Notes under the pieces: model-generated
Told to the model about the DNA's origin: nothing
Databases searched by the model: none
What the model saw: the letters and a program-made list of their open reading frames with translations, nothing else
Origin: Sulfitobacter guttiformis
Lineage (GTDB): Bacteria; Pseudomonadota; Alphaproteobacteria; Rhodobacterales; Rhodobacteraceae
DNA length: 64,000 nucleotides
Reading direction: 5' to 3'
Assembly (NCBI RefSeq): GCF_003610455.1
Contig: NZ_RAQK01000001.1
Span: 2,418,001-2,482,000, forward strand
Part shown: positions 1-64,000 of the stretch, piece after piece
Layout of the letters: every line of letters begins with the position of its first letter
How positions within the stretch are numbered: the first letter of the stretch is position 1
Program-made: the position numbers and the translations under genes

Positions 1-191
1 TCACTCACTTGCGTGGCTTCGGAAAAAATGAGGCCTGCCGAGGCGCGCTGGTTATAGTAGAGCTCCGCCATGCTGCTGGGGGTACCATCACTCTGGGAAC
101 GGTTGCGCGTAAGTGGCGCCATGAGGACGCGGTTAGGCAACTCAAGATCGCCCAGCTTAACGGGCGTAAACAAATTTGAGATCGGTGTCAT
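1..191 (-). CDS. Old Yellow Enzyme family alkene reductase, N-terminal part (cut by window edge)
   Basis: Reading leftward from an ATG at 191, the first 63 codons run off the window edge. The peptide begins MTPISNLFTPVKLGDLELPN and continues with RVLMAPLTRNRS, the standard start of FMN-dependent NADH:flavin oxidoreductases of the NemA/Old Yellow Enzyme family, where the L-APLTR strand lies beside the FMN. Members of this family reduce activated C=C bonds of enones, nitro-compounds or maleimides with NAD(P)H; they are cytoplasmic. The catalytic His/Asn and Tyr residues lie beyond the edge, so substrate type cannot be judged. It lies 40 bp downstream of the aldehyde dehydrogenase on the same strand, so the two may be co-transcribed. 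Confidence 0.85.
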   Translation of the reverse strand, partial: MTPISNLFTPVKLGDLELPNRVLMAPLTRNRSQSDGTPSSMAELYYNQRASAGLIFSEATQVS

Positions 192-231
192 AGTTATCTC
201 GCTCTTATAAAGTTACGTGCGTTGCGGATGC

Positions 232-1611
232 TCAAGATGGCAAATAAATCGCCTTGGCATTGGTAAATTCCTTCATGCCAAAACCGCCATGCTCACGCCC
301 AAAACCCGAATCCTTTACGCCGCCGAATGGCATATTGGGGTCCGCTGCGCCGAACGAATTGATGCGGATCATGCCCGTGTCAAAGTGGTCTCGCGCCAGC
401 TTGATCGCTTTGTCTTCATCTTTAGTGAATATTCCGCCGCCAAGGCCGTACCGGCTGTCGTTGGCAATTTTCATGGCATCCTCATCATCTTTTGCGCGAA
501 TGATTGAGGCAACAGGGCCGAAAAGCTCCTCATCGTAAGCGGGCATACCTGGCTTTACGTCTGCCAATACGGTCGCGGGATAGTATTGTCCGGTTTCATT
601 CTTGGGATTACCGCCACACAAAAGGGTCGCGCCAGCGGATACGCTTTTGGTCACTTGCTCGGCAATAGTTTCAAACTGGCTTACGCTCGACAGAGGTCCA
701 AGCTGCGTATCGTCCTGAGCGGGATCGCCCATTTTGATAGCTTTCATCTGTTCGACGAAGGCTTTGGTGAAGACATCATATACAGCATCAGTCACGACAA
801 AACGCTTTGCCGAGACGCAGGTCTCGCCGTTGTTGTAGATCCGTCCCTGCACGCAGGTTTTTACAGCCAAGTCGATATCGGCATCCTCAAGTACAAGATA
901 CGCATCGTTTGACCCCAATTCGAGTACGGACTTCTTGAGATTTTTTGTAGCAACCTGACCAATATGGCGGCCCGCGTTATCGCTACCTGTCATGGTCACG
1001 CCGCGAACATGCTTGTGCGCGATAAGCTCGTCCGAAGTGTCGTGATCAATTATAATCACTTCAAAGAGGCCCTCGGGCAATCCCGCCTTGTCGCAAATCT
1101 CCTTCAGCATCAGACCGCTACCGGTACAGATCTCGGCGTGCTTAAGGACCACCGCATTCCCCGCAATCAGGTTTGCAGCAAGAACACGCACAGGCTGATA
1201 AAGTGGGAAGTTCCACGGCTGTATGCTATATATGACACCAATCGGGCAATGCGCCACGATCCCGCGCTTCTTTCCTCCAGAGTGTTTGCGCTCTTCATCA
1301 GCAAGAGCGTCAGGTCCATGCTCGGCACTGTATTCGAACAGCCTTGCGCATAGCTCCACCTCGGTTTTGCCGTCACGCAGCAATTTGCCCATCTCTTTGG
1401 TCATAAGCGCCGCCAACTCGTCGGAATGGTCCCGGATAGCTGCAGCAATCTTGTGCAAAAACGGGGCGCGTTCGCTGTGGGTTTTCGTTTTCCAATCAAG
1501 AAATGCTGCGTGCGCAGACTCTACTTTTTCGAAAGCGGCATCCTTTGTCATGATGTCGTAGTATGCGATTTTTTCGTCTGTCGCGGGATTGATTGTGGTG
1601 ATCTGTGTCAT
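232..1611 (-). CDS. NAD(P)-dependent succinate-semialdehyde-type aldehyde dehydrogenase
   Basis: A complete aldehyde dehydrogenase of 459 residues when started at the ATG at 1611, which has GAAAGG six bases before it; an in-frame ATG 27 bases further upstream has no such site. Visible family motifs are PWNF (about residue 132), LKHAE for cofactor binding (Lys157), ELGSND with the general-base Glu231, NNGETC with the nucleophile Cys265, and a C-terminal MPFGGVKDSGFGRE loop. Length and motifs match the Sad/YneI group, which oxidises succinate semialdehyde to succinate in GABA or related catabolism. Exact substrate is an inference; other short-chain aldehydes are possible. The gene upstream in the same direction is absent, and an Old Yellow Enzyme gene follows. 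Confidence 0.9.
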   Translation of the reverse strand: MTQITTINPATDEKIAYYDIMTKDAAFEKVESAHAAFLDWKTKTHSERAPFLHKIAAAIRDHSDELAALMTKEMGKLLRDGKTEVELCARLFEYSAEHGPDALADEERKHSGGKKRGIVAHCPIGVIYSIQPWNFPLYQPVRVLAANLIAGNAVVLKHAEICTGSGLMLKEICDKAGLPEGLFEVIIIDHDTSDELIAHKHVRGVTMTGSDNAGRHIGQVATKNLKKSVLELGSNDAYLVLEDADIDLAVKTCVQGRIYNNGETCVSAKRFVVTDAVYDVFTKAFVEQMKAIKMGDPAQDDTQLGPLSSVSQFETIAEQVTKSVSAGATLLCGGNPKNETGQYYPATVLADVKPGMPAYDEELFGPVASIIRAKDDEDAMKIANDSRYGLGGGIFTKDEDKAIKLARDHFDTGMIRINSFGAADPNMPFGGVKDSGFGREHGGFGMKEFTNAKAIYLPS

Positions 1612-2097
1612 GGTAGGCCTTTCGGGTTCGTAAGACATTTAACACGGCGTGAACACGCACGCTTCATGAGCGTGGTGCTGCTATTTGTGCCGGCATTCGT
1701 TAATTAAACCTCCCGTACCCAGCAGTCGTTCCGCTCACGATGAAAGATATTCCTTCGAGAGACGCCTTGAAATCGAGGTGCAGCAGGCCACGTGCGGCCG
1801 TGCTAAGGATCTGTCTCAGAGCGAGCGGGCCGCGCAGGATGTGCCCTAAAATCTTGCCGTCCGCTGCGATGATCTTCGCGGCAAGTTTGCAGTAGCTCAA
1901 CAATACAGAAAGGGAACAGGGTGGTATTTTCTGCGCGGTGTAGACCTGAGCTTGGTACATTTACCCTGTAACTCTTCGGTTCTAAGTTATGAGTTTTCAC
2001 TTGGGCATGTGGTCGAACCAGCTTTTTCAACGCTCCCCCCGATAACGCTATGATGCACTAAGGCGGCTCCATACCGCCCATTGCACGAGAGCCTACC
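1612..2097. other. Non-coding stretch before the decayed transporter
   Basis: This 486 bp stretch holds no gene I can support. Two short minus-strand reading frames (1700-1960 and 1803-2030) overlap each other, lack a ribosome-binding site and resemble no family I know. A small hairpin (CACGCT/AGCGTG, 1658-1674) is present. The region may be leftover sequence from the decay of the neighbouring transporter, whose N-terminal third is missing, but I cannot see transporter-like hydrophobic stretches here. Confidence 0.5.
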
Positions 2098-3150
2098 ATG
2101 AACGCAGCGAGATCAGCCTTTTCGCTCCTGATGGGGCGATTGGGCCGCAAAGCCGGTTTCATCATAGGCGGCGTTTCTGCCATCTTTGGTGCGGCATTGG
2201 AAAAAATGGCGCTTTTTCCTTAAGCTTCGTATTGCTGTGTGTGGCGCCTATGGCCCTTGGGCCAGCGCTTTCGTGCTACCATTACTTTCGTTTTGCGGTT
2301 GCAGCAATTGTGAGCACTCAATGGCAGCCGCTTGCGATACTCCTGATGTTAACATCGGTGGTTTGGTGGCCGCGTTCGCGGGGCCGCACCTATTCATCAT
2401 CGCAAAAGACGCCTTTGCGCCAATCCCGCTGGCGGGTGCCTATGCTGCAATCGGTCAAGTCACTGTTGTTGGGCTTGCTGGGCAATTATTTGTGCGCATG
2501 CCTGAGGTCGTTGCTACGCCAAGGCAGGCCTTTCACAACCGCATCGCTGCGTTGTCGGTGTTGAGGCAGGGGCGCGTGCGTCGCACAATGGGACTTGGCG
2601 TTGTATCAATAGGCATGATGGTTTTCTCAAGGTGCCAACCCCGCTCGCTATGATCGGAGGGGGGCTGAGCGTGGACGCGGCGGGAAATGTGATCCGCTGG
2701 AACGTGGTGGCGATGTTCGCGCCAAGTTTTCTCACCGGATTTCTGATCAAGCGTTTCTGCGCCGAGCGTGTGGCCATGGCAGGTCTTTCATTGCTGGCAC
2801 TGGCGGCGGCGGTTGCGCTAAGTGGTCTGTCGGTGGATCATTCCTACATCTCGCTGGCGGTGCTTGGCGTGAGGTGGAACTTTGGCCTTATTGGCGCGAC
2901 CAGCATGTTGGCCACTACGGTACCAGTACATGTAACGGCGATGGTTCAGGGGGCAAACAATACCATCATCGCCCTAGTTTCGGCGATTTGCGCTTTTGCG
3001 GCAGGGGTAATTGTGGCGAGCTTAGAGTGGCCCGTGCTTGCAGGCATCGCCATGATAAGCTTGCCCGGAGCCATGGCGGCATTTGTCTTTTCGCTGAGTG
3101 CAGCATCGTTACGGGCGCGGTGGGTATCAAGGGTAAAGTGTATGCGTTAG
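2098..3150 (+). pseudogene. Decayed MFS transporter with several frameshifts and lost N-terminus
   Basis: The remains of a major facilitator superfamily permease are spread over three reading frames. Frame 1 from 2098 gives SLLMGRLGRKAGFIIGG, the loop 2-3 GRLGRK motif and the next membrane segment, then a stop at 2221. The frame starting near 2232 continues with membrane-segment-like sequence (FRFAVAAI), a third frame gives GGLVAAFAGPHLFIIAKDAF and more, and frame 1 resumes from 2632 with the C-terminal half (WNFGLIGATSMLA, VQGANNTIIALVSAICAFAAG). At least three frameshifts are therefore needed, and the first membrane segments before GRLGRK are absent. The piece 2632-3150 (172 codons) is the only long intact part and is unlikely to function. 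Substrate cannot be inferred. Confidence 0.8.
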
Positions 3151-3270
3151 GGCGGACACCCAAAGGAGGGCTCAGTCTTTGCCCGAGCGCAGGGCATGTC
3201 GTTCCATCGGTGTGAAATGTAAAACCTTGCGGGCGCTTTAGTACGTTCAGGACTGAAACACTTGCAAAGG

Positions 3271-3347
3271 TGGCGATCCCTTGAGGACTCGAACCCCAAA
3301 CCTGCAGATTAGAAATCAGCTGCTCTATCCAGTTGAGCTAAGGGACC
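3271..3347 (-). tRNA. tRNA-Arg (anticodon UCU), CCA encoded
   Basis: Read on the minus strand, a 77-base cloverleaf can be folded by eye: acceptor GGTCCCT/AGGGATC (one G-U pair), D stem GCTC/GAGC, anticodon stem GCTGA/TCTGC around the loop TTTCTAA, T stem TGGGG/CCTCA around TTCGAGT, discriminator G and an encoded CCA. The anticodon is TCT, reading AGA/AGG arginine codons. The third pair of the anticodon stem is U-U rather than Watson-Crick. It lies between the decayed transporter and a glycosyltransferase gene. Confidence 0.93.
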
Positions 3348-3401
3348 GCTGCGGCTGTATATGCGCGATGCAGACAGGGCCATCAAGGGGGGTGTGTGTA
3401 A

Positions 3402-4268
3402 TTACAGGCTACGAAACCACTCGGGCAGTGTGGTACGGCAGACATAATTGATGAAGGGCGGCTTAACGATGCCGCGCTTTGGGTCGCGCACGGGGTTTTC
3501 GCGGATTTGGGCATAGCCGAGTCCTTTTGCCTCGTCCCACGGCAATTCGTTGGCCGCGGCCGTTTTGCGGAAAAAGCGCGCTGCGTGGAAGCCGGGGTTG
3601 GACCAGCCGTTCACGCTCCATTCCTCGCCCACGCTGTCTGCCACAGATTGCCGCACAGCGTTTGTATCCGCCAGAGCGGCCAGATTTGCGTGCTTGAGAT
3701 GAACAAAAAAGACATCCTCCGGCATCTCGAAGGGGAAATCAGCGGTTTTTCGGTAGCCACAGAACACCCCGTGCCAGCGTAATGGGATAGCTTTGCGCAC
3801 CGCCCATGCCTTGCTGTAATTGCCTGTCACGCATGCAGTACTGCGATGTGCCAGCGCCATATCCGTCGGGTCGAGCGGTTTGTCGCCCTCTACCTCAGCC
3901 AGATTGAGGCCTAGAGCGAACAGTGCCGGAGCATTAGTTGTTTTGAACATCTCCTCGAAGGAACTGTAGGTGTTGGGATTCAGGCAAACCAATTCGTCTG
4001 CGTCGGTTTGGATCACCCAATCGTATAGATTTCCCAGCCCCGACTGGATCCCGTTGATCACCCGAAGGCGCACGCGGTCAAAATTCTTGAGCTGCTCGCG
4101 CGGGATAGTGATTATACTGGCGTCGGGGCAGATTTTTGCAATCTCGGGATCAAATCCGTGCGAAATGACATAGAGGTTTCGCGCACCCAGATATTTGGAA
4201 TAATGGCGGTACCATTGGTCCAAGGCCCAGTAGTCGCGGTAGACCATCGTGATGGCGCAGATTTTCAT
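3402..4268 (-). CDS. Glycosyltransferase family 2-like protein
   Basis: Started at the ATG at 4268 (GAGGA seven bases upstream), the protein has 288 residues and begins MKICAITMVYRDYWALDQWY, the first strand of a GT-A fold (Glyco_tranf_2_4 type). The QTDADELV segment supplies the DxD motif that binds the metal and nucleotide-sugar. The family is typically used for surface polysaccharide or glycan decoration; acceptor and donor are unknown here. An upstream in-frame ATG (4289) and a longer frame reaching 4403 exist but lack ribosome-binding sites. It is divergent from rsgA, 148 bp apart, and not in an obvious polysaccharide cluster. Confidence 0.8.
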   Translation of the reverse strand: MKICAITMVYRDYWALDQWYRHYSKYLGARNLYVISHGFDPEIAKICPDASIITIPREQLKNFDRVRLRVINGIQSGLGNLYDWVIQTDADELVCLNPNTYSSFEEMFKTTNAPALFALGLNLAEVEGDKPLDPTDMALAHRSTACVTGNYSKAWAVRKAIPLRWHGVFCGYRKTADFPFEMPEDVFFVHLKHANLAALADTNAVRQSVADSVGEEWSVNGWSNPGFHAARFFRKTAAANELPWDEAKGLGYAQIRENPVRDPKRGIVKPPFINYVCRTTLPEWFRSL

Positions 4269-4416
4269 ATTTGTATCCTCGTCCGTCATTGGCGTAGCGT
4301 CCGCAGGCGCCGTGTTCAAGGAATTGCGCGCCAGCACGGTGAAAATCTCACTGAATGTGGTACCTGCGCTGATACAAAGGCTTGCATCGGCGCGATAGCC
4401 CACGCATCAGTGTTAC

Positions 4417-5451
4417 GTGCCGGATTTATTTGAAAACAGCGAACACTCTCTTGCCGCTCTTGGCTGGTCTCCGTTCTTTGAAGAGCAGCGAGACGCAGAA
4501 GAGGCGCATCTCGTACCTTTGCGTATTGCCACGGTCCATCGGGCACGGATGAGTGCGCAAGCACAGGCAGGGCGGGTCAAGCCGGTATTGCCGCATGGCA
4601 TGAAGACGACCGATTTTGCAGTCGGTGACTGGGTGCTGGCCGATCCAGAGACGGGCGTCATCGTGCGTCGTCTCGAGCGGCACGCGCTGTTGCAGCGCAA
4701 GACTGACGGTAGCCACATTCCCCAACTGATCGCGGCAAATGTAGACACATTGTTTATCGTGACCTCTTGCAACGACGATTTCAACCCCGCGCGGCTGGAG
4801 CGTTATCTGGCTCTTGCCAACGAGGCGCAGACAAACCCGGTCATCGTGCTGACCAAAGCAGACAAGATCGAAAATGTTGCACAATACGTCACTCAGGCCG
4901 CTGCATTGCAACGGGGGTTGGAGGTTGTGACCGTGAATGCCAAACTGCCTGATGCAGCGACTGCGCTCGCGCGGTGGTGCGGTGCGGGTCAAACTGTTGC
5001 GTTGGTCGGATCGTCGGGTGTGGGTAAGTCGACCTTGCTCAATACGCTGGCGGATAAGTCTGGTGACGAGGCCCAGCTGACGGGCGGTATCCGCGAGGGG
5101 GACGCCAAGGGGCGGCACACGACGACATCGCGCTCCCTTCACGAGATTGCTGGCGGCGGCTGGGTGATTGATACACCAGGAATCAGGACCCTGCACGTGA
5201 GCGATCTGGCTACAGGTCTTGATGTTTTGTTTGCAGAAATCACCGAGCTTACGCCGCTGTGCAAATTTCGCGACTGCACCCATGCCCACGAGCCAGGCTG
5301 CGCTGTATTAGCGGCTGTGAAAGCCGGAATATTGGATAGCGCACGGGTTGATCGCTGGCGCAAGCTCTCGGATGAAAATGCCGCCAACACCCCGCAATCA
5401 ACGGGCGCACGGGGTAATAAGTCTACAAAAACACCGCAGCGGCGGCGATAG
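4417..5451 (+). CDS. rsgA: Ribosome small subunit-dependent GTPase A
   Basis: A complete 344-residue circularly permuted GTPase that helps late maturation of the 30S subunit. Motif order is diagnostic: N-terminal OB-fold (VGDWVLAD around residues 69-76), then G4 TKAD (146-149), G1 GSSGVGKS (198-205), a RHTTT switch (233-237) and G3 DTPG (252-255), followed by the C-terminal zinc knuckle CKFRDCTHAHEPGC (about 282-295). The start is a GTG at 4417; the frame is closed just upstream by a stop at 4396, and there is no strong ribosome-binding site, so a slightly later start is possible. The C-terminus is basic (KSTKTPQRRR). It is followed by the edd operator region. Confidence 0.95.
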   Translation: MPDLFENSEHSLAALGWSPFFEEQRDAEEAHLVPLRIATVHRARMSAQAQAGRVKPVLPHGMKTTDFAVGDWVLADPETGVIVRRLERHALLQRKTDGSHIPQLIAANVDTLFIVTSCNDDFNPARLERYLALANEAQTNPVIVLTKADKIENVAQYVTQAAALQRGLEVVTVNAKLPDAATALARWCGAGQTVALVGSSGVGKSTLLNTLADKSGDEAQLTGGIREGDAKGRHTTTSRSLHEIAGGGWVIDTPGIRTLHVSDLATGLDVLFAEITELTPLCKFRDCTHAHEPGCAVLAAVKAGILDSARVDRWRKLSDENAANTPQSTGARGNKSTKTPQRRR

Positions 5452-5490
5452 GGTGGGCGCGCCCTTGTCAGATACCGCCGGAAGCGTTTA

Positions 5491-5504
5491 TGTTAGCGCT
5501 AACC
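5491..5504. promoter_or_regulatory. LacI-type operator palindrome upstream of edd-eda (CceR-like)
   Basis: TGTTAGCGCTAACC contains the perfect 12-bp palindrome GTTAGCGCTAAC at 5492-5503, 23 bp before the edd start codon. The form matches LacI-family operators, and the CceR regulator known from Rhodobacter sphaeroides represses Entner-Doudoroff genes and responds to 6-phosphogluconate. The match to CceR is from memory and is an inference; the regulator gene is not in this window. Confidence 0.75.
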
Positions 5505-5526
5505 TGACTGCGAGGAGGAATTCGTC

Positions 5527-7335
5527 GTGACCGTGAGCAAAACCTTGAGCGAAATCACCGACCGCATTGTGGCGCGCAGCGCGCCAAGCCGCTCCACCTA
5601 TCTGGCGCGGATGGAGATGGCCCGGCGCAAGGGGCCGTCCCGCGGTCACCTTTCTTGCAGCGGTCAGGCCCATGCCTTCGCAGCCGCTGGGCCGGATCAG
5701 GGCGCGCTGGCTATCGGGCAGGGCGGGAATTTGGGGATAGTGACAGCCTATAACGATATGCTGTCCGCGCACCAACCTTATGAACGGTACCCGGCGCTGA
5801 TCCGCGATGCTGTCCGCGCGAATGGTGGCACAGCACAGGTGGCGGGCGGCGTGCCTGCAATGTGTGATGGCGTGACACAAGGCGAGGCGGGGATGGAGTT
5901 GAGCCTCTTTTCCCGCGATCTGATCGCTATGGCGGCGGGAATTGCGCTAAGCCATAATACATTCGATGCGGCGGTGTTTTTAGGCGTCTGTGACAAGATC
6001 GTGCCGGGTCTTGTGATTGGCGCGCAAATCTTTGGTCATATGCCCGCTGTGTTCATCCCTGCCGGACCGATGACCAGCGGCTTGCAGAATGATGAAAAAG
6101 CCAAAGTCCGTCAGCAATTCGCGGCAGGCGAGGTCGGACGTGATGCGCTGATGGCGGCGGAAATGGCTGCCTATCATGGGCCGGGTACCTGTACATTCTA
6201 TGGTACGGCGAACACCAACCAGATGCTGATGGAGTTTATGGGTCTTCATTTGCCTTCGGCCAGCTTCATTAACCCCGGCGCGGAAATTCGCGATGCTCTC
6301 ACCATTGAGGCGGCGCGGCGTGCCCTGTCATTGAGTGATTTGGGCGATAATTATACTCCGGTGTGCGAGATATTGACCGAGAAGGCATTTGTGAACGGAA
6401 TTGTCGGGCTGATGGCGACGGGTGGCTCGACCAATTTGCTGATACACCTGATTGCGATGGCACGTGCGGGTGGCATCATTCTGGACTGGCAGGACTTCTC
6501 GGATATCTCTGACATTGTGCCACTGCTTGCGCGGGTCTACCCCAATGGCCTTGCAGATGTGAACCATTTTCACGCCGCCGGTGGCCTTGGATACATGATC
6601 GGGCAATTGTTGCAGGCTGGCCTATTGCATCCCGATACTCTGACGGTCGCGGGCGCGGGACTTCATCACTATACAAAAGAGCCGTATATGGAAGGGGCTG
6701 CGCTGGCGTGGCGGGAAGGCACTGCCGAAAGCTTGAACACAGGCATCCTTCGCCCTGCATCAGAACCGTTCCAGACCTCCGGCGGGCTCAAGCGCCTGTC
6801 AGGAAATCTTGGGACGGGCGTGATTAAGGTTTCCGCCGTGGATCCCTCGCATCATGTTGTCGAGGCGCCTGTGCGGGTGTTCCATGATCAGAACGAGGTG
6901 AAGTCCGCGTTCAAGGCGGGGGAATTCAACGGTGATGTGATCGTCGTCGTCCGGTTTCAGGGTCCAAAGGCAAACGGCATGCCTGAGTTGCACAGTCTCA
7001 CGCCGATGCTGGGGATTTTGCAAGGCCGTGGGTATAAGGTAGCATTGGTTACCGACGGGCGAATGTCGGGGGCGTCGGGCAAGGTGCCCGCTGCGATCCA
7101 TGTCAGTCCCGAGGCGCTGGATGGCGGACCGATTGCCTATCTGCGCGACGGGGATGTGCTGCGCCTTGATGCGGTGGCAGGTACGCTCGCGATCGTGACA
7201 CAAGGCGTGCTCGATCGGGAGGCGGTGACCGCTGACATGAGCCACAATCACTTTGGAACAGGGCGCGAATTATTTGCGCCTTTCCGCAATGCTGTTGGAA
7301 CTGCCGATACCGGCGCCTCCGTTTTCGGGAATTGA
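5527..7335 (+). CDS. edd: 6-phosphogluconate dehydratase
   Basis: The 602-residue protein is the iron-sulfur dehydratase of the Entner-Doudoroff pathway, converting 6-phosphogluconate to 2-keto-3-deoxy-6-phosphogluconate. IlvD/Edd family signatures are visible: [19 protein letters not shown] near residue 115, GVCDKIVPG near 155 and [14 protein letters not shown] near 520, including the cluster-binding cysteines; the length equals that of known Edd rather than IlvD. It starts with GTG at 5527 after a strong GAGGAGGA site. The gene is followed immediately by eda, and the palindrome just before it suggests sugar-responsive repression. Confidence 0.96.
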
Positions 7336-7337
7336 AC

Positions 7338-7973
7338 ATGAAGAATAACACTGCCTATATTCGTGAGCTGGCCGCCCTCGCGCCCATTATTCCTGTGCTG
7401 GTGGTTGAGGATGTGGCCCATGCCGTACCATTGGCCGAGGCACTGGTGCGCGGCGGATTGCCGGTGCTGGAGGTAACGCTGCGCACGCCTGCGGCGCTCG
7501 GTGTAATTGCTGCAATGGCCACGGTGGCGGGTGCACGGGTTGGGGCGGGGACGCTCGTCACTATCGCAGACGTTGAAGCGGCCAAAGCGGCAGGAGCGAC
7601 GTTCGGGGTAACACCCGGTTCTCCAGTGGCACTTGTGGATGCGTGCCTTGCGGCGGGCCTGCCGCTGCTGCCCGGTGCCGCGACAGCAACCGAGGCAATG
7701 ACCCTGCAAGCCCGCGGGTTCGAGGTGTTGAAATTCTTCCCTGCTGAAGGCGCAGGGGGTATTAAAACGCTCAAAGGCTTGGGTGGGCCGCTGCCCGGTT
7801 TGTCGTTTTGCCCCACTGGCGGGGTCACGCCCGAGAATGCGCGCGACTATCTTGCGCTGTCAAATGTGGTCTGTGCCGGTGGAAGCTGGATTGCGCCCTC
7901 GAACCTTGTGAAAGCGGGCAAATGGGACGAGATCGAAGAGCGCGCCCGCCACGCCGCCGCCTTGCCGCGTTAG
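7338..7973 (+). CDS. eda: 2-keto-3-deoxy-6-phosphogluconate aldolase
   Basis: A class I aldolase of 211 residues that splits the Edd product into pyruvate and glyceraldehyde 3-phosphate. Hallmarks are EVTLRT with the catalytic Glu, GAGTLVT, and LKFFPAEGAGG with the Schiff-base lysine, followed by the phosphate-binding CPTGGVTPEN. I take the ATG at 7338, two bases after the edd stop; a TTG at 7332 that overlaps the edd stop is an alternative and would add two residues. Its 3' end overlaps by four bases with the convergent decarboxylase gene, so there is no terminator between them. Confidence 0.95.
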   Translation: MKNNTAYIRELAALAPIIPVLVVEDVAHAVPLAEALVRGGLPVLEVTLRTPAALGVIAAMATVAGARVGAGTLVTIADVEAAKAAGATFGVTPGSPVALVDACLAAGLPLLPGAATATEAMTLQARGFEVLKFFPAEGAGGIKTLKGLGGPLPGLSFCPTGGVTPENARDYLALSNVVCAGGSWIAPSNLVKAGKWDEIEERARHAAALPR

Positions 7974-9370
7974 GGTTTCACCAACTCGCACAGAACATCA
8001 TAGGCGGTGTTGATGTCGTCCTTTGAGCAATCAAACTGACCTATCTGGAAACGGATGACCACCGCGCCTTTGACCCGTGTCTGGGTAATATATATCCGGC
8101 CGTCATTATTGAGGCGCTCGACAAAGGCCAGTTGTCCTGAATCGTCGCGGCCCATCACTTTGAATGTGAATAGCGACAGGATGGGTTGTGTCACCACCTC
8201 GAAGTCGGGATGGGCATCCAGTCTTGCCGCCAGCGAGTGCGCCCAATCTACGTGATTACGGATGCGCGCGCGTAGGCCCTCAAGACCATAACTGCGAATT
8301 AGGAACCATAATTTCAAGGCGCGAAAACGGCGCCCCAACGGGATCGTCCATTCGGAATAATTGGTGACCGGCGCGCCTGCGGTTTTCAGGTACTCCGGCT
8401 CGATTTTGAGCGTGTTAATCTGGTGCTGCGGATCACGCAAAAACTGGACCGAGCAATCGAACTGCGCACCGAGCCACTTATGCGGGTTGAAGACGATACT
8501 ATCGTATCCCTCGACACCGGCCCAGAATTCATCGCGGTACTCTGGACAGATCATCGCTGCGCCAGCCCATGCGGCATCCAAATGGGTATAGAGACCTTCG
8601 GCTTTTGCAATTGCCAGCACGGGATGGTGAAAATCATAAGCGCCGATACCCGTACCGCCGGTGATTGCGATGATCCCTGCGGGGATGTATCCGGCCGCGC
8701 GGTCCTGTGTGATGCGTGCGGCCAGTTCTTCGGTATCCATCTCGTAGGCGTGGCCGCTGGTGCCATTGCCGATCTTCACCAGATTATCCTGTCCGATCCC
8801 CGCGACCCAGATGGCACGGTCGACGGATGAATGGACTTCTTGCGAGCAATATATTCTTAGACGCCCCAGACCAGACAGGCCTTCCTTGTTTCCGCGCCAG
8901 TTGAGCGCGATTTCCCGCATCGTCAGGACCGCTGACAGGGTTGCGGATGATGCACTGTCTTGAATAACGCCTTTAAACCCGTCTGGCAGGCCCAGCGCCT
9001 GACGCAGCCAGTCGATCATCACGCCCTCCATTTCCGTGGCTGCGGGAGAGGTTTGCCACAGCATGGATTGCGCGGCGATGGTGCTCACAAGCATTTCGGC
9101 CAGCATCGAAGGAGGGGCCGCATTTGCGGGGAAATAGGCAAAGAAGCGCGGGTGCTGCCAATGTGTGATGCCGGGCATAACGATCCGCTCGAAATCGGCT
9201 ATGATCTGTTCCATCGCCTCGCCCGCCTCGGGCGGCGTCACCGGAAGGGCGGCAGCAATATCGCCCTGTTCGGTTTGTGCGCGAACCGGAAGATCACGGA
9301 TACCCTTATGGTAATCAGCGGCCCAGCGGGCGATATGTGCACCCCAATGTTCGAATTCATCCCAGTTCAA
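7970..9370 (-). CDS. PLP-dependent group II (aromatic-L-amino-acid type) decarboxylase
   Basis: The 466-residue protein belongs to the pyridoxal-phosphate decarboxylase family of DOPA/tryptophan decarboxylases. The PLP Asp lies in THLDAAWAGAA and the Schiff-base Lys in FNPHKWLG; the N-terminal FFAYFPANAAP and the SATLSAVL segments are also typical. Likely reaction is removal of the alpha-carboxyl of an aromatic amino acid to give an amine, but tyrosine, tryptophan, DOPA or a non-aromatic substrate cannot be separated by reading. It is a single gene convergent with eda, with no pathway neighbours that point to a substrate. Confidence 0.88.
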   Translation of the reverse strand: MNWDEFEHWGAHIARWAADYHKGIRDLPVRAQTEQGDIAAALPVTPPEAGEAMEQIIADFERIVMPGITHWQHPRFFAYFPANAAPPSMLAEMLVSTIAAQSMLWQTSPAATEMEGVMIDWLRQALGLPDGFKGVIQDSASSATLSAVLTMREIALNWRGNKEGLSGLGRLRIYCSQEVHSSVDRAIWVAGIGQDNLVKIGNGTSGHAYEMDTEELAARITQDRAAGYIPAGIIAITGGTGIGAYDFHHPVLAIAKAEGLYTHLDAAWAGAAMICPEYRDEFWAGVEGYDSIVFNPHKWLGAQFDCSVQFLRDPQHQINTLKIEPEYLKTAGAPVTNYSEWTIPLGRRFRALKLWFLIRSYGLEGLRARIRNHVDWAHSLAARLDAHPDFEVVTQPILSLFTFKVMGRDDSGQLAFVERLNNDGRIYITQTRVKGAVVIRFQIGQFDCSKDDINTAYDVLCELVKP

Positions 9371-9537
9371 TGTGTGGCCCCTTTTCAGCGTGTGTGCTGG
9401 CTTTGCTATGTCTACCCGAAGGTAGGCGCATCACAAGATGCTGGTGCAGTTTCGCTCCGGTTTGATCTTGCGCCTGACGCGCAGCTTCCCGAGCGACTGC
9501 CCCTCGATTAAATTGGCATTCCCGAGTTGAAAAAGCT

Positions 9538-11187
9538 CTACGCGTCTGTATCCCCGACATGACGTTGGCGAACTGGGCCACGATATTTGGCGGTGTATTT
9601 TTCGTCCACCTCCGAGCCGTCGTACATAAACGGAAGGATACCTTTTCCCAACGACTTGCCGCGCATCGCTTTGATATCATCTTCGGATCTTGTAACCCGC
9701 TGGGACATCCGGCGGCCCCATTGTGCCAGCATTCCGTAAAGTTGCTCTATCTGCGGCTGGTGCGCCTGTCCTTTTGCCAGATCGTGGAATTCGTCTGGAT
9801 CCTCGATCAAATCAAACAACATCGGGCGCATGCCACCTTCCGCGTGGATCAACTTGAACCTTCCGTCGAACACCATAAACAGGCGCGCATCGCGTGGCTC
9901 GACCCCCAATTTGGCAGCATGCGGCGTGCATGAATAATCGTATTCGGAGATGGCAAATGTGCGCCAGTCCGGTGTCTCGCCGCGCAGCCATGGCAGCAGT
10001 GACCGACCCTCGATTATGTGATCGGGGACTTTGCCGCCCGCAGCTTCGACGAAGGTTGCGGCAAGATCAATACTCTCGACCAGTGCATCGCAGGTAGTGC
10101 CGCGGGTAGGATGGGCCGTTGAGCGCGGGTCGTACACAATCAGCGGTACTTTCACCGATTGCTCGTGGAAGAGGTCCTTCTCTCCGAGCCAGTGATCGCC
10201 GAGATAATCGCCATGATCCGATGTCAGCACAATCATCGTATCTTTGAGGGTATCTGTGGCCTCCAGATGGTCGAGTAGGCGGCCAAGCTGGTCATCGCAT
10301 TGCTTTATCAGGCCCATATACGCCGGGATCACCTTTTCGCGGACCTCGTCGCGCTGGAAGGCCTTTGCTACCTTATTGTCCTGATAGGCGCCATAAACTG
10401 GATGCGGGTTTTCGCGCTCTACCTCGTGGCGGCGCGCCGGGGGGACATGCTCGCGGCCGAACATATTATGGTAGGGGGCGGGGACGATATAAGGCCAGTG
10501 TGGCTTGATAAAGCTGACGTGTGCACACCACGTGCCTGTTGCCTGCTCCATAAATTCGATCGTCCTCGAAGTCAGCCACGGCGTTTCACTATCTTGCTCG
10601 GCGATGTTTGCAGGCTCTCCCGCGTTGCGGAACATCCAACCGGATGCAATCTGATCGTCTGTGATGCCGGCATTTGCATAGTCGGCCCAAGGGTTCTCGC
10701 CATCATATCCTTTAGACTTCAGATATTCATTATAGGGAGAGCGTTTTTCGTCATAATAGCCATCCGGACCGTACCCCCAAAGACCATCATCGCGTATCCA
10801 AGTATCAAAGCCGCATTCGGCCTGCCGCGCACCGATCGTGCTGTCGGGTGACAGGCCTAAACGTTCCATCCCCGCTGCATCCGCTTTCATATGGGTCTTG
10901 CCCAGCAGCCAGCAGTCCATGCCCAGCTTGCGCAGATGGTCGCCCAACGTCTGCTCGCCCACACGCAGCGGAAAATTGTTCCATTGCGCCCCGTGAGACG
11001 AGGCATAGCGCCCCGTATAATAGCACATGCGGCTGGATCCGCAGATCGGGGATTGGACATAAGCATTGGTAAACTGCACGCCCATTGCTGCGACACGGTC
11101 AAAATGCGGTGTTTTCAGATGTGGATGGCCTGCACACCCGAGATAGTCGAACCGGAGTTGGTCGTACATGATAAAGAGAATATTCAC
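9538..11187 (-). CDS. Sulfatase-family hydrolase, phosphonate monoester hydrolase type
   Basis: An alkaline-phosphatase-superfamily enzyme of about 549 residues. SPICGSSRMCYYTGR near residue 52 fits the C-x-(P/S/A)-x-R signature whose Cys is oxidised to formylglycine; the metal ligands appear as IMYDQLR at the start and LTSDHGDYLGDH in the middle. The overall sequence most resembles phosphonate monoester hydrolases/arylsulfatases, without a signal peptide, so it should act in the cytoplasm. I prefer a GTG start at 11187 with AAGGA seven bases upstream, which yields the usual VNILFIMYDQLR beginning; an ATG at 11220 would add eleven residues but has no ribosome-binding site. Substrate (sulfate ester or phosphonate monoester) is open. 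Confidence 0.87.
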   Translation of the reverse strand: MNILFIMYDQLRFDYLGCAGHPHLKTPHFDRVAAMGVQFTNAYVQSPICGSSRMCYYTGRYASSHGAQWNNFPLRVGEQTLGDHLRKLGMDCWLLGKTHMKADAAGMERLGLSPDSTIGARQAECGFDTWIRDDGLWGYGPDGYYDEKRSPYNEYLKSKGYDGENPWADYANAGITDDQIASGWMFRNAGEPANIAEQDSETPWLTSRTIEFMEQATGTWCAHVSFIKPHWPYIVPAPYHNMFGREHVPPARRHEVERENPHPVYGAYQDNKVAKAFQRDEVREKVIPAYMGLIKQCDDQLGRLLDHLEATDTLKDTMIVLTSDHGDYLGDHWLGEKDLFHEQSVKVPLIVYDPRSTAHPTRGTTCDALVESIDLAATFVEAAGGKVPDHIIEGRSLLPWLRGETPDWRTFAISEYDYSCTPHAAKLGVEPRDARLFMVFDGRFKLIHAEGGMRPMLFDLIEDPDEFHDLAKGQAHQPQIEQLYGMLAQWGRRMSQRVTRSEDDIKAMRGKSLGKGILPFMYDGSEVDEKYTAKYRGPVRQRHVGDTDA

Positions 11188-11385
11188 TTGGCAGTCCTTG
11201 CTGGTGCGGACATCTTTCATGACTCAAGTAACCACATTCCGCACAGAGGTTTCCAGTGGCAAAGCGTGGCATCAATGACGCAATGCCGCGGGGGTTGGCA
11301 TTCGAGGCAATGCATCCTTGGAGGGAATCACCGGTTCGGGTTAAACGGTAGGTCGCTGTGGGGGCGAACATTACAGGATTGTCTT

Positions 11386-12312
11386 ATGATCAGACACGCC
11401 ACTGGCTTGCTCGCTGCACTCGTTCTTTTACTTTCCCTGGTACCTTCGACGGCTGACGCCGGCGAACGCCAGAAGCTGGGTTATGGCCGGCTCATCACCA
11501 ATGATTACTTTGGCGATGGTCAGGACCGTTGGCGCACGGGGTCTTGGACCTCGTCGCGTGTCTGGGGGCCCGAGTGGACCGGACAGGTGCCAGCAGGTTT
11601 TGGCGACTTGATAGAGCTGCGTATCGCCGCGGAGATTATAGCACCCGATAACCTCGCCAATCCAGACCCCTCCGACCGCCCCTACGCCGGCTCTGTCTCT
11701 ATCGGGGCCCATACGCATTTCAAATGGGGCGGCTTTGACACTTCATTGGGCGGTGACCTTGTCCTCTCAGGGAGTGGTACGGGGCTGGGAAGTTTCCAGC
11801 GCGGGCTACACAAGGTTCTTGGTGTGCAGCGACCTTCGGATAGTACGCTTGATGCGCAGATAAGCGGTATCCATCCCACGGTTGTGGGCGAGATTGCGCG
11901 CGAGGTTGTGTTGGGCTCTGCTGTGCGGATGCGCCCGTTTCTTGAGGGACGTGCAGGCGCGGAGACCCTTGTGCGCGCCGGTGTTGATCTGACATTCGGG
12001 CGTTCCGGACAAGGCGATATGATGGTGCGCGAAAGTGTGACAGGCCAGCGCTACCGTGTTGTGACCGCAGCGCAAAACAATGGCTTCGCCTTCTTGTTGG
12101 GTGCAGATATCGCCCATGTTGCTGACAGTATCTATCTTCCGACGGGCAATGGTGCGGAGCTGGCCGAGAGCCGCGATCGCCTCCGTGCAGGCGTGCAGTG
12201 GCAGGGCGAGCGTGCTTCGGCCTTCTATGGATTGACCTATATGGGCGAGGAATTCGAAGCCCAATCCGAGGGCCAGCTTGTCGGGTCCATTCGCATAAAC
12301 CTGAGTTTCTAG
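11386..12312 (+). CDS. LpxR-like lipid A 3'-O-deacylase family outer-membrane protein
   Basis: A 308-residue exported protein with a clear signal peptide (MIRHATGLLAALVLLLSLVPSTADA). The mature part starts GRLITNDYFGDGQDRW with the Asn-Asp pair conserved at the LpxR active site, then DRPYAGSVS, a His in ISGIHPTVVG, and many alternating strands ending in INLSF with a C-terminal Phe, typical of outer-membrane beta-barrels. The family removes the 3'-acyloxyacyl group from lipid A; whether this member is active is not known. The ATG at 11386 has AGGA seven bases before it; the frame is open much further upstream but antisense to the sulfatase gene. Stand-alone gene, divergent from the sulfatase. 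Confidence 0.85.
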   Translation: MIRHATGLLAALVLLLSLVPSTADAGERQKLGYGRLITNDYFGDGQDRWRTGSWTSSRVWGPEWTGQVPAGFGDLIELRIAAEIIAPDNLANPDPSDRPYAGSVSIGAHTHFKWGGFDTSLGGDLVLSGSGTGLGSFQRGLHKVLGVQRPSDSTLDAQISGIHPTVVGEIAREVVLGSAVRMRPFLEGRAGAETLVRAGVDLTFGRSGQGDMMVRESVTGQRYRVVTAAQNNGFAFLLGADIAHVADSIYLPTGNGAELAESRDRLRAGVQWQGERASAFYGLTYMGEEFEAQSEGQLVGSIRINLSF

Positions 12313-12425
12313 TAGGTTTATTCGCAACAGTTCTTACTGCGATGCCTGTTTATACTTCCCAGACCAAGCCAACCTTGTTAATCTTAGGACAATAAAAAAA
12401 ATATAACGAGGCAGGCGGGCAGTAA

Positions 12426-13496
12426 ATGGTAACGGGCTTTCGAGGCACGTTCGTCATATCATGGTCGCAAACAGAAATTGATGGTCTTGATGCTGCACCA
12501 GTGCAGGCGTTGAGTGTTGGAGCAGCATGGGCATGGCGCGGTGACGCTGTGCGTGTGGATGGGCCATCAGATGTTTTGCGACTGGACGATGCGGACGGAA
12601 CAGAAAATTTGCGAAAACGTGCAGCGCGCATGGTGCATCGCCTTGTCGGGACTGCACTTGAGCGAAAGGCCGGTCCGCGCAGCTGGGAAAAAGATACCGA
12701 AACGTCACCTCTGATGGACAACAGTTTTGTCGTCACTGATGGTGGCAAAAGCTACAGTGTTACACTGATCGAGGTGGGCGGCGGTAGCCAGCCGTTGCTG
12801 ATGTTTCTCAACGAGATGCCGCCGCGCAATTGCGATCTTTGGATCGTGCATCACACTCTTGGTGCTGTCACCGCCCAGCACAGTGGCGGTCAGCAGACAG
12901 GCGTGATTTGCTTTACTCCGGGCACCCGCATTGCCACAGGTGACGGCGCGCGTCTTATCGAAGATTTGCGTGAAGGAGATATGGTCCAGACGAAGGACAG
13001 TGGCTTACAGCCGCTGCGCTGGATTGGGCGGCGGCGTATGACGGGCGCGCGCCTGTTCGCGATGCCCAAACTGCGGCCCATCCGAATTGCGGGGGGCGCA
13101 TTGGGTCTCGCGCGGCCGGAGGATGATCTGCTGGTCTCGCCCGAGCACCGTTTGCTGATTAAGGGGGCAGTGGCACAGAGCTTGTTCAATACGCCCGAGG
13201 TGCTGGTAACCGCAAAAGATCTGATCAATGGCACTACCATCACGGTGGATATGCAGGTGCGTGACGTCACATACATTCATGTTCTTCTGGACGAGCACCA
13301 GATACTACTGGCCAACGGACTGGAATCAGAGAGCTTTCATCCCGCATCGGCAGCGTTTGCATCGCTGGACCAGACCGACCGCAAGCGCCTGCTGGCCGAG
13401 TATCCCCAACTTGAATATGATCCGCATACCTATGGTAGCTTCGCGCGCCGAACGCTTTCGCCTTCAGAAGCCGCGATTATGCGGCACGCTGCCTGA
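12426..13496 (+). CDS. Hint (Hedgehog/intein) domain protein
   Basis: A 356-residue protein whose second half begins GVICFTPGTRIATGDG, with the Hint nucleophile Cys at 162, followed by LIEDLREGDMV, LRWIGRR and VSPEHRLLI (block-B-like His). Such stand-alone Hint proteins (Hint_2 type) are very common in Rhodobacterales, often together with calcium-binding or type I-secreted proteins, and may self-cleave. The N-terminal 150 residues have no motif I recognise and lack a signal peptide. ATG at 12426 has only a weak GGCGGGC upstream. No secretion genes are nearby. Its processing and target are unknown. Confidence 0.87.
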   Translation: MVTGFRGTFVISWSQTEIDGLDAAPVQALSVGAAWAWRGDAVRVDGPSDVLRLDDADGTENLRKRAARMVHRLVGTALERKAGPRSWEKDTETSPLMDNSFVVTDGGKSYSVTLIEVGGGSQPLLMFLNEMPPRNCDLWIVHHTLGAVTAQHSGGQQTGVICFTPGTRIATGDGARLIEDLREGDMVQTKDSGLQPLRWIGRRRMTGARLFAMPKLRPIRIAGGALGLARPEDDLLVSPEHRLLIKGAVAQSLFNTPEVLVTAKDLINGTTITVDMQVRDVTYIHVLLDEHQILLANGLESESFHPASAAFASLDQTDRKRLLAEYPQLEYDPHTYGSFARRTLSPSEAAIMRHAA

Positions 13497-13517
13497 CATA
13501 TCCACTCGTGCTCGTAA

Positions 13518-13540
13518 GGGGCGGCATCAACAGCCGCCCC
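13518..13540. terminator. Hairpin between convergent Hint and tlpA-like genes
   Basis: GGGGCGGC and GCCGCCCC form a perfect 8-bp stem with a 7-base loop, 22 bp after the Hint gene stop and 6 bp before the end of the facing TlpA-like gene. There is no T-run, so it may end transcription weakly from both sides or just stabilise 3' ends. Confidence 0.6.
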
Positions 13541-13546
13541 GTGTTG

Positions 13547-14119
13547 CTAACCCGCTTTTCGTGCCTCAATTAACGCCTTGAGAATGCCCTTTGCGCTGTC
13601 GCTGGCCCAGTCGGCATCACCGCGCAGGCGCGCGACCTCGCGGCCTTCGGGATCAACAAGCACAGTGATGGGCAGGCCGAAAATGCCCATCTGACTCGCG
13701 AGTGCGGATTTGGGGTCCTGATGGCGCGGCAGATTTGAAATACCGGTTTCTTCGAAAAATTTAGTTATTCCTGCAGGTGAATTGCGCCCTGTGGCGATGG
13801 TCAGGACCTCGAAATCATCTCCGCCCAATTCTGTTTGCAGCTCGGACAGATGCGGCATTTCCTTACGGCAGGGCGCACACCATGTTGCCCAAAAATTCAC
13901 CAGTACATATTTGCCGCGATAGTCCTCAAGCGTGCCGGCACCTGCGCCATCTGCCAACTCGAAGGGGGCATTGGAGGTGGCCTTTGGCGTACCATGCACT
14001 GCCAATTTCTTCATATCGCCCGCTATCAGCGGGGTGATGATATCACTGTCAGCAGCAAGTGCGGGGTTTGCACCTGCGGTGAGGGCCGTATAGACGAGAG
14101 CGAGTAGTAGTTTCTTCAT
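13547..14119 (-). CDS. TlpA-like thiol:disulfide oxidoreductase, exported
   Basis: Started at the ATG at 14119 with GGAGG five bases before it, the protein has 190 residues, a signal peptide ([22 protein letters not shown]) and a thioredoxin fold with [12 protein letters not shown] (Cys81, Cys84) and a cis-Pro region [12 protein letters not shown]. It should act in the periplasm, reducing disulfides in cytochrome c maturation or similar tasks. The start lies only 23 bp from the divergent argH start, so both promoters must overlap in or extend into the opposite gene. Confidence 0.92.
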
Positions 14120-14142
14120 GGGTCCCTCCGGGGGATAGGCAT

Positions 14143-15543
14143 ATGGTACACGATACTTCAAAGACTTCGAACAAAATGTGGGGCGGCCGTTTTGCTGCTG
14201 GCCCTGACGCGATCATGGAAGCAATTAATGCTTCGATCAGTTTTGACAAGCGGATGGCGGCCCAGGATATTGCCGGGTCTCGGGCCCATGCAGCGATGTT
14301 GGGTGCACAGGGTATTATCGAGCCTAACGATGCAGAGGCCATTCGGGAAGGCCTGCTCACGGTCTTGTCAGAAATCGAAGCGGGAACGTTTCAATATTCG
14401 ACAGCCCTTGAGGATATCCACATGAATGTGGAGGCGCGCCTTAAAGAAGTCATAGGTGAGCCGGCGGGACGTTTGCACACTGGGCGGTCACGTAATGATC
14501 AGGTGGCGACGGATTTCAAACTTTGGGTACGTGACCAGTTTGACGCAGCCGAAGGCGCACTTCTTGCACTGATCAGGGCCTTGCTGGTTCAGGCCGAAGA
14601 GGGCGCCGATTGGGTCATGCCCGGCTTTACCCATTTGCAGCCTGCCCAGCCCGTAACATGGGGCCATCACATGATGGCATATGTCGAAATGTTTGGCCGT
14701 GACCTGAGCCGCATGCGCGATGCGCGCACGCGGATGAACGAGAGCCCCTTGGGTGCTGCAGCGCTCGCCGGTACGTCCTTTCCGGTTGACCGTGAGATGA
14801 CCGCCCACGCGCTGGGATTTGACCGGCCCTCGGCAAACAGTCTGGATGCGGTCAGTGACCGTGATTTCGCGCTTGAATACCTTGGTGCCGCCAGTATCTG
14901 CGCCATGCATCTCAGCCGCTTTGCCGAAGAGCTGGTGATCTGGTCATCGGCACAATTTCGCTTTGTCACGCTGTCGGACCGTTTCTCGACCGGTTCCTCC
15001 ATTATGCCGCAAAAGAAAAATCCCGACGCCGCCGAGCTGATCCGCGCCAAGATCGGACGTATTTTCGGGGCCAATGTTGCCCTTATGATGGTGATGAAAG
15101 GCCTGCCGTTAGCATATTCCAAGGACATGCAAGAAGACAAAGAGCAGGTCTTCGATGCTGCTGACAACCTGATGCTGGCCCTCGCCGCGATGGAGGGGAT
15201 GGTTCGCGACATGAGCGCCAACCGCCCGCAGCTTGCCGCCGCTGCGGGCAGCGGGTTCTCGACCGCGACCGATCTGGCCGACTGGCTGGTGCGGGTATTG
15301 GGCCTGCCCTTCCGCGATGCGCATCATATCACCGGAACACTAGTGGGGATTGCGGAAAAACAGGGCTGCGACCTGCCTGATCTTACACTTGTGCAGATGC
15401 AAACGGTCCACGATGGAATCACGCAAGATGTATTTTCTGTTCTGGGGGTGGAAAACTCCGTAAACTCGCGCACATCATACGGTGGAACAGCCCCCGCGCA
15501 GGTACGTGCGCAGGTCGCACGTTGGAAAGGGATCTTAGCTTGA
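14143..15543 (+). CDS. argH: Argininosuccinate lyase
   Basis: The 466-residue enzyme performs the last step of arginine synthesis, splitting argininosuccinate into arginine and fumarate. The fumarase/aspartase superfamily signature [12 protein letters not shown] is present around residue 285, along with [12 protein letters not shown] and [11 protein letters not shown]. The length is normal. It starts with ATG at 14143 and its TGA stop overlaps the TTG start of a small lipoprotein gene, beginning a five-gene run of overlapping or closely spaced genes that ends with lysA. Confidence 0.97.
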
Positions 15544-15710
15544 AAAAGGTTTTTATGTTGGTTGCTTTGGCCCTTACGGCCTGTGGCGTTGACGGTGAAC
15601 CGGTCCAGCCTTCTGGAGGCGTGAATGTCACGTTGTCGAATAATGGCTTGGGCCTTGGCGCGAACGTGGGCGTTGTGAGAGGGCCTGTCAGCGTAGGGCT
15701 GGGGCTATGA
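15540..15710 (+). CDS. Small lipoprotein, translationally coupled to argH
   Basis: A 56-residue peptide starting with TTG at 15540, which overlaps the argH stop as TTGA; GAAAGG in the argH 3' end can serve as ribosome-binding site. A short signal ([10 protein letters not shown]) leads to the lipobox LTAC, so the mature protein would be only about 40 residues, acylated at Cys. The rest is Gly/Val/Asn-rich ([20 protein letters not shown]), suggesting a short beta-rich tail. Function unknown. Coupling to argH and to the next small lipoprotein argues that it is really translated. Confidence 0.75.
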
Positions 15711-15868
15711 AATACCTGACCGCATTGTTGGTGGTGGCATTGGCTGCCTGTGGCCCGCCCGACCGCTCGGCAGCACGCGAGGTTTCTCCACGGCAGGAGC
15801 CCAGCAACACGACCCCGGGCGTGCACGTCTCCGGCAGCGCCACGGTTGGCGTAGTGCGTAGGTTCTGA
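15707..15868 (+). CDS. Second small lipoprotein in the argH-lysA run
   Basis: A 53-residue peptide whose ATG at 15707 overlaps the previous stop as [19 protein letters not shown] gives a signal with lipobox LAAC; the mature piece is about 39 residues and ends with GVHVSGSATVGVVRRF, reminiscent of the GANVGVVRG ending in the preceding lipoprotein, so the two may be diverged duplicates. Its stop overlaps the next gene's start as TGATG. No known function. Confidence 0.72.
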   Translation: MKYLTALLVVALAACGPPDRSAAREVSPRQEPSNTTPGVHVSGSATVGVVRRF

Positions 15869-16185
15869 TGTCTGTTTTGCGTTTGATTTATCTGGCACTG
15901 GCGATCTGGGGCGCAGTGCATCCGATGTATTACTTCATCCAGTGGTTTCAGGATAACACTTGGGATATTATGGCGATGGTTGATGCGTGGCATGCAAACG
16001 CTGCCAGCAGCGGTCTGGTCTGGGATCTGACAATTGCGGCGGTGACGCTCACGGTTTGGATCATCGCGGAGGTGGCCACGAGGCGCAATTGGACCGCTCT
16101 CATCGCGATCCCTGCAACGTTCTGCATCGGGGTTAGCTGTGGCCTACCGCTCTATCTGTTTTTGCGGTCGGCACCTGTCCGTTAG
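15868..16185 (+). CDS. DUF2834-type small membrane protein
   Basis: A 105-residue protein with three predicted membrane segments (about 5-30, 50-68 and 75-97). The opening RLIYLALAIWGAVHPMYYFIQWF and the segment DLTIAAVTLTVWIIAEVATRRNW match the DUF2834 family, whose role is unknown. It starts at an ATG that shares one base with the upstream stop and ends 30 bp before lysA. Confidence 0.78.
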   Translation: MSVLRLIYLALAIWGAVHPMYYFIQWFQDNTWDIMAMVDAWHANAASSGLVWDLTIAAVTLTVWIIAEVATRRNWTALIAIPATFCIGVSCGLPLYLFLRSAPVR

Positions 16186-16215
16186 GGCGGATTTGAGTTT
16201 AAAGGAAAGTAAAAA

Positions 16216-17499
16216 ATGGATCATTTCCTGTATCGGGATGGCGCGCTGTTTGCCGAGGATGTGCCTGTGGCCGATATTGCAGCCGCCGTAGGCACGCCAT
16301 TCTACGTGTACTCCACTGCCACGCTTGTTCGGCATTTTCGCGCATTTGATGAAGCGCTGGCCGGCATGGATCACTTGGTTTGTTATGCGATGAAAGCAAA
16401 TTCCAATCAGGCGGTTTTACGCACTCTCGCGCAAGCGGGTGCCGGGATGGACGTGGTAAGCGAGGGTGAATACCTGCGTGCGCGGGCTGCGGGGGTACCG
16501 GGGGACAAGATTGTATTTTCGGGTGTGGGCAAAACGGAACGTGAAATCCGTGTCGCGCTGGAAGGGGGCATCCGCCAGTTCAACGTCGAGAGCGAACCAG
16601 AGATGGTAGCACTTAACGCCGTGGCGCTTGAATTGGGGAAGGTCGCGCCCATAACAGTGCGCGTAAACCCCGATGTTGATGCAAAAACCCATGCCAAGAT
16701 CGCGACCGGAAAATCCGAGAATAAATTCGGTATCCCGATTGCGCGCGCCCGCGAAGTTTACGCCATGGCGGCAAAGTTACCCGGTCTGAATGTAATCGGG
16801 ATTGATGTGCATATCGGGTCGCAGCTGACCGACCTTGCCCCGTTCGAGCAGGCGTACCTGAAGGTGGCGGAATTGACGGAGCAATTGCGCGCTGACGGTC
16901 ACGTTATTACGCGGCTGGATCTGGGGGGCGGCCTTGGCATCCCCTACGAGACTAGCAACGAAGCGCCGCCACTGCCGAGTGATTACGGTGCTATGGTGCA
17001 ACGGACGTTGGGGCATCTTGGGTGCGAGATCGAGATAGAGCCCGGACGTTTGATCGCGGGCAATGCGGGCCTAATGGTTAGCCGCGTGATTTATGTCAAA
17101 TCCGGCGAGGGGCGGGATTTTTTGATCCTCGACGGGGCAATGAACGATCTGATCCGACCGGCCATGTATGATGCTCATCATGATATCGTCCCAATTCTCG
17201 AACCTGCGGCGGGGGCAGAAAAGCAGCCCTATGACGTCGTCGGGCCGGTGTGCGAATCCGGTGATACCTTTGCAAAGCAGCGTGACATGGTACCAATGAA
17301 AGCAAACGATCTGGTCGCGTTTCGCAGTGCGGGTGCTTATGGGGCGGTTATGTCGAGCGAGTATAATTCGCGAGCACTTATTCCCGAAGTATTGGTGCAC
17401 GGCGATCAATTTGCAGTTATCCGCCGCCGACCTACCTTTGAAGAAATGATAAATCGCGATAGTATCCCTGAATGGCTCGAGCCGCATTCCGCGACCTGA
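16216..17499 (+). CDS. lysA: Diaminopimelate decarboxylase
   Basis: The 427-residue PLP enzyme converts meso-diaminopimelate to lysine, the last step of lysine synthesis. The Schiff-base lysine is Lys60 in CYAMKANSNQ; HIGSQ, GGGLGIPY and EPGRLIAGNAG bind the cofactor, and CESGDTFAK contributes the Cys across the dimer. Typical length. It follows the small lipoprotein and DUF2834 genes closely, so arginine and lysine end-steps share one likely transcript. AGGAAAG lies 7-13 bases before the ATG. Confidence 0.97.
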   Translation: MDHFLYRDGALFAEDVPVADIAAAVGTPFYVYSTATLVRHFRAFDEALAGMDHLVCYAMKANSNQAVLRTLAQAGAGMDVVSEGEYLRARAAGVPGDKIVFSGVGKTEREIRVALEGGIRQFNVESEPEMVALNAVALELGKVAPITVRVNPDVDAKTHAKIATGKSENKFGIPIARAREVYAMAAKLPGLNVIGIDVHIGSQLTDLAPFEQAYLKVAELTEQLRADGHVITRLDLGGGLGIPYETSNEAPPLPSDYGAMVQRTLGHLGCEIEIEPGRLIAGNAGLMVSRVIYVKSGEGRDFLILDGAMNDLIRPAMYDAHHDIVPILEPAAGAEKQPYDVVGPVCESGDTFAKQRDMVPMKANDLVAFRSAGAYGAVMSSEYNSRALIPEVLVHGDQFAVIRRRPTFEEMINRDSIPEWLEPHSAT

Positions 17500-17521
17500 G
17501 CGCTGCCTTTGAGAGGTTACC

Positions 17522-20167
17522 ATGGTTCAATTCACGTCCGATGATTTGAAACGTACGCTGGAAGGTTTGCGCCGTCCTTTATGGTTAACCCGCTCAGGCA
17601 TGCGCGCGGAAGGACTAGTGCGCAGTCTTTGGCCTCTTTTGACTGTCATTCTGCTTGCGCTGGGGGCTGCAATGATGGGCCTCCACGAGGTTTTGCCGCT
17701 CGAAGCGATATGGGGCTTTGTCGGACTTACGGTGGCGGGGGCGATCTGGGCGTTTGTCTATGCCGCGCGTCATTGGTCATGGCCCTCAACCGCAGATGCA
17801 ATGGTGCGACTGGATCAAAGCATGCCAGGGCGGCCGCTAACCGCTCTTCTGGATGATCAGGCAATCGGTGGCGGCGACGATGCTTCTGCTGCGGTGTGGC
17901 GTGCGCACAAGCGGCGGATGGCGGAACGCGTTGCGCGGGCGCAGGCGGTGCCAGCAGATTTGCGCGTCTCGTCGCGCGATCCTTACGCGCTGCGATATGT
18001 TGCAGTTTTAGCCTTCGGTGTTTCGCTGGTATTCGGATCGGTCTGGCGTGTCGGCACCGTAGCCGAAATGGCTTCCGGCAACCAGGGCAGTGCACTATCG
18101 GCGGGGCCTGTTTGGGAAGGTTGGGCAGAGCCGCCGCGCTATACTGGTAAACCTACATTGTATCTTAATGATCTGGCGGAGGGACCGCTGGAGCTGCCAG
18201 TTGGGACCTTAATCACGATGCGCTTGTACGGCGAGGTTGGCGCGCTGACGGTCACGGAAAGCGTATCTGGTGTTGCTGCGACAGCAGATGCGGAGGCGTC
18301 GCCGCTGATGGCTTTTGATTTCAAGGTGACACAAGACGGCACAATGGCCATCGACGGACCCGGTGCACGTAGCTGGGATGTGACTGTGCGTGCCGATCAG
18401 GCGCCAGAGATTGTCATTCTGGGTCTTCCCGAAGTTGCGGCCATGGGCGAGATGCGCCTGCCGTTTGCAGCCAAGGATGATTACGGTGTCGAAGCAGGTG
18501 AGGCGCGTATCATGCTCGATCTCGCCTCCGTTGACCGCTCCTTTGGTCTGACGCCTGATCCTGATGCGAGGCCTGAAGTTATTGTGCCGCTGCCAATGCC
18601 GATTTCGGGCGATCGTGCGGCGTTCGAGGAAAATCTAATCGATGATTTTTCCGAGCACCCTTGGGCCAATTTGCCGGTAATCGTCGCGATGACCGCTCTT
18701 GATGCAGCCGAGCAGCAGGCCCAAACCGCGCCGATGCAGATGACCCTGCCGGGACGCCGGTTTTTTGATCCTACCGCGGCCGCGATCATCGAAATGCGCC
18801 GTGATATCTTGTGGAGCCGTAGCAATGCACGCCGGGCTGCACAGGTTTTGCGGGCGGTGAGTTATGTTCCCGAGGAGGCGTTCCGCTCCGAGACGACAGC
18901 CCTGCGGCTGCGCAAACTGATCGGCCGGATGGAAACCTATGCACGATACGGATTTGACGAAGAAAACCAGAATGCGCTAGCGCAGGATTTGTGGGATCTG
19001 GCGCTGGACCTGGAAGAAGGCGATCTGGAGGACGCCCGCGAGCGGATGAAGCGTGCCCAAGAACGGCTGAATGAAGCGATGAAGAACGGCGCCTCGGATG
19101 AAGAGATTGCAGAGCTGATGCAGGAGCTGCGCAGGGCAACTGATGATTTCATGCAGCAACTCCAGCGAGAGCAGGCGCAGCGTCAGGATGGACAGGAACA
19201 ACAGCAAGGTCAGCAGCAAGGCGAGAGCATGCAGATGACGCAGGATGATCTGCAACGCATGATGGACCGCATTCAGGAGTTGATGGAAGAGGGCCGGATG
19301 GCCGAAGCCGAGCAGGCGCTGCGAGAGCTTCAGGAGATGATGGAAAACATGCAGATGGCCGAGGGCCAGCAAGGCCAAGGCGGGCAACAATCGCCGGGCG
19401 AGCAGGCTATGGAAGGTCTGGCAGAGACCCTGCGCGATCAGCAAGGTCTGAGCGATCAGGCCTTCCGCGATCTGCAAGAACAGTTCAATCCTAACGCCCA
19501 AGCAGGCGAGAGCCAGCAGAATGAAGGCCGCAATGGCGGGCAGGGTCGCGGCGAAAGTCACGAGGGGCAGCAGGGTGAGGGCGAAGGCCAGCAGGACCGG
19601 CAAAGCGGTGAGCAAGGCGGCGGTGGCGAACAGCGTGAAGGCGAAGGCAATGAGGGCCAGGCCGAAAGCCAAGAACAAAACCTTGCAGAGCGCCAACAGC
19701 AGTTGCGCGACGAGTTGCGTCGTCAGGAAGGGCGCATGCCCGGGCGAGGCACCCCCGAGGGCGATGCGGCACGGGATGCATTGGGACGTGCTGGCGAGGC
19801 CATGGATCAGGCAGAGCAGGACCTGCGCAACGGCGATCTTGCAGAGGCGATCGATAATCAGTCACAGGCAATGGAAGCACTCCGGGACAGTATGCGGTCC
19901 TTGGGGGAAGCGTTGGCACAAGAGGAGCGGGGCCAGCAACCGGGGCAAGGCCAGCAGCAGGGAGACCAGCGTGCAAATAATCGCGATCCGCTGGGCCGTA
20001 ATCAGGGCAGCAACGGCGCTACGGGCAGTGACGAGCAGGCGGACCTGAATGATGATGCCTATGGCCGCGCACGCGAATTGCTTGATGAGATCCGTCGCCG
20101 TTCAGGCGAGGCGGCAAGACCGGAAGCTGAGCGTGACTATCTAAACCGCCTTCTGGATCGGTTCTAA
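17522..20167 (+). CDS. TIGR02302/DUF4175-family membrane protein with long Gln-rich coiled region
   Basis: An 881-residue protein. Two membrane segments lie near residues 36-55 and 60-82 and another near 160-178, followed by a periplasmic-like domain. From about residue 430 to the end it is predicted to be helical, and between about 555 and 830 it is extremely rich in Gln, Glu and Gly with repeated QQ, GQ and EGQ units. These features match the alphaproteobacterial TIGR02302/DUF4175 family, for which no function is established. ATG at 17522 lies 22 bp after lysA, so it may close that operon. A large Leu-rich antisense frame over the Gln region is a composition artefact. Confidence 0.82.
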   Translation: MVQFTSDDLKRTLEGLRRPLWLTRSGMRAEGLVRSLWPLLTVILLALGAAMMGLHEVLPLEAIWGFVGLTVAGAIWAFVYAARHWSWPSTADAMVRLDQSMPGRPLTALLDDQAIGGGDDASAAVWRAHKRRMAERVARAQAVPADLRVSSRDPYALRYVAVLAFGVSLVFGSVWRVGTVAEMASGNQGSALSAGPVWEGWAEPPRYTGKPTLYLNDLAEGPLELPVGTLITMRLYGEVGALTVTESVSGVAATADAEASPLMAFDFKVTQDGTMAIDGPGARSWDVTVRADQAPEIVILGLPEVAAMGEMRLPFAAKDDYGVEAGEARIMLDLASVDRSFGLTPDPDARPEVIVPLPMPISGDRAAFEENLIDDFSEHPWANLPVIVAMTALDAAEQQAQTAPMQMTLPGRRFFDPTAAAIIEMRRDILWSRSNARRAAQVLRAVSYVPEEAFRSETTALRLRKLIGRMETYARYGFDEENQNALAQDLWDLALDLEEGDLEDARERMKRAQERLNEAMKNGASDEEIAELMQELRRATDDFMQQLQREQAQRQDGQEQQQGQQQGESMQMTQDDLQRMMDRIQELMEEGRMAEAEQALRELQEMMENMQMAEGQQGQGGQQSPGEQAMEGLAETLRDQQGLSDQAFRDLQEQFNPNAQAGESQQNEGRNGGQGRGESHEGQQGEGEGQQDRQSGEQGGGGEQREGEGNEGQAESQEQNLAERQQQLRDELRRQEGRMPGRGTPEGDAARDALGRAGEAMDQAEQDLRNGDLAEAIDNQSQAMEALRDSMRSLGEALAQEERGQQPGQGQQQGDQRANNRDPLGRNQGSNGATGSDEQADLNDDAYGRARELLDEIRRRSGEAARPEAERDYLNRLLDRF

Positions 20168-20175
20168 CCGAAAAA

Positions 20176-20217
20176 TACCGCCAGTAGACTTGCAAAACAC
20201 CTTGGCTACTGGCGGTA
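20176..20217. terminator. Perfect 12-bp inverted repeat between convergent genes
   Basis: TACCGCCAGTAG (20176-20187) and CTACTGGCGGTA (20206-20217) pair perfectly around an 18-base loop, 8 bp after the DUF4175 stop and 5 bp before the end of the facing zinc-ribbon gene. A-rich on one side and AAAAT on the other, it suits a bidirectional terminator. Confidence 0.7.
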
Positions 20218-20222
20218 GAAAA

Positions 20223-21056
20223 TCAGCTGCCGCTGCCTTCGGCGGCTGTATCCAGAGATTTGAGCAGGACCTGCACTTTCGCATCCAGCCAACTGCGGCC
20301 TTCGTCTATCACGCCTACGTAGCTGTTCAGGGGCCCTTCAAGAGCGGGCACGGCTGCCGATAGTCGCGGGGCGAATATATAGATCACCGCAAGCACAGCA
20401 AAGATCAAAAGCATGGTTACGAAGCCTGTACGAAAGCCTTGACGCTTGCGTGTGTTGCTGGGGGCCTCGATAACGGGACCAAGGTCGGCAGAGCCGCCGC
20501 GCCCAGCGTCTGAGCGCAGGGTGGAGTTGATTTCTTCGATATCCGGTAACAAGTCGCGGCGCGAGCCGACAACAGGGGGCGCTTGCGGTTTTGGTGGCGT
20601 AGATCCGGCTGTTGGCACGTGGGGCGTCTCTTTACCGCGCATACGGGCCATGCGGTCACGGGCCTCGCGCGCACGTCTTTCTGTCTCGTCCTCTTCACGG
20701 CTGTCCTCAAGCTCCATCCCAAGATCGGGCTGGCTCTCCAGTCCGTCCGCACGCAGGTTACGGCGCGCGGCCTGTTCTGCTTCGGCCTCCTGGCGCAATA
20801 TATCCGCGACTGCGGGATCGAGTTGCTTGCGCTGCGGGCTTCCTGCGGGGGGAGGGGGCGGCGGCGGCGGCGGTGCCTGCTCTTCATCCGGTGCGGGCGC
20901 ATCAGTAAGACCGGACTGGTCTGTCGGAGTGTTGTCAGGGTGATGCTGGAACCATGTCTGGCCACAGTTCGAGCATTGAACATCACGCCCCGCAAAAGGC
21001 ATCACATCGTCTGGCACTTCATACTGTGCATCGCAATTTGGACAGATAAGTCTCAT
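20223..21056 (-). CDS. Zinc-ribbon (MJ0042-type) membrane-anchored protein
   Basis: Started at the ATG at 21056, the protein has 277 residues. It begins MRLICPNCDAQYEVPDDVMP and has a second Cys pair in VQCSNCGQTWF, forming the four-Cys MJ0042 zinc ribbon found at the N-terminus of many alphaproteobacterial proteins. A Pro-rich run (PPPPPPPPPAG) and a charged middle lead to one membrane segment near residue 210-230 and a short C-terminal domain. No function is known. The upstream in-frame extension to 21095 lacks a ribosome site. It is divergent from ftsE. Confidence 0.8.
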   Translation of the reverse strand: MRLICPNCDAQYEVPDDVMPFAGRDVQCSNCGQTWFQHHPDNTPTDQSGLTDAPAPDEEQAPPPPPPPPPAGSPQRKQLDPAVADILRQEAEAEQAARRNLRADGLESQPDLGMELEDSREEDETERRAREARDRMARMRGKETPHVPTAGSTPPKPQAPPVVGSRRDLLPDIEEINSTLRSDAGRGGSADLGPVIEAPSNTRKRQGFRTGFVTMLLIFAVLAVIYIFAPRLSAAVPALEGPLNSYVGVIDEGRSWLDAKVQVLLKSLDTAAEGSGS

Positions 21057-21219
21057 TTCACGCCCCGAAACACCGGTCTTTGACCTTATTTTCAATTGTT
21101 AACATACCTTAGAGCGTATGTTGCTGCGCGAAAAGTGCAATCTACCACGTTTGCCCTGTGGCTACGGATTGAAACCCGAGCGATGCTGGGGCACAACAGG
21201 TTAACCGGAGGAACCCGCA

Positions 21220-21897
21220 GTGATTGAGCTGGAAAACGTAGCCTATAGTTATAGCGGGGGGGAGTTGTTGTCCGACATCTCGCTAAAGCTCGCGCCGGGA
21301 TCTTTTCATTTTCTGACAGGGCCCTCGGGATCGGGGAAAACCACGCTGATGAAGCTGTGTTATGGCGCGTTGCTGCCGACTGCGGGATATGTGCGGCTGT
21401 TTGATGGCGACGTACGGACACTCACACGCGATGATGTGGCGATGGTGCGCCGACGCGTCGGCGTTGTGCATCAGGATTGTCAGTTTCTTGATCATCTGTC
21501 GGTGGCACAGAATATCGCACTTCCGCTCCATGTGTCTGGCCGCAGCGGTGAGGCGGACGGTGAGGATCTTGATGATCTGCTCCATTGGGTCGGCCTGACC
21601 GAGCGGGCAAATGCCCTCCCAAACGAGCTGTCGGGCGGGGAGCGGCAGCGTGCGGCACTGGCGCGGGCGGTAATAATGTCGCCCGATGTAATACTCGCGG
21701 ACGAACCTACGGGCAACGTTGACTGGGACATGTCCCAACGCCTGTTGCGTCTCTTGATCGAGTTGAACCGGATGGGAAAAACAGTGCTTATCGCAACCCA
21801 TGACCTGAGCCTGATCCGCGCCACAAAGGCGCATGTGCAGGCCCGTGTTTTACGCATCGCCAATCGCCGGATCCAGCTTGCTGGAGCGGACCTTTGA
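21220..21897 (+). CDS. ftsE: Cell division ATP-binding protein FtsE
   Basis: The 225-residue ABC ATPase partners FtsX at the divisome to control peptidoglycan hydrolases. Walker A GPSGSGKT (34-41), the signature LSGGERQRAALARA and Walker B ILADEPTGNVD are present. It starts with GTG at 21220 after CCGGAGGA, and its end overlaps the ftsX start by four bases. The adjacent order ftsE-ftsX-plsC and the short length support this assignment over LolD-like ATPases. Confidence 0.93.
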   Translation: MIELENVAYSYSGGELLSDISLKLAPGSFHFLTGPSGSGKTTLMKLCYGALLPTAGYVRLFDGDVRTLTRDDVAMVRRRVGVVHQDCQFLDHLSVAQNIALPLHVSGRSGEADGEDLDDLLHWVGLTERANALPNELSGGERQRAALARAVIMSPDVILADEPTGNVDWDMSQRLLRLLIELNRMGKTVLIATHDLSLIRATKAHVQARVLRIANRRIQLAGADL

Positions 21898-22802
21898 GCC
21901 GCCTGCTTACACTTTTGCGCAATGCTGTGCGGCCCGATGCACAAGCTGACCGCGTTGTCCCGCCATCTGGCTTCACTGCCCAGCTCACTCTGTTCGCGGC
22001 GGGAGCTATGGCATTTCTGGCGGTCTTCGCCCTTGCACTTTCGCTTGCTGCGGGCCGACTTGCGTCGCAATGGGGTGAGGAGTTGGCGCGCTCGGCTACG
22101 ATCCGCATTGCCGCACCAGCAGACCAGCAGCAGGCCCAGACCGATGCGGCCCTGCGTATTCTGGAGACGACACGCGGCGTTGCGCAAGCGCGGGCGCTGA
22201 GCAATGATGAACAGGCGGCATTACTCGCGCCGTGGTTCGGCGCCGAACTCGCCTTGGATACTTTGCCAGTGCCACGCCTGATCGAGGTGATCGAAACTGC
22301 CGAGGGGATGGACGCAGCGGGCCTGCGGCTACGCCTTGCCGCAGAAGTGCCTGGTGCAGTCCTCGATGATCACAGCCGCTGGCGCGCCCCTTTGGTCAAA
22401 GCGGCATCGCGGCTCAAAACCCTTGGATATGTATCAATGATCCTGATCACGACAGTAACGGCGGCGATCGTTACCCTTGCAGCGAACGCAGCCCTTGCAG
22501 CCAATGCGCAGGTGATCGCGGTGCTGCGATTGGTCGGGGCCGTGGACAATTATATTGCGCAAGCCTTCATCCGGCGATTTACCCTTCGCGCGCTTGTGGG
22601 GGCGACGGTAGGAACGTTGCTGGGGATGGTTGCGGTACTCCTGATGCCCGGTGGCTCTGATGAAACGGCCAGCTTTCTGACTGGGCTCGGCTTCAAGGGT
22701 CTGCATTGGCTCTATCCGCTGTTAATCCCGCCCCTTGCCGCTGGTGTTGCTTACATCGCGACGCGCACGGCCGCGCGCCGCACCTTGGAAGGACTTACAT
22801 GA
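21894..22802 (+). CDS. ftsX: Cell division protein FtsX
   Basis: A 302-residue permease-like protein with a cytoplasmic N-terminus, a first membrane segment near residues 30-56, an extracytoplasmic domain, and three further segments (about 180-208, 228-252 and 272-292). This four-segment layout with an external loop is that of FtsX. It starts with TTG at 21894 overlapping the ftsE stop, and its stop overlaps the plsC start (ATGA). TTG is inferred because of coupling; a downstream start would remove part of the cytoplasmic tail. Confidence 0.88.
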   Translation: MSRLLTLLRNAVRPDAQADRVVPPSGFTAQLTLFAAGAMAFLAVFALALSLAAGRLASQWGEELARSATIRIAAPADQQQAQTDAALRILETTRGVAQARALSNDEQAALLAPWFGAELALDTLPVPRLIEVIETAEGMDAAGLRLRLAAEVPGAVLDDHSRWRAPLVKAASRLKTLGYVSMILITTVTAAIVTLAANAALAANAQVIAVLRLVGAVDNYIAQAFIRRFTLRALVGATVGTLLGMVAVLLMPGGSDETASFLTGLGFKGLHWLYPLLIPPLAAGVAYIATRTAARRTLEGLT

Positions 22803-23539
22803 ATATCGTGCAATGGATCCGCTCGATCCTGTTCTCGGCACAAGCAACTGTGATGTTGCCGGTGATTGGCCTACTCTATGCGCCATGGGCAATGGTTTCC
22901 AAGCGGGGCGCCTACGCGGGCTGCCGCGCCTATGCGCGCTGGGTGATCTGGAGCGCGGGATGGATGATCAATTTGCGCTGCGAGGTGCGTGGCACACCGC
23001 CTGACATGGGTTGCCTTGTCGCGGCTAAACATCAGTCGTTTCTCGATATTTTGATGATCTACAATGCTTTACCTGCGGCGAAATTCATCATGAAAAGCCA
23101 GCTGCGGTACTCCCCTTTTCTTGGGCAATACGCCGTTAAAATGCAGATGGTTTTTGTGGACCGTGGCAAAAGGGGCGCCGCGATTAACAAGATGCTGGCA
23201 GATGTAAGAGCGGGCGACCGCGAACCGGGTCAGCTTGTCATCTATCCGCAAGGCACACGCTCTGCGCCGGGAACGGTCATGCCTTATAAGGTTGGCACCG
23301 CAATCTTGTATGAGCAACTGAAGCAGCCTTGCTACCCCGTCGCCACAAATGCCGGGGTATTTTGGCCGCGACGCGGTCTTTATCGCCGCGCCGGTGTGGC
23401 GGTTGTTGATTTTCTACCGCCGATTTCACCCGGAATGGGGCGTGATGCTTTTGTCGCGACCTTGGAAAAGCAGATCGAGGCCGCTTCAACCAAGTTGTTG
23501 GAAGAAACTGGCGTTGGGCATCTGTATGGACCGAATTGA
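22799..23539 (+). CDS. plsC: 1-acyl-sn-glycerol-3-phosphate acyltransferase
   Basis: A 246-residue membrane-bound acyltransferase that converts lysophosphatidate to phosphatidate. Motif I KHQSFLD holds the catalytic His78 and Asp83 (HX4D); YPQGTRS is motif III for glycerol phosphate binding; one or two hydrophobic segments lie at the N-terminus (about 5-30). The ATG at 22799 overlaps the ftsX stop, which argues against a start further upstream in the open frame. Its end overlaps the following flavoprotein gene by 14 bases. Confidence 0.92.
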   Translation: MNIVQWIRSILFSAQATVMLPVIGLLYAPWAMVSKRGAYAGCRAYARWVIWSAGWMINLRCEVRGTPPDMGCLVAAKHQSFLDILMIYNALPAAKFIMKSQLRYSPFLGQYAVKMQMVFVDRGKRGAAINKMLADVRAGDREPGQLVIYPQGTRSAPGTVMPYKVGTAILYEQLKQPCYPVATNAGVFWPRRGLYRRAGVAVVDFLPPISPGMGRDAFVATLEKQIEAASTKLLEETGVGHLYGPN

Positions 23540-24131
23540 GAGTATCGCAGCGCTTGAGGCCCTGTATGGCACGCCGGGGCAGGCATCACTGCGCAAAGTA
23601 GCGGATCACCTGACATCCCAGTACCTCAAGTGGATCATGGCGTCCCGATTGTGCATTGTGAGCACGGTCGGGCCTGAAGGCACAGACGGCAGTCCCCGCG
23701 GCGATGAAGGCCCTGTTGTACTTGTGTTGGACGAAAAGCGGCTCGCTTTGCCTGATTGGCGGGGGAACCATCGGCTGGACACCCTGCGCAATGTAGTTTT
23801 GGACGGGCGGATCTCTTTGATGTTTATGGTGCCGGGTTCAAACAACGTCGTTCGTGTTAATGGCTCCGCATGGCTCACGGATGATGCTGGCTTGAGGAAG
23901 CGGTTCGAGAAAAAAGGACATCAACCATCGACAGTTATCATCATCGAGATTTCAGAGGTCTATAGCCAGTGTGCCCGTGCGTTGATGCGGGCGCAGACAT
24001 GGGCAGGCGAGGACTTCAGCGCGGATTTGCCGACCATGGGTGAAATATTGGCGGAGGCAAGTAACGGCGTTGAGGGTGGCGCAGAGTATGACGCCGCTTG
24101 GGCGCCACGCGCGGCCAAAACCATGTGGTAG
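23526..24131 (+). CDS. Pyridoxamine 5'-phosphate oxidase-like FMN-binding protein
   Basis: A 201-residue protein of the PPOX split-barrel fold (MSMEG_1061-like group). SRLCIVSTVGPEGTDGSPRGDEGPVV and LALPDWRGNHRLDTLRNVVLDGRISLMFMVPG are typical flavin-binding segments. True PdxH is excluded because its substrate-binding C-terminal motif is missing; a role as a general FMN- or F420-independent reductase is only a guess. The ATG at 23526 lies inside the plsC 3' end, so translation is probably coupled. The gene closes the ftsE-ftsX-plsC run and converges on lpdA. Confidence 0.82.
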   Translation: MDRIESIAALEALYGTPGQASLRKVADHLTSQYLKWIMASRLCIVSTVGPEGTDGSPRGDEGPVVLVLDEKRLALPDWRGNHRLDTLRNVVLDGRISLMFMVPGSNNVVRVNGSAWLTDDAGLRKRFEKKGHQPSTVIIIEISEVYSQCARALMRAQTWAGEDFSADLPTMGEILAEASNGVEGGAEYDAAWAPRAAKTMW

Positions 24132-24146
24132 GCCGCGCGCGTTGAC

Positions 24147-25535
24147 TTACATGTGGATTGCACCGTCGCCACAGGCGAGTGCCGCTTCACGCACGGCTTC
24201 GGAATAGGTGGGATGAGCGTGGCAGGTCATTGCAAGATCCTGCGCCGATGCACCGAATTCCATTGCAACGCAAACTTCGTGGATCAGGTCACCGGCTGAG
24301 GGGCCAATGATATGACAGCCAAGGATGCGATCGGTTTCTTTGTCTGCCAACAGCTTTACAAAGCCGTCACCGGCAAAATTCGCCTTGGCACGGGCATTCC
24401 CCATAAAGCTGAATTTACCCACCTTATACGCGCGGCCCGAGGCTTTCAGCGTTTCTTCGGTCTCGCCTACGTTGGCAACTTCGGGGTGGGTGTAGATGAC
24501 GCCGGGGATCAGGGAGTAGTTCACGTGCCCGTGCTTACCCGCGATTTGCTCGGCCACGGCCATGCCTTCATCCTCTGCCTTGTGGGCAAGCATCGGTCCT
24601 TCGATCACATCACCAATGGCATAGATGCCATCAACGGATGTCGCCCAATGGTCGTTGACCTGAATTTGACCACGGTCGGTCATGGTCATGTCGAGTGCAT
24701 CGAGGCCGAGGCCTTTGACAAATGGACGGCGGCCAGTGGCGAGCAGAACGGTGTCCGCCTCAAGCGTGTGCTCGCTATCGTCCTTGCGCAGCTTGTAGGT
24801 CACTTTGGCCTTTGATTTAGCTGTTTCCGTCGATTGAACTGCGGCCCCCATTATAAATTCAATGCCTTGCTTTTTCAGCATCTTCTGGAATTGCTTGCTC
24901 ACTTCGGCGTCCATGCCAGGGGTGATATTGTCGAGATACTCCACAACAGTCACCTCGGAGCCAAGGCGCGCATATACCGACCCAAGCTCGAGGCCGATAA
25001 CGCCGGCGCCAATCACGACCATTTTCTTGGGCACTTTGCCAAGTTCAAGCGCACCGGTCGAAGTAACGACAGTTTTTTCATCAATCTCCACACCTTTGAG
25101 GGGAGCAGGCTCCGATCCAGATGCGATGATGATGTTCTTAGCCTCATAGAGGTCATCACCCACTTTGACTTTGCCGGCTTCGGGGATCGTGGCCCAGCCT
25201 TTGATCCAGTCGATTTTGTTCTTTTTGAAAAGAAATTCGATACCTTTAGTGTTGGTATCGACGGTGGATTGTTTGTACTTTTGCATCTGGGGCCAGTCCA
25301 CGGAAGGCGACTTTCCCTTGAGCCCCATCTCGGCGAAGTTATGTTCGGCTTCGTGCAACATATGGCTCGCGTGCAAGAGTGCCTTTGAGGGGATACAACC
25401 CACATTGAGACAGGTACCGCCGAGTGTTTCGCGACCCTCGACACAGGCAGTTTTCAGGCCCAGTTGTGCGCAGCGGATCGCAGCGACATAGCCGCCGGGG
25501 CCGGATCCGATAATGATGACGTCGTAACTGGACAT
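24147..25535 (-). CDS. lpdA: Dihydrolipoyl dehydrogenase (E3)
   Basis: A 462-residue flavoprotein that reoxidises dihydrolipoamide with NAD. The N-terminal GSGPGGY dinucleotide motif, the redox pair in [13 protein letters not shown] (Cys42, Cys47), the second NAD motif [17 protein letters not shown] and the C-terminal HAHPTYSEA with the catalytic His-Glu are all present. The ATG at 25535 has AAGGAG six bases before it. It is the last gene of the suc operon, 108 bp after the MAPEG gene, so it most likely serves 2-oxoglutarate dehydrogenase. Confidence 0.96.
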
Positions 25536-25643
25536 GGGGGTCTCCTTGGACAATTTTGGTAGGTGCGTACTGTATCGGGTTGGTACACATCTTATACACC
25601 GTGAAGGCAAATTATTTTGGTCTCACAGTGGCGGAAGCAAATT

Positions 25644-26033
25644 TCAGATCAGCGCCGCGGTCAGCATCGCGACAGTAGCGAGCAAGCCAATGAACCAGAT
25701 AACCGAACGCCATGGTGCGAGGCCAAATACATAGGCGGGCACATAGAGGATACGGGCACCGAGATAGATGTAGGAGCAGGCGGCTGTATAGGATGTATTC
25801 TGCCCCGACAGCTGGGTCGCAAGGACAGCGATGGTGAACAGGATCAGTGCCTCGAAATGGTTGTTCATTGCGCGCTGCAAACGGCCTGCGGTGCCAGTGA
25901 GCTGTATAGGATTGTCACGCGGTCCTGCGGCCTTCTTCGGGCCGACTTGCTGGATAGACGTTGCGGAGTAGGCGCTGAACTGTAGCACCTGCAAAAGGGC
26001 CGCGAGAGTGAGGACGGTAAGTTCAGGAGTCAT
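25644..26033 (-). CDS. MAPEG-family membrane protein
   Basis: A 129-residue protein with four membrane segments; AMNNHFEALILFTIAVL and YLGARILYVPAYVFG are the usual MAPEG signatures. The family covers glutathione- or eicosanoid-linked membrane enzymes in eukaryotes; bacterial members have mostly unknown roles. Its ATG at 26033 shares one base with the upstream stop (TAATG). It sits inside the suc operon, between a small protein gene and lpdA. Confidence 0.87.
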   Translation of the reverse strand: MTPELTVLTLAALLQVLQFSAYSATSIQQVGPKKAAGPRDNPIQLTGTAGRLQRAMNNHFEALILFTIAVLATQLSGQNTSYTAACSYIYLGARILYVPAYVFGLAPWRSVIWFIGLLATVAMLTAALI

Positions 26034-26296
26034 TATGCTGTCTTTATGAAAAAATGGCTGGCATGGGTGACAGTATTGGCGTCATCGCTGTGCAACGCGT
26101 TAGAACGGGTGATCCACGCATTCGCTTTTGCGCGGTCGTTGACAGACATAAGCGCGAAGGCATGTGTGGTGCTGTCGGCATCGCACCAGATTTGCAGTAC
26201 GCTAAGACCTGCGTCGCGGCGGGCTTCGTCATCGGCGTTGAAGGCAGTTTGCCATGCGGAGAAATCGGTTACCTCAAAGTGGGCGATCAGTTGCAT
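26033..26296 (-). CDS. Small conserved-looking protein, possible ferredoxin-fold (ABM/DUF3764-like)
   Basis: An 87-residue soluble protein starting MQLIAHFEVTDFSAWQTAFN. The strand-helix-strand opening ending in a W-x-x-x-F helix, and the later FALMSVNDRAKANAWI, look like a dimeric alpha-beta barrel of the ABM/DUF3764 kind, but I cannot name a family with certainty. It overlaps the preceding membrane protein gene by ten bases and the following MAPEG gene by one, so its translation should be coupled to both. No substrate is evident. Confidence 0.68.
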   Translation of the reverse strand: MQLIAHFEVTDFSAWQTAFNADDEARRDAGLSVLQIWCDADSTTHAFALMSVNDRAKANAWITRSNALHSDDANTVTHASHFFIKTA

Positions 26297-26745
26297 AATT
26301 TTTCCTTTCGCTGTTCAGGACGCGGCCGCACCGGTCCAAACGGTTTACCAAGAAATATATATCCCATGACATAAAGCATTGTTCCGCAAACTACGACAGG
26401 AAGTAAAAGCACAAGCCAATCACCAAAATTCACCATTGTCGTATTGTTTGCCAGAAGGTTGGTCTTTGCAATAAAGACCAAAGCGAAAATACCATGGCCG
26501 TAAACGATCAAAAGAGCAATCATGCTGGCCCAACGCCCAGCTGCAAGACCGAAGTCAAACCGGCTGGCAGGCAAGGTTGTACGCAGCACAATTAAAACCA
26601 GAGCAATAAACAGCGGTCCAAAGGGGAAAAGCCCAAGCAGGAGATTAGCCTGATAGGGTAGAAAACCCAGTACGATAGCAGTCGGAGCGCCAGCCAGACA
26701 AATGAGATAGGCAAGAGTGATCCAGTCAAGCGCTGCCGGTCTCAT
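26287..26745 (-). CDS. Four-segment membrane protein in the suc operon
   Basis: A 152-residue protein with four predicted membrane segments (about 9-30, 34-56, 70-95 and 107-132) and a basic tail (PVRPRPEQRKEKLC). I do not recognise its family. It lies 52 bp downstream of sucB, across a hairpin, and overlaps the next small gene by ten bases, making a three-gene membrane/soluble/MAPEG cassette between sucB and lpdA. Confidence 0.72.
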   Translation of the reverse strand: MRPAALDWITLAYLICLAGAPTAIVLGFLPYQANLLLGLFPFGPLFIALVLIVLRTTLPASRFDFGLAAGRWASMIALLIVYGHGIFALVFIAKTNLLANNTTMVNFGDWLVLLLPVVVCGTMLYVMGYIFLGKPFGPVRPRPEQRKEKLCN

Positions 26746-26763
26746 AACGGGGTCCTTTGGATA

Positions 26764-26786
26764 GGAAAGGCGACACGCGCCTTTCC
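26764..26786 (-). terminator. Hairpin just after sucB
   Basis: GGAAAGGCG and CGCCTTTCC form a perfect 9-bp stem with a 5-base loop, ten bases after the sucB stop in the direction of transcription. There is no T-run, so it could be a leaky terminator or 3'-end stabiliser separating sucAB from the membrane protein, MAPEG and lpdA genes. Confidence 0.55.
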
Positions 26787-26796
26787 CGATTGATGT

Positions 26797-28371
26797 TTAC
26801 AGATCCATCAGCAAGCGACGCGGGTCCTCAAGCGCTTCTTTTACACGCACAAGGAATGTCACAGCGCCTTTGCCGTCAACGATACGGTGATCATAGCTCA
26901 GCGCGAGGTACATCATCGGGCGAATGACGACTTGGCCATTGATCGCCATCGGGCGGTCCTGAATTTTATGCATGCCCAAAATGCCGGACTGTGGCGGGTT
27001 CAGGATAGGAGAAGACATCAGCGAGCCATAAACGCCACCGTTCGAGATGGTGAAGGTGCCACCCTGCATATCTGCCATCGAGAGCTTTCCATCACGCGCT
27101 GCGGCGCCCTTTTCGGCAATAGCTTTTTCGATTTCGGCAAACGACATTGCGTCTGCATCACGGATAACAGGCACGACAAGGCCGGTGGGTGTACCTGCGG
27201 CAATGCCCATGTGAACGAAGTTTTTGTAAACCACGTCAGTGCCGTCGATTTCTGCGTTAACCTCTGGCACTTCGCGAAGCGCATGCACGCAGGCCTTTGT
27301 GAAGAAGGACATGAAGCCGAGTTTGACACCATGTTTCTTAAGGAACAGGTCTTTGTACTCGTTGCGCAATTCCATCACCTCGGTCATGTCGACCTCGTTG
27401 TAGGTTGTCAGCATTGCTGCGGTGTTCTGGCTCTCCTTGAGGCGGCGCGCGATAGTCTGGCGCAAGCGCGTCATCTTCACACGCTCTTCGCGGCTGGCAT
27501 CTGATGCTGCAGACGGCGCACGGGGGGCGGCCGCCGCTGCCGGAGCAGAAGACGATTTTGCCGAGGCAAGCGCTTTTGCAACGTCGTCTTTCATCACACG
27601 ACCGTCACGGCCTGTGCCCGTGACCTGATCGCGGCTGACGCCGGCCTCTGCCATTGCTTTCTTGGCAGAGGGTGCATCCTCGATATCCTTTGAACCGGTT
27701 TGAGGCTTTTGCGCTGCAGGGGCAGGTGCCTCTTCCGAAGCGGGCGCTGATGCTGCAGCACCTTCACCCGACGAGATCACAGCAAGCTTTGCTTTTGCGT
27801 CGACTGTGTCACCCTCGGCTGCGAGTATCTCTGTCAGGATGCCTGCGGCGGGGCTGGGGACCTCCACGGAAACCTTGTCAGTTTCCAGTTCGCATAGCAT
27901 TTCATCCTGCGCGACCGCATCGCCGACCTTTTTGAACCATGTGGCCACTGTCGCTTCGGACACAGATTCGCCCAAGGTCGGGACCATGACGTCAACCGTT
28001 TCGCCACCTTCGCGAAGCTTTACATCAACAGCTCCGGCATCAATTGACTTTGGCGCTTCTTCCTCAGCAGCAGGCGCACTTGCGCTTTTTGTTGCATCAT
28101 CTTTTGCTTTTGGCGCCGCTTTCGAACCTGCGTCACCTTCAGACACCATCGCGAGCAGGGCATCGACGCCAACTGTCTCGCCTTCGGCTGCGATAATTTC
28201 CGACAGGGTACCGGCAACGGGGCTCGGTACTTCGACAGTGACCTTGTCGGTTTCCAGCTCACAGAGCATTTCATCAACAGCGACAGTATCGCCTGCTTTT
28301 TTGAACCATGTGGCGACCGTGGCTTCGGTAACGGATTCGCCCAGAGTAGGGACGCGGACTTCGCTAGACAT
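26797..28371 (-). CDS. sucB: 2-oxoglutarate dehydrogenase E2 (dihydrolipoyl succinyltransferase), two lipoyl domains
   Basis: A 524-residue E2 component that passes the succinyl group from E1 to CoA. It has two lipoyl domains with lysines in ETDKVTVEV (Lys43) and ETDKVSVEV (Lys166) separated by Ala/Lys/Pro-rich linkers, a peripheral-subunit-binding domain ([13 protein letters not shown], about 234-270) and the catalytic domain ending with SYDHRIVDG. Most SucB proteins such as that of E. coli have one lipoyl domain. It starts two bases after the sucA stop. Longer than the roughly 400 residues usual elsewhere because of the second lipoyl unit. Confidence 0.96.
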
Positions 28372-28373
28372 GA

Positions 28374-31331
28374 TCAGGATCCTTTAACGGTAAGCGCATC
28401 ATCGACGAGCGCTGTTTGCTGTGCTTTGTGTTGTGAGGCGAGGCCGGTGGCAGGAGATGCCGAAGTCACGCGGCCGGCATAATCCGGGCGCCCGTGTTTG
28501 GCTTTGATGCGGCCCAGAACCCATTCGAGGTTAGGCTCGATGAACGTCCAGGCGCCCTGATTTTTGGGCTCTTCCTGACACCAGACCATCTCAGCGTTCT
28601 TGAACCGCTCCAGCTCCTTGACCGCAGATTGGGCAGGAAAGGGGTAAAACTGCTCGAAGCGCAGGATATAGACGTCATCAATGCCACGGGCGTCACGCTC
28701 TTCCAGCAGGTCATAGTAAACCTTGCCGGAGCACATGACGACGCGCTTGATCTTATCGTCGGCAACCAGCGTGGTTTCCGAGTTGCCTTGCTGCGCGTCA
28801 TCCCACAGCACACGGTGAAAGCTGGAGCCGGTGGTGAACTCTTCGGCTTTGCTCACAGCTAATTTGTGGCGGAGCAGGGATTTGGGCGTCATCAGCATCA
28901 ATGGCTTGCGGTAACTGCGGTGGAGCTGGCGGCGCAGGATGTGGAAATAATTTGCCGGAGTGGTGCAATTGGCCACGATCCAGTTATCACCGCCGCACAT
29001 GGTTAAGAACCGCTCAAGGCGGGCGGAGGAATGCTCCGGTCCTTGTCCCTCATAGCCGTGAGGCATGAGGCATACGAGGCCGGACATGCGCAGCCATTTA
29101 CTTTCGCCGGAACTGATGAATTGATCGAACATGATCTGCGCGCCGTTTGCGAAATCACCAAACTGGGCTTCCCACAGCGTCAGCGCATTCGGCTCTGCAA
29201 GCGAGTAGCCATATTCAAAGCCCAACACAGCATATTCTGACAGCATCGAATCGATTGCCTCGTATTCGGCCTGTCCTTTACGGATATTATTCAGCGGGTA
29301 ATACCGGTCTTCGGTATCCTGATTGATCAGGGCGGAATGGCGCTGGGAGAATGTACCACGTGTGCTGTCCTGCCCTGACAGGCGGACCTTGTACCCCTCG
29401 GTGAGCAAAGAGCCGAATGCGAGTGCCTCAGCGGTGGCCCAGTCAATACCGGTACCGCTCTCGAACATCTCGGCTTTTGCCTCCATCAGTCGTGCGACTG
29501 TTTTGTGAACGGGATATCCGTCTGGAATAGTACTAAGTGCTTTGCCCACATCCGCCATTGTCTCGGGGGCTATGGCGGTCTTGCCGCGCTGGTATTTCTT
29601 TTCGGTTGGGCGGCCCATATTGGCCCACTTCCCATCAAGCCAGTCGGCCTTGTTCGGGCGGTATTCTTTGCCGGCTTCGAACTCTTCGTTCAGCCGCGCC
29701 TGAAACTGCGCCTTCATGTCCTCTACTTCGCCCTCAGGAATGAGGCCGTCCTTTACCAGACGGTGAGTATAGAGCGTCAGCGTGGTTTTCTGTTTCTTGA
29801 TCTTTTTATACATGACGGGGTTCGTGAACATCGGTTCGTCCCCCTCGTTATGACCAAAGCGGCGATAGCAGATCATGTCGATCACCACATCTTTGTGGAA
29901 CTTTTGGCGGAATTCCGTAGCAACGCGGGCAGCATGCACCACCGCCTCTGGATCATCACCGTTGACGTGGAAAATCGGCGCTTCGACCACGAGCGCGTTA
30001 TCGGTGGGGTAGGGCGAGGATCGCGAGAAATGCGGCGCTGTGGTAAAGCCGATCTGGTTGTTCACAACGATGTGCATGGTGCCGCCTGTGCGGTGACCGC
30101 GCAGACCCGAAAGCGCAAAACATTCGGCCACAACACCTTGGCCGGCAAAGGCGGCGTCACCGTGAAGCAGGATGGGCATTACAGCGGTGCGGTCTTTATC
30201 GCCCAACTGGTCCTGCTTGGCGCGAACTTTGCCGATGACGACGGGGTTCACCGCCTCAAGGTGGGACGGGTTTGCCGTAAGAGACAAGTGAACAGCATTT
30301 CCATCAAACTCGCGGTCGGAGGAGGCTCCAAGATGGTATTTCACATCACCGGAACCGTCGACATCTTCGGGCTTGAAACTGCCGCCCTGAAATTCGTTGA
30401 AAATGGCGCGATAGGGTTTTTGCATCACGTTTGCCAATACTGACAAACGACCGCGGTGTGGCATGCCGATGACGATGTCGCGCACACCAAGGCTGCCACC
30501 GCGTTTGATGATCTGCTCCATTGCGGGGATCAGGCTTTCGCCGCCATCGAGGCCGAAACGCTTGGTGCCCATATATTTGACATGCAGGAATTTTTCGAAG
30601 CCTTCTGCCTCGACCAGCTTGTTCAGGATCGCTTTGCGCCCCTGTTTGGTGAACTGGATTTCCTTGCCGTAGCCCTCGATCCGCTCCTTAAGCCATGCAG
30701 CCTCTTCGGGGTTGGAAATGTGCATATATTGCAGAGCGAAAGTACCGCAATAGGTCGCTTTGAGGATGTCTGTGATCTGGCGCATGGTTGCGATTTGCAG
30801 GCCGAGCACGTTGTCGATGAAAATCGGGCGGTCCATGTCTGCTTCGTTGAAACCGTAAGATGCCGGATCAAGCTCGTTATGGGTGGTGATTTCGCGCATG
30901 CCCAGAGGATCAAGATCAGCAGCGAGGTGACCGCGGATACGGAATGCGCGGATAATCATGAGCGCCCGGATGGAATCGAGCACCGCACGCTGGATCTGGT
31001 CATCCGAGACCTCGATGCCCTTGGCGGCTGCCTGTGCCGCAATTTTGCTGCCCGCTGCTTTTGCCTCGACAGGCCATTCGCCTGTCAGCGCATTCGTCAG
31101 ATCGTCGTGCGGCATCGGGGGCCAGTCTGTGCGTGCCCACGATGGACCCGTAGCCTCCGCTTTTACATCGTTTCCATCATCGCCAAGCGCTTTGAAAAAC
31201 TCTTGCCAGCTCTCGTCAACGGCCGAAGGGTCGTTGGCATAGCGCGCATACATCTGCTCCAGATACTCCGCATTATGGCCCTGCATAAAAGAGGAGGCGT
31301 GGAACTGGTCGTTGGCGGGATGGTCGGTCAT
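28374..31331 (-). CDS. sucA: 2-oxoglutarate dehydrogenase E1 component
   Basis: A 985-residue thiamine-diphosphate enzyme that decarboxylates 2-oxoglutarate. The N-terminal [17 protein letters not shown] for E2 binding, [29 protein letters not shown] (ThDP/metal) and [19 protein letters not shown] are all present. I start it at the ATG at 31331 with GCGAGG seven bases upstream; the frame stays open to 31403, but that part runs through an inverted repeat. It lies between sucD and sucB in the suc operon. Confidence 0.96.
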
Positions 31332-31379
31332 TGCGAAGCCTCGCTTGAGATCAACTTGACGATTGGGTGAAGGAAAGTC

Positions 31380-31401
31380 GTGGGGGGATTGCGCCCCCCA
31401 C
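31380..31401. promoter_or_regulatory. Strong GC hairpin between sucD and sucA
   Basis: GTGGGGGG (31380-31387) and CCCCCCAC (31394-31401) pair perfectly around a 6-base loop in the 77-bp gap between the sucD stop and the sucA start. On the transcribed (minus) strand there is no T-run behind it, so it is more likely an mRNA-processing or stability element, or an attenuator, than a full terminator. Confidence 0.55.
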
Positions 31402-31408
31402 AAAAAGT

Positions 31409-32296
31409 TTAGCCTTTGTTAATGGCTTCTTGGACGGCTTCGCCAAGGGTGGCGGGGCTGTCTGCTACAGTGATGCCTGCTTCGCGCATCGCGTTGATTT
31501 TGCTCTCTGCATCACCTTTACCGCCTGCAACGATGGCACCTGCGTGGCCCATGCGGCGGCCCGGAGGGGCAGTGCGGCCCGCGATGAAACCTGCGGTTGG
31601 TTTCCAGCGACCCTTTTTACGCTCGTCCGCGAGGAATTGAGCGGCCTCTTCTTCGGCGGAACCGCCGATTTCACCAATCATGATTATCGAGTGCGTTTCA
31701 GGGTCGGCAAGGAACATTTCCAGCACGTCGATATGCTCTGTGCCTTTGATCGGATCGCCGCCGATGCCGACAGCTGTGGACTGGCCCAGGCCTAGATCGG
31801 TCGTCTGCTTTACCGCCTCATATGTGAGCGTGCCCGAGCGCGAGACAACACCACATGAGCCGCGCTTATGGATATGACCAGGCATGATGCCGATTTTGCA
31901 GGCGTCTGGCGTAATAACACCAGGACAGTTGGGGCCGATCAGGCGGGATTTGGAGCCATCCAGTGCGCGCTTGACGCGCATCATGTCGAGAACAGGAATG
32001 CCTTCGGTGATGCAAACAATCAGCTCCATCTCGGCGTCGATCGCTTCAAGAATGGAGTCGGCGGCAAACGGGGGCGGCACGTAGATCACTGTGGCATTGG
32101 CCTGTGTGACATGGCGTGCCTCGTGGACAGAGTTGAACACGGGCAAGCCGATGTGGTTCTGGCCGCCTTTGCCGGGTGTCACGCCGCCAACCATTTTCGT
32201 GCCATAGGCAATCGCCTGCTCGCTGTGGAATGTCCCCTGAGAGCCGGTGAGGCCCTGACAGATTACGCGTGTGTTCTCGTCGATAAGTACGGCCAT
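31409..32296 (-). CDS. sucD: Succinyl-CoA synthetase alpha subunit
   Basis: The 295-residue alpha subunit forms succinyl-CoA/succinate with SucC and carries the phosphohistidine. The CoA-binding Rossmann part ([15 protein letters not shown]), the GPNCPGVI loop and [19 protein letters not shown] with the phosphorylated His are intact. It is separated from sucC by two exported-protein genes, an arrangement I believe is common in Rhodobacterales. The 152-bp gap upstream contains no obvious gene. Confidence 0.97.
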
Positions 32297-32448
32297 TGGG
32301 GCGTCTCCTTATATATGTTGACGGCTGTGCCGCCCCTTACGTCTGTTTCTTTCTTCGCAAATGCCTATGCTGCGGCATGCTCGAAATTCTGGATATGGTT
32401 CGGGACAATCGCGCGCCCCTTAACCGGTGATCTGTGTCTGCCCAGCGA

Positions 32449-32937
32449 TCAGCTTCGCCCCGCTGGGCCGTCGATATAAAGTTCTTTGCCCGCTGCCGTT
32501 CCGTCAACGGCGATGCAATAGTTCTCAACCAAGCGCCGCGACCCGAAACCGATCTGGGCCGTTCCCGACTTGAGGGTGTAGAAAACGAAAACAACATCCT
32601 CAAAGGCCGCTAAAGGCAATTTTCCGAAGACAGCATCACCAAAGAGACCACTGTTGATCACTGCTTGCACTCGTATGTTGTTGGAGCTGCCGGCTGCACA
32701 ATAGGTGTCAAATAGGGATTTTGTCTGAGTGGCACCTGATGATTGTCCAGATGCTTTGGCAGTCAGGGCCCGCACAGCGCCCGTTGAAGGGTGCACTGCT
32801 TGGGGGCCGTCGCGCACCTCAAGCATTTTGGCGTCTGAACAAGCCGCAAGAGCGATGACCGCAATAAGTCCGCAAAGAACACCCAGCGGGCGCCTCTTGA
32901 GTACACATTTATTTACGCTCTGGTACATTGGGGTCAT
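32449..32937 (-). CDS. Lipoprotein between sucC and sucD
   Basis: A 162-residue protein with an N-terminal signal (RRPLGVLCGLIAVIALAAC) ending in the lipobox LAAC, so probably an acylated envelope protein. The mature part has two further Cys residues (DTYCAAG and ENYCIAV) that could form a disulfide, and no recognised domain. The ATG at 32937 overlaps the upstream stop as ATGA; a second ATG three codons on is also possible. Its place in the suc operon is clear but its role is unknown. Confidence 0.72.
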   Translation of the reverse strand: MTPMYQSVNKCVLKRRPLGVLCGLIAVIALAACSDAKMLEVRDGPQAVHPSTGAVRALTAKASGQSSGATQTKSLFDTYCAAGSSNNIRVQAVINSGLFGDAVFGKLPLAAFEDVVFVFYTLKSGTAQIGFGSRRLVENYCIAVDGTAAGKELYIDGPAGRS

Positions 32938-33458
32938 CTTTTCGTTTCACTCAATGGAATAAGTCGTTCGACATTTATAAATGTCTCTTGTCCGGCGCCG
33001 TAACTGCGCACGCCAATCTGAACCACTGCAATGCGGTCAGGATTGAGTTTGGCAGCGCCAAATTCGATTGCACCTTCTTGCATACTGAAACCTGCCGGGA
33101 CGTCGGTTGCGCGCGATGCCAAGCCTTCTTGTTCCAGACCTATCGAAAGCCACTCTGCTGCTGTCGCGATGTCAGAGCCTTCGAACGCAACCTCGCAGCG
33201 GCGATCCGTACCCGGTGTCATCTCGCGGCCCGTAACCGGAGAGGGAGCGACAGAGGAAAGTGGACGCAGATCGTAGAAATCTATCCGCGCTCCCGAGGGC
33301 CCAACCTTGGCCCGCGCTTTTTCCGCGGTCAAATACGGGCTGAAACAATTGTCGGCAAATGCCTTGCCAACGGTTGCCGCATCTTGTGCCGCCACAGCGC
33401 TGCCCGCCGCCAAAGCGGCGATCAGGCAGACTGTAACTGAGGAAGATGCGGCAAACAT
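32934..33458 (-). CDS. Exported protein between sucC and sucD
   Basis: A 174-residue protein with a signal peptide (FAASSSVTVCLIAALAAGSAVAA) and mature Cys residues in DNCFSPYL and DRRCEVAF, probably a periplasmic disulfide protein. I recognise no domain. The ATG at 33458 follows an AAAGG in the last codons of sucC, five bases after its stop. The 3' end overlaps the next lipoprotein gene by four bases, implying coupled translation. Confidence 0.72.
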   Translation of the reverse strand: MFAASSSVTVCLIAALAAGSAVAAQDAATVGKAFADNCFSPYLTAEKARAKVGPSGARIDFYDLRPLSSVAPSPVTGREMTPGTDRRCEVAFEGSDIATAAEWLSIGLEQEGLASRATDVPAGFSMQEGAIEFGAAKLNPDRIAVVQIGVRSYGAGQETFINVERLIPLSETKR

Positions 33459-33463
33459 ATGGA

Positions 33464-34657
33464 TCAGCCTTTGACGGCTTTCACGATTTTCTGCGCGCCA
33501 TCTTTGAGGTTCTCAGCCGCAATCACATCGAGGCCGGAATTGTTAATGATGGCCTTGCCCTCTTCAACGTTTGTTCCCTCAAGGCGCACAACCAGCGGTA
33601 CTTTAAGACCTACTTCTTTCACAGCGGCAACAACGCCTTCCGCGATAACATCACAGCGCATGATGCCGCCGAAGATGTTTACGAGGATGCCTTTGACCTG
33701 AGGGTCTGAGGTGATGATCTTGAAGGCTTCGGTCACTTTCTCTTTGGTGGCACCGCCACCTACGTCGAGAAAGTTGGCAGGCTCGGCACCGTAAAGCTTG
33801 ATGATGTCCATGGTGGCCATCGCAAGACCAGCACCATTCACCATACAACCGATTTCACCGTCGAGCGCGATGTAGTTAAGATCGTACTTGGAAGCTTCCA
33901 GCTCTTTGCTGTCCTCTTCTGTGGTATCACGCAGTTCAGCCACTTCGGGCTGACGGTACATCGCGTTACCGTCAAAGGACACTTTCGCATCGAGCACTTT
34001 GAGATCGCCGGAATCTGTGACGATCAGCGGGTTGATTTCAAGCATTTCCATATCGCGCTCAATGAACGCTTTGTAGAGCAGTCCCATCAGGCTCACGCAC
34101 TGCTTTACAGCTTTTCCTGTGAGACCAAGTTCGAACGCAATGCGGCGACCGTGAAATGCCTGAAATCCAGTTGCGGGATCGACTGAAAAGTTGATGATTT
34201 TCTCTGGCGTGTTTTCCGCGACTTCTTCGATGTCCATGCCACCCTCGGTGGAGCAGACAAAGCCTACGCGCGATGTTTCGCGGTCAACCAACAGTGCAAG
34301 GTAAAGCTCTGTTTCGATACCGGAGCCGTCTTCGATGTATACGCGGTTGACCTGCTTACCTGCTGGTCCGGTCTGGTGCGTGACCAATGTGCGGCCCAGC
34401 ATTTTCTTCGCTTCCTCGGCGGCCTCGGCCACGGACTTTGTCAGACGAACGCCGCCTGCTTCCCCGGCACCGGCCTCTTTGAACTTGCCTTTGCCACGGC
34501 CACCTGCGTGGATTTGCGCCTTTACCACCCAGAGCGGGCCGCCCAGCTCTGCTGCGGCGGATTTTGCGTCTTCGGCTTTGAGCACGACACGCCCGTCCGA
34601 GACTGGTGCGCCGTAGCTGCGCAGGAGAGCTTTTGCCTGATATTCGTGGATGTTCAT
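33464..34657 (-). CDS. sucC: Succinyl-CoA synthetase beta subunit
   Basis: A 397-residue ADP/GDP-forming subunit with the ATP-grasp domain. It begins [19 protein letters not shown], carries [14 protein letters not shown], and ends with the [16 protein letters not shown] ligase loop, all standard. I use the ATG at 34657; a longer frame reaching 34768 overlaps the operator region and has no matching N-terminus. First gene of the suc operon, with the paired palindromes 113-143 bp upstream. Confidence 0.97.
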
Positions 34658-34985
34658 AAGCGACGGTCCCGTCTTTGGTTCAGATTTATGCGTGGTATAC
34701 GCAAGGTGCGTAATAATTCCTGAACAGCATTTCCCAGCCAGAGGTAATAATCCAGTGCAAAGTGACATTTGTGATCACGCAGGAAATTTGTGTGATCACA
34801 AAATGATGGATATCAGCGGAAAACTGCGTGACCGTGCGGGAGACTGGTCACCTTTTTGCAAAAGATAGAATTAATCTTCCTCAAAAGCGGCGCAAAATAT
34901 GAAATTCAGGGTTGTTCGGGGAAGGTGTGCCAAGTGCCAAACCGGATTCGATGCGGCTATGCCTGTCCATAGAGTTATAGGAAAG
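34658..34985. other. sucC upstream region between divergent-looking ends
   Basis: No gene is visible here. From right to left it holds the mch 3' hairpin, a plain AT-richer stretch (34850-34925), an inverted repeat GTGACC...GGTCAC (34828-34851), the two GTGATCAC palindromes (34770-34800) and about 110 bp leading to sucC. The promoter itself cannot be placed by eye. Confidence 0.6.
34770..34800. promoter_or_regulatory. Paired GTGATCAC palindromes upstream of sucC
   Basis: TGTGATCACG (34770-34779) and TGTGATCACA (34791-34800) share the perfect 8-bp core GTGATCAC, centred 21 bp apart, so they face the same side of the helix. They lie 113-143 bp before the sucC start. An almost identical pair precedes sdhC. 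The AkgR regulator (GntR family) is known to activate TCA genes in Rhodobacter sphaeroides and is a candidate, but I cannot confirm that its site looks like this. Confidence 0.75.
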
Positions 34986-35017
34986 GTTGGCCTGCGAAAA
35001 TCGGAACGCAGGCCAAC
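34986..35017 (-). terminator. Hairpin after mch
   Basis: GTTGGCCTGCG and CGCAGGCCAAC form a perfect 11-bp stem with a 10-base loop starting five bases after the mch stop in the transcribed direction; the bases following on the minus strand are CTTTCCT. It most likely ends the mcl2-NnrU-DUF1737-mch transcript. Confidence 0.72.
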
Positions 35018-35022
35018 GTTGT

Positions 35023-36069
35023 TTAGAGAGGCATCAGCGCCCAATAGTCGAGATCGAGCAGGACCGTAGGCAAGTATTTGCCATCCTCACTGCGCAGGGC
35101 GAATGCTTCGCCTCCTTTAGTTGCGACCAGACGCAAGCGGATCGCTCCAACGCCGGGGGCAGAAGTTTCCGCTTTGTCGAGCACCTCGGACCATGCGCGG
35201 ATGGTGTCGCCCGCAAGGCAGGGATTGGCATGTGCGCCGCCATTGAGGCCCACAACCATTTGCGCATTTGCCAGCCCATTGAAGGACAGCGCACGCGCCA
35301 TAGAAATCACGTGACCGCCATAGATCAGGCGGGTGCCATCGGGGCGCGCGGACGTGTCGAAATGCACCTTGGCCGTGTTTTGCCAGAGGCGGGTGGCCAT
35401 CATATGTTCGGCTTCTTCAATGGTGACGCCGTCGATGTGGTCTATTTTCTCGCCTATATCATAATCTGCCATGCGGTGCGCTTCTCCTGAAAGCGCAAAG
35501 TTGTAGCTGGTAAAGTCGAGACCTTCGGGGATCACAAGATCTGTCGCCTTGATCGCATCCGTGAGGGGGGGCACGACCGTTTCGGGGGCGGGCGCGCTGG
35601 TGTCGCGTTTGCGAACCATAACCCAGCGGACATATTCCATCACAGGCTGGTCGTGCTGGTTTAATCCAGTTGTACGTACATAGAGTACGCCGGTTTTTCC
35701 GTTCGAGTTTTCCTTCAGGCCGATAACTTCAGATTCGGAACGGAGGGTGTCACCGGGCCAAACTGGCAGCAGCCAGCGCCCTTGAGCGTATCCAAGGTTG
35801 GCCACAGCGTTTAAAGATACGTCGGGCACGGATTTCCCGAACACGACATGAAACGCGATCATATCGTCGAGGGGGCTGAAGGGGAGGCCGCAATCTTGGG
35901 CAAATTTGTCTGAAGAATAGAGCGCGTGGCGTGCGGGGTAGAGGGCATGATAAAGTGCGCGTTCGCCCATTTTGACAGTACGCGGCACAGCATGGGTTAG
36001 GATTTGACCGATCCGGTAATCCTCAAAGAAATTACCGGCGTTCGTTTTAGGAGCGTTGGTTTTCATCAT
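35023..36069 (-). CDS. mch: Mesaconyl-CoA (2-methylfumaryl-CoA) hydratase
   Basis: A 348-residue MaoC-like double hot-dog hydratase closely matching the mesaconyl-CoA hydratase of the ethylmalonyl-CoA pathway, which hydrates mesaconyl-CoA to beta-methylmalyl-CoA. NFFEDYRIGQILTHAVPRT and the second-half ARPDGTRLIYGGHVISMAR are typical. The length equals the roughly 343 residues of the Rhodobacter enzyme. It starts at ATG 36069 (or the adjacent ATG 36066), one base after the DUF1737 stop, and is the last gene of an operon led by mcl2. Confidence 0.93.
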   Translation of the reverse strand: MMKTNAPKTNAGNFFEDYRIGQILTHAVPRTVKMGERALYHALYPARHALYSSDKFAQDCGLPFSPLDDMIAFHVVFGKSVPDVSLNAVANLGYAQGRWLLPVWPGDTLRSESEVIGLKENSNGKTGVLYVRTTGLNQHDQPVMEYVRWVMVRKRDTSAPAPETVVPPLTDAIKATDLVIPEGLDFTSYNFALSGEAHRMADYDIGEKIDHIDGVTIEEAEHMMATRLWQNTAKVHFDTSARPDGTRLIYGGHVISMARALSFNGLANAQMVVGLNGGAHANPCLAGDTIRAWSEVLDKAETSAPGVGAIRLRLVATKGGEAFALRSEDGKYLPTVLLDLDYWALMPL

Positions 36070-36070
36070 T

Positions 36071-36274
36071 TCAATACGCGCCCAGTTTAGTCTCGGGGGT
36101 ATACGTGCCTTCGACTTCTTTTACGACACTTTGTCCGCAGCGCATTATGCCTGCGGCGTGGTCCCATGTCTGGGTCGGGGAGCCATAAAGCTCCCAGCCC
36201 CTGTTGAGTGCATCGGTGACTTTGTGACAAAATGCGGAGGTGTCTTCCTCCGACAGGAAACGGTAAAGCTTCAT
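36071..36274 (-). CDS. DUF1737-type small protein
   Basis: A 67-residue soluble protein starting at the ATG at 36274. MKLYRFLSEEDTSAFCHKVT followed by ALNRGWELYGSP matches the DUF1737 pattern, a short domain for which I know no function. It sits tightly between the NnrU gene (14 bp) and mch (1 bp), so it should be made together with ethylmalonyl-CoA pathway enzymes. The longer open frame to 36454 overlaps NnrU and is not real. Confidence 0.78.
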   Translation of the reverse strand: MKLYRFLSEEDTSAFCHKVTDALNRGWELYGSPTQTWDHAAGIMRCGQSVVKEVEGTYTPETKLGAY

Positions 36275-36288
36275 TGTATAGGGATCTT

Positions 36289-36843
36289 TCAGGAAAAGGG
36301 ATTTACGCCGAGAAGGATGTGAATGCTGCTGATTACAACAAGCATCACGAGGCTGATAACGGCGAGACGGATATAAGTGGCGCGACCGGCGGGGGCGGGG
36401 GCGGTCCAAGCAGGCTCTGCGCGGTTGATCAAAATGACCGATCCAACGGCCCATGCTAGCATGCCACCGAACAGAATGATCGAGGCAAGGTCACCGTTGA
36501 CCAGCAAATGGGCAGCAGCCCAGATCTTTACCGCCAGCAGTTGCGGATGGCGGGTTTTAGAAGCGGGCCATGCCTTAGCCTCTTTGGCAGCAGACGAGCC
36601 ATAGACCCAAAGCGCGAAGATCATTGCGAGATTGTTGATGCCGGTGAGGAAAGCGGGTGGGTACCAAATATCTATTATTTCGGCGCTGCGGTAGCCGATG
36701 ATCATCAGGGCAAGGGAGGCGACGATCGCAATCGCGATAGCACCTTTGCCCGCATTGCCGATCGCCGCACGTTGGGCTGGCATCAGGCGTTTGAAATAAT
36801 GGGCGGCGATCCAGAGGATCAGACCGAGGATCAGAAGGGTCAT
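36289..36843 (-). CDS. NnrU-family membrane protein
   Basis: A 184-residue protein with five to six membrane segments. LILGLILWIAAHYFKRLMP at the start, RSAEIIDIWYPPAFLTGINNLAMIFA and a TRHPQLLAVKIWAAAHLLVNGDLASIILFGGMLAWAV segment are hallmarks of NnrU, named for its role with nitric oxide reduction but widespread in aerobic alphaproteobacteria. It is related to the NnrU/isoprenylcysteine-methyltransferase-like fold. Here it is placed inside an ethylmalonyl-CoA pathway operon, six bases after mcl2, without denitrification genes. Confidence 0.87.
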   Translation of the reverse strand: MTLLILGLILWIAAHYFKRLMPAQRAAIGNAGKGAIAIAIVASLALMIIGYRSAEIIDIWYPPAFLTGINNLAMIFALWVYGSSAAKEAKAWPASKTRHPQLLAVKIWAAAHLLVNGDLASIILFGGMLAWAVGSVILINRAEPAWTAPAPAGRATYIRLAVISLVMLVVISSIHILLGVNPFS

Positions 36844-36848
36844 TGTGG

Positions 36849-37706
36849 CTACTCCGTGCCGAGGGCGTTGATTGCATCCAGCTTTGCCAGTGTTTCGCGT
36901 GCTGTGGCAACATGTAGATTTTCGACGATGCGGCCATCAACAACGGCAACGCCCTGTCCGGTTGCTTCACATTCCTCGAACGCTTCAATCTGCCGGCGGG
37001 CAAGATCGACCTCGGACTCTGAGGGAGAGAAGGCTGCGTTTGCGACCTCGAGCTGGGCAGGATGAATCAGCGTCTTGCCGTCAAAACCCATATCACGACC
37101 CTGCTCACATTCGAGCTTCAGACCCTCGTCATCCTTGAACGCATTATAGACCCCGTCAATGAGCGCAATGCCGTGGGCCTTGCCCGCCAATACACAAAGG
37201 CCCAAACCTGTAAGCATTGGCAAGCGATCGGCGCGGGCACGGCATTGCAGTTCCTTGGCCAGATCGTTGGTTCCCATGACCATGCATTCGAGGAGGCGGT
37301 GTGCTGCGATGGCTGGCGCGTTGAGCATACCAGCAGGTGTTTCCATCATTGCCCACAGAGGTATGTCACCCACGATTTCGGCCAGCGCTTCGAGGTCAGC
37401 AGGTGAATTCACTTTTGGCAGCAAGATAGCGTCCGCGCCCATCGCGGCGGCCGCTTTTGCATCATCGGCGCCCCATTTTGTGTCCAGCCCGTTGATGCGG
37501 ATGATCTTCATTCGCGTGCCGTAGCCGCCCGTTTTCAGCGCTTCGCCAAGTGTTTCGCGCGCCGATACTTTCTCTTCGGGTATCACTGCATCCTCTAGGT
37601 CGAAGATTATGGCGTCAGCGGACAGACCGCGTGCCTTGTCGAGTGCGCGGGGTTTGGAGCCGGGGATATAGAGAACGGAACGCAAAGGGCGGGTGATTGC
37701 AGGCAT
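36849..37706 (-). CDS. mcl2: (3S)-malyl-CoA thioesterase
   Basis: A 285-residue HpcH/CitE-type TIM barrel. RSVLYIPGSKPRALDKARGL, the metal-binding FDLEDAV and MMETPAGMLNAP, and GFDGKTLIHPAQL are present. Length and sequence resemble Mcl2 of Rhodobacter sphaeroides, which hydrolyses (3S)-malyl-CoA to malate and completes the ethylmalonyl-CoA pathway, better than the longer Mcl1 lyase (about 318 residues). The ATG at 37706 has AAGGAG six bases upstream; an open frame to 37985 is ignored. First gene of a four-gene operon with NnrU, DUF1737 and mch. Confidence 0.92.
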   Translation of the reverse strand: MPAITRPLRSVLYIPGSKPRALDKARGLSADAIIFDLEDAVIPEEKVSARETLGEALKTGGYGTRMKIIRINGLDTKWGADDAKAAAAMGADAILLPKVNSPADLEALAEIVGDIPLWAMMETPAGMLNAPAIAAHRLLECMVMGTNDLAKELQCRARADRLPMLTGLGLCVLAGKAHGIALIDGVYNAFKDDEGLKLECEQGRDMGFDGKTLIHPAQLEVANAAFSPSESEVDLARRQIEAFEECEATGQGVAVVDGRIVENLHVATARETLAKLDAINALGTE

Positions 37707-37728
37707 GAGAGGCTCCTTAGTAAATTTG

Positions 37729-37750
37729 GTTGCGCAATAAAGTTGCGCAT
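37729..37750. promoter_or_regulatory. Repeated GTTGCGCA element before mcl2
   Basis: GTTGCGCAAT (37729-37738) and GTTGCGCAT (37742-37750) repeat with a 13-bp period, 23-44 bp before the mcl2 start; the first contains the palindrome TTGCGCAA. The layout resembles the paired TTTGCAAA boxes of ScfR/PccR-type acyl-CoA regulators, but the sequence differs. A similar pair lies before ccr. Confidence 0.5.
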
Positions 37751-37800
37751 AGAGGGGCATTTTAGGCGGTAAACTGCAAGCCAATTCGCGCCGCAGCGCA

Positions 37801-37959
37801 GCGGGAAACAGACCCGCAACACAGCGCGGACGCAGCGTTAGCTGCGTTTTCAGGGCTTGTGGAGCAGGGTCAGGGCACTGTCGGAAAGTGCTGGGGGTCG
37901 ATAAGCCGATCGCTTGTCTGACAGTCCAAGGATCAACTGGCGGGGCGGGCATTCCCGCC
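37801..37959. other. Hairpin-rich stretch between divergent mcl2 and a small exported protein
   Basis: Within the 277 bp between the two starts there are several short perfect hairpins: GCGGG/CCCGC (37801-37817), ACGCAGC/GCTGCGT with a GTTA loop followed by TTT (37830-37850), and GGCGGG/CCCGCC with a CATT loop (37944-37959), plus GCACT/AGTGC near 37880. It could be a structured leader or a small RNA; no open frame stands out. Confidence 0.4.
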
Positions 37960-37983
37960 GCAGCACACTGGAAGGGCACTGAC

Positions 37984-38316
37984 ATGAAACGGATTACTAA
38001 ACTACTGCACCTTGCCGCGCTAACCGGAGCGGCAGTTGTGTATCTTTCTTCAACACAACAACTTGCTGCACGGTCACAACCAAATTGCGGTCCCCGCGAT
38101 GCGGTACTGGCCCAATTGGCGGAGCGCTACGGCGAGACACGCCGGTCTATAGGGATCGGATCTAACAATGCTGTCGTCGAGACGTTCGCAAGCGATGAGA
38201 CCGGTAGTTGGACCATTTTGGTAACGCTTCCGAGCGGATTGACCTGCCTTGTCGCCTCCGGCCAATCATTCGAGCACGTCGTTGAAGCGCTGCCGTCCAA
38301 AGGTAGTGACGCCTGA
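37984..38316 (+). CDS. Small exported protein of unknown function
   Basis: A 110-residue protein with a signal peptide (MKRITKLLHLAALTGAAVVYLSS) and a mature part with two Cys (NCGPRDAV and LTCLVAS). CGPRDAVLAQLAERYGETRRSIGI followed by NAVVETFASDETGSWTILVTLPSGLTCLVASG is a recurring pattern of small alphaproteobacterial secreted proteins; no named domain. ATG at 37984 has GGAAGGG upstream. It converges on a TauE-like transporter gene. Confidence 0.75.
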   Translation: MKRITKLLHLAALTGAAVVYLSSTQQLAARSQPNCGPRDAVLAQLAERYGETRRSIGIGSNNAVVETFASDETGSWTILVTLPSGLTCLVASGQSFEHVVEALPSKGSDA

Positions 38317-38329
38317 GCGTGGCCAGCGG

Positions 38330-39085
38330 TCAGGTCAACCCGTCCCAGATGAGTTTTGTGCCTGTAAGCAAAAGCAATACATAAGTAAGCGCGAAAAATG
38401 CACGCTCCGGCACGATCCGGTGCGCGCGTACCCCAAGCCATGCGCCAAGCAAAGCAAAGGGTGCAAGCACCAGATTGGCCTGCACGGTTTCCAGCGTGAA
38501 CATACCGAGAAAGGCATAGGGAATAAATTTCGCAATGTTCACCGCCCAAAAGATTAGCACGGACGTTGCCTGATATCCGGTTTTATCCAGCCCTCGCGAC
38601 AGCAGGAATACGGCCGCAGGCGGGCCGCCTGCATGGCTGACGAAGCTGGTGAAGCCCACAGTAATGCCCGCAACAAGGCCGGCGCCATCCGACATATGCC
38701 GCTGGCCCATCCGCAACCAGCCCCGTTTGACGCTGATCTGCCACATGACAAACCCGACAGACACGACACCGATCAGGAGCCGCAGAAAATCAGGTGAGGC
38801 TATGCGGTAGAGGGCGGCGCCAAGGACAACTCCGGGCAGTGCGCCTGAAATCACCAAAACCGCCTCACGGCGGTGCCAGCGGCCCCAATAGGGTCTGAGC
38901 GAGGCCACATCGATCAGCATCAGCAGCGGCAGCATCACACCAAGGGCCAGACCCGGATCAACTACAATCGCCAGAACAGAGGAAGCCGCAAAAGCCGCCC
39001 CCGAGCCGAACCCGCCTTTGGAGATCCCTGCAAACAATACTGCAGGGCCTGCGATGGCAAAGAACCACAGGTCGAGAATGAGCAT
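38330..39085 (-). CDS. TauE/SafE-family (TSUP) membrane transporter
   Basis: A 251-residue protein with about seven to eight membrane segments arranged as two similar halves. KGGFGSGAAFAASSVLAIVVDP near the start and GFTSFVSHAGGPPAAVFLLSRGL in the second half are the two TSUP repeat motifs. The family exports sulfite, sulfonate-derived anions or other organic anions; no substrate clue exists here. Stand-alone gene. Confidence 0.88.
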   Translation of the reverse strand: MLILDLWFFAIAGPAVLFAGISKGGFGSGAAFAASSVLAIVVDPGLALGVMLPLLMLIDVASLRPYWGRWHRREAVLVISGALPGVVLGAALYRIASPDFLRLLIGVVSVGFVMWQISVKRGWLRMGQRHMSDGAGLVAGITVGFTSFVSHAGGPPAAVFLLSRGLDKTGYQATSVLIFWAVNIAKFIPYAFLGMFTLETVQANLVLAPFALLGAWLGVRAHRIVPERAFFALTYVLLLLTGTKLIWDGLT

Positions 39086-39186
39086 CTATGCCTCTTGAAT
39101 TTGCGCGTTTGTGCTTATGTGTGACATGTAGTTGACTGCTGACCAACTGCTGATTTCGGATATTTGTCCTTTGGGAGGACCACATT

Positions 39187-39618
39187 ATGAACAGTTTTTT
39201 TACCTCGGCCGCATTGATGGTCGCTTTGGCTGGCCCGGCGTTCGCTCAGTCTCAGGAAACTGAGGTCGGGAGTGTGAAGATGTCCGAGGCCAGCCTGCTG
39301 GTAGGCGAGATGATCGGCGAGGCTGTCTATAACTTTCGGGGCCGTCCCAATACAGAAGAGCGGATGCCCCTGTCAGGACTGGAACGGTTCGAGCGGGTCG
39401 CGACGATCAAGGATGTGATGATTAACGCTGACGGCACTGTCGAGGCGCTGGTGCTGAGTGTGGGTGGCTTTTGGGGGCTGGCAGATCATGAAGTGACGGC
39501 CGCGATCGATGGCGTCAGTGTTGTCACCGATGTGCGGGGGGACAAATATTTTGTGATCTACGCCTACGATGAAACTCTTCGTAGCGCGCCGCGGTTTAAC
39601 AAGTTCGACATCGAGTGA
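39187..39618 (+). CDS. Exported PRC-barrel domain protein 1
   Basis: A 143-residue protein with a signal peptide (MNSFFTSAALMVALAGPAFAQ) and a PRC-barrel-like region: LVGEMIGEAVYNFRG, then VATIKDVMINADGTVEALVLSVGGFWGLADHEVT. PRC-barrels bind RNA, proteins or photosynthetic reaction centres, and small exported copies are abundant in Rhodobacterales with no known role. The downstream gene encodes a second protein of the same design, so they are probably paralogues. Confidence 0.85.
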   Translation: MNSFFTSAALMVALAGPAFAQSQETEVGSVKMSEASLLVGEMIGEAVYNFRGRPNTEERMPLSGLERFERVATIKDVMINADGTVEALVLSVGGFWGLADHEVTAAIDGVSVVTDVRGDKYFVIYAYDETLRSAPRFNKFDIE

Positions 39619-39665
39619 GTGCACGTTGACATTGTAAACAAGGCTGGCGCGGAAGCACAAATTAA

Positions 39666-39683
39666 TTTCACACTTTTGTGAAA
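39666..39683. promoter_or_regulatory. TTTCACA/TGTGAAA inverted repeat upstream of the second PRC gene
   Basis: TTTCACA (39666-39672) and TGTGAAA (39677-39683) form a perfect 7-bp repeat with a 4-base spacer, 77-94 bp before the second PRC-barrel gene. It could be an operator or a hairpin ending the first PRC transcript; it lacks a T-run. Confidence 0.4.
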
Positions 39684-39759
39684 ATACTGGAACCATTTTG
39701 TCGCAGCAGGAGTTGGTATGTCAGAAGTTACGATGATATAACAACAACTTAGGAGATAT

Positions 39760-40308
39760 ATGATGAAAAAGTTTCTGACATCCACCGCAGTAATTCTGGC
39801 AATGACCGCACCTGCATTTGCGGAGTCACACTCAGCTGCGACGACTGACACAGATGCTGCTGTAAGCACCGATACAAACGCCGCAACGGCAGATACCAAT
39901 GTTGCAACAACAAGCGACACAAACGTTGTCACAACAGACATGAACATGGAAATCGGTTCGGTGATGGCGCAGCCAACTGACCTGTTTGCATCGAACCTGA
40001 TCGGCATGCGTATTTACAGCGTGGAAGCCGACATGGACTACAATGCCGAAGTTGCGGATGGCGCTGAGACAGAATGGGACGACCTTGGCGAGATCAACGA
40101 CATCATCGTGACTGCAGACGGTCGGGTCTCGGCTGTGATTCTCGGCATCGGCGGGTTCCTCGGCATAGGCGAGCGTGACGTGTCTGTTCCAATGGGTGCA
40201 ATCAACTTTGTACAAGAAGAAGGTGATAGCGATGATTACTTCTTGGTCGTGAAAAGCTCGAAAGAGCAGCTGGAAGCAGCACCGGCCTTTGAGCGCGACG
40301 CCATGTAA
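39760..40308 (+). CDS. Exported PRC-barrel domain protein 2 with Thr/Asp-rich linker
   Basis: A 182-residue protein with a signal peptide (MMKKFLTSTAVILAMTAPAFA), a 40-residue linker of repeated TDT, TDTNA and DTNV units (about 27-62), then a PRC-barrel with LIGMRIYSVEADM, DLGEINDIIVTADGRVSAVILGIGGFLGIGERDV. Two adjacent ATGs exist; the second (39763) has better spacing to GGAG. The conserved core matches the upstream protein, so this is a tandem duplicate that gained the linker. A terminator follows. Confidence 0.85.
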   Translation: MMKKFLTSTAVILAMTAPAFAESHSAATTDTDAAVSTDTNAATADTNVATTSDTNVVTTDMNMEIGSVMAQPTDLFASNLIGMRIYSVEADMDYNAEVADGAETEWDDLGEINDIIVTADGRVSAVILGIGGFLGIGERDVSVPMGAINFVQEEGDSDDYFLVVKSSKEQLEAAPAFERDAM

Positions 40309-40363
40309 ATCGCAATTTGTTCTGTGACTTCAATCCCCTGAAGAAATCGGAACAATAGCGTGA

Positions 40364-41455
<1,092 letters not shown>

Positions 41456-41476
41456 ACGGTCCGGTCAGTCCGGTTC

Positions 41477-41508
41477 AAAGGCGTGCCTCTTCGGGCGCGC
41501 CTTTTTTT
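41477..41508 (+). terminator. Rho-independent terminator after mdh
   Basis: AAAGGCGTGCC and GGGCGCGCCTTT form a stem with two G-U pairs around a short TCTTC-like loop, followed by a run of T, 21 bp after the mdh stop. Confidence 0.88.
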
Positions 41509-41534
41509 GGGGGATTCTGTACTTGGGCTTGATG

Positions 41535-41566
41535 GCTGTGATCACAGCTGAGAGCGTGTGATCACA
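41535..41566. promoter_or_regulatory. Paired GTGATCAC palindromes upstream of sdhC
   Basis: GCTGTGATCACAGC (41535-41548) is a perfect 14-bp palindrome, and TGTGATCACA (41557-41566) repeats its core; the GTGATCAC centres are 20 bp apart. They lie 128-159 bp before sdhC, behind the mdh terminator. The same core pair with 21-bp spacing lies before sucC, and both sites share TGTGATCACAAAAT, so a common regulator of these TCA operons is likely. Confidence 0.78.
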
Positions 41567-41693
41567 AAATTACCAAGCTACGATAGTTTTACTGGAAATT
41601 TGCCGAAACACGGCCGTGAATCCCAGTATGCCCCCGTGACAGTGCCGAAAAATACGTTAGTAGTATTGGCAAGTAGCCACAAAGGAGCCTGAT

Positions 41694-42077
41694 ATGGCCG
41701 ATGTGAACCGGGGCAACCGCCCCTTGTCGCCACACCTTTCGATATACCGCCCGCAGTTGACGTCGATGACTTCTATTCTCACGCGGATCACGGGCAACGC
41801 GATGTTGATCTCTGCCTTGCTGATCGTCTGGTGGTTTCTTGCCGCTGCGAGCGGTCCTGACGCCTTTGCGACTGCAAACGGGTTTTTGACCAGTTGGTTC
41901 GGTGATCTGGTGATGTTTTTCTCTGTGCTGGGGTTGTGGTATCACACGCTGGCCGGTGTACGGCATCTGATCTGGGATAATGCAGTGATGATGGATATTC
42001 CAACAGCGGAAAAGTTGGGCTGGGCCTGCATCGGTGGGTCGGTTTTGCTGACGCTGATCACTGTTATCGCGCTTTGA
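41694..42077 (+). CDS. sdhC: Succinate dehydrogenase cytochrome b556 subunit
   Basis: A 127-residue membrane anchor with three membrane segments. RPLSPHLSIYRPQLTSMTSILTRITG holds the quinone-side Ser/Arg motif, and HTLAGVRHLIWD gives the haem-ligand His of SdhC. ATG at 41694 follows AAAGGAG. First gene of the sdh operon, 11 bp before sdhD. Confidence 0.95.
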   Translation: MADVNRGNRPLSPHLSIYRPQLTSMTSILTRITGNAMLISALLIVWWFLAAASGPDAFATANGFLTSWFGDLVMFFSVLGLWYHTLAGVRHLIWDNAVMMDIPTAEKLGWACIGGSVLLTLITVIAL

Positions 42078-42087
42078 GGAGAGAAAT

Positions 42088-42459
42088 ATGGCTTATTTGA
42101 CTGACCGCAAACGCGCGATGGGGCTTGGTTCTGCCAAGAGCGGCTCGGCGCATCATTGGTCGATGACCATCAGCTCGGTCGCGTTGCTGATCCTGTTGCC
42201 GCTGTTTGTGTTTACATTCGGCGCTGCCTTGGGCGGCACATACGAGGAAATCCTCGCCTATTATGCGCGGCCTTTCCCCGCGATTGTGGCGGCGCTTACG
42301 GTTCTCGTCACATTCAAGCATTTCAACGATGGTGTGCGCACCTTGCTTGAGGATTATGTGCACGGACTGGCACAAAAAATATCCATCGTCGTTATGACTT
42401 GCGTGAGCTACGGCGCTGCCGCAGTTGGCATATTCGCGATTGCGCGTTTGGCCCTTTAG
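42088..42459 (+). CDS. sdhD: Succinate dehydrogenase hydrophobic anchor subunit
   Basis: A 123-residue anchor with three membrane segments. GSAKSGSAHHWSMTISSVALLILLP at the start and VTFKHFNDGVRTLLEDYVHG, containing the haem/quinone-site residues, match alphaproteobacterial SdhD. ATG at 42088 follows GGAGAGAA. A 184-bp gap with a small CGCGG/CCGCG hairpin near 42530 separates it from sdhA; I see no gene in it. Confidence 0.94.
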   Translation: MAYLTDRKRAMGLGSAKSGSAHHWSMTISSVALLILLPLFVFTFGAALGGTYEEILAYYARPFPAIVAALTVLVTFKHFNDGVRTLLEDYVHGLAQKISIVVMTCVSYGAAAVGIFAIARLAL

Positions 42460-42643
42460 GGCTGCGACAAATGGCGTTGCGGATTGACCTGTCAGAGGCC
42501 GCGAGCCATGCTAAGTCTCGATAAAACGCGGGTCGCTCCGCGATAGGGATTACCAGTGGATTTGGCGCATAGTGCGCCGCAGATATAGACAGGGTCGAAC
42601 GCTGCATGGCGGATGTGACCCCAAGCTTTGAAGAGGGCGCGAT

Positions 42644-44449
42644 ATGGCTGCTTATGAGTATGAGACCCATGAATACGACGTTGTTGTAGTAGGAGCGGGA
42701 GGCGCGGGCCTTCGCGCAACGCTGGGTATGGCGGAGCAGGGGCTGAAAACGGCCTGTATCTCGAAAGTGTTCCCGACACGCTCGCACACTGTGGCCGCGC
42801 AGGGCGGTATCGCTGCATCGCTGAGCAACATGGGGCCAGATAGCTGGCAGTGGCATATGTATGACACGGTCAAGGGGTCGGATTGGCTCGGTGATACGGA
42901 CGCGATGGAGTATCTGGCGCGCGAAGCACCGAAGGCCGTTTACGAACTGGAGCATTACGGTGTGCCGTTCTCGCGCACCGAAGAGGGAAAGATTTATCAG
43001 CGCCCATTCGGGGGTCACACAACCGAATTCGGTGAGGGCCCGCCAGTGCAGCGGACCTGTGCTGCGGCCGACCGGACCGGTCACGCAATATTGCACACGC
43101 TCTATGGTCAGAGCCTCAAGCACAACGCGGAATTCTATATCGAATATTTCGCTATTGATTTGGTGATGTCGGATGACGGTGTATGCCAAGGCGTCCTTTG
43201 CTGGAAGCTCGATGATGGTACGATGCACCTGTTTTCGGCCAAGATGGTCGTTCTGGCTACGGGCGGTTATGGCCGTGCTTATTTCTCTGCAACTTCCGCG
43301 CACACCTGTACCGGTGATGGCGGCGGTATGACGGCGCGGGCTGGTTTGCCGCTTCAGGATATGGAATTCGTGCAGTTCCATCCCACCGGCATTTATGGCG
43401 CGGGCTGTTTGATAACCGAAGGCGCACGCGGAGAGGGTGGATATCTCACCAACTCCGAGGGCGAGCGCTTCATGGAGCGCTACGCGCCCACCTACAAAGA
43501 CCTCGCATCACGTGATGTTGTTTCGCGCTGTATGACGATGGAGATCCGCGAAGGCCGCGGCGTGGGTGAGAAGGGGGATCACATCCACCTGCACCTCAAC
43601 CACCTTCCGCCGGAAACGCTTGATCTGCGTCTTCCCGGTATCTCTGAATCTGCGCGAATTTTTGCGGGCGTCGATCTGACAAAAGAGCCGATCCCGGTTC
43701 TGCCGACTGTCCACTACAACATGGGTGGCATTCCAACCAATTATTGGGGCGAGGTGCTGGCGCCGACTAAAGACAAGCCTGACAATATCTCCCCCGGCCT
43801 GATGGCTGTGGGCGAAGCGGGCTGTGCGTCTGTGCACGGGGCGAACCGCCTTGGTTCCAATTCTTTGATTGACCTTGTGGTGTTTGGCCGCGCTGCTGCG
43901 ATCCGGGCAGCACAGATTGTGGATCCAAAAACACCGGTACCAACGCCGAGCAAACGCTCCATCGAAGCTGCCTTCTCTCGCTTTGACGGGTTGCGCTATG
44001 CCAAAGGCCATGTCCCCACAGCCGAGCTGCGCCTTGAAATGCAGCAGACTATGCAGGCCGATGCCGCGGTATTCCGTACGGACAAGACCCTCGCAGAGGG
44101 TGAGGAAAAGATGAAAAGTGTCGCGGGTAAGTTGTCGGACATCAAGGTCACCGATACTTCGATGGTATGGAACTCCGATCTGATGGAAACTCTGGAGCTC
44201 ACGAACCTGATGCCAAATGCGGTGGCCACCATTACCGCGGCGGCAGCGCGTAAAGAAAGTCGTGGCGCCCACGCCCATGAGGATTATCCAAACCGTGACG
44301 ATGAGAACTGGCGCAAGCACAGCTTGATCTGGTTCAAGGGTAACGAGGCAAGCCTTGGTTTCCGTGGTGTACATCTGAAGCCGCTGACCAGCCACAACGA
44401 GGGCGGTATCGACCTCAAGAAAATCGCACCCAAAGCGCGGGTATACTAA
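42644..44449 (+). CDS. sdhA: Succinate dehydrogenase flavoprotein subunit
   Basis: A 601-residue flavoprotein that oxidises succinate to fumarate. [15 protein letters not shown] binds [16 protein letters not shown] carries the covalently flavinylated His48, and [21 protein letters not shown] and [19 protein letters not shown] are active-site and FAD segments. Its stop is two bases before the sulfotransferase-like gene, so the operon continues. Confidence 0.97.
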
Positions 44450-44451
44450 GC

Positions 44452-45348
44452 ATGAACGTGGCGGCGCAGACACAGGCATCGTGGCCGCAGGCGGGTTTTT
44501 CCCCCGTCTGTGCGCTACAGGTGTTTGGTATGCGCCGCTCGGGCAACCACGCGATAATCGATTGGCTGATGCGTAATTCCCCCGACGGGGCGACCGGTGG
44601 CGTTTTCTATAACAACTGCAAGTTTGGCAAAAATCCCGAGCGTGCTTTTGGCTCGCTTGATGTGTATGATGCCAATCGTGAGGTTACACCTCACAAGGAT
44701 ATAACGGATAAGGCGCGCATCATGCAGGCCGGTTCTGCGCCCATGGTGATCGTATCCTACGAGGATCGTATGCCTGAGCCACAAGGGCAGGCTCAAAAAG
44801 CCAGTGACGGTTTCAAAAATACCGACTTTTCATATCAGGTGATCATCTACCGCAGCTTTCTGAATTGGTCTGCAAGCCTGCTGGCCAAGCTCAAGAAAAA
44901 TGCCGGTTACGGAATGACCGACCGCATGCGCATTATGATGCTGGCCCTGAACGGTTATATTGAGGGCCTGGACAAGGTAGCGAGCAAGCGGGAAGTCCGC
45001 GCAATCTGCTATGATGAGTGGATGACCTCCGAATGCTACCGGAGCGAAACACTTGCCAGCCTTGGGCTGCCGGTGCGCGATCTGGATCGTGGAAATGTCC
45101 GCCGTTACGGGGGTGGTTCCTCGTTTCAAGGCAAGGGCGTGTCAGCGGACAACCTTGGCTCTACTTCACGAGATGCGGAGATGGCAGAAGACCCCGAATA
45201 CCAGCTTTTGCTATGGACGGCGGCCCATGACCTTCAATTCATGGAGCGGCTGATCCCGCATTTCGAAGCGGATGCCGAACGTCTTGCGACACTTGCCGAA
45301 ACATCGAAACTGCACATAAAGCTCCCGCCTCGAAAGGCTCATGTATGA
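44452..45348 (+). CDS. Sulfotransferase-like P-loop protein inserted between sdhA and sdhB
   Basis: A 298-residue soluble protein. FGMRRSGNHAIIDWLM (residues 25-40) resembles the 5'-phosphosulfate loop of PAPS-dependent sulfotransferases and related kinases, and YQVIIYRSFLNWSASLLAKL (about 127-146) looks like the 3'-phosphate site (R ... S). No other motif is clear, so a sulfotransferase fold is an inference and substrate unknown. It begins two bases after the sdhA stop and ends overlapping the lipoprotein gene as ATGA, so it is fully embedded in the sdh transcript. Confidence 0.72.
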   Translation: MNVAAQTQASWPQAGFSPVCALQVFGMRRSGNHAIIDWLMRNSPDGATGGVFYNNCKFGKNPERAFGSLDVYDANREVTPHKDITDKARIMQAGSAPMVIVSYEDRMPEPQGQAQKASDGFKNTDFSYQVIIYRSFLNWSASLLAKLKKNAGYGMTDRMRIMMLALNGYIEGLDKVASKREVRAICYDEWMTSECYRSETLASLGLPVRDLDRGNVRRYGGGSSFQGKGVSADNLGSTSRDAEMAEDPEYQLLLWTAAHDLQFMERLIPHFEADAERLATLAETSKLHIKLPPRKAHV

Positions 45349-45668
45349 TACGCGCAATAATGTTTTCGGTGGCCTTGGTTTTAACAGGCTGTACAGAAAT
45401 CGAGAGTGTCGCAGACCGCACTGGCCGCCAAGCCGCCACTTCTGTTGTCACCGAGGTTATTGCAATCAACTTCCCTCAGGTGCCAAAGCCGCTGATCGAA
45501 GCTTTTACGGGCTGCGTGGTTGATAATGCCCAAGCCCTTGAAGTCCGCGAATTGGCGAAAGCATCCGTTGTTGGTGTAGACGAAACAACAGTGGCTACCG
45601 TGCGCAATGTGCTGTCACGGCCTGAAACACAAACCTGCCTGCGCAACCGCGCAACAACTGTATTCTAG
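45345..45668 (+). CDS. Lipoprotein in the sdh operon
   Basis: A 107-residue protein whose ATG at 45345 overlaps the preceding stop. [16 protein letters not shown] gives a lipoprotein signal with lipobox LTGC; the mature part has a Cys pair (TGCVVDNAQ and QTCLRNRA). It resembles no family I know. Located 46 bp before sdhB, it parallels the small lipoproteins in the argH and suc operons of this window. Confidence 0.75.
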
Positions 45669-45714
45669 AATTTCGCGGAGAAATCCGCGCCGACTGACCC
45701 AAAGGAACAGCATC

Positions 45715-46494
45715 ATGGTACAACTGACGCTCCCAAAAAACTCCCGCATGACGAGCGGTAAAACATGGCCTAAGCCCCAAGGCGCGACCAACCTCAAGGA
45801 ATTCCACATCTATCGTTGGAACCCCGATGATGGCAAAAACCCCTCCGTGGACACATATTTTGTGGACATGGATGACTGTGGCCCGATGGTTCTGGATGCG
45901 ATCATCAAAATCAAGAACGAGATTGACCCAACGCTGACGTTCCGCCGCTCCTGCCGCGAAGGTATTTGCGGATCATGCGCGATGAATATCGACGGCATCA
46001 ACACACTGGCCTGTACCTATGGCATGGCCGAAGTCAAAGGCGTCGTGAAAATCTATCCTTTGCCGCACATGCCGGTGGTCAAGGATCTGATCCCCGACCT
46101 CACGCATTTCTATGCACAGCATGCCTCGATCAAACCATGGTTGGAGACAGAGACACCCGCGCCTGCGAAAGAATGGAAGCAGTCAATCGAGGACCGCTCC
46201 AAGCTTGACGGTCTTTATGAGTGCATTATGTGCGCCTGTTGCTCGACCTCCTGCCCAAGTTACTGGTGGAACGGCGATCGCTACCTAGGACCCGCAGCGT
46301 TGCTTCATGCTTATCGCTGGATCATCGACAGCCGTGACGAGGGCACAGGCGAGCGACTTGACGAGCTCGAGGACCCCTTCAAGCTCTATCGCTGCCACAC
46401 GATCATGAACTGCGCCAAGACATGCCCAAAAGGTCTCAACCCTGCGCTGGCAATTGCCCAGATCAAAAAACTGATGATCGAGCGGACCGTTTAA
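45715..46494 (+). CDS. sdhB: Succinate dehydrogenase iron-sulfur subunit
   Basis: A 259-residue iron-sulfur protein. The [2Fe-2S] cysteines are in [12 protein letters not shown], and the [4Fe-4S]/[3Fe-4S] sets in [11 protein letters not shown] and [17 protein letters not shown] at 45715 fits the conserved [12 protein letters not shown] start; the open frame before it is not used. Two unrelated genes separate it from sdhA, which is unusual for most bacteria but plausible for this group. Confidence 0.97.
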
Positions 46495-46503
46495 GCACGC
46501 CCT

Positions 46504-47280
46504 ATGTTTGGCTGGCTGAAGAAGTTCATGGGCGGCGGGGGCAAGTATGCTCCGCCGCCCTATCTACAGGGACCGCTGTCCGACGCCGAGTTGCGCCGCG
46601 CACTCGAGCGGACCAGCGCGCCACTTGTCTTTTCGAAGCCTGCAAACATAGACCCTTTTGCAACGATGTTCGGTACAGTCCGTCTGGCGCAACAGGGCGA
46701 GGCATGGCCATCGCATGGTGGAACACCTATGTGGCCACTTTGTCAGATTAATCTTACCCAAGCGCCGCTAATTCCTGAACGTTTGGGGGATTTGTCGTTG
46801 ATTACGCTATTTATTGCGCCGGATCACGCGACTGCGCCGACCCGCATCATCGACACGCGTAACCCTGATCCCGCCGCTACATGGGCGCTCCGATCCTATC
46901 CTACGCTTGGCGGGCTCACGATCCCGAAGGCTCCAACCCACGGGAGTGCACTTTCACCGCGCTTTGGTGAATGGGAAGGATTGCGGTCTGATTACGCGAA
47001 TTATGATGTGGCGGGCCAAGTCATTGATACGGAGAAAAATGATCCGGGCGCTTACGATTGGTCGGCCACCATCCAAAAGACGAAACTGGGTGGATGGCCA
47101 GCAACCGTGCAATCGGAGCCGTGGTGGGACTATACAAAATCACGCGATAACTGGGATTTTGTGATGCAGATCGAGAATGAGCCTGCAGCGGGATGGAGCG
47201 GATGGGGGGAAGGTGCCGCCTTTATTGCACGTTCGCGCCAGCGCCCGCATCTGTGGGCCATTGACGTGCAGTTTACCTGA
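46504..47280 (+). CDS. DUF1963 (YwqG-like) protein
   Basis: A 258-residue soluble protein starting MFGWLKKFMGGGGKY. MWPLCQINLTQAP and the later SALSPRFGEWEG and LGGWPATVQSEPWW are typical of DUF1963, a Trp-rich family with no established function. It starts nine bases after sdhB and ends sharing a base with the next gene (TGATG), so it is probably the sdh operon tail. Confidence 0.82.
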   Translation: MFGWLKKFMGGGGKYAPPPYLQGPLSDAELRRALERTSAPLVFSKPANIDPFATMFGTVRLAQQGEAWPSHGGTPMWPLCQINLTQAPLIPERLGDLSLITLFIAPDHATAPTRIIDTRNPDPAATWALRSYPTLGGLTIPKAPTHGSALSPRFGEWEGLRSDYANYDVAGQVIDTEKNDPGAYDWSATIQKTKLGGWPATVQSEPWWDYTKSRDNWDFVMQIENEPAAGWSGWGEGAAFIARSRQRPHLWAIDVQFT

Positions 47281-47495
47281 TGGTGATCCTTGCTCTACCA
47301 ATTGTCATAGGTGTTGTTGCCTATCTTGCATGGCGTAACCGTGCGGTACGCGGATGCCGCTGGCGTGCCAATGTTGCAGGGGACAAGGGCAAGTTGCGGA
47401 TGTACCGCTGTGCTGCTTGCGGGGCTGAGGCGTTTACCGCCCGCAAAGGCCCTCCGGAACAATGCATGAGACATTTGGGGAACGGCGGATTGTGA
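47280..47495 (+). CDS. Small membrane-anchored Cys-motif protein
   Basis: A 71-residue peptide with one membrane segment (about 3-18) followed by CRWRANVAGDKGKLRMYRCAACGAEAFTARKGPPEQCMRH; the CAAC and further Cys/His residues could bind one zinc. It starts at the ATG sharing a base with the DUF1963 stop. Function unknown; small zinc-ribbon-like tails of this kind are common and easily missed. Confidence 0.65.
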   Translation: MVILALPIVIGVVAYLAWRNRAVRGCRWRANVAGDKGKLRMYRCAACGAEAFTARKGPPEQCMRHLGNGGL

Positions 47496-47561
47496 TCCTG
47501 TCGGTGCCTATCGACAGGGGGGGACCGATACCTTTAGCGTTTCGGTGGACGGGGGTAAGGC

Positions 47562-49205
47562 ATGGACAATTTTTCACCTGATGTGATTATCATCGGCGCT
47601 GGTCTGGCTGGTATGACAGCCGCTCATGAGGCGATATTGCGCGGGCGGCGCGTTCTGATGATAGATCAGGAAGGCGCGCAAAGCCTTGGGGGGCAGGCAT
47701 TCTGGTCGCTGGGTGGTTTGTTCATGGTCGACAGCCCTGAACAGCGTCGTCTAGGCATCCGTGACAGCGCAGAGCTGGCGTGGAGCGACTGGCAGGGATC
47801 GGCGCAGTTCGACCGAGCAGACGATAAAAATCCGCGTTTTTGGGCCGAAAAATTCGTCGAGTTTGCGTCAGGTGACATGCGGGCCTGGTTGTACAGCTTG
47901 GGCATGCGCTGGTTTCCTGTCGTCGGCTGGGCCGAGCGGGGCGGGGCGCTGGCGGGCGGTCATGGCAACACAGTACCACGATTTCACATCACGTGGGGGA
48001 CAGGCACGGGGGTGGTTAAGCCATTTGTTGACTTGATGGTGCGCTATGCTGCGGACGGCAGGCTCAGGCTGGCCTTTCGTCACCGCGCCGCCGGTCTGAT
48101 TGTCGAGAACGGCGCGGTAAAGGGCGTGAACGGTGACGTTCTCGAAGACACAACCGTAGCCCGCGGTATCTCGACGTCCCGAAAGGTTGTAGGCACGTTT
48201 CAATATCGTGCTGAAGCGGTGATTGTTACATCGGGTGGCATTGGCGGCAATCATGCGCTGGTTCGAAAACACTGGCCGGCGCGTTTAGGGAAAGCGCCCA
48301 AAACCATGGTTGCAGGCGTGCCTGATTACGTTGATGGCCGCATGCACGGCATCGCTGTAAAATCCGGCGCTGCCCTGATTAACCAAGACCGGATGTGGCA
48401 CTATTGCGAAGGCTTGCAAAACTATGACCCGATCTGGCCAAACCATGGCATTCGGGTGCTGCCCGGCCCTTCATCGATGTGGTTTGACGCGCGCGGCGAC
48501 CGGATGGAGGCGCCGTTTATGCCCGGGTTTGATACGCTGGGCACGCTCAAACGTATCTTGAGCGTGGGCGAGCACAGCTGGTTCATCCTCACACAAAAGA
48601 TCATCGAAAAAGAGTTTGCCCTGTCAGGCTCGGAGCAAAATCCAGATCTCACAAAGGGCGGCTGGCGTGAGGTGTTGTCGGCGCGTCTGGGCAAAGGTGC
48701 CACGCCTGCAGTTGAGGCGTTCAAGGAAAAGGGCGCGGACTTCATCGTTGCGAATGATCTGGAAACGCTTGTATCGCGGATGAACGCGCTGACGCCAGAT
48801 GCGCCTGTAATCCTCGATCATATCCGGGCCCAGATTCAAGCCCGCGATCTGCAACTTGGAAACAGGTTCTGCAAGGATGCCCAAATCACAGCAATCCACG
48901 GTGCGCGCAGTTATAAGGGCGACAAGCTTATTCGTACCGCCAAGCCGCATAAAATTCTTGATGCCGCCAACGGTCCGTTGATTGCGGTACGGCTGAATGT
49001 CATTACCAGAAAATCGCTGGGTGGCTTACACACTGATATCGAAGGCCGCGTGCTCACCCCCTCGGGTGCGGTGTTAGACGGCCTTTTTGCTGCGGGCGAG
49101 GTGAGTGGTTTCGGCGGAGGCGGTTATCATGGTTATAATGCGCTTGAAGGTACATTTTTAGGCGGCTGTCTATTCTCTGGCCGCATTGCAGGGAGAAACG
49201 CATGA
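47562..49205 (+). CDS. FAD-binding dehydrogenase (KstD/fumarate-reductase-like)
   Basis: A 547-residue flavoprotein. The N-terminal VIIIGAGLAGMTAAHEA and RRVLMIDQEG form the FAD site, ASGDMRAWLYSLGMRWFPVVGWAERGG is typical of the KstD/flavocytochrome c group, and the C-terminal LFAAGEVSGFGGGGYHGYNALEGTF closes the FAD domain. The family oxidises or reduces ketosteroid-like or acyl substrates; nothing here fixes it. It overlaps the DUF1989 gene by four bases, so the pair is likely co-translated. Confidence 0.87.
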   Translation: MDNFSPDVIIIGAGLAGMTAAHEAILRGRRVLMIDQEGAQSLGGQAFWSLGGLFMVDSPEQRRLGIRDSAELAWSDWQGSAQFDRADDKNPRFWAEKFVEFASGDMRAWLYSLGMRWFPVVGWAERGGALAGGHGNTVPRFHITWGTGTGVVKPFVDLMVRYAADGRLRLAFRHRAAGLIVENGAVKGVNGDVLEDTTVARGISTSRKVVGTFQYRAEAVIVTSGGIGGNHALVRKHWPARLGKAPKTMVAGVPDYVDGRMHGIAVKSGAALINQDRMWHYCEGLQNYDPIWPNHGIRVLPGPSSMWFDARGDRMEAPFMPGFDTLGTLKRILSVGEHSWFILTQKIIEKEFALSGSEQNPDLTKGGWREVLSARLGKGATPAVEAFKEKGADFIVANDLETLVSRMNALTPDAPVILDHIRAQIQARDLQLGNRFCKDAQITAIHGARSYKGDKLIRTAKPHKILDAANGPLIAVRLNVITRKSLGGLHTDIEGRVLTPSGAVLDGLFAAGEVSGFGGGGYHGYNALEGTFLGGCLFSGRIAGRNA

Positions 49206-50044
49206 CAATTCCACAAGACGCAGACGCCCGCCGCGCTATACCGCCGGTCATCTGCTATCCGGTCGAGACTTTGCCTGCGCCGGATATGAAGATGCTGGAT
49301 GCTGCGCGCACGACGCTGGTGAAAACCGGCGAAGTTACCGTGCCTCCGCGTGATGCCGCGACCTTCACCGTACCAGCAGGACATTTTTTTCGCATCACAA
49401 GTGTCGAGGGGTCACAGGTCGGCGACCTCAACCTATGGAATGCAAATGATCTGAATGAGCGGTTTTACTCTGGCAAGACCCGCGCGCTTCACGGCACTCA
49501 TATTACACGCGGCCAGCGGATGTGGTCCAGCTTCCCTGCGCTGCGGCCGATGGCAACGCTGACGCATGACAGCCTCGAATGGTACGGTAAGGACGCTTTC
49601 GGCGGTTCGGTGCATGATGTGATCGGCACCCGATGTGATCCCTACACCCATCAGCTTTTGTCTGGAGGCCAATACCATCATTGCTGCCACTCGAACCTGA
49701 CCCGCGCACTCGCCAGCCATTTGGGGATCACACCATTAGAAGCAGAGCCACATGTACATGACGTTTTAAATGTCTTTATGTGTACAGGTTTCACCCGCGA
49801 CACCGGCCAGTATTTTATGAAAGCAAGCCCCGTGCGCCCGGGAGACACGCTGGAGTTTTTTGCCGAGATTGATCTGCTGGGCGCGCTTAGTGCGTGTCCG
49901 GGGGGCGATTGCAGCACGGTCCATTCTTCCGATCAGGCCGAATGTTACCCGCTGTTGATCGAGATATTCGCCCCTGATCCTGCCACTCTCGAAAACTGGA
50001 GGTCTCCATCCGCCAACGGATATGATCGCACCCACGGCGCGTAA
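49202..50044 (+). CDS. DUF1989 / urea carboxylase-associated protein
   Basis: A 280-residue protein of the DUF1989 family, which usually accompanies urea or amino-acid carboxylases. VPAGHFFRITSVEGSQVGDLNLWNANDLNERFY and HHCCHSNLTRALA with clustered His/Cys residues are the conserved region, perhaps a metal site. Here its partner is a FAD dehydrogenase rather than urea carboxylase. Starts overlapping the previous gene as ATGA. Confidence 0.87.
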   Translation: MTIPQDADARRAIPPVICYPVETLPAPDMKMLDAARTTLVKTGEVTVPPRDAATFTVPAGHFFRITSVEGSQVGDLNLWNANDLNERFYSGKTRALHGTHITRGQRMWSSFPALRPMATLTHDSLEWYGKDAFGGSVHDVIGTRCDPYTHQLLSGGQYHHCCHSNLTRALASHLGITPLEAEPHVHDVLNVFMCTGFTRDTGQYFMKASPVRPGDTLEFFAEIDLLGALSACPGGDCSTVHSSDQAECYPLLIEIFAPDPATLENWRSPSANGYDRTHGA

Positions 50045-50086
50045 CCGGCGTTCTAAACGATCGTCTTTAAATCCGGTCCCGCAGAA

Positions 50087-50806
50087 TCAGTCTGCGGGAC
50101 CATCGCTGAATGCCGCTTCCAGTGCAATTTCGACCATATCGCCAAAGGAACGTTCCCGCTCTTCTGGGGGGAGTGCTTCGCCGGTTTGTAGATGGTCTGA
50201 CACCGTGAGTATGGCCAACGCGCGGCGGCCATGACGGGCGGCAAGCGTATAAAGCTCCGCCGCTTCCATCTCGACGGCCAATATCCCATGACGCACCATT
50301 TGTTCGTCAAGATCCGGTCGCTCCGCGTAGAACACATCCGAGCTATAGATGCCGCCGACATGGGTTTTTGAATTGCGACCCTCCGAGGCTGCGACAGCGG
50401 CGCGCAACAGTCCCCAATCGGCACAAGGGGCGTAGTTGAGCTCTTTCAGGATGCCGGAGGAGGGAGAGGTGATGGTGCTGGCTGTCATAGCTATGATGAC
50501 GTCGCGGATGCCCACATGGGGCTGCATCCCACCGCATGACCCAATACGGATCAGCGTCTGCGCGTTGTAGGTAGATATCAGTTCGTTGGCATATATAGAC
50601 AGCGAGGGCATGCCCATGCCGGAGCCCTGAATGGTTACGCGGTGGCCGCGCCACATTCCGGTAAACCCGAGCATACCACGGACTTCGTTGACCAACTCTG
50701 CCCCCTCCAGAAAAGTCTCGGCTGCCCAGCGCGCGCGGTAGGGATCCCCCGGCATCAGCACAGTTTCAGCAATTTGATCAGGGGTGGCGCCGATGTGAAC
50801 TGTCAT
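50087..50806 (-). CDS. deoD: Purine-nucleoside phosphorylase (DeoD type)
   Basis: A 239-residue hexameric-type phosphorylase that splits purine nucleosides with phosphate. [42 protein letters not shown] and [12 protein letters not shown] (ribose-binding Glu) are diagnostic. The ATG at 50806 has GGAG eight bases upstream; the open frame extends further but has no family sequence. Single gene, convergent with DUF1989. Confidence 0.94.
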
Positions 50807-50944
50807 AGATGTTTCTCCGGTTTGTGTTGGCCACAAGATGCCGTTCCGCCGCTGCGGGGGCAAGTTCCAATGGAGGTTTACCTTACTGGCGGGCCGCAGA
50901 AAATTATCATCAGGTATGAGGGTAACAAACGCAAAGGAAACGAT

Positions 50945-51298
50945 ATGCGAATTATTGGAATGATTGCAGCGGCGGGACTGATGCTGCTGGGTGCCTGCGA
51001 CGTGAGCCATCCTGTGGCAGTCGTGGGGCCGGGCAATACCGTCTACAAGGGAGCGGCAACTGCGACCTTCCTTGAAGGAGGATGGTTTCAGGCCAGTAAT
51101 GGACGCTCCACCTGTCAGGGCCGCTACCGGCCCGGTGGTCAGACCGGAACGACAACGTTTCCGGTACGCTGCTCTAACGGTTTGACAGGTGTAGGAACCG
51201 CAACATATGAGACCCCGCGTTCTGGTGGAGGCGAGATTGTCATGCAGGACGGGAGCCGCTGGAAATTCATTTTCGGGCGCGCGGCTTTGGCGATCTGA
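50945..51298 (+). CDS. Small lipoprotein
   Basis: A 117-residue protein starting at the ATG at 50945. [18 protein letters not shown] gives a signal with lipobox LGAC. The mature part has a Cys pair (STCQGRY and [11 protein letters not shown]) and repeats of short strands, ending IFGRAALAI. Similar small Gly-rich lipoproteins are widespread in Rhodobacterales; no function known. It converges on the H-NS-like gene over a strong hairpin. Confidence 0.77.
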
Positions 51299-51304
51299 GT
51301 ATCT

Positions 51305-51341
51305 GCGCGGGAGTAGCGGCATTTCGCCTCTATTCCCGCGC
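51305..51341. terminator. Bidirectional terminator between lipoprotein and H-NS-like genes
   Basis: GCGCGGGAGTAG (51305-51316) and CTATTCCCGCGC (51330-51341) form a 12-bp stem with one G-U pair, enclosing a smaller GGC/GCC stem. It lies 7 bp after the lipoprotein stop and 15 bp before the facing gene's end. Confidence 0.78.
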
Positions 51342-51355
51342 TAATTGAAATCAGA

Positions 51356-51697
51356 TCAGATTTCCAATGTGGAAGGGTCTGTGCCTTTTTCTACTTCGGC
51401 GCGAAACCAATTAGGCTGACGCCCTTTTCCGGTCCATGTTTGGGAACCGTCTGCAGGATTAACATATTTTGGTTTAGACTTTTTAACAGGCTTTTTCGGG
51501 GCCTTTTCATTTTTGGCTTTGGCGGGTTTCTCTTCACCCAAGTCATTCAAACTAAACCCATATTCCGCAGCAGCGCGTTCCGCTGCCTTGAGGGCATCGC
51601 GCCGATCGCGTGCTTGCGCGGCGCTGAGTGCTTTCTTTACATCCGCCAAAAGCTTTTCCAGCTCTTTGCGGCTCATTGCTTTTAATTCACTATTCAT
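51356..51697 (-). CDS. H-NS-family nucleoid-associated protein
   Basis: A 113-residue protein with an N-terminal helical oligomerisation part (MNSELKAMSRKELEKLLADV), a Lys/Pro-rich linker and the DNA-binding C-terminus YVNPADGSQTWTGKGRQPNWF, which is the standard H-NS/HvrA signature. HvrA-like proteins act as transcription silencers or light-dependent regulators in Rhodobacter. Start at ATG 51697 with AAGGAG ten bases upstream. Between the bidirectional hairpin and ecm. Confidence 0.9.
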   Translation of the reverse strand: MNSELKAMSRKELEKLLADVKKALSAAQARDRRDALKAAERAAAEYGFSLNDLGEEKPAKAKNEKAPKKPVKKSKPKYVNPADGSQTWTGKGRQPNWFRAEVEKGTDPSTLEI

Positions 51698-51778
51698 GAG
51701 TAGCAGGCTCCTTGTTTGCATGATCGCCCTTACCTCAAGTAGCACAGAATTACAGCCTTATTTTTATGGGCCTGTTCT

Positions 51779-53749
51779 TTATTCCGCCGCTACAGCCTCG
51801 GGATCTGCCAGTGTGACGATGTCTGCCATGATTGTATTAAGCTCGAAATCCTTGGGCGTATAAACCCGCGCGACACCCATTCCGAGCAGGCGTTTTGCGT
51901 CTTCGTCGGGAATAATACCGCCCACAATAACCGGAATATGGCCCAACCCCGCATCGCGCATTTGCGCCATCAAATCCTCAACCAGCGGAATATGCGAACC
52001 TGACAAAATTGAAAGGCCGACGACATGCGCCGCGTCATTCAATGCGGCGGCGACAATTTCAGATGGTGTCAGGCGAATACCTTCGTATGCAATATCCATT
52101 CCGCAATCGCGTGCGCGCACAGCAATCTGCTCCGCGCCATTTGAATGGCCATCAAGGCCCGGTTTGCCGACAAGAAATTTAAGGCGGCGGCCCAGTCGGT
52201 CGCTTACCGCATCGACTGACATGCGCAGATCATCGAGGCCTTCTGTCTTATTCGAACGCCCTTTTCCCACGCCTGTCGGACCGCGATATTCGCCGTGAAC
52301 AGCGCGCATTTGTTCCGCCCATTCGCCTGTCGTCACGCCGACACGTGCGGCAACGATCGAGGCGGGCATAATGTTGCGCCCCTCGGCGGCGGCGGCACGC
52401 AGATCTTTGAGCGCGGCATTTACTTCACCCTCGTTGCGCTGGGCACGCCACGCATTCAGGCTTGCGATTTGCTCGGCTTCGACCTTTGGATCAACAGTCA
52501 TAATTCCGCCGTCGCCTGTCATTAGCGGTGATGGCTCGCCTTTTTGCCACTTGTTTACGCCAACCACGATAGTCTCGCCTGCTTCGATACGTCCAAGGCG
52601 TTCGGCGTTGCTGTCGACAAGGCGCGATTTCATATAGTCGATACCGTCGATGGCGCCGCCCATGCTGTCGATATGGGCGAGCTCCGCGCGTGCGCCTGCT
52701 TTCAGCTCCTCGACCTTCGCATCGACAGCGGCGTTGCCATCAAAAAGGTCGTCGAATTCTAGCAAATCAGTCTCGTAGGCGAGGATTTGTTGCATGCGCA
52801 TCGACCACTGCTGGTCCCACGGGCGCGGCAAGCCGAGCGCCTCGTTCCACGCGGGCAGCTGCACAGCACGAGCGCGGGCTTTTTTGCTGAGCGTCACCGC
52901 GAGCATTTCGATCAAGATGCGGTAGACATTGTTTTCGGGCTGTTGCTCTGTCAGGCCAAGCGAGTTCACTTGAACCCCATAGCGGAAGCGGCGGTATTTT
53001 GGGTCAGTCACACCATAACGGGTCTCACAGATTTCATCCCATAAATCGACAAAAGCACGCATTTTGCACATTTCGGTCACGAAGCGGATACCGGCGTTCA
53101 CGAAGAAAGAGATGCGACCAACGAGGGCGGGAAAGTCTTCTGCCGCTACGCGCGGGCGCAACTGGTCCAATACGGCAGTGGCTGTGGCCAGAGCAAATGA
53201 CAGCTCCTGTTCGGGCGTCGCCCCCGCCTCTTGCAGGTGATATGAGCAGACGTTCATCGGGTTCCATTTGGGAACTGATGTATAGCAATACTCGGCCACG
53301 TCCGCGATCATCTTCAATGACGGTGCAGGGGGGCAGATATAGGTGCCACGCGACAGGTATTCCTTAATCAGGTCGTTCTGCACGGTGCCTTGCAGCTTGG
53401 ACACATCCGCGCCCTGCTCCTCTGCTACAGCGATATAAAGCGAGAGTAGCCAAGGCGCTGTCGCGTTGATCGTCATGGAAGTGTTCATCTGTTCGAGCGG
53501 AATATTGTCGAACAACGCGCGCATGTCGCCTAGATGGCCGACCGGCACGCCAACCTTGCCTACCTCGCCACGGCTGAGAATATGGTCGCTGTCATATCCG
53601 GTCTGCGTGGGCAGATCGAAGGCAACAGACAGGCCTGTTTGCCCCTTGGCAAGGTTGTTGCGGTAAAGCTCGTTCGAGGCTTTTGCGGTGGAGTGACCCG
53701 CATAGGTGCGAATGAGCCAAGGGTGGTCTTTCTTTGGAGCATCAGTCAT
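51779..53749 (-). CDS. ecm: Ethylmalonyl-CoA mutase (coenzyme B12)
   Basis: A 656-residue adenosylcobalamin enzyme that converts ethylmalonyl-CoA to methylsuccinyl-CoA. It opens WLIRTYAGHSTAKASNELYRNNL, which is the Ecm/MeaA start rather than that of methylmalonyl-CoA mutase, and has KPGLDGHSNGAEQ with the DxHxxG cobalt-ligand motif and a VVGGIIPDED Rossmann end. Length fits Ecm of Rhodobacter (about 658). It is separated from ccr by a PlsB/PlsC-like gene on the other strand. Confidence 0.94.
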   Translation of the reverse strand: MTDAPKKDHPWLIRTYAGHSTAKASNELYRNNLAKGQTGLSVAFDLPTQTGYDSDHILSRGEVGKVGVPVGHLGDMRALFDNIPLEQMNTSMTINATAPWLLSLYIAVAEEQGADVSKLQGTVQNDLIKEYLSRGTYICPPAPSLKMIADVAEYCYTSVPKWNPMNVCSYHLQEAGATPEQELSFALATATAVLDQLRPRVAAEDFPALVGRISFFVNAGIRFVTEMCKMRAFVDLWDEICETRYGVTDPKYRRFRYGVQVNSLGLTEQQPENNVYRILIEMLAVTLSKKARARAVQLPAWNEALGLPRPWDQQWSMRMQQILAYETDLLEFDDLFDGNAAVDAKVEELKAGARAELAHIDSMGGAIDGIDYMKSRLVDSNAERLGRIEAGETIVVGVNKWQKGEPSPLMTGDGGIMTVDPKVEAEQIASLNAWRAQRNEGEVNAALKDLRAAAAEGRNIMPASIVAARVGVTTGEWAEQMRAVHGEYRGPTGVGKGRSNKTEGLDDLRMSVDAVSDRLGRRLKFLVGKPGLDGHSNGAEQIAVRARDCGMDIAYEGIRLTPSEIVAAALNDAAHVVGLSILSGSHIPLVEDLMAQMRDAGLGHIPVIVGGIIPDEDAKRLLGMGVARVYTPKDFELNTIMADIVTLADPEAVAAE

Positions 53750-54021
53750 GGCGGGCCTCTCTGAAGGGGTTTGGCAATAATATTACGTTTTGTAGTAGGT
53801 ATAAGAAACTTTCATGTCGTGTCAATTCGCTGCGTTGCGGCATGTAAGTTATCCGGAGAAGGGGGATCGGCTGACTGCGACCGACTGTGGCACCCTGTCG
53901 GGATACGGCGGTGCAGGCGGGCTTTTGCATTTTCTTTGACAGTGTGAATTTGGTCATAGGTGACGGTGTTTCGACGCGTTACATGTTGTTCTTACGGGTT
54001 TGCGCTGCAAGGATATCGGAG

Positions 54022-55431
54022 ATGACGCATACAGTGACCCTCCCTCTGTGGCTTTTTGCGCTGATATTGCTGTTCGCAGCGGTAACGGCGCTAAGCCACT
54101 TTTTGCTGCCCTCGGTGCGCTGGTTCTTCCGGCGCCGGTTTGAAAAAGCCGTAGACAGGCTCAATGTGCGGCTTAAACGCCCGATACAGCCCTTTAAGCT
54201 GGCGCGCAGGCACGACATGATCCAGCGGCTGATTTATGATCCCGAGGTATCACGCGAAATCGCGCTTTATGCTGAAAAGAACAAAGTGCCTGATAACGTT
54301 GCATTCCAGAAAGCACGTGAATACGCCCGCGAGATCGTGCCGAGCTTTTCTGCGTTTGCGTACTTCAGTTTTGCGATGCGGCTGGCCAAGGTGGTCGCGG
54401 AAAGTGTTTACCGTATCCGCACCGCCGCGCAAAACGACGGCGTATTTGCGGCCATTCCAGAAAATTCCACGCCGGTCTTTGTAATGAACCATCGCAGCAA
54501 TATGGATTATGTGTTGGTGACCTATCTGGCGTCGAAAACCTCGACCCTGTCTTATGCAGTGGGAGAGTGGGCGCGGGTCTGGCCCCTGTCAGCGCTGATC
54601 CGGATGTGGGGGGCATACTTTATCCGCCGCCGCTCGCGCGGATCCCTGTATCGCAAAGTTTTGTCGCGCTACGTGCAAATGGCGACAAACGGCGGCGATA
54701 CTCAGGCGTTTTATCCCGAAGGCGGGCTGAGCCTGACCGGTAAATTGCAACCGCCAAAGGTGGGATTGCTGAGCTATCTCGTCGACGGGTTTGATCCCGA
54801 AGGCGCCCGCGATATCGTTTTTGTGCCTGTGGCAATCAACTATGACCGCGTGTTGGAGGATCGCGTGCTGATGGCCGCACACGAACGTGGTGACCGGCGG
54901 TTCGGGGCACGCATATCGGTGGTGGTGGCATTTATAGTGCGTAAGTTTTGGCGCCGGTTGCGGGGGCATGACACGCGCTTTGGAACGGCGGCGGTGGCTT
55001 TCGGCGAGCCGATAAGCTTGCGCAGCTATGGAAAAGTCGAGAATGTCGATGCCTTGTCCCAGCTTTTAATGGCACGCATCGAGGCCGTGATGCCGGTGTT
55101 GGGTGTACCCCTGGTTGCCACAGTACTGCGCGGGCAGGGGCCACTGACCGCCCCTGCGCTCGAGCAAGCGGTACAGGTGCTGGCGTCGACGCTTCCGGCT
55201 AAAAGCGTTGTGATTGACATGAGCGAGATCGCGATGGAAGTGACAGCTGCCTGTATGCACATGGCACAGCACGGCCTGATCGAGCTGCGCAATGGAGTGT
55301 GGCATATAATGGCAGGTCAGGAGATCGCGACACAGTTTTATGCCAACTCCATTGCGCATTACCTCCCCGAGGGACCTCATGGGATTGATGCTGCGACTGC
55401 AAACGATCTTTCTGCACCTGCTGGGTCATAA
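54022..55431 (+). CDS. PlsB/PlsC-like glycerol-3-phosphate acyltransferase
   Basis: A 469-residue protein with one N-terminal membrane segment (about 5-30) and the acyltransferase motifs NHRSNMDY (HX4D) and FYPEGGLS, fitting the glycerol-3-phosphate O-acyltransferase PlsB-like group with a long helical C-terminus. ATG at 54022 has AAGGA upstream; the open frame from 53887 is mostly promoter-like. Its place between ecm and ccr matches what I recall of the Rhodobacter arrangement, so it may be co-regulated with the ethylmalonyl-CoA pathway although its role is lipid synthesis. Confidence 0.8.
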   Translation: MTHTVTLPLWLFALILLFAAVTALSHFLLPSVRWFFRRRFEKAVDRLNVRLKRPIQPFKLARRHDMIQRLIYDPEVSREIALYAEKNKVPDNVAFQKAREYAREIVPSFSAFAYFSFAMRLAKVVAESVYRIRTAAQNDGVFAAIPENSTPVFVMNHRSNMDYVLVTYLASKTSTLSYAVGEWARVWPLSALIRMWGAYFIRRRSRGSLYRKVLSRYVQMATNGGDTQAFYPEGGLSLTGKLQPPKVGLLSYLVDGFDPEGARDIVFVPVAINYDRVLEDRVLMAAHERGDRRFGARISVVVAFIVRKFWRRLRGHDTRFGTAAVAFGEPISLRSYGKVENVDALSQLLMARIEAVMPVLGVPLVATVLRGQGPLTAPALEQAVQVLASTLPAKSVVIDMSEIAMEVTAACMHMAQHGLIELRNGVWHIMAGQEIATQFYANSIAHYLPEGPHGIDAATANDLSAPAGS

Positions 55432-55455
55432 AATTACAAAATTGACACCCTAGTG

Positions 55456-55482
55456 GTTGCAATGTTGCGCAGCGCTGCGTAA
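55456..55482. promoter_or_regulatory. GTTGC repeat and near-palindrome before ccr
   Basis: GTTGCAAT (55456-55463) and GTTGCGCA (55464-55471) repeat directly, and TTGCGCAGC/GCTGCGTAA (55465-55482) is an 18-bp inverted repeat with one mismatch, 61-87 bp before ccr. GTTGCGCA also occurs twice before mcl2, suggesting a shared ethylmalonyl-CoA pathway regulator; this is an inference from four copies only. Confidence 0.45.
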
Positions 55483-55542
55483 TCAGGGCGCAGTCGCCGC
55501 GATTCCGCACTGCGGCACAGATTATTCCCGCAGGAGGGCGAC

Positions 55543-56823
55543 ATGGCACCGGATACGACGATCGCGCATTACGAAGCACCTGAAAAGGACCTTTACGATA
55601 TGGGTGAGATGCCGCCCATGGGCTATGTCCCGAAGAAAATGCATGGCTGGGTAATCCGCCGCGAACGCCACGGCGAACCTGACAAGGCTATGCTAAAGGA
55701 GGTTGTCGATGTCCCCACGCTGGACAGTCAGGACGTTCTGATCCTCGTGATGGCGGCGGGTGTGAACTACAACGGCGTTTGGTCGGCGCTGGGTCAGCCG
55801 ATGTCGACGTTTGATGTGCACAAGCAGGAATACTGCATTGTCGGATCCGACGCCGCGGGCATCGTCTGGGCAGTGGGTGACAAGGTCACGCGCTGGAAGG
55901 TCGGTGACGAGGTCGTAGTGCATTGCAATCAGGATGACGGCGACGACGAGGAGTGTAATGGCGGGGACCCGATGTATTCGCCGACCCAGCGCATTTGGGG
56001 TTACGAGACGGCCGACGGCTCTTTTTCGCAGTTCGCGCGCGTCCAAAGCCAGCAGTTGATGCCGCGACCAAAGCACCTGACATGGGAAGAAAGCGCCTGT
56101 TATACGCTGACCCTCGCCACAGCCTATCGCATGCTGTTCGGACATGAACCGCATGACCTCAAGCCCGGACAGAACGTTTTGGTCTGGGGGGCCTCGGGTG
56201 GTCTGGGTTCTTATGCGATCCAGTTGATCAATACAGCCGGTGCGAACGCCATCGGAGTCATCAGTGACGAGAGCAAGCGCCAGTTTGTCATGGATCTGGG
56301 TGCTAAGGGTGTGATCAACCGCAAGGATTTCAACTGCTGGGGGCAAATGCCAACCGTCAATACGGACGAGTATAATGCTTGGCTCAAAGAAGCGCGTAAA
56401 TTCGGCAAGGCGATCTGGGACATCACCGGCAAAGGCGTGAGCGTTGACATGGTGTTCGAGCATCCGGGCGAAAGCACGTTTCCTGTATCCTCACTGGTGG
56501 TGAAGAAGGGCGGGATGGTTGTGATTTGTGCGGGCACGACCGGCTTCAACTGTACATTCGACGTGCGCTATATGTGGATGCACCAGAAGCGCTTGCAGGG
56601 ATCTCACTTTGCCCACCTCAAGCAGGCGTCAGCAGCCAACAAGCTGATGCTAGAGCGGCGTTTGGATCCTTGTATGTCGGAAGTATTCTCATGGAACGAT
56701 CTGCCGCTGGCGCATATGAAAATGATGCGCAACGAACATAAACCCGGCAACATGGCCGTATTGGTACAGGCGCCCAAAACCGGACTACGGACTTTTGAGG
56801 ATGCTCTCGACGCGGGCAAGTAA
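55543..56823 (+). CDS. ccr: Crotonyl-CoA carboxylase/reductase
   Basis: A 426-residue medium-chain dehydrogenase/reductase that reductively carboxylates crotonyl-CoA to ethylmalonyl-CoA, the key step of the ethylmalonyl-CoA pathway. PPMGYVPKKMHGWVIRRERHG is the typical Ccr opening; NVLVWGASGGLGSYAIQL is the NADPH motif; NPxx-like NCWGQMP and DVRYMWMHQKRLQGSHF lie in the CoA/CO2 pocket. ATG at 55543 follows GGAGGG. Followed by a terminator. Confidence 0.95.
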   Translation: MAPDTTIAHYEAPEKDLYDMGEMPPMGYVPKKMHGWVIRRERHGEPDKAMLKEVVDVPTLDSQDVLILVMAAGVNYNGVWSALGQPMSTFDVHKQEYCIVGSDAAGIVWAVGDKVTRWKVGDEVVVHCNQDDGDDEECNGGDPMYSPTQRIWGYETADGSFSQFARVQSQQLMPRPKHLTWEESACYTLTLATAYRMLFGHEPHDLKPGQNVLVWGASGGLGSYAIQLINTAGANAIGVISDESKRQFVMDLGAKGVINRKDFNCWGQMPTVNTDEYNAWLKEARKFGKAIWDITGKGVSVDMVFEHPGESTFPVSSLVVKKGGMVVICAGTTGFNCTFDVRYMWMHQKRLQGSHFAHLKQASAANKLMLERRLDPCMSEVFSWNDLPLAHMKMMRNEHKPGNMAVLVQAPKTGLRTFEDALDAGK

Positions 56824-56851
56824 GTACAGCCTGCGGTCATTGAATTAACCC

Positions 56852-56890
56852 AACGCCCCGCGAATCGTTTGTTCGGTTCGCGGGGCGTTT
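56852..56890 (+). terminator. Rho-independent terminator after ccr
   Basis: AACGCCCCGCGAA and TTCGCGGGGCGTT form a perfect 13-bp stem, followed by a short T run (TTTAC), 28 bp after the ccr stop. Confidence 0.85.
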
Positions 56891-57004
56891 ACGTTTCTGA
56901 AACGGGATTAATGCGATCAATGCCTTATGATTGTCCCTCTCGCTATATCTGGGGAGTTGGAATATGCGAATTGTGGCATCGTTTTGGCACATGTTATGAT
57001 TGTA

Positions 57005-57020
57005 TTAACGAACCGTTAAC
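57005..57020. promoter_or_regulatory. CtrA-type box upstream of the luxR locus
   Basis: TTAA-N7-TTAAC (57005-57020) matches the full CtrA recognition sequence and lies 19-35 bp before the GTG of the small ORF that precedes luxR. In Rhodobacteraceae, quorum sensing and CtrA control each other; CtrA binding here is an inference from the motif alone. Confidence 0.65.
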
Positions 57021-57039
57021 CATCTAGGAGGGACAATCG

Positions 57040-57258
57040 GTGAGAAGTGATTGGATTTTAGACGTTCTCGCCGATTTGCGCAGTTTTGCCGAAGCTAACG
57101 ATCTGCCGAAGTTGGCGGAGCAGCTTGATGATACTGCGCTGATTGCTACGGCTGAGTTCGCCTCAAAAGATGCGAGGTCCGCAGAGCGGCGTGATGTTGG
57201 ACAAACGGAACAAATTAGAGGGCATATTGTCCGCATTGGAACAGGCGGTAACGCTTGA
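57040..57258 (+). CDS. Small protein overlapping luxR
   Basis: A 72-residue soluble protein starting with GTG at 57040 after a good GGAGGG site. MRSDWILDVLADLRSFAEANDLPKLAEQLDDTALIATAEF is helical and charged; I know no function. It overlaps the start of the luxR-type gene by 65 bases in another frame. It is probably co-transcribed with luxR from the CtrA-boxed promoter. Confidence 0.68.
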   Translation: MRSDWILDVLADLRSFAEANDLPKLAEQLDDTALIATAEFASKDARSAERRDVGQTEQIRGHIVRIGTGGNA

Positions 57259-57916
57259 CGGAATGCAGATCGTCTCGGACGAATTACGCAACTATTACGC
57301 CGTGGATCACTTGGTGTATCATTGGGTGGACTCGAGCGGTGATCAATATGGCTGTGGCACCTATTCACCAGAGTGGCAGCAAAAGTATCTCGAAGAAAAC
57401 TATCTCCGAATAGATCCTGTTGTGCAGGGCTGCTTCCAGAGGTTTCATCCAGTCGATTGGAAACAACTCGACTGGTCAAGCAAGGCCGCCCGCGAATTTC
57501 TCAAGGTTTCTGCTGAGTACGGGGTAGGCAATCAGGGGTTTTCTATACCCATCCGTGGACCAAACGGCCAATTTGCGATGTTTACGGTCAATCACTCTTG
57601 TGATGATGATATCTGGGAGAGCTTCACCGTCGAGCATAGACGCGACCTCATCCTGATCGCGCATTATTTCAATGAAAAAGCGCTGGAGTTTGAGCCGGGC
57701 CGCCAACCCGGTCAGCAACAACCCCTGTCGCCACGCGAAATCGACGCGATGACCCTTCTGGCCATTGGATATAGCCGTGCCCAAGTGGCCAACTCCCTGT
57801 CGATTTCCGAGCATACCTTGCGCGTTTATATTGAAAGCGCGCGTTTCAAACTGGGCGCGTTGAACACCACGCATGCAGTCGCCCGTGCGCTCAGCCGCGG
57901 TCTTATCGTAATCTAG
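57194..57916 (+). CDS. luxR: LuxR-family quorum-sensing regulator
   Basis: A 240-residue transcription factor with an autoinducer-binding domain and a C-terminal HTH. LVYHWVDSS, SPEWQQKYLE, RIDPVV and PVDW supply the conserved Trp, Tyr and Asp pocket residues, and LSPREIDAMTLLAIGYSRAQVANSLSISEHTLRVYI is the HTH with a GerE-like fold. I chose the ATG at 57194; a GTG at 57191 is equivalent. It partners the luxI gene 118 bp downstream. Confidence 0.88.
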   Translation: MLDKRNKLEGILSALEQAVTLDGMQIVSDELRNYYAVDHLVYHWVDSSGDQYGCGTYSPEWQQKYLEENYLRIDPVVQGCFQRFHPVDWKQLDWSSKAAREFLKVSAEYGVGNQGFSIPIRGPNGQFAMFTVNHSCDDDIWESFTVEHRRDLILIAHYFNEKALEFEPGRQPGQQQPLSPREIDAMTLLAIGYSRAQVANSLSISEHTLRVYIESARFKLGALNTTHAVARALSRGLIVI

Positions 57917-58034
57917 ATGCGGATTGTGGCGCGTTGCGTATCTGCGCCGATGATCGCACGCCGCGATTGAACGGCGTTAACCAAACGGCAGCTAAGGCTT
58001 GTGACATCATTATGATGCTACGGGGAGCCTTCGA

Positions 58035-58670
58035 ATGCTGCGTTATCTTTATGCTGATCAACTCGACCAACATCCACGCCTGGCAGACGAGATGTTTAGA
58101 CATCGCGCAGCTCAGTTTCATACGCGCCTCGGCTGGGATGTGAATGTCGATGCGCAGGGGCACGAACGAGATGAATATGACGCGCTCAATCCGCTTTATG
58201 TGATTTGGGAGACGCCCGAGGGCGGACACGGCGGCTCGACGCGGTTCTTACCGACAACTGGCCCAGTGATGGTTAACGACCACTTTAGCCATCTGGCATC
58301 CGCACCTATCTGTAGTCCACTCATCTGGGAATGTACCCGGTTTTGCATGGCGCCCGGGCAAGGCGCACATGTCGCTGCGGCGCTGATGCTGGGCGGTGGG
58401 GAATTGATGAACGGGTTTGGGGTGCGCCATTTCGTCGGTGTTTTTGATGCGCGCATGGTTCGGATTTACAATCGCGTAGGGTCTTCACCGGAGGTGTTGG
58501 GCAGCATCGGCACAGGACGCGAGCAAATAAGCGTTGGTTTGTGGACGTTCGAGGCACAAGCGCAAGCGCGTGTAGCGCAGCGCGCAGGGATATCGCCCGC
58601 TCTGAGCCGTGCGTGGTTCGCCGACGCTTTTGGTGACGCTCCTATGACGGAATTTGCAGCAAGCGCCTGA
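58035..58670 (+). CDS. luxI: Acyl-homoserine-lactone synthase
   Basis: A 211-residue LuxI-type enzyme making an acyl-homoserine lactone from S-adenosylmethionine and an acyl carrier. The invariant Arg24, Phe28 and Trp34 (MFRHRAAQFHTRLGW), the acidic residues in ERDEYDAL, STRFLP and WECTRF are all present. Acyl chain length cannot be read from sequence. It follows luxR and is 42 bp before the helicase gene. Confidence 0.92.
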   Translation: MLRYLYADQLDQHPRLADEMFRHRAAQFHTRLGWDVNVDAQGHERDEYDALNPLYVIWETPEGGHGGSTRFLPTTGPVMVNDHFSHLASAPICSPLIWECTRFCMAPGQGAHVAAALMLGGGELMNGFGVRHFVGVFDARMVRIYNRVGSSPEVLGSIGTGREQISVGLWTFEAQAQARVAQRAGISPALSRAWFADAFGDAPMTEFAASA

Positions 58671-58712
58671 ACGGCTCTGGCCCCTGCGCGCCAGCACGCC
58701 TAATGTGCCCGC

Positions 58713-60251
58713 ATGAGCACAGAACTTATCTATTCCGACGATCAGGCTGCCGCATTTGATGCGGTTGGTGCAATGCTGAAGACAGCGGGCATCAGCCTTG
58801 AAGATGATCTGCTGATGCCGCCGAAGGGAAGCAAGCATCAGGTGATGGCGGTGACCGGAAAGGCCGGATCTGGTAAGACGCTCCTGCTTGCGGAGCTCTA
58901 CAAGGCGCTAGAAAACGCCGGTGTCGATGTGGTTTCCGGAGATTACGAGAGCAAAAAGCGCAAAGACAAGCGCACACTGGCCATCCTCGCACCGACTAAT
59001 AAAGCAGCGAGCGTTCTACGTCTGCGCGGGGTTCCCGCCACCACCATCCACCGCATCCTTTATACCCCAGTTTATGACCCCGAATACGAGCGTATCGCCG
59101 AATGGCTGGCCGGAAACGGGGAGCGTCCTGTGGATGTTGAAGGTTTAACCGAAATTGCCCTTGATCGTGCCTATGCGTTTTTTCAAGGCAATAAGTCCAT
59201 TCCCGGCGCGCTGGCGGCTGCGGGTCTGCGGGGCAGTGATTTTATTACCGGCTGGAAACGACGCGAAGAGCCCCTCGATATCGGATTTGTTGATGAATCC
59301 TCAATGCTGGACGACCGGCAATTCGAAGATCTAAAGGAAATTTTTCCGACGCTTTTGCTGTTCGGCGATCCGGCGCAGCTGGCTCCCGTAGGCCAATCGG
59401 GTACGATGGTGTTCGAGAAGCTGCCCCAAAAACGCGTGATGAACCTCAACCGGATTTTCCGGCAGGAGGCAGACAACCCGATCCTTGATCTTGCCCATGC
59501 CCTTGCCGATCCGCAGATTGATTTTCAACAGTTCGAGCGAATGGTCGAGGATGCGTCCAAGCGCGACGAGCGTGTGGTTTGGGGGCAGCGCGTCCAGGTT
59601 GATCTGATGGCACGCAGTCCCGTGCTGGTCTGGCGCAATGCAACGCGGATCAGGTTGATCAACGCATTTCGTCGCGTACATGGCGCGCCCGAGGATGCAC
59701 TAGCAGAAGGGGAGCCGTTGATATGTGACGGAATTGAGCTGCCGCTAAAGCACCGCAAAAAGAGGCTTGATCTGGAGGCGCGCGGTCTCATCAAGGGGGC
59801 ACAGGTCGTCTACTTGGGGGCTGGGCGGAAACCGGGGTTTTCGCGCTTGCATGTGATGGGCGCAGAAGACCCGCAGGTAAGTGCAGCAAGCATTGTGAAA
59901 ATTGAAAAGCCGGACGAAGAAGAACCGTTCATCCCGTTTGCGGCACGCATGGGCGCCACGTTCCTGCACGGCGCAGCGGTAACGATCCACAAAGCCCAAG
60001 GTAGCCAGTGGGACACGGTACAGGTGTTCGCGCCCGATTTGTTTGTGGCGGCGCGCATGGGACGTGTAGAGGCGGGCCAACCATTGTGGAAGCGCCTTGC
60101 CTATGTTGCGATTACCCGTGCGCAAAACCGGTTGATCTGGGTGGTACGGAACCGGTTGTCGACGCCCACCTATGCCCTGACGGTCGATGATCTAAAGGCT
60201 GTCCCAGCGGCAGCGCTTACCCTTGATGCACCCGAGGAGGAATTCGGATGA
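58713..60251 (+). CDS. RecD-like ATP-dependent DNA helicase
   Basis: A 512-residue superfamily 1 helicase. Walker A GKAGSGKT (49-56), APTNKAA, DESSMLDD (Walker B), GDPAQLAPVGQSG, NRIFRQ and a C-terminal VTIHKAQGSQWDTVQV with VAITRAQNRLIWV match RecD/Dda-like helicases. No RecBC genes are near, so it is an orphan. Ends overlapping the SDR gene by four bases. Confidence 0.88.
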   Translation: MSTELIYSDDQAAAFDAVGAMLKTAGISLEDDLLMPPKGSKHQVMAVTGKAGSGKTLLLAELYKALENAGVDVVSGDYESKKRKDKRTLAILAPTNKAASVLRLRGVPATTIHRILYTPVYDPEYERIAEWLAGNGERPVDVEGLTEIALDRAYAFFQGNKSIPGALAAAGLRGSDFITGWKRREEPLDIGFVDESSMLDDRQFEDLKEIFPTLLLFGDPAQLAPVGQSGTMVFEKLPQKRVMNLNRIFRQEADNPILDLAHALADPQIDFQQFERMVEDASKRDERVVWGQRVQVDLMARSPVLVWRNATRIRLINAFRRVHGAPEDALAEGEPLICDGIELPLKHRKKRLDLEARGLIKGAQVVYLGAGRKPGFSRLHVMGAEDPQVSAASIVKIEKPDEEEPFIPFAARMGATFLHGAAVTIHKAQGSQWDTVQVFAPDLFVAARMGRVEAGQPLWKRLAYVAITRAQNRLIWVVRNRLSTPTYALTVDDLKAVPAAALTLDAPEEEFG

Positions 60252-60946
60252 AGTCGATTCTGATTACAGGGGCCAGTTCCGGGATCGGACGGGCCACGGC
60301 AGAGATGTTTTTACAAAACGGTTGGCGCGTAGGGCTGGTTGCCCGCCGCGCCGAGATGCTGGAAGAGCTTGCTCATGGATATGCGCACGCGGTTGCCCTG
60401 CCTGCCGATGTGACCGATGCGGTAAAGATGGCAGAGGCATTTGACGATTTCGGCACGGTAGATGTGCTGTTCAACAATGCGGGCATGTTCGGCCCGTCTG
60501 CGCCGATCGACGAGATCGCCCTAGAGGATTGGGCGCAAGTGCTGGGCGTCAATCTCAATGGTATGTTCATCGCGGCGCGGCTGGCCTTTGGCGCGATGCG
60601 CAAGCAGGGGCAGGGCGGGCGGATCATCAACAACGGGTCAATTTCGGCGCATACGCCGCGGGAAAATTCGGTCTGCTATACAACGACCAAACACGCGATT
60701 ACAGGGTTGACCAAATCACTGGCACTGGACGGAAGGCCCTTTGACATCACGGCGGGCCAGATCGATATCGGCAATGCCGAAAGCGCGATCGTGACAGACC
60801 TCAAGGCTGGCAATCCGGCCATGCACACAATGGAAGTAGGCCACGCGGCTGCATCGGTGCTGCATATGGCGCAGCTACCGCTGACGGTAAATGTGCCGTT
60901 TATGACTGTTATGGCGACAAAAATGCCCTATCTGGGCCGTGGCTGA
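60248..60946 (+). CDS. Short-chain dehydrogenase/reductase
   Basis: A 232-residue Rossmann-fold enzyme. TGASSGIGRATAE binds NAD(P), NNAGMFG and SISAHTPRENSVCYTTTKHAI (Tyr and Lys of YxxxK) complete the active site. Substrate is not evident. Co-translated with the helicase through overlapping ATGA, an odd pairing that may just be operon convenience. Confidence 0.88.
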   Translation: MKSILITGASSGIGRATAEMFLQNGWRVGLVARRAEMLEELAHGYAHAVALPADVTDAVKMAEAFDDFGTVDVLFNNAGMFGPSAPIDEIALEDWAQVLGVNLNGMFIAARLAFGAMRKQGQGGRIINNGSISAHTPRENSVCYTTTKHAITGLTKSLALDGRPFDITAGQIDIGNAESAIVTDLKAGNPAMHTMEVGHAAASVLHMAQLPLTVNVPFMTVMATKMPYLGRG

Positions 60947-60967
60947 GCAGGGCGTAAAAAGGGTGCG

Positions 60968-61729
60968 TTAACGGCGGAATACACTAAAGATCGCAGATGC
61001 GCCCCAGCCCGCAAAGATTGCAATAGCAAGCGATAGCAGACCGTAGAGAAAAGCCTGTTCGCGGCTCAGGGTGAAGAGCCACCGTTCCATGCCGACCTTG
61101 CGCACGTAAATGCTTGTCTCGTATTGTGCGATCACTGCACCGCCACGGGTCAGGAAGATCCGCGTCTGGTAGTCGCCTTCAGTCAACGCTGCGGGCAGGG
61201 CGATAGAGGTCCGGAAGAGCGTCTGGTCGTCCACGCTTACGGTACCCTCGTTGAGCTGGTACTGGTTGGACCGTGATTTGATCCGGATAAGTGCTTGGGT
61301 AAAGGTCTCACTGTTGGCGATGTTCGCAGGCGCCCCGACGGAGCGGATGGCGCGCGGTATCGAAATGCGATGACGGACATCCTCGGTCTCGCTTAGTGAC
61401 AGGCCCAGCAGGCTGCTGGTCGAGATGGCATAAAAACCCGGCGCGCTGTCGATCTCGACGGCGTCCGTGTTCACCCAGATACCGAACTTCTTTTCTTTGC
61501 GCCTCACGGTTACAGGTTCTGACGGGCCTGATACGGTCACTATAACCTGCATGCGCGGCTCGTCAGGGATGGGGGCATCGCGCTTGATTGCGCCAAATAT
61601 CAGAATTTCGGAGCCGTCGAAATTAGTATTGATAGACACGGTATCGCTGCTCAGGCCCAGCACGATCTCTTCTGCTTGGGCGCAGATCCCGGACATGCAC
61701 AGTACGGCGGATAAAATCAGGCCGCGCAT
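60968..61729 (-). CDS. TIGR02186-type exported membrane protein
   Basis: A 253-residue protein with a signal peptide (MRGLILSAVLCMSGICAQA), a periplasmic domain (EEIVLGLSSDTVSINTNFDGSEILIFGAI) and a C-terminal membrane segment (about 228-248). This matches the TIGR02186 family, regularly found beside TauE/SafE permeases; function unknown. It shares one base with the TauE/SafE stop. Confidence 0.83.
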   Translation of the reverse strand: MRGLILSAVLCMSGICAQAEEIVLGLSSDTVSINTNFDGSEILIFGAIKRDAPIPDEPRMQVIVTVSGPSEPVTVRRKEKKFGIWVNTDAVEIDSAPGFYAISTSSLLGLSLSETEDVRHRISIPRAIRSVGAPANIANSETFTQALIRIKSRSNQYQLNEGTVSVDDQTLFRTSIALPAALTEGDYQTRIFLTRGGAVIAQYETSIYVRKVGMERWLFTLSREQAFLYGLLSLAIAIFAGWGASAIFSVFRR

Positions 61730-62640
61730 CAGTGGCCCCCTGCCGCAATTGAATAAAGCTCGGAGGGTTGCAGGAGCAATTCCAGCGCCAGCTTGCCACA
61801 CACGGCGAGGACCATGATCGCAAGAAGAATGCGCAATTGTTCGGCCTTCATTTTGACTCCGATACGGGTACCGATCTGCGCGCCAATTACCCCGCCCACC
61901 AGCAGTAGAACTGCCAGAACAATGTCGACTGTATAATTTGTTGTGGCGTGAAGCATCGTGGTAAAGGCGGTCACGAAAATAATCTGGAACAGCGATGTCC
62001 CCACCACGACCTTTGTCGGCATGCCGAGCAGATAAATCATTGCTGGCACCATGATAAAGCCGCCCCCGACACCCATAATCGCGGCCAGAATACCCACCAA
62101 TACGCCGACGATCAGCGGTGGAATTACAGAGATGTACAGCCCTGACACGCGAAACCGCATCTTAAGCGGTAGGCCATGGATCCAGTTGTGTTTCTTGCGC
62201 TTGGGCGCCTTGCCCTTTTTAACGTTGCGAATGGCATTGAGGCTCTCAAAGAACATCAGTCCGCCTATAACGCCAAGGAACAGCACGTAGCAAAGCTTGA
62301 CGAGCAGATCGACCTGCCCTTGTGCCTTGAGATAGTTGAACACCATCACGCCAAGCGCCGCACCGGCGAGACCGCCAATCAACAGCACGGTGCCCATCCT
62401 GAGATCGACTGTCTTACGCTTGAAATGCGCAAGGACCCCCGAGAAGGAGGAGGCTACAATCTGGTTTGCCTCGGTCGCAACTGCCACGGCAGGTGGTATG
62501 CCGATGAAAAACAGCAGCGGCGTCATTAAAAATCCGCCGCCCACGCCAAACATTCCCGACAAAATGCCGACAATTCCGCCCAATCCCAACAAAAGGAACG
62601 CGTTAACCGATACTTCGGCAATGGGCAGGTAAATTTGCAT
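61729..62640 (-). CDS. TauE/SafE-family sulfite/organic-anion permease
   Basis: A 303-residue membrane protein with eight or nine segments. GIVGILSGMFGVGGGFLMTPLL near the start and GVLVGILAAIMGVGGGFIMVPAM in the second half are the TSUP double motif. Pairing with a TIGR02186-type protein is a recurring arrangement in this group and suggests a two-part exporter or sensor. Substrate unknown. Distinct from the TauE-like gene at 38.3-39.1 kb. Confidence 0.88.
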   Translation of the reverse strand: MQIYLPIAEVSVNAFLLLGLGGIVGILSGMFGVGGGFLMTPLLFFIGIPPAVAVATEANQIVASSFSGVLAHFKRKTVDLRMGTVLLIGGLAGAALGVMVFNYLKAQGQVDLLVKLCYVLFLGVIGGLMFFESLNAIRNVKKGKAPKRKKHNWIHGLPLKMRFRVSGLYISVIPPLIVGVLVGILAAIMGVGGGFIMVPAMIYLLGMPTKVVVGTSLFQIIFVTAFTTMLHATTNYTVDIVLAVLLLVGGVIGAQIGTRIGVKMKAEQLRILLAIMVLAVCGKLALELLLQPSELYSIAAGGH

Positions 62641-62715
62641 AATCGTCCTTAGGCTGCGGTGCTTTCAAAATCAATGATCTAACATAGAGGACTTATAAAT
62701 CGGGGTCATCTGGCC

Positions 62716-63687
62716 TTATCTTTCTTTGACATAAGGCTCCCCTCCCGCGCGGGGCGGAATGGCTTTGCCCACAAAACCTGCGAGGATGATCACGGTCATG
62801 ACATAGGGAAGGGCGGCAAGGAGCTGACCCTGTACTTTCATACCGATGACCTGTTCAATGATGTCGGGGCGCGTTTCGAGCGCGCCAAATAGACCGAAAA
62901 GCAAGGTTGCATAAAGCGCGTGCCATGGCCGCCATTTGGCAAAAATAAGCGCGGCGAGGGCGATGAAGCCGCGCCCTGCCGACATATCCTTTACGAAGCC
63001 GGCCTGAAGTGCAGTGCTTAGATAAGCCCCTGCGATGCCGCACAAGATGCCACAGATCCCAACAGCGGCAAAACGCAGCCCGACAACGGAGACACCGGCG
63101 GTATCGACCGCTGCGGGGTTTTCGCCAACAGCCCGCAAGCGCAGACCGAAGCGCGTCCGGAACAACAGCCACCATGTGAACGGGACGGCAGCAAAGGCGA
63201 TATAAACAAGGATCGAATGGCCCGAGATCAGCTCGTAATAAAGCGGACCAAGTATCGGCACATTTTGCAGCGAGTCGGCAAACGGCAGGGTGATCGGCTC
63301 GAACCGGCCCTTCCCGATGAGCGAGGGTGTCCGCCCCCCCTGTTTGAACCACGCTTGGGCGATTAAAACAGTCAGGCCTGCCGCGAGAAAATTAATCGCA
63401 ACACCCGAGATAAGCTGGTTTCCCCTAAAGGTAATCGAAGCGATACCGTGGATTGCGCTGAGAGCCAGCGATGCACCTATACCCGCCAGAAGGCCGATCC
63501 AGACGTTGCCGGTCATCGCAGCAATTGCTGCAGAGAAAAACGCAGCGGCAAGCATTTTACCTTCGAGCCCGATATCAAAAATTCCCGCACGCTCTGAATA
63601 CAGGCCCGCAAGACAGGCCAGAAGTAGGGGCGTGGCAAGCCGCACGGTGGAATCCAGCAGTTGGATCAGAGTGAGATACATATCCAT
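62716..63687 (-). CDS. ABC transporter permease, nucleoside/BmpA type (second subunit)
   Basis: A 323-residue permease with about nine membrane segments. YSERAGIFDIGLEGKMLAAAF and GVAINFLAAGLTVLI, and VGENPAAVDTAGVSVVGLR, are typical of the inner-membrane pair of BMP-dependent nucleoside importers (also annotated as simple sugar permeases). Its start overlaps the region just after the other permease, whose final codons provide GGAGG. The ATPase and binding protein must lie beyond the window's right edge. Confidence 0.87.
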   Translation of the reverse strand: MDMYLTLIQLLDSTVRLATPLLLACLAGLYSERAGIFDIGLEGKMLAAAFFSAAIAAMTGNVWIGLLAGIGASLALSAIHGIASITFRGNQLISGVAINFLAAGLTVLIAQAWFKQGGRTPSLIGKGRFEPITLPFADSLQNVPILGPLYYELISGHSILVYIAFAAVPFTWWLLFRTRFGLRLRAVGENPAAVDTAGVSVVGLRFAAVGICGILCGIAGAYLSTALQAGFVKDMSAGRGFIALAALIFAKWRPWHALYATLLFGLFGALETRPDIIEQVIGMKVQGQLLAALPYVMTVIILAGFVGKAIPPRAGGEPYVKER

Positions 63688-63690
63688 AGC

Positions 63691-64000
63691 TCAGACCTCC
63701 TTGCGTTCAGGCTTGGGCTCGCTGCGGCGCAGTCGGGCAGCAAGAAAGATCCGCTCGAGTGGCATGCGTACCATATTATCGAGCGCTCCGGTGAACAGGA
63801 TCACCAGGGCCTGGATCACCACGATCAACTCGCGTGGGATTGAAGTCCAGAGTGCAAGCTCAGCACCACCCTGATAGAGAAACCCGAACAGGATTGCCGC
63901 GATGAAAACCCCCAATGGATGCGAGCGCCCCATCAGTGCTACAGCGATACCGATAAATCCTGCCCCCTCGACGGAATTTAGTACCAGACGCTCGGCTTCG
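63691..64000 (-). CDS. ABC transporter permease, nucleoside/BmpA type (first subunit, cut by window edge)
   Basis: The C-terminal 102 codons of a permease that runs past the right edge. ERLVLNSVEGAGFIGIAVALMG and HPLGVFIAAILFGFLYQGGAELA are membrane segments and the conserved loop of the same family as its neighbour. It ends RRSEPKPERKEV three bases before the next permease. The pair forms the membrane channel of one transporter. Confidence 0.82.
   Translation of the reverse strand, partial: EAERLVLNSVEGAGFIGIAVALMGRSHPLGVFIAAILFGFLYQGGAELALWTSIPRELIVVIQALVILFTGALDNMVRMPLERIFLAARLRRSEPKPERKEV

Follow-up and report, generated by a model that had tools for sequence, protein, structure and literature searches.

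The window, i.e., the whole stretch of 64,000 nucleotides of Sulfitobacter guttiformis DNA that was analysed, carries the suc operon on the minus strand and the sdh operon on the plus strand, together with mdh. Both operons are preceded by two copies of a short palindrome, and the genes and elements discussed below are as follows.

28374 to 31403, minus strand: sucA, 2-oxoglutarate dehydrogenase E1 (listed open reading frame; the true start may be internal)
31409 to 32296, minus strand: sucD, identity checked by Pfam
33464 to 34657, minus strand: sucC, gene 1 of the suc operon (Pfam ATP-grasp_2 and Ligase_CoA)
34694 to 34699, minus strand: TATACC, tentative candidate -10 of sucC
34719 to 34724, minus strand: TTCAGG, tentative candidate -35 of sucC, with a conserved TT, 19 nt from the candidate -10
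34771 to 34778, minus strand: GTGATCAC, candidate gene-proximal operator of sucC, followed by AAAT in gene orientation
34792 to 34799, minus strand: GTGATCAC, candidate gene-distal operator of sucC, 21 bp away from its proximal partner, with TTTT before it in gene orientation
41538 to 41545, plus strand: GTGATCAC, candidate gene-distal operator of sdhC, inside a 14-bp palindrome (41535 to 41548)
41558 to 41565, plus strand: GTGATCAC, candidate gene-proximal operator of sdhC, 20 bp away from its distal partner, with AAAAT after it
41636 to 41641, plus strand: GTGACA, candidate -35 of sdhC within a conserved CGTGACA that starts at 41635, 77 nt past the start of the proximal operator
41658 to 41663, plus strand: TAGTAG, candidate -10 of sdhC, in columns favouring T, A and A (68 promoters aligned on [CG]GTGAC)
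41694 to 42077, plus strand: sdhC, gene 1 of the sdh operon (Pfam Sdh_cyt)
42088 to 42459, plus strand: sdhD, checked by Pfam
42644 to 44449, plus strand: sdhA, checked by Pfam
45712 to 46494, plus strand: sdhB, checked by Pfam
within the window, plus strand: mdh, identity checked with the suc and sdh genes

A 298-residue open reading frame at 44452-45348, which has no Pfam match, seems to interrupt the sdh operon between sdhA and sdhB. Two small open reading frames lie between sucC and sucD (32449-33458, minus strand), one of which was tested and gave no Pfam match.

An exact search of the whole window found GTGATCAC four times (34771-34778, 34792-34799, 41538-41545 and 41558-41565), against 1.18 expected, a count reached in 1 of 100 shuffles. 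All four copies belong to the two pairs, whose starts are 21 bp apart at suc and 20 bp apart at sdh and lie at -142/-121 relative to the ATG of sucC and at -156/-136 relative to that of sdhC. The distal sdhC copy is enclosed in the perfect 14-bp palindrome GCTGTGATCACAGC (41535-41548), and both regions contain the 14-mer TGTGATCACAAAAT (34791-34804 and 41557-41570). This 14-mer is on the plus strand at both loci, whereas sucC is on the minus strand, so that it covers the copy farther from the gene at suc but the one nearer to the gene at sdh; in gene orientation, the sequence common to the two promoters is GTGATCACAAA at the proximal copy. The initial annotation had described such twin palindromes before sdhC and sucC, the longer palindrome around the distal sdh copy, a stretch common to both regions, similar distances to the genes and an absence of other copies from intergenic DNA of the window, and each of these observations holds. 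In the 3.98 Mb genome GTGATCAC occurs 108 times, and exact copies with spacers of 8-16 form only two pairs, both of them in the window, where random placement of 108 copies would give about 0.026 such pairs; the pair is thus confined to suc and sdh rather than scattered across its own genome. The reversed pattern gave 6 hits in the genome, an unfair single-site control because the reversed word contains CTAG.

The conservation of the pair was followed in two samples. In the family sample of 198 genomes from 197 genera, where exact pairs were counted anywhere in the genome irrespective of their position at suc or sdh, 175 genomes contain the pair: exactly two in 128, one in 37 and three or four in 10 (hand count), with 0 for the pattern read backwards in all rows of the search. 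In the named-locus sample, made up of 80 relatives fetched through mdh plus the window itself, sucC could be located in 73 loci and sdhC in 68, the remaining genes lying beyond the fetched stretch or being unmatched. The pair precedes sucC in 73/73 and, in exact form, sdhC in 65/68, while two further sdhC loci (L062, L117) have one substituted site at 21 bp and one (L125) has no pair. The orthologous promoters, in which the initial annotation proposed to look for the pair, thus carry it almost without exception. The spacing is 21 bp in 68 and 20 bp in 5 of the sucC pairs, and 21 bp in 61 and 20 bp in 4 of the 65 sdhC pairs; a search that allowed up to 40 bp between copies returned one other distance, in L113, which arises from a third copy. 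Such a third GTGATCAC, on the side of the pair away from the gene, is present in 14 of the 68 sdhC loci (L063, L068, L073, L075, L081, L083, L085, L096, L113, L114, L120, L134, L136 and L140). In 31 of the 73 loci, the interval from the pair to the sucC start contains the heptamer ACGGGAC (34657-34680 in the window); it lies near the sucC start in the loci listed, and may belong to the ribosome binding region.

In a sample of the class, the pair was found in 9 of 289 genomes, 4 of which are members of the family; it is thus rare beyond the family. The reversed control gave 6 hits in one other genome (G271). Of the five pairs from outside the family, those of L189 and L190 are in long open reading frames and those of L187, L188 and L194 look intergenic. 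The pairs of L194 (1501-1532) and L188 (992-1020) lie beside GntR-like open reading frames, which were identified by eye and by aligning them to the candidate regulator described below, and the L194 pair is placed between its GntR-like frame and an aldehyde-dehydrogenase-like one (named by eye). GTGATCAC seems to serve a wider GntR subgroup.

The surroundings of the two copies were read in a larger set, to which 33 promoters were added from 36 loci fetched because of a pair (3/36 matched neither sucC nor sdhC); these additions are excluded from the presence counts above. Flanks of TTT outside the distal copy and AAA outside the proximal copy were found in 143/184 cases at sucC and 78/158 at sdhC, and the same flanks on the inner sides in 4/184 and 2/158. 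The 14-bp palindrome GCTGTGATCACAGC of the window is not the common form: on the left side of the distal copy, the 79 sdhC promoters most often have TTT (63%, 56% and 88%). Each palindrome is symmetric alone, and its flanks are asymmetric. Since the flanks are on the outer sides only, the pair looks like one unit, as two touching dimers would give, with an overall two-fold axis and the approximate form TTTGTGATCACA-N11-TGTGATCACAAA, 35 bp in length.

Downstream of the pair, CGTGACA is common in the sdhC promoters (CGTGAC in 43/65, against 1.7 in shuffles), and [CG]GTGAC was found in 68 of the 79 promoters and is lacking in 11; where a promoter held several, the one nearest to CGTGACA/T was taken. 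With the promoters aligned on this element, the columns 23, 24 and 27 nt past its start favour T, A and A, which corresponds to a -10 separated by a 16-nt spacer and makes GTGACA the most likely -35 of sdhC. The element lies 54-55 nt from the proximal operator in 10 promoters, 58 in 1, 63-67 in 43, 76-77 in 8 and 85-87 in 6 (n = 68; 77 in the window), and 67 of the 68 offsets fall into four classes about one helical turn apart, the classes being drawn post hoc. The best-fitting periods are near 10.75, with one class dominating. On a tree of 57 loci the offset class changed at least seven times, one change being out of phase (L094, offset 58); a rough binomial estimate, in which any distance is allowed and the classes are post hoc, puts the chance of at least six in-phase shifts out of seven at about 0.02. 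These data are suggestive of an operator-to-element distance at sdhC that steps by whole helical turns. At sucC, a conserved TT lies about 55 nt past the proximal site, near the shortest sdhC class, and the assignment of this promoter is tentative. With these candidate promoters, transcription would start near 41670 for sdhC and, on the minus strand, slightly past 34694 for sucC.

Elsewhere in the genome, 1.2 Mb from the pairs, a GTGATCAC with TT/AA flanks is found 10-17 nt ahead of a GntR gene (L007; gene at 1225331-1225978 of contig C1), whose product contains GntR and FCD domains. The nearest solved structure is that of McbR (PDB 4p9f, E 3e-20), a GntR-type protein of E. coli, the role of which differs from that of the candidate regulator. 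A match to the candidate was found in 186 genomes, and the upstream region was examined for its own gene and for the best match in 29 further genomes. GTGATCAC is present within 200 nt upstream in 30/30, between -10 and -24 in 28 and at exactly -17 in 14, and in 27/30 the start of a TTGA[CT] is exactly 18 nt upstream of it, placing GTGATCAC where the spacer and the -10 should be, i.e., in a repressor position. The flanked word GTGATCACAA gave 16 rows in the genome, corresponding to 15 places because the regulator-gene place is found on both strands: two at suc, one at sdh, one at the regulator gene, nine in or at the start of open reading frames and two that look intergenic. The last two, copies of GTGATCAC with an AA/TT flank in L175 (at 1503) and L015/L185 (at 1502 in L015), are possible single-site targets. 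In the examined part of the 108 GTGATCAC places, the candidate's gene is the sole regulator gene with an upstream copy.

The regulator and the pairs also occur together. With an ortholog defined by E better than 1e-60, a threshold placed at a gap in the values after these had been seen, 171 of the 198 family genomes have both, 19 have neither, 4 have the regulator only and 4 the pair only (Fisher p 5e-19, uncorrected for kinship), and 19 of the 23 genomes without a clear ortholog are also without the pair. After dropping the 23 genomes that are less than 90% complete, the counts among the 175 left are 156, 15, 2 and 2. Among the regulator-only genomes, G040 has both pairs with one mismatch each, G147 and G166 are 73% and 71% complete, and sucC was not found in G155. 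Among the pair-only genomes, G096 (77% complete) has no match to the regulator, and G033 (74%), G019 (91%) and G114 (100%) have weak matches. In the 19 genomes with neither, sucC could be read in 16 and sdhC in 15, and an exact GTGATCAC is found in 0/16 within 300 nt of sucC and in 0/15 within 250 nt of sdhC. Words with one mismatch do occur before sucC in such genomes (L203, L208, L210), e.g., GTGATCAA at -115 in G109, and GTGATAAC and GCGATCAC at -138 in G157 and G017; they are possibly remnants, judging by position, or due to chance, with about two expected by a rough estimate. A SucC tree of 38 genomes, not randomly drawn and with both traits scored in 36, requires 8 and 9 changes of the two traits; its well-supported branches give 4 independent pairs, so that the test is underpowered and the sign test does not reach significance (median p 0.5), and no pairing ran opposite to the co-occurrence. 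In the sdhC promoters of regulator-less genomes, a strong TTGACA -35 was not seen at the usual place (15 read); GTGACA is kept in 3/15 (L227, L228, L230), and no [GT]TGAC occurs within 250 nt in 10/15.

AkgR is reportedly RSP_0981 and is said to have been described by Imam in 2015 as a direct activator of TCA genes, and RSP_1663 is a second regulator, which we take to be CceR. GTGATCAC is stated to be among the R. sphaeroides AkgR binding sites in a passage of PMC6365646, where AkgR is called a transcriptional activator. In the relevant passage of PMC4344238, RSP_0981, a GntR protein located a few locus tags from sdh (RSP_0974-6) in R. sphaeroides, is a predicted regulator of sucCD, sdh and 2-oxoglutarate dehydrogenase, and RSP_1663 is predicted to act on sdh and mdh. 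The parts of PMC11323563, PMC7471390 and PMC4419725 that bear on the subject cite the primary AkgR paper or treat CceR, and nothing more. In a literature search for GTGATCAC, the best 40 of 397 matches were off topic by title or start of the abstract, and the best 12 of 113 matches of a further search gave nothing more on AkgR by title. As described in these passages, the AkgR regulon of R. sphaeroides, a different genus from S. guttiformis, is like the present system in its GTGATCAC motif, its GntR-family regulator and its suc, sdh and 2-oxoglutarate dehydrogenase targets. In the present system, the core GTGATCAC is found before the suc, sdh and 2-oxoglutarate dehydrogenase operons, and a GntR/FCD regulator is tied to the sites. 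Two of the 80 named loci (L081, L105) contain a relative of the candidate about 10 kb from mdh and end there, and in at least seven genomes (G010, G042, G051, G063, G124, G154, G197) such a relative lies up to 20 kb from a pair on the same contig; elsewhere the relatives are farther away, e.g., 57 kb in G165 and 82 kb in G127. Family, motif, autoregulatory site and synteny together lend support, short of proof, to orthology of the candidate to RSP_0981, and the regulator of the pairs is very probably AkgR. The initial annotation had named AkgR as its leading candidate and proposed a comparison with the published site; the occurrence of GTGATCAC among the sites given in PMC6365646 and the predicted targets of RSP_0981 support that choice, and one regulator for both operons, as it had suggested, fits the conservation of the pair and its co-occurrence with the candidate.

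It is improbable that a paralog of AkgR, i.e., another GntR/FCD protein, uses the pairs instead. With a threshold of E 1e-20, this genome contains two matches to the candidate, the pair is kept in three genomes that have weak matches only (G019, G033, G114), and GTGATCAC is seemingly used by other GntR proteins, such as those of L188 and L194 and the Pseudomonas simiae regulator PS417_07240. The last, which is 32% identical to AkgR according to a passage of PMC6365646, has a proposed GTGATCAC site near its own start codon, but differs in that its proposed role is the control of a deoxyribose cluster rather than the TCA cycle. However, 8 of the 11 genomes with weak matches only (E 1e-22 to 1e-58) are without the pair, and the upstream GTGATCAC at the candidate's gene, the only such case among the examined sites of this genome, argues for the candidate itself.

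Taken on sequence grounds, the pair is likely, with good confidence, to be a composite operator for the GntR/FCD protein AkgR, whose cooperative dimers would activate both operons and which would repress its own gene. Each palindrome would hold one AkgR dimer, and the two dimers, on one side of the helix at a distance of two turns, would touch across the spacer to form a tetramer-like unit. Placed whole turns upstream of the -35, this unit would activate suc (sucC-sucD-sucA) and sdh in concert, making the steps at 2-oxoglutarate, succinyl-CoA and succinate rise and fall jointly. At the regulator gene, the lone site is between the -35-like TTGAC and the start codon, and a bound dimer would block the promoter. 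Binding by AkgR, tetramer formation, activation and autorepression are inferred. Class I activation by CRP tolerates displacement of the activator, which is bound upstream of the -35, by whole helical turns. The proposed arrangement may be analogous in having an upstream activator at distances differing by whole helical turns; it differs in the protein family and in the two dimers proposed to share a composite site.

Slightly less probable than the use of the pairs by a paralog is the opposite sign of control, in which the pair is a repressor site and AkgR, or a protein like it, switches suc and sdh off. The same site is found in a repressor position at the regulator's own gene, which speaks for this explanation. 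However, at sdh (and tentatively at suc) the pair is about 50-90 nt upstream of a -35-like element, a location usual for activators, and GTGACA would be a weak -35, a feature that fits a promoter in need of activation; AkgR is moreover called a transcriptional activator in the passage of PMC6365646. Activation by AkgR is preferred. That the palindromes act in RNA, as a hairpin, terminator or riboswitch, would suit their perfect symmetry and their place in leader-like DNA, but is very improbable: they are upstream of the -35 elements inferred here, match no Rfam family at threshold in 34400-41900 and are conserved in their exact letters; on the Rfam result and the position, an RNA element was rejected. 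Equally little weight is given to the idea that CceR or CRP/FNR acts at the sites or that their GATC is a target of DNA methylation. The core does contain GATC, but this alone leaves 8-10 conserved bases unexplained, and a CRP site has the form TGTGA-N6-TCACA, from whose spacing the core differs. RSP_1663 is predicted on sdh and mdh in the passage of PMC4344238; however, its published motif occurs in 6/68 sdhC promoters against 5.6 in shuffles and in 3/73 sucC promoters against 7.4, and a CceR co-site was rejected for this lack of enrichment.

The element recognized by AkgR in the preferred reading belongs to a known kind, and is a well conserved, largely expected control element. What is added beside the passages of PMC6365646 and PMC4344238 is its family-wide conservation, fixed composite architecture and apparent helical phasing, as well as the GTGATCAC copy before the regulator gene and the joint occurrence of site and regulator. 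Opinion is evenly poised on the fuller picture, in which a 35-bp composite operator would hold an AkgR tetramer, its distance to the promoter would evolve almost only by whole turns, a lone in-promoter site would mediate self-repression and thus a self-limiting switch, retained in most of the family, and the sites would be lost with the regulator. Two copies of GTGATCAC 20 or 21 bp apart provide a signature of likely AkgR control of the TCA cycle in most genomes of the family, and in S. guttiformis the regulator gene can be named and its negative autoregulation predicted. The sdhC promoters form a natural series in which a putative activator site is moved by about whole helical turns, and the regulator-less genomes may serve as natural knock-outs.
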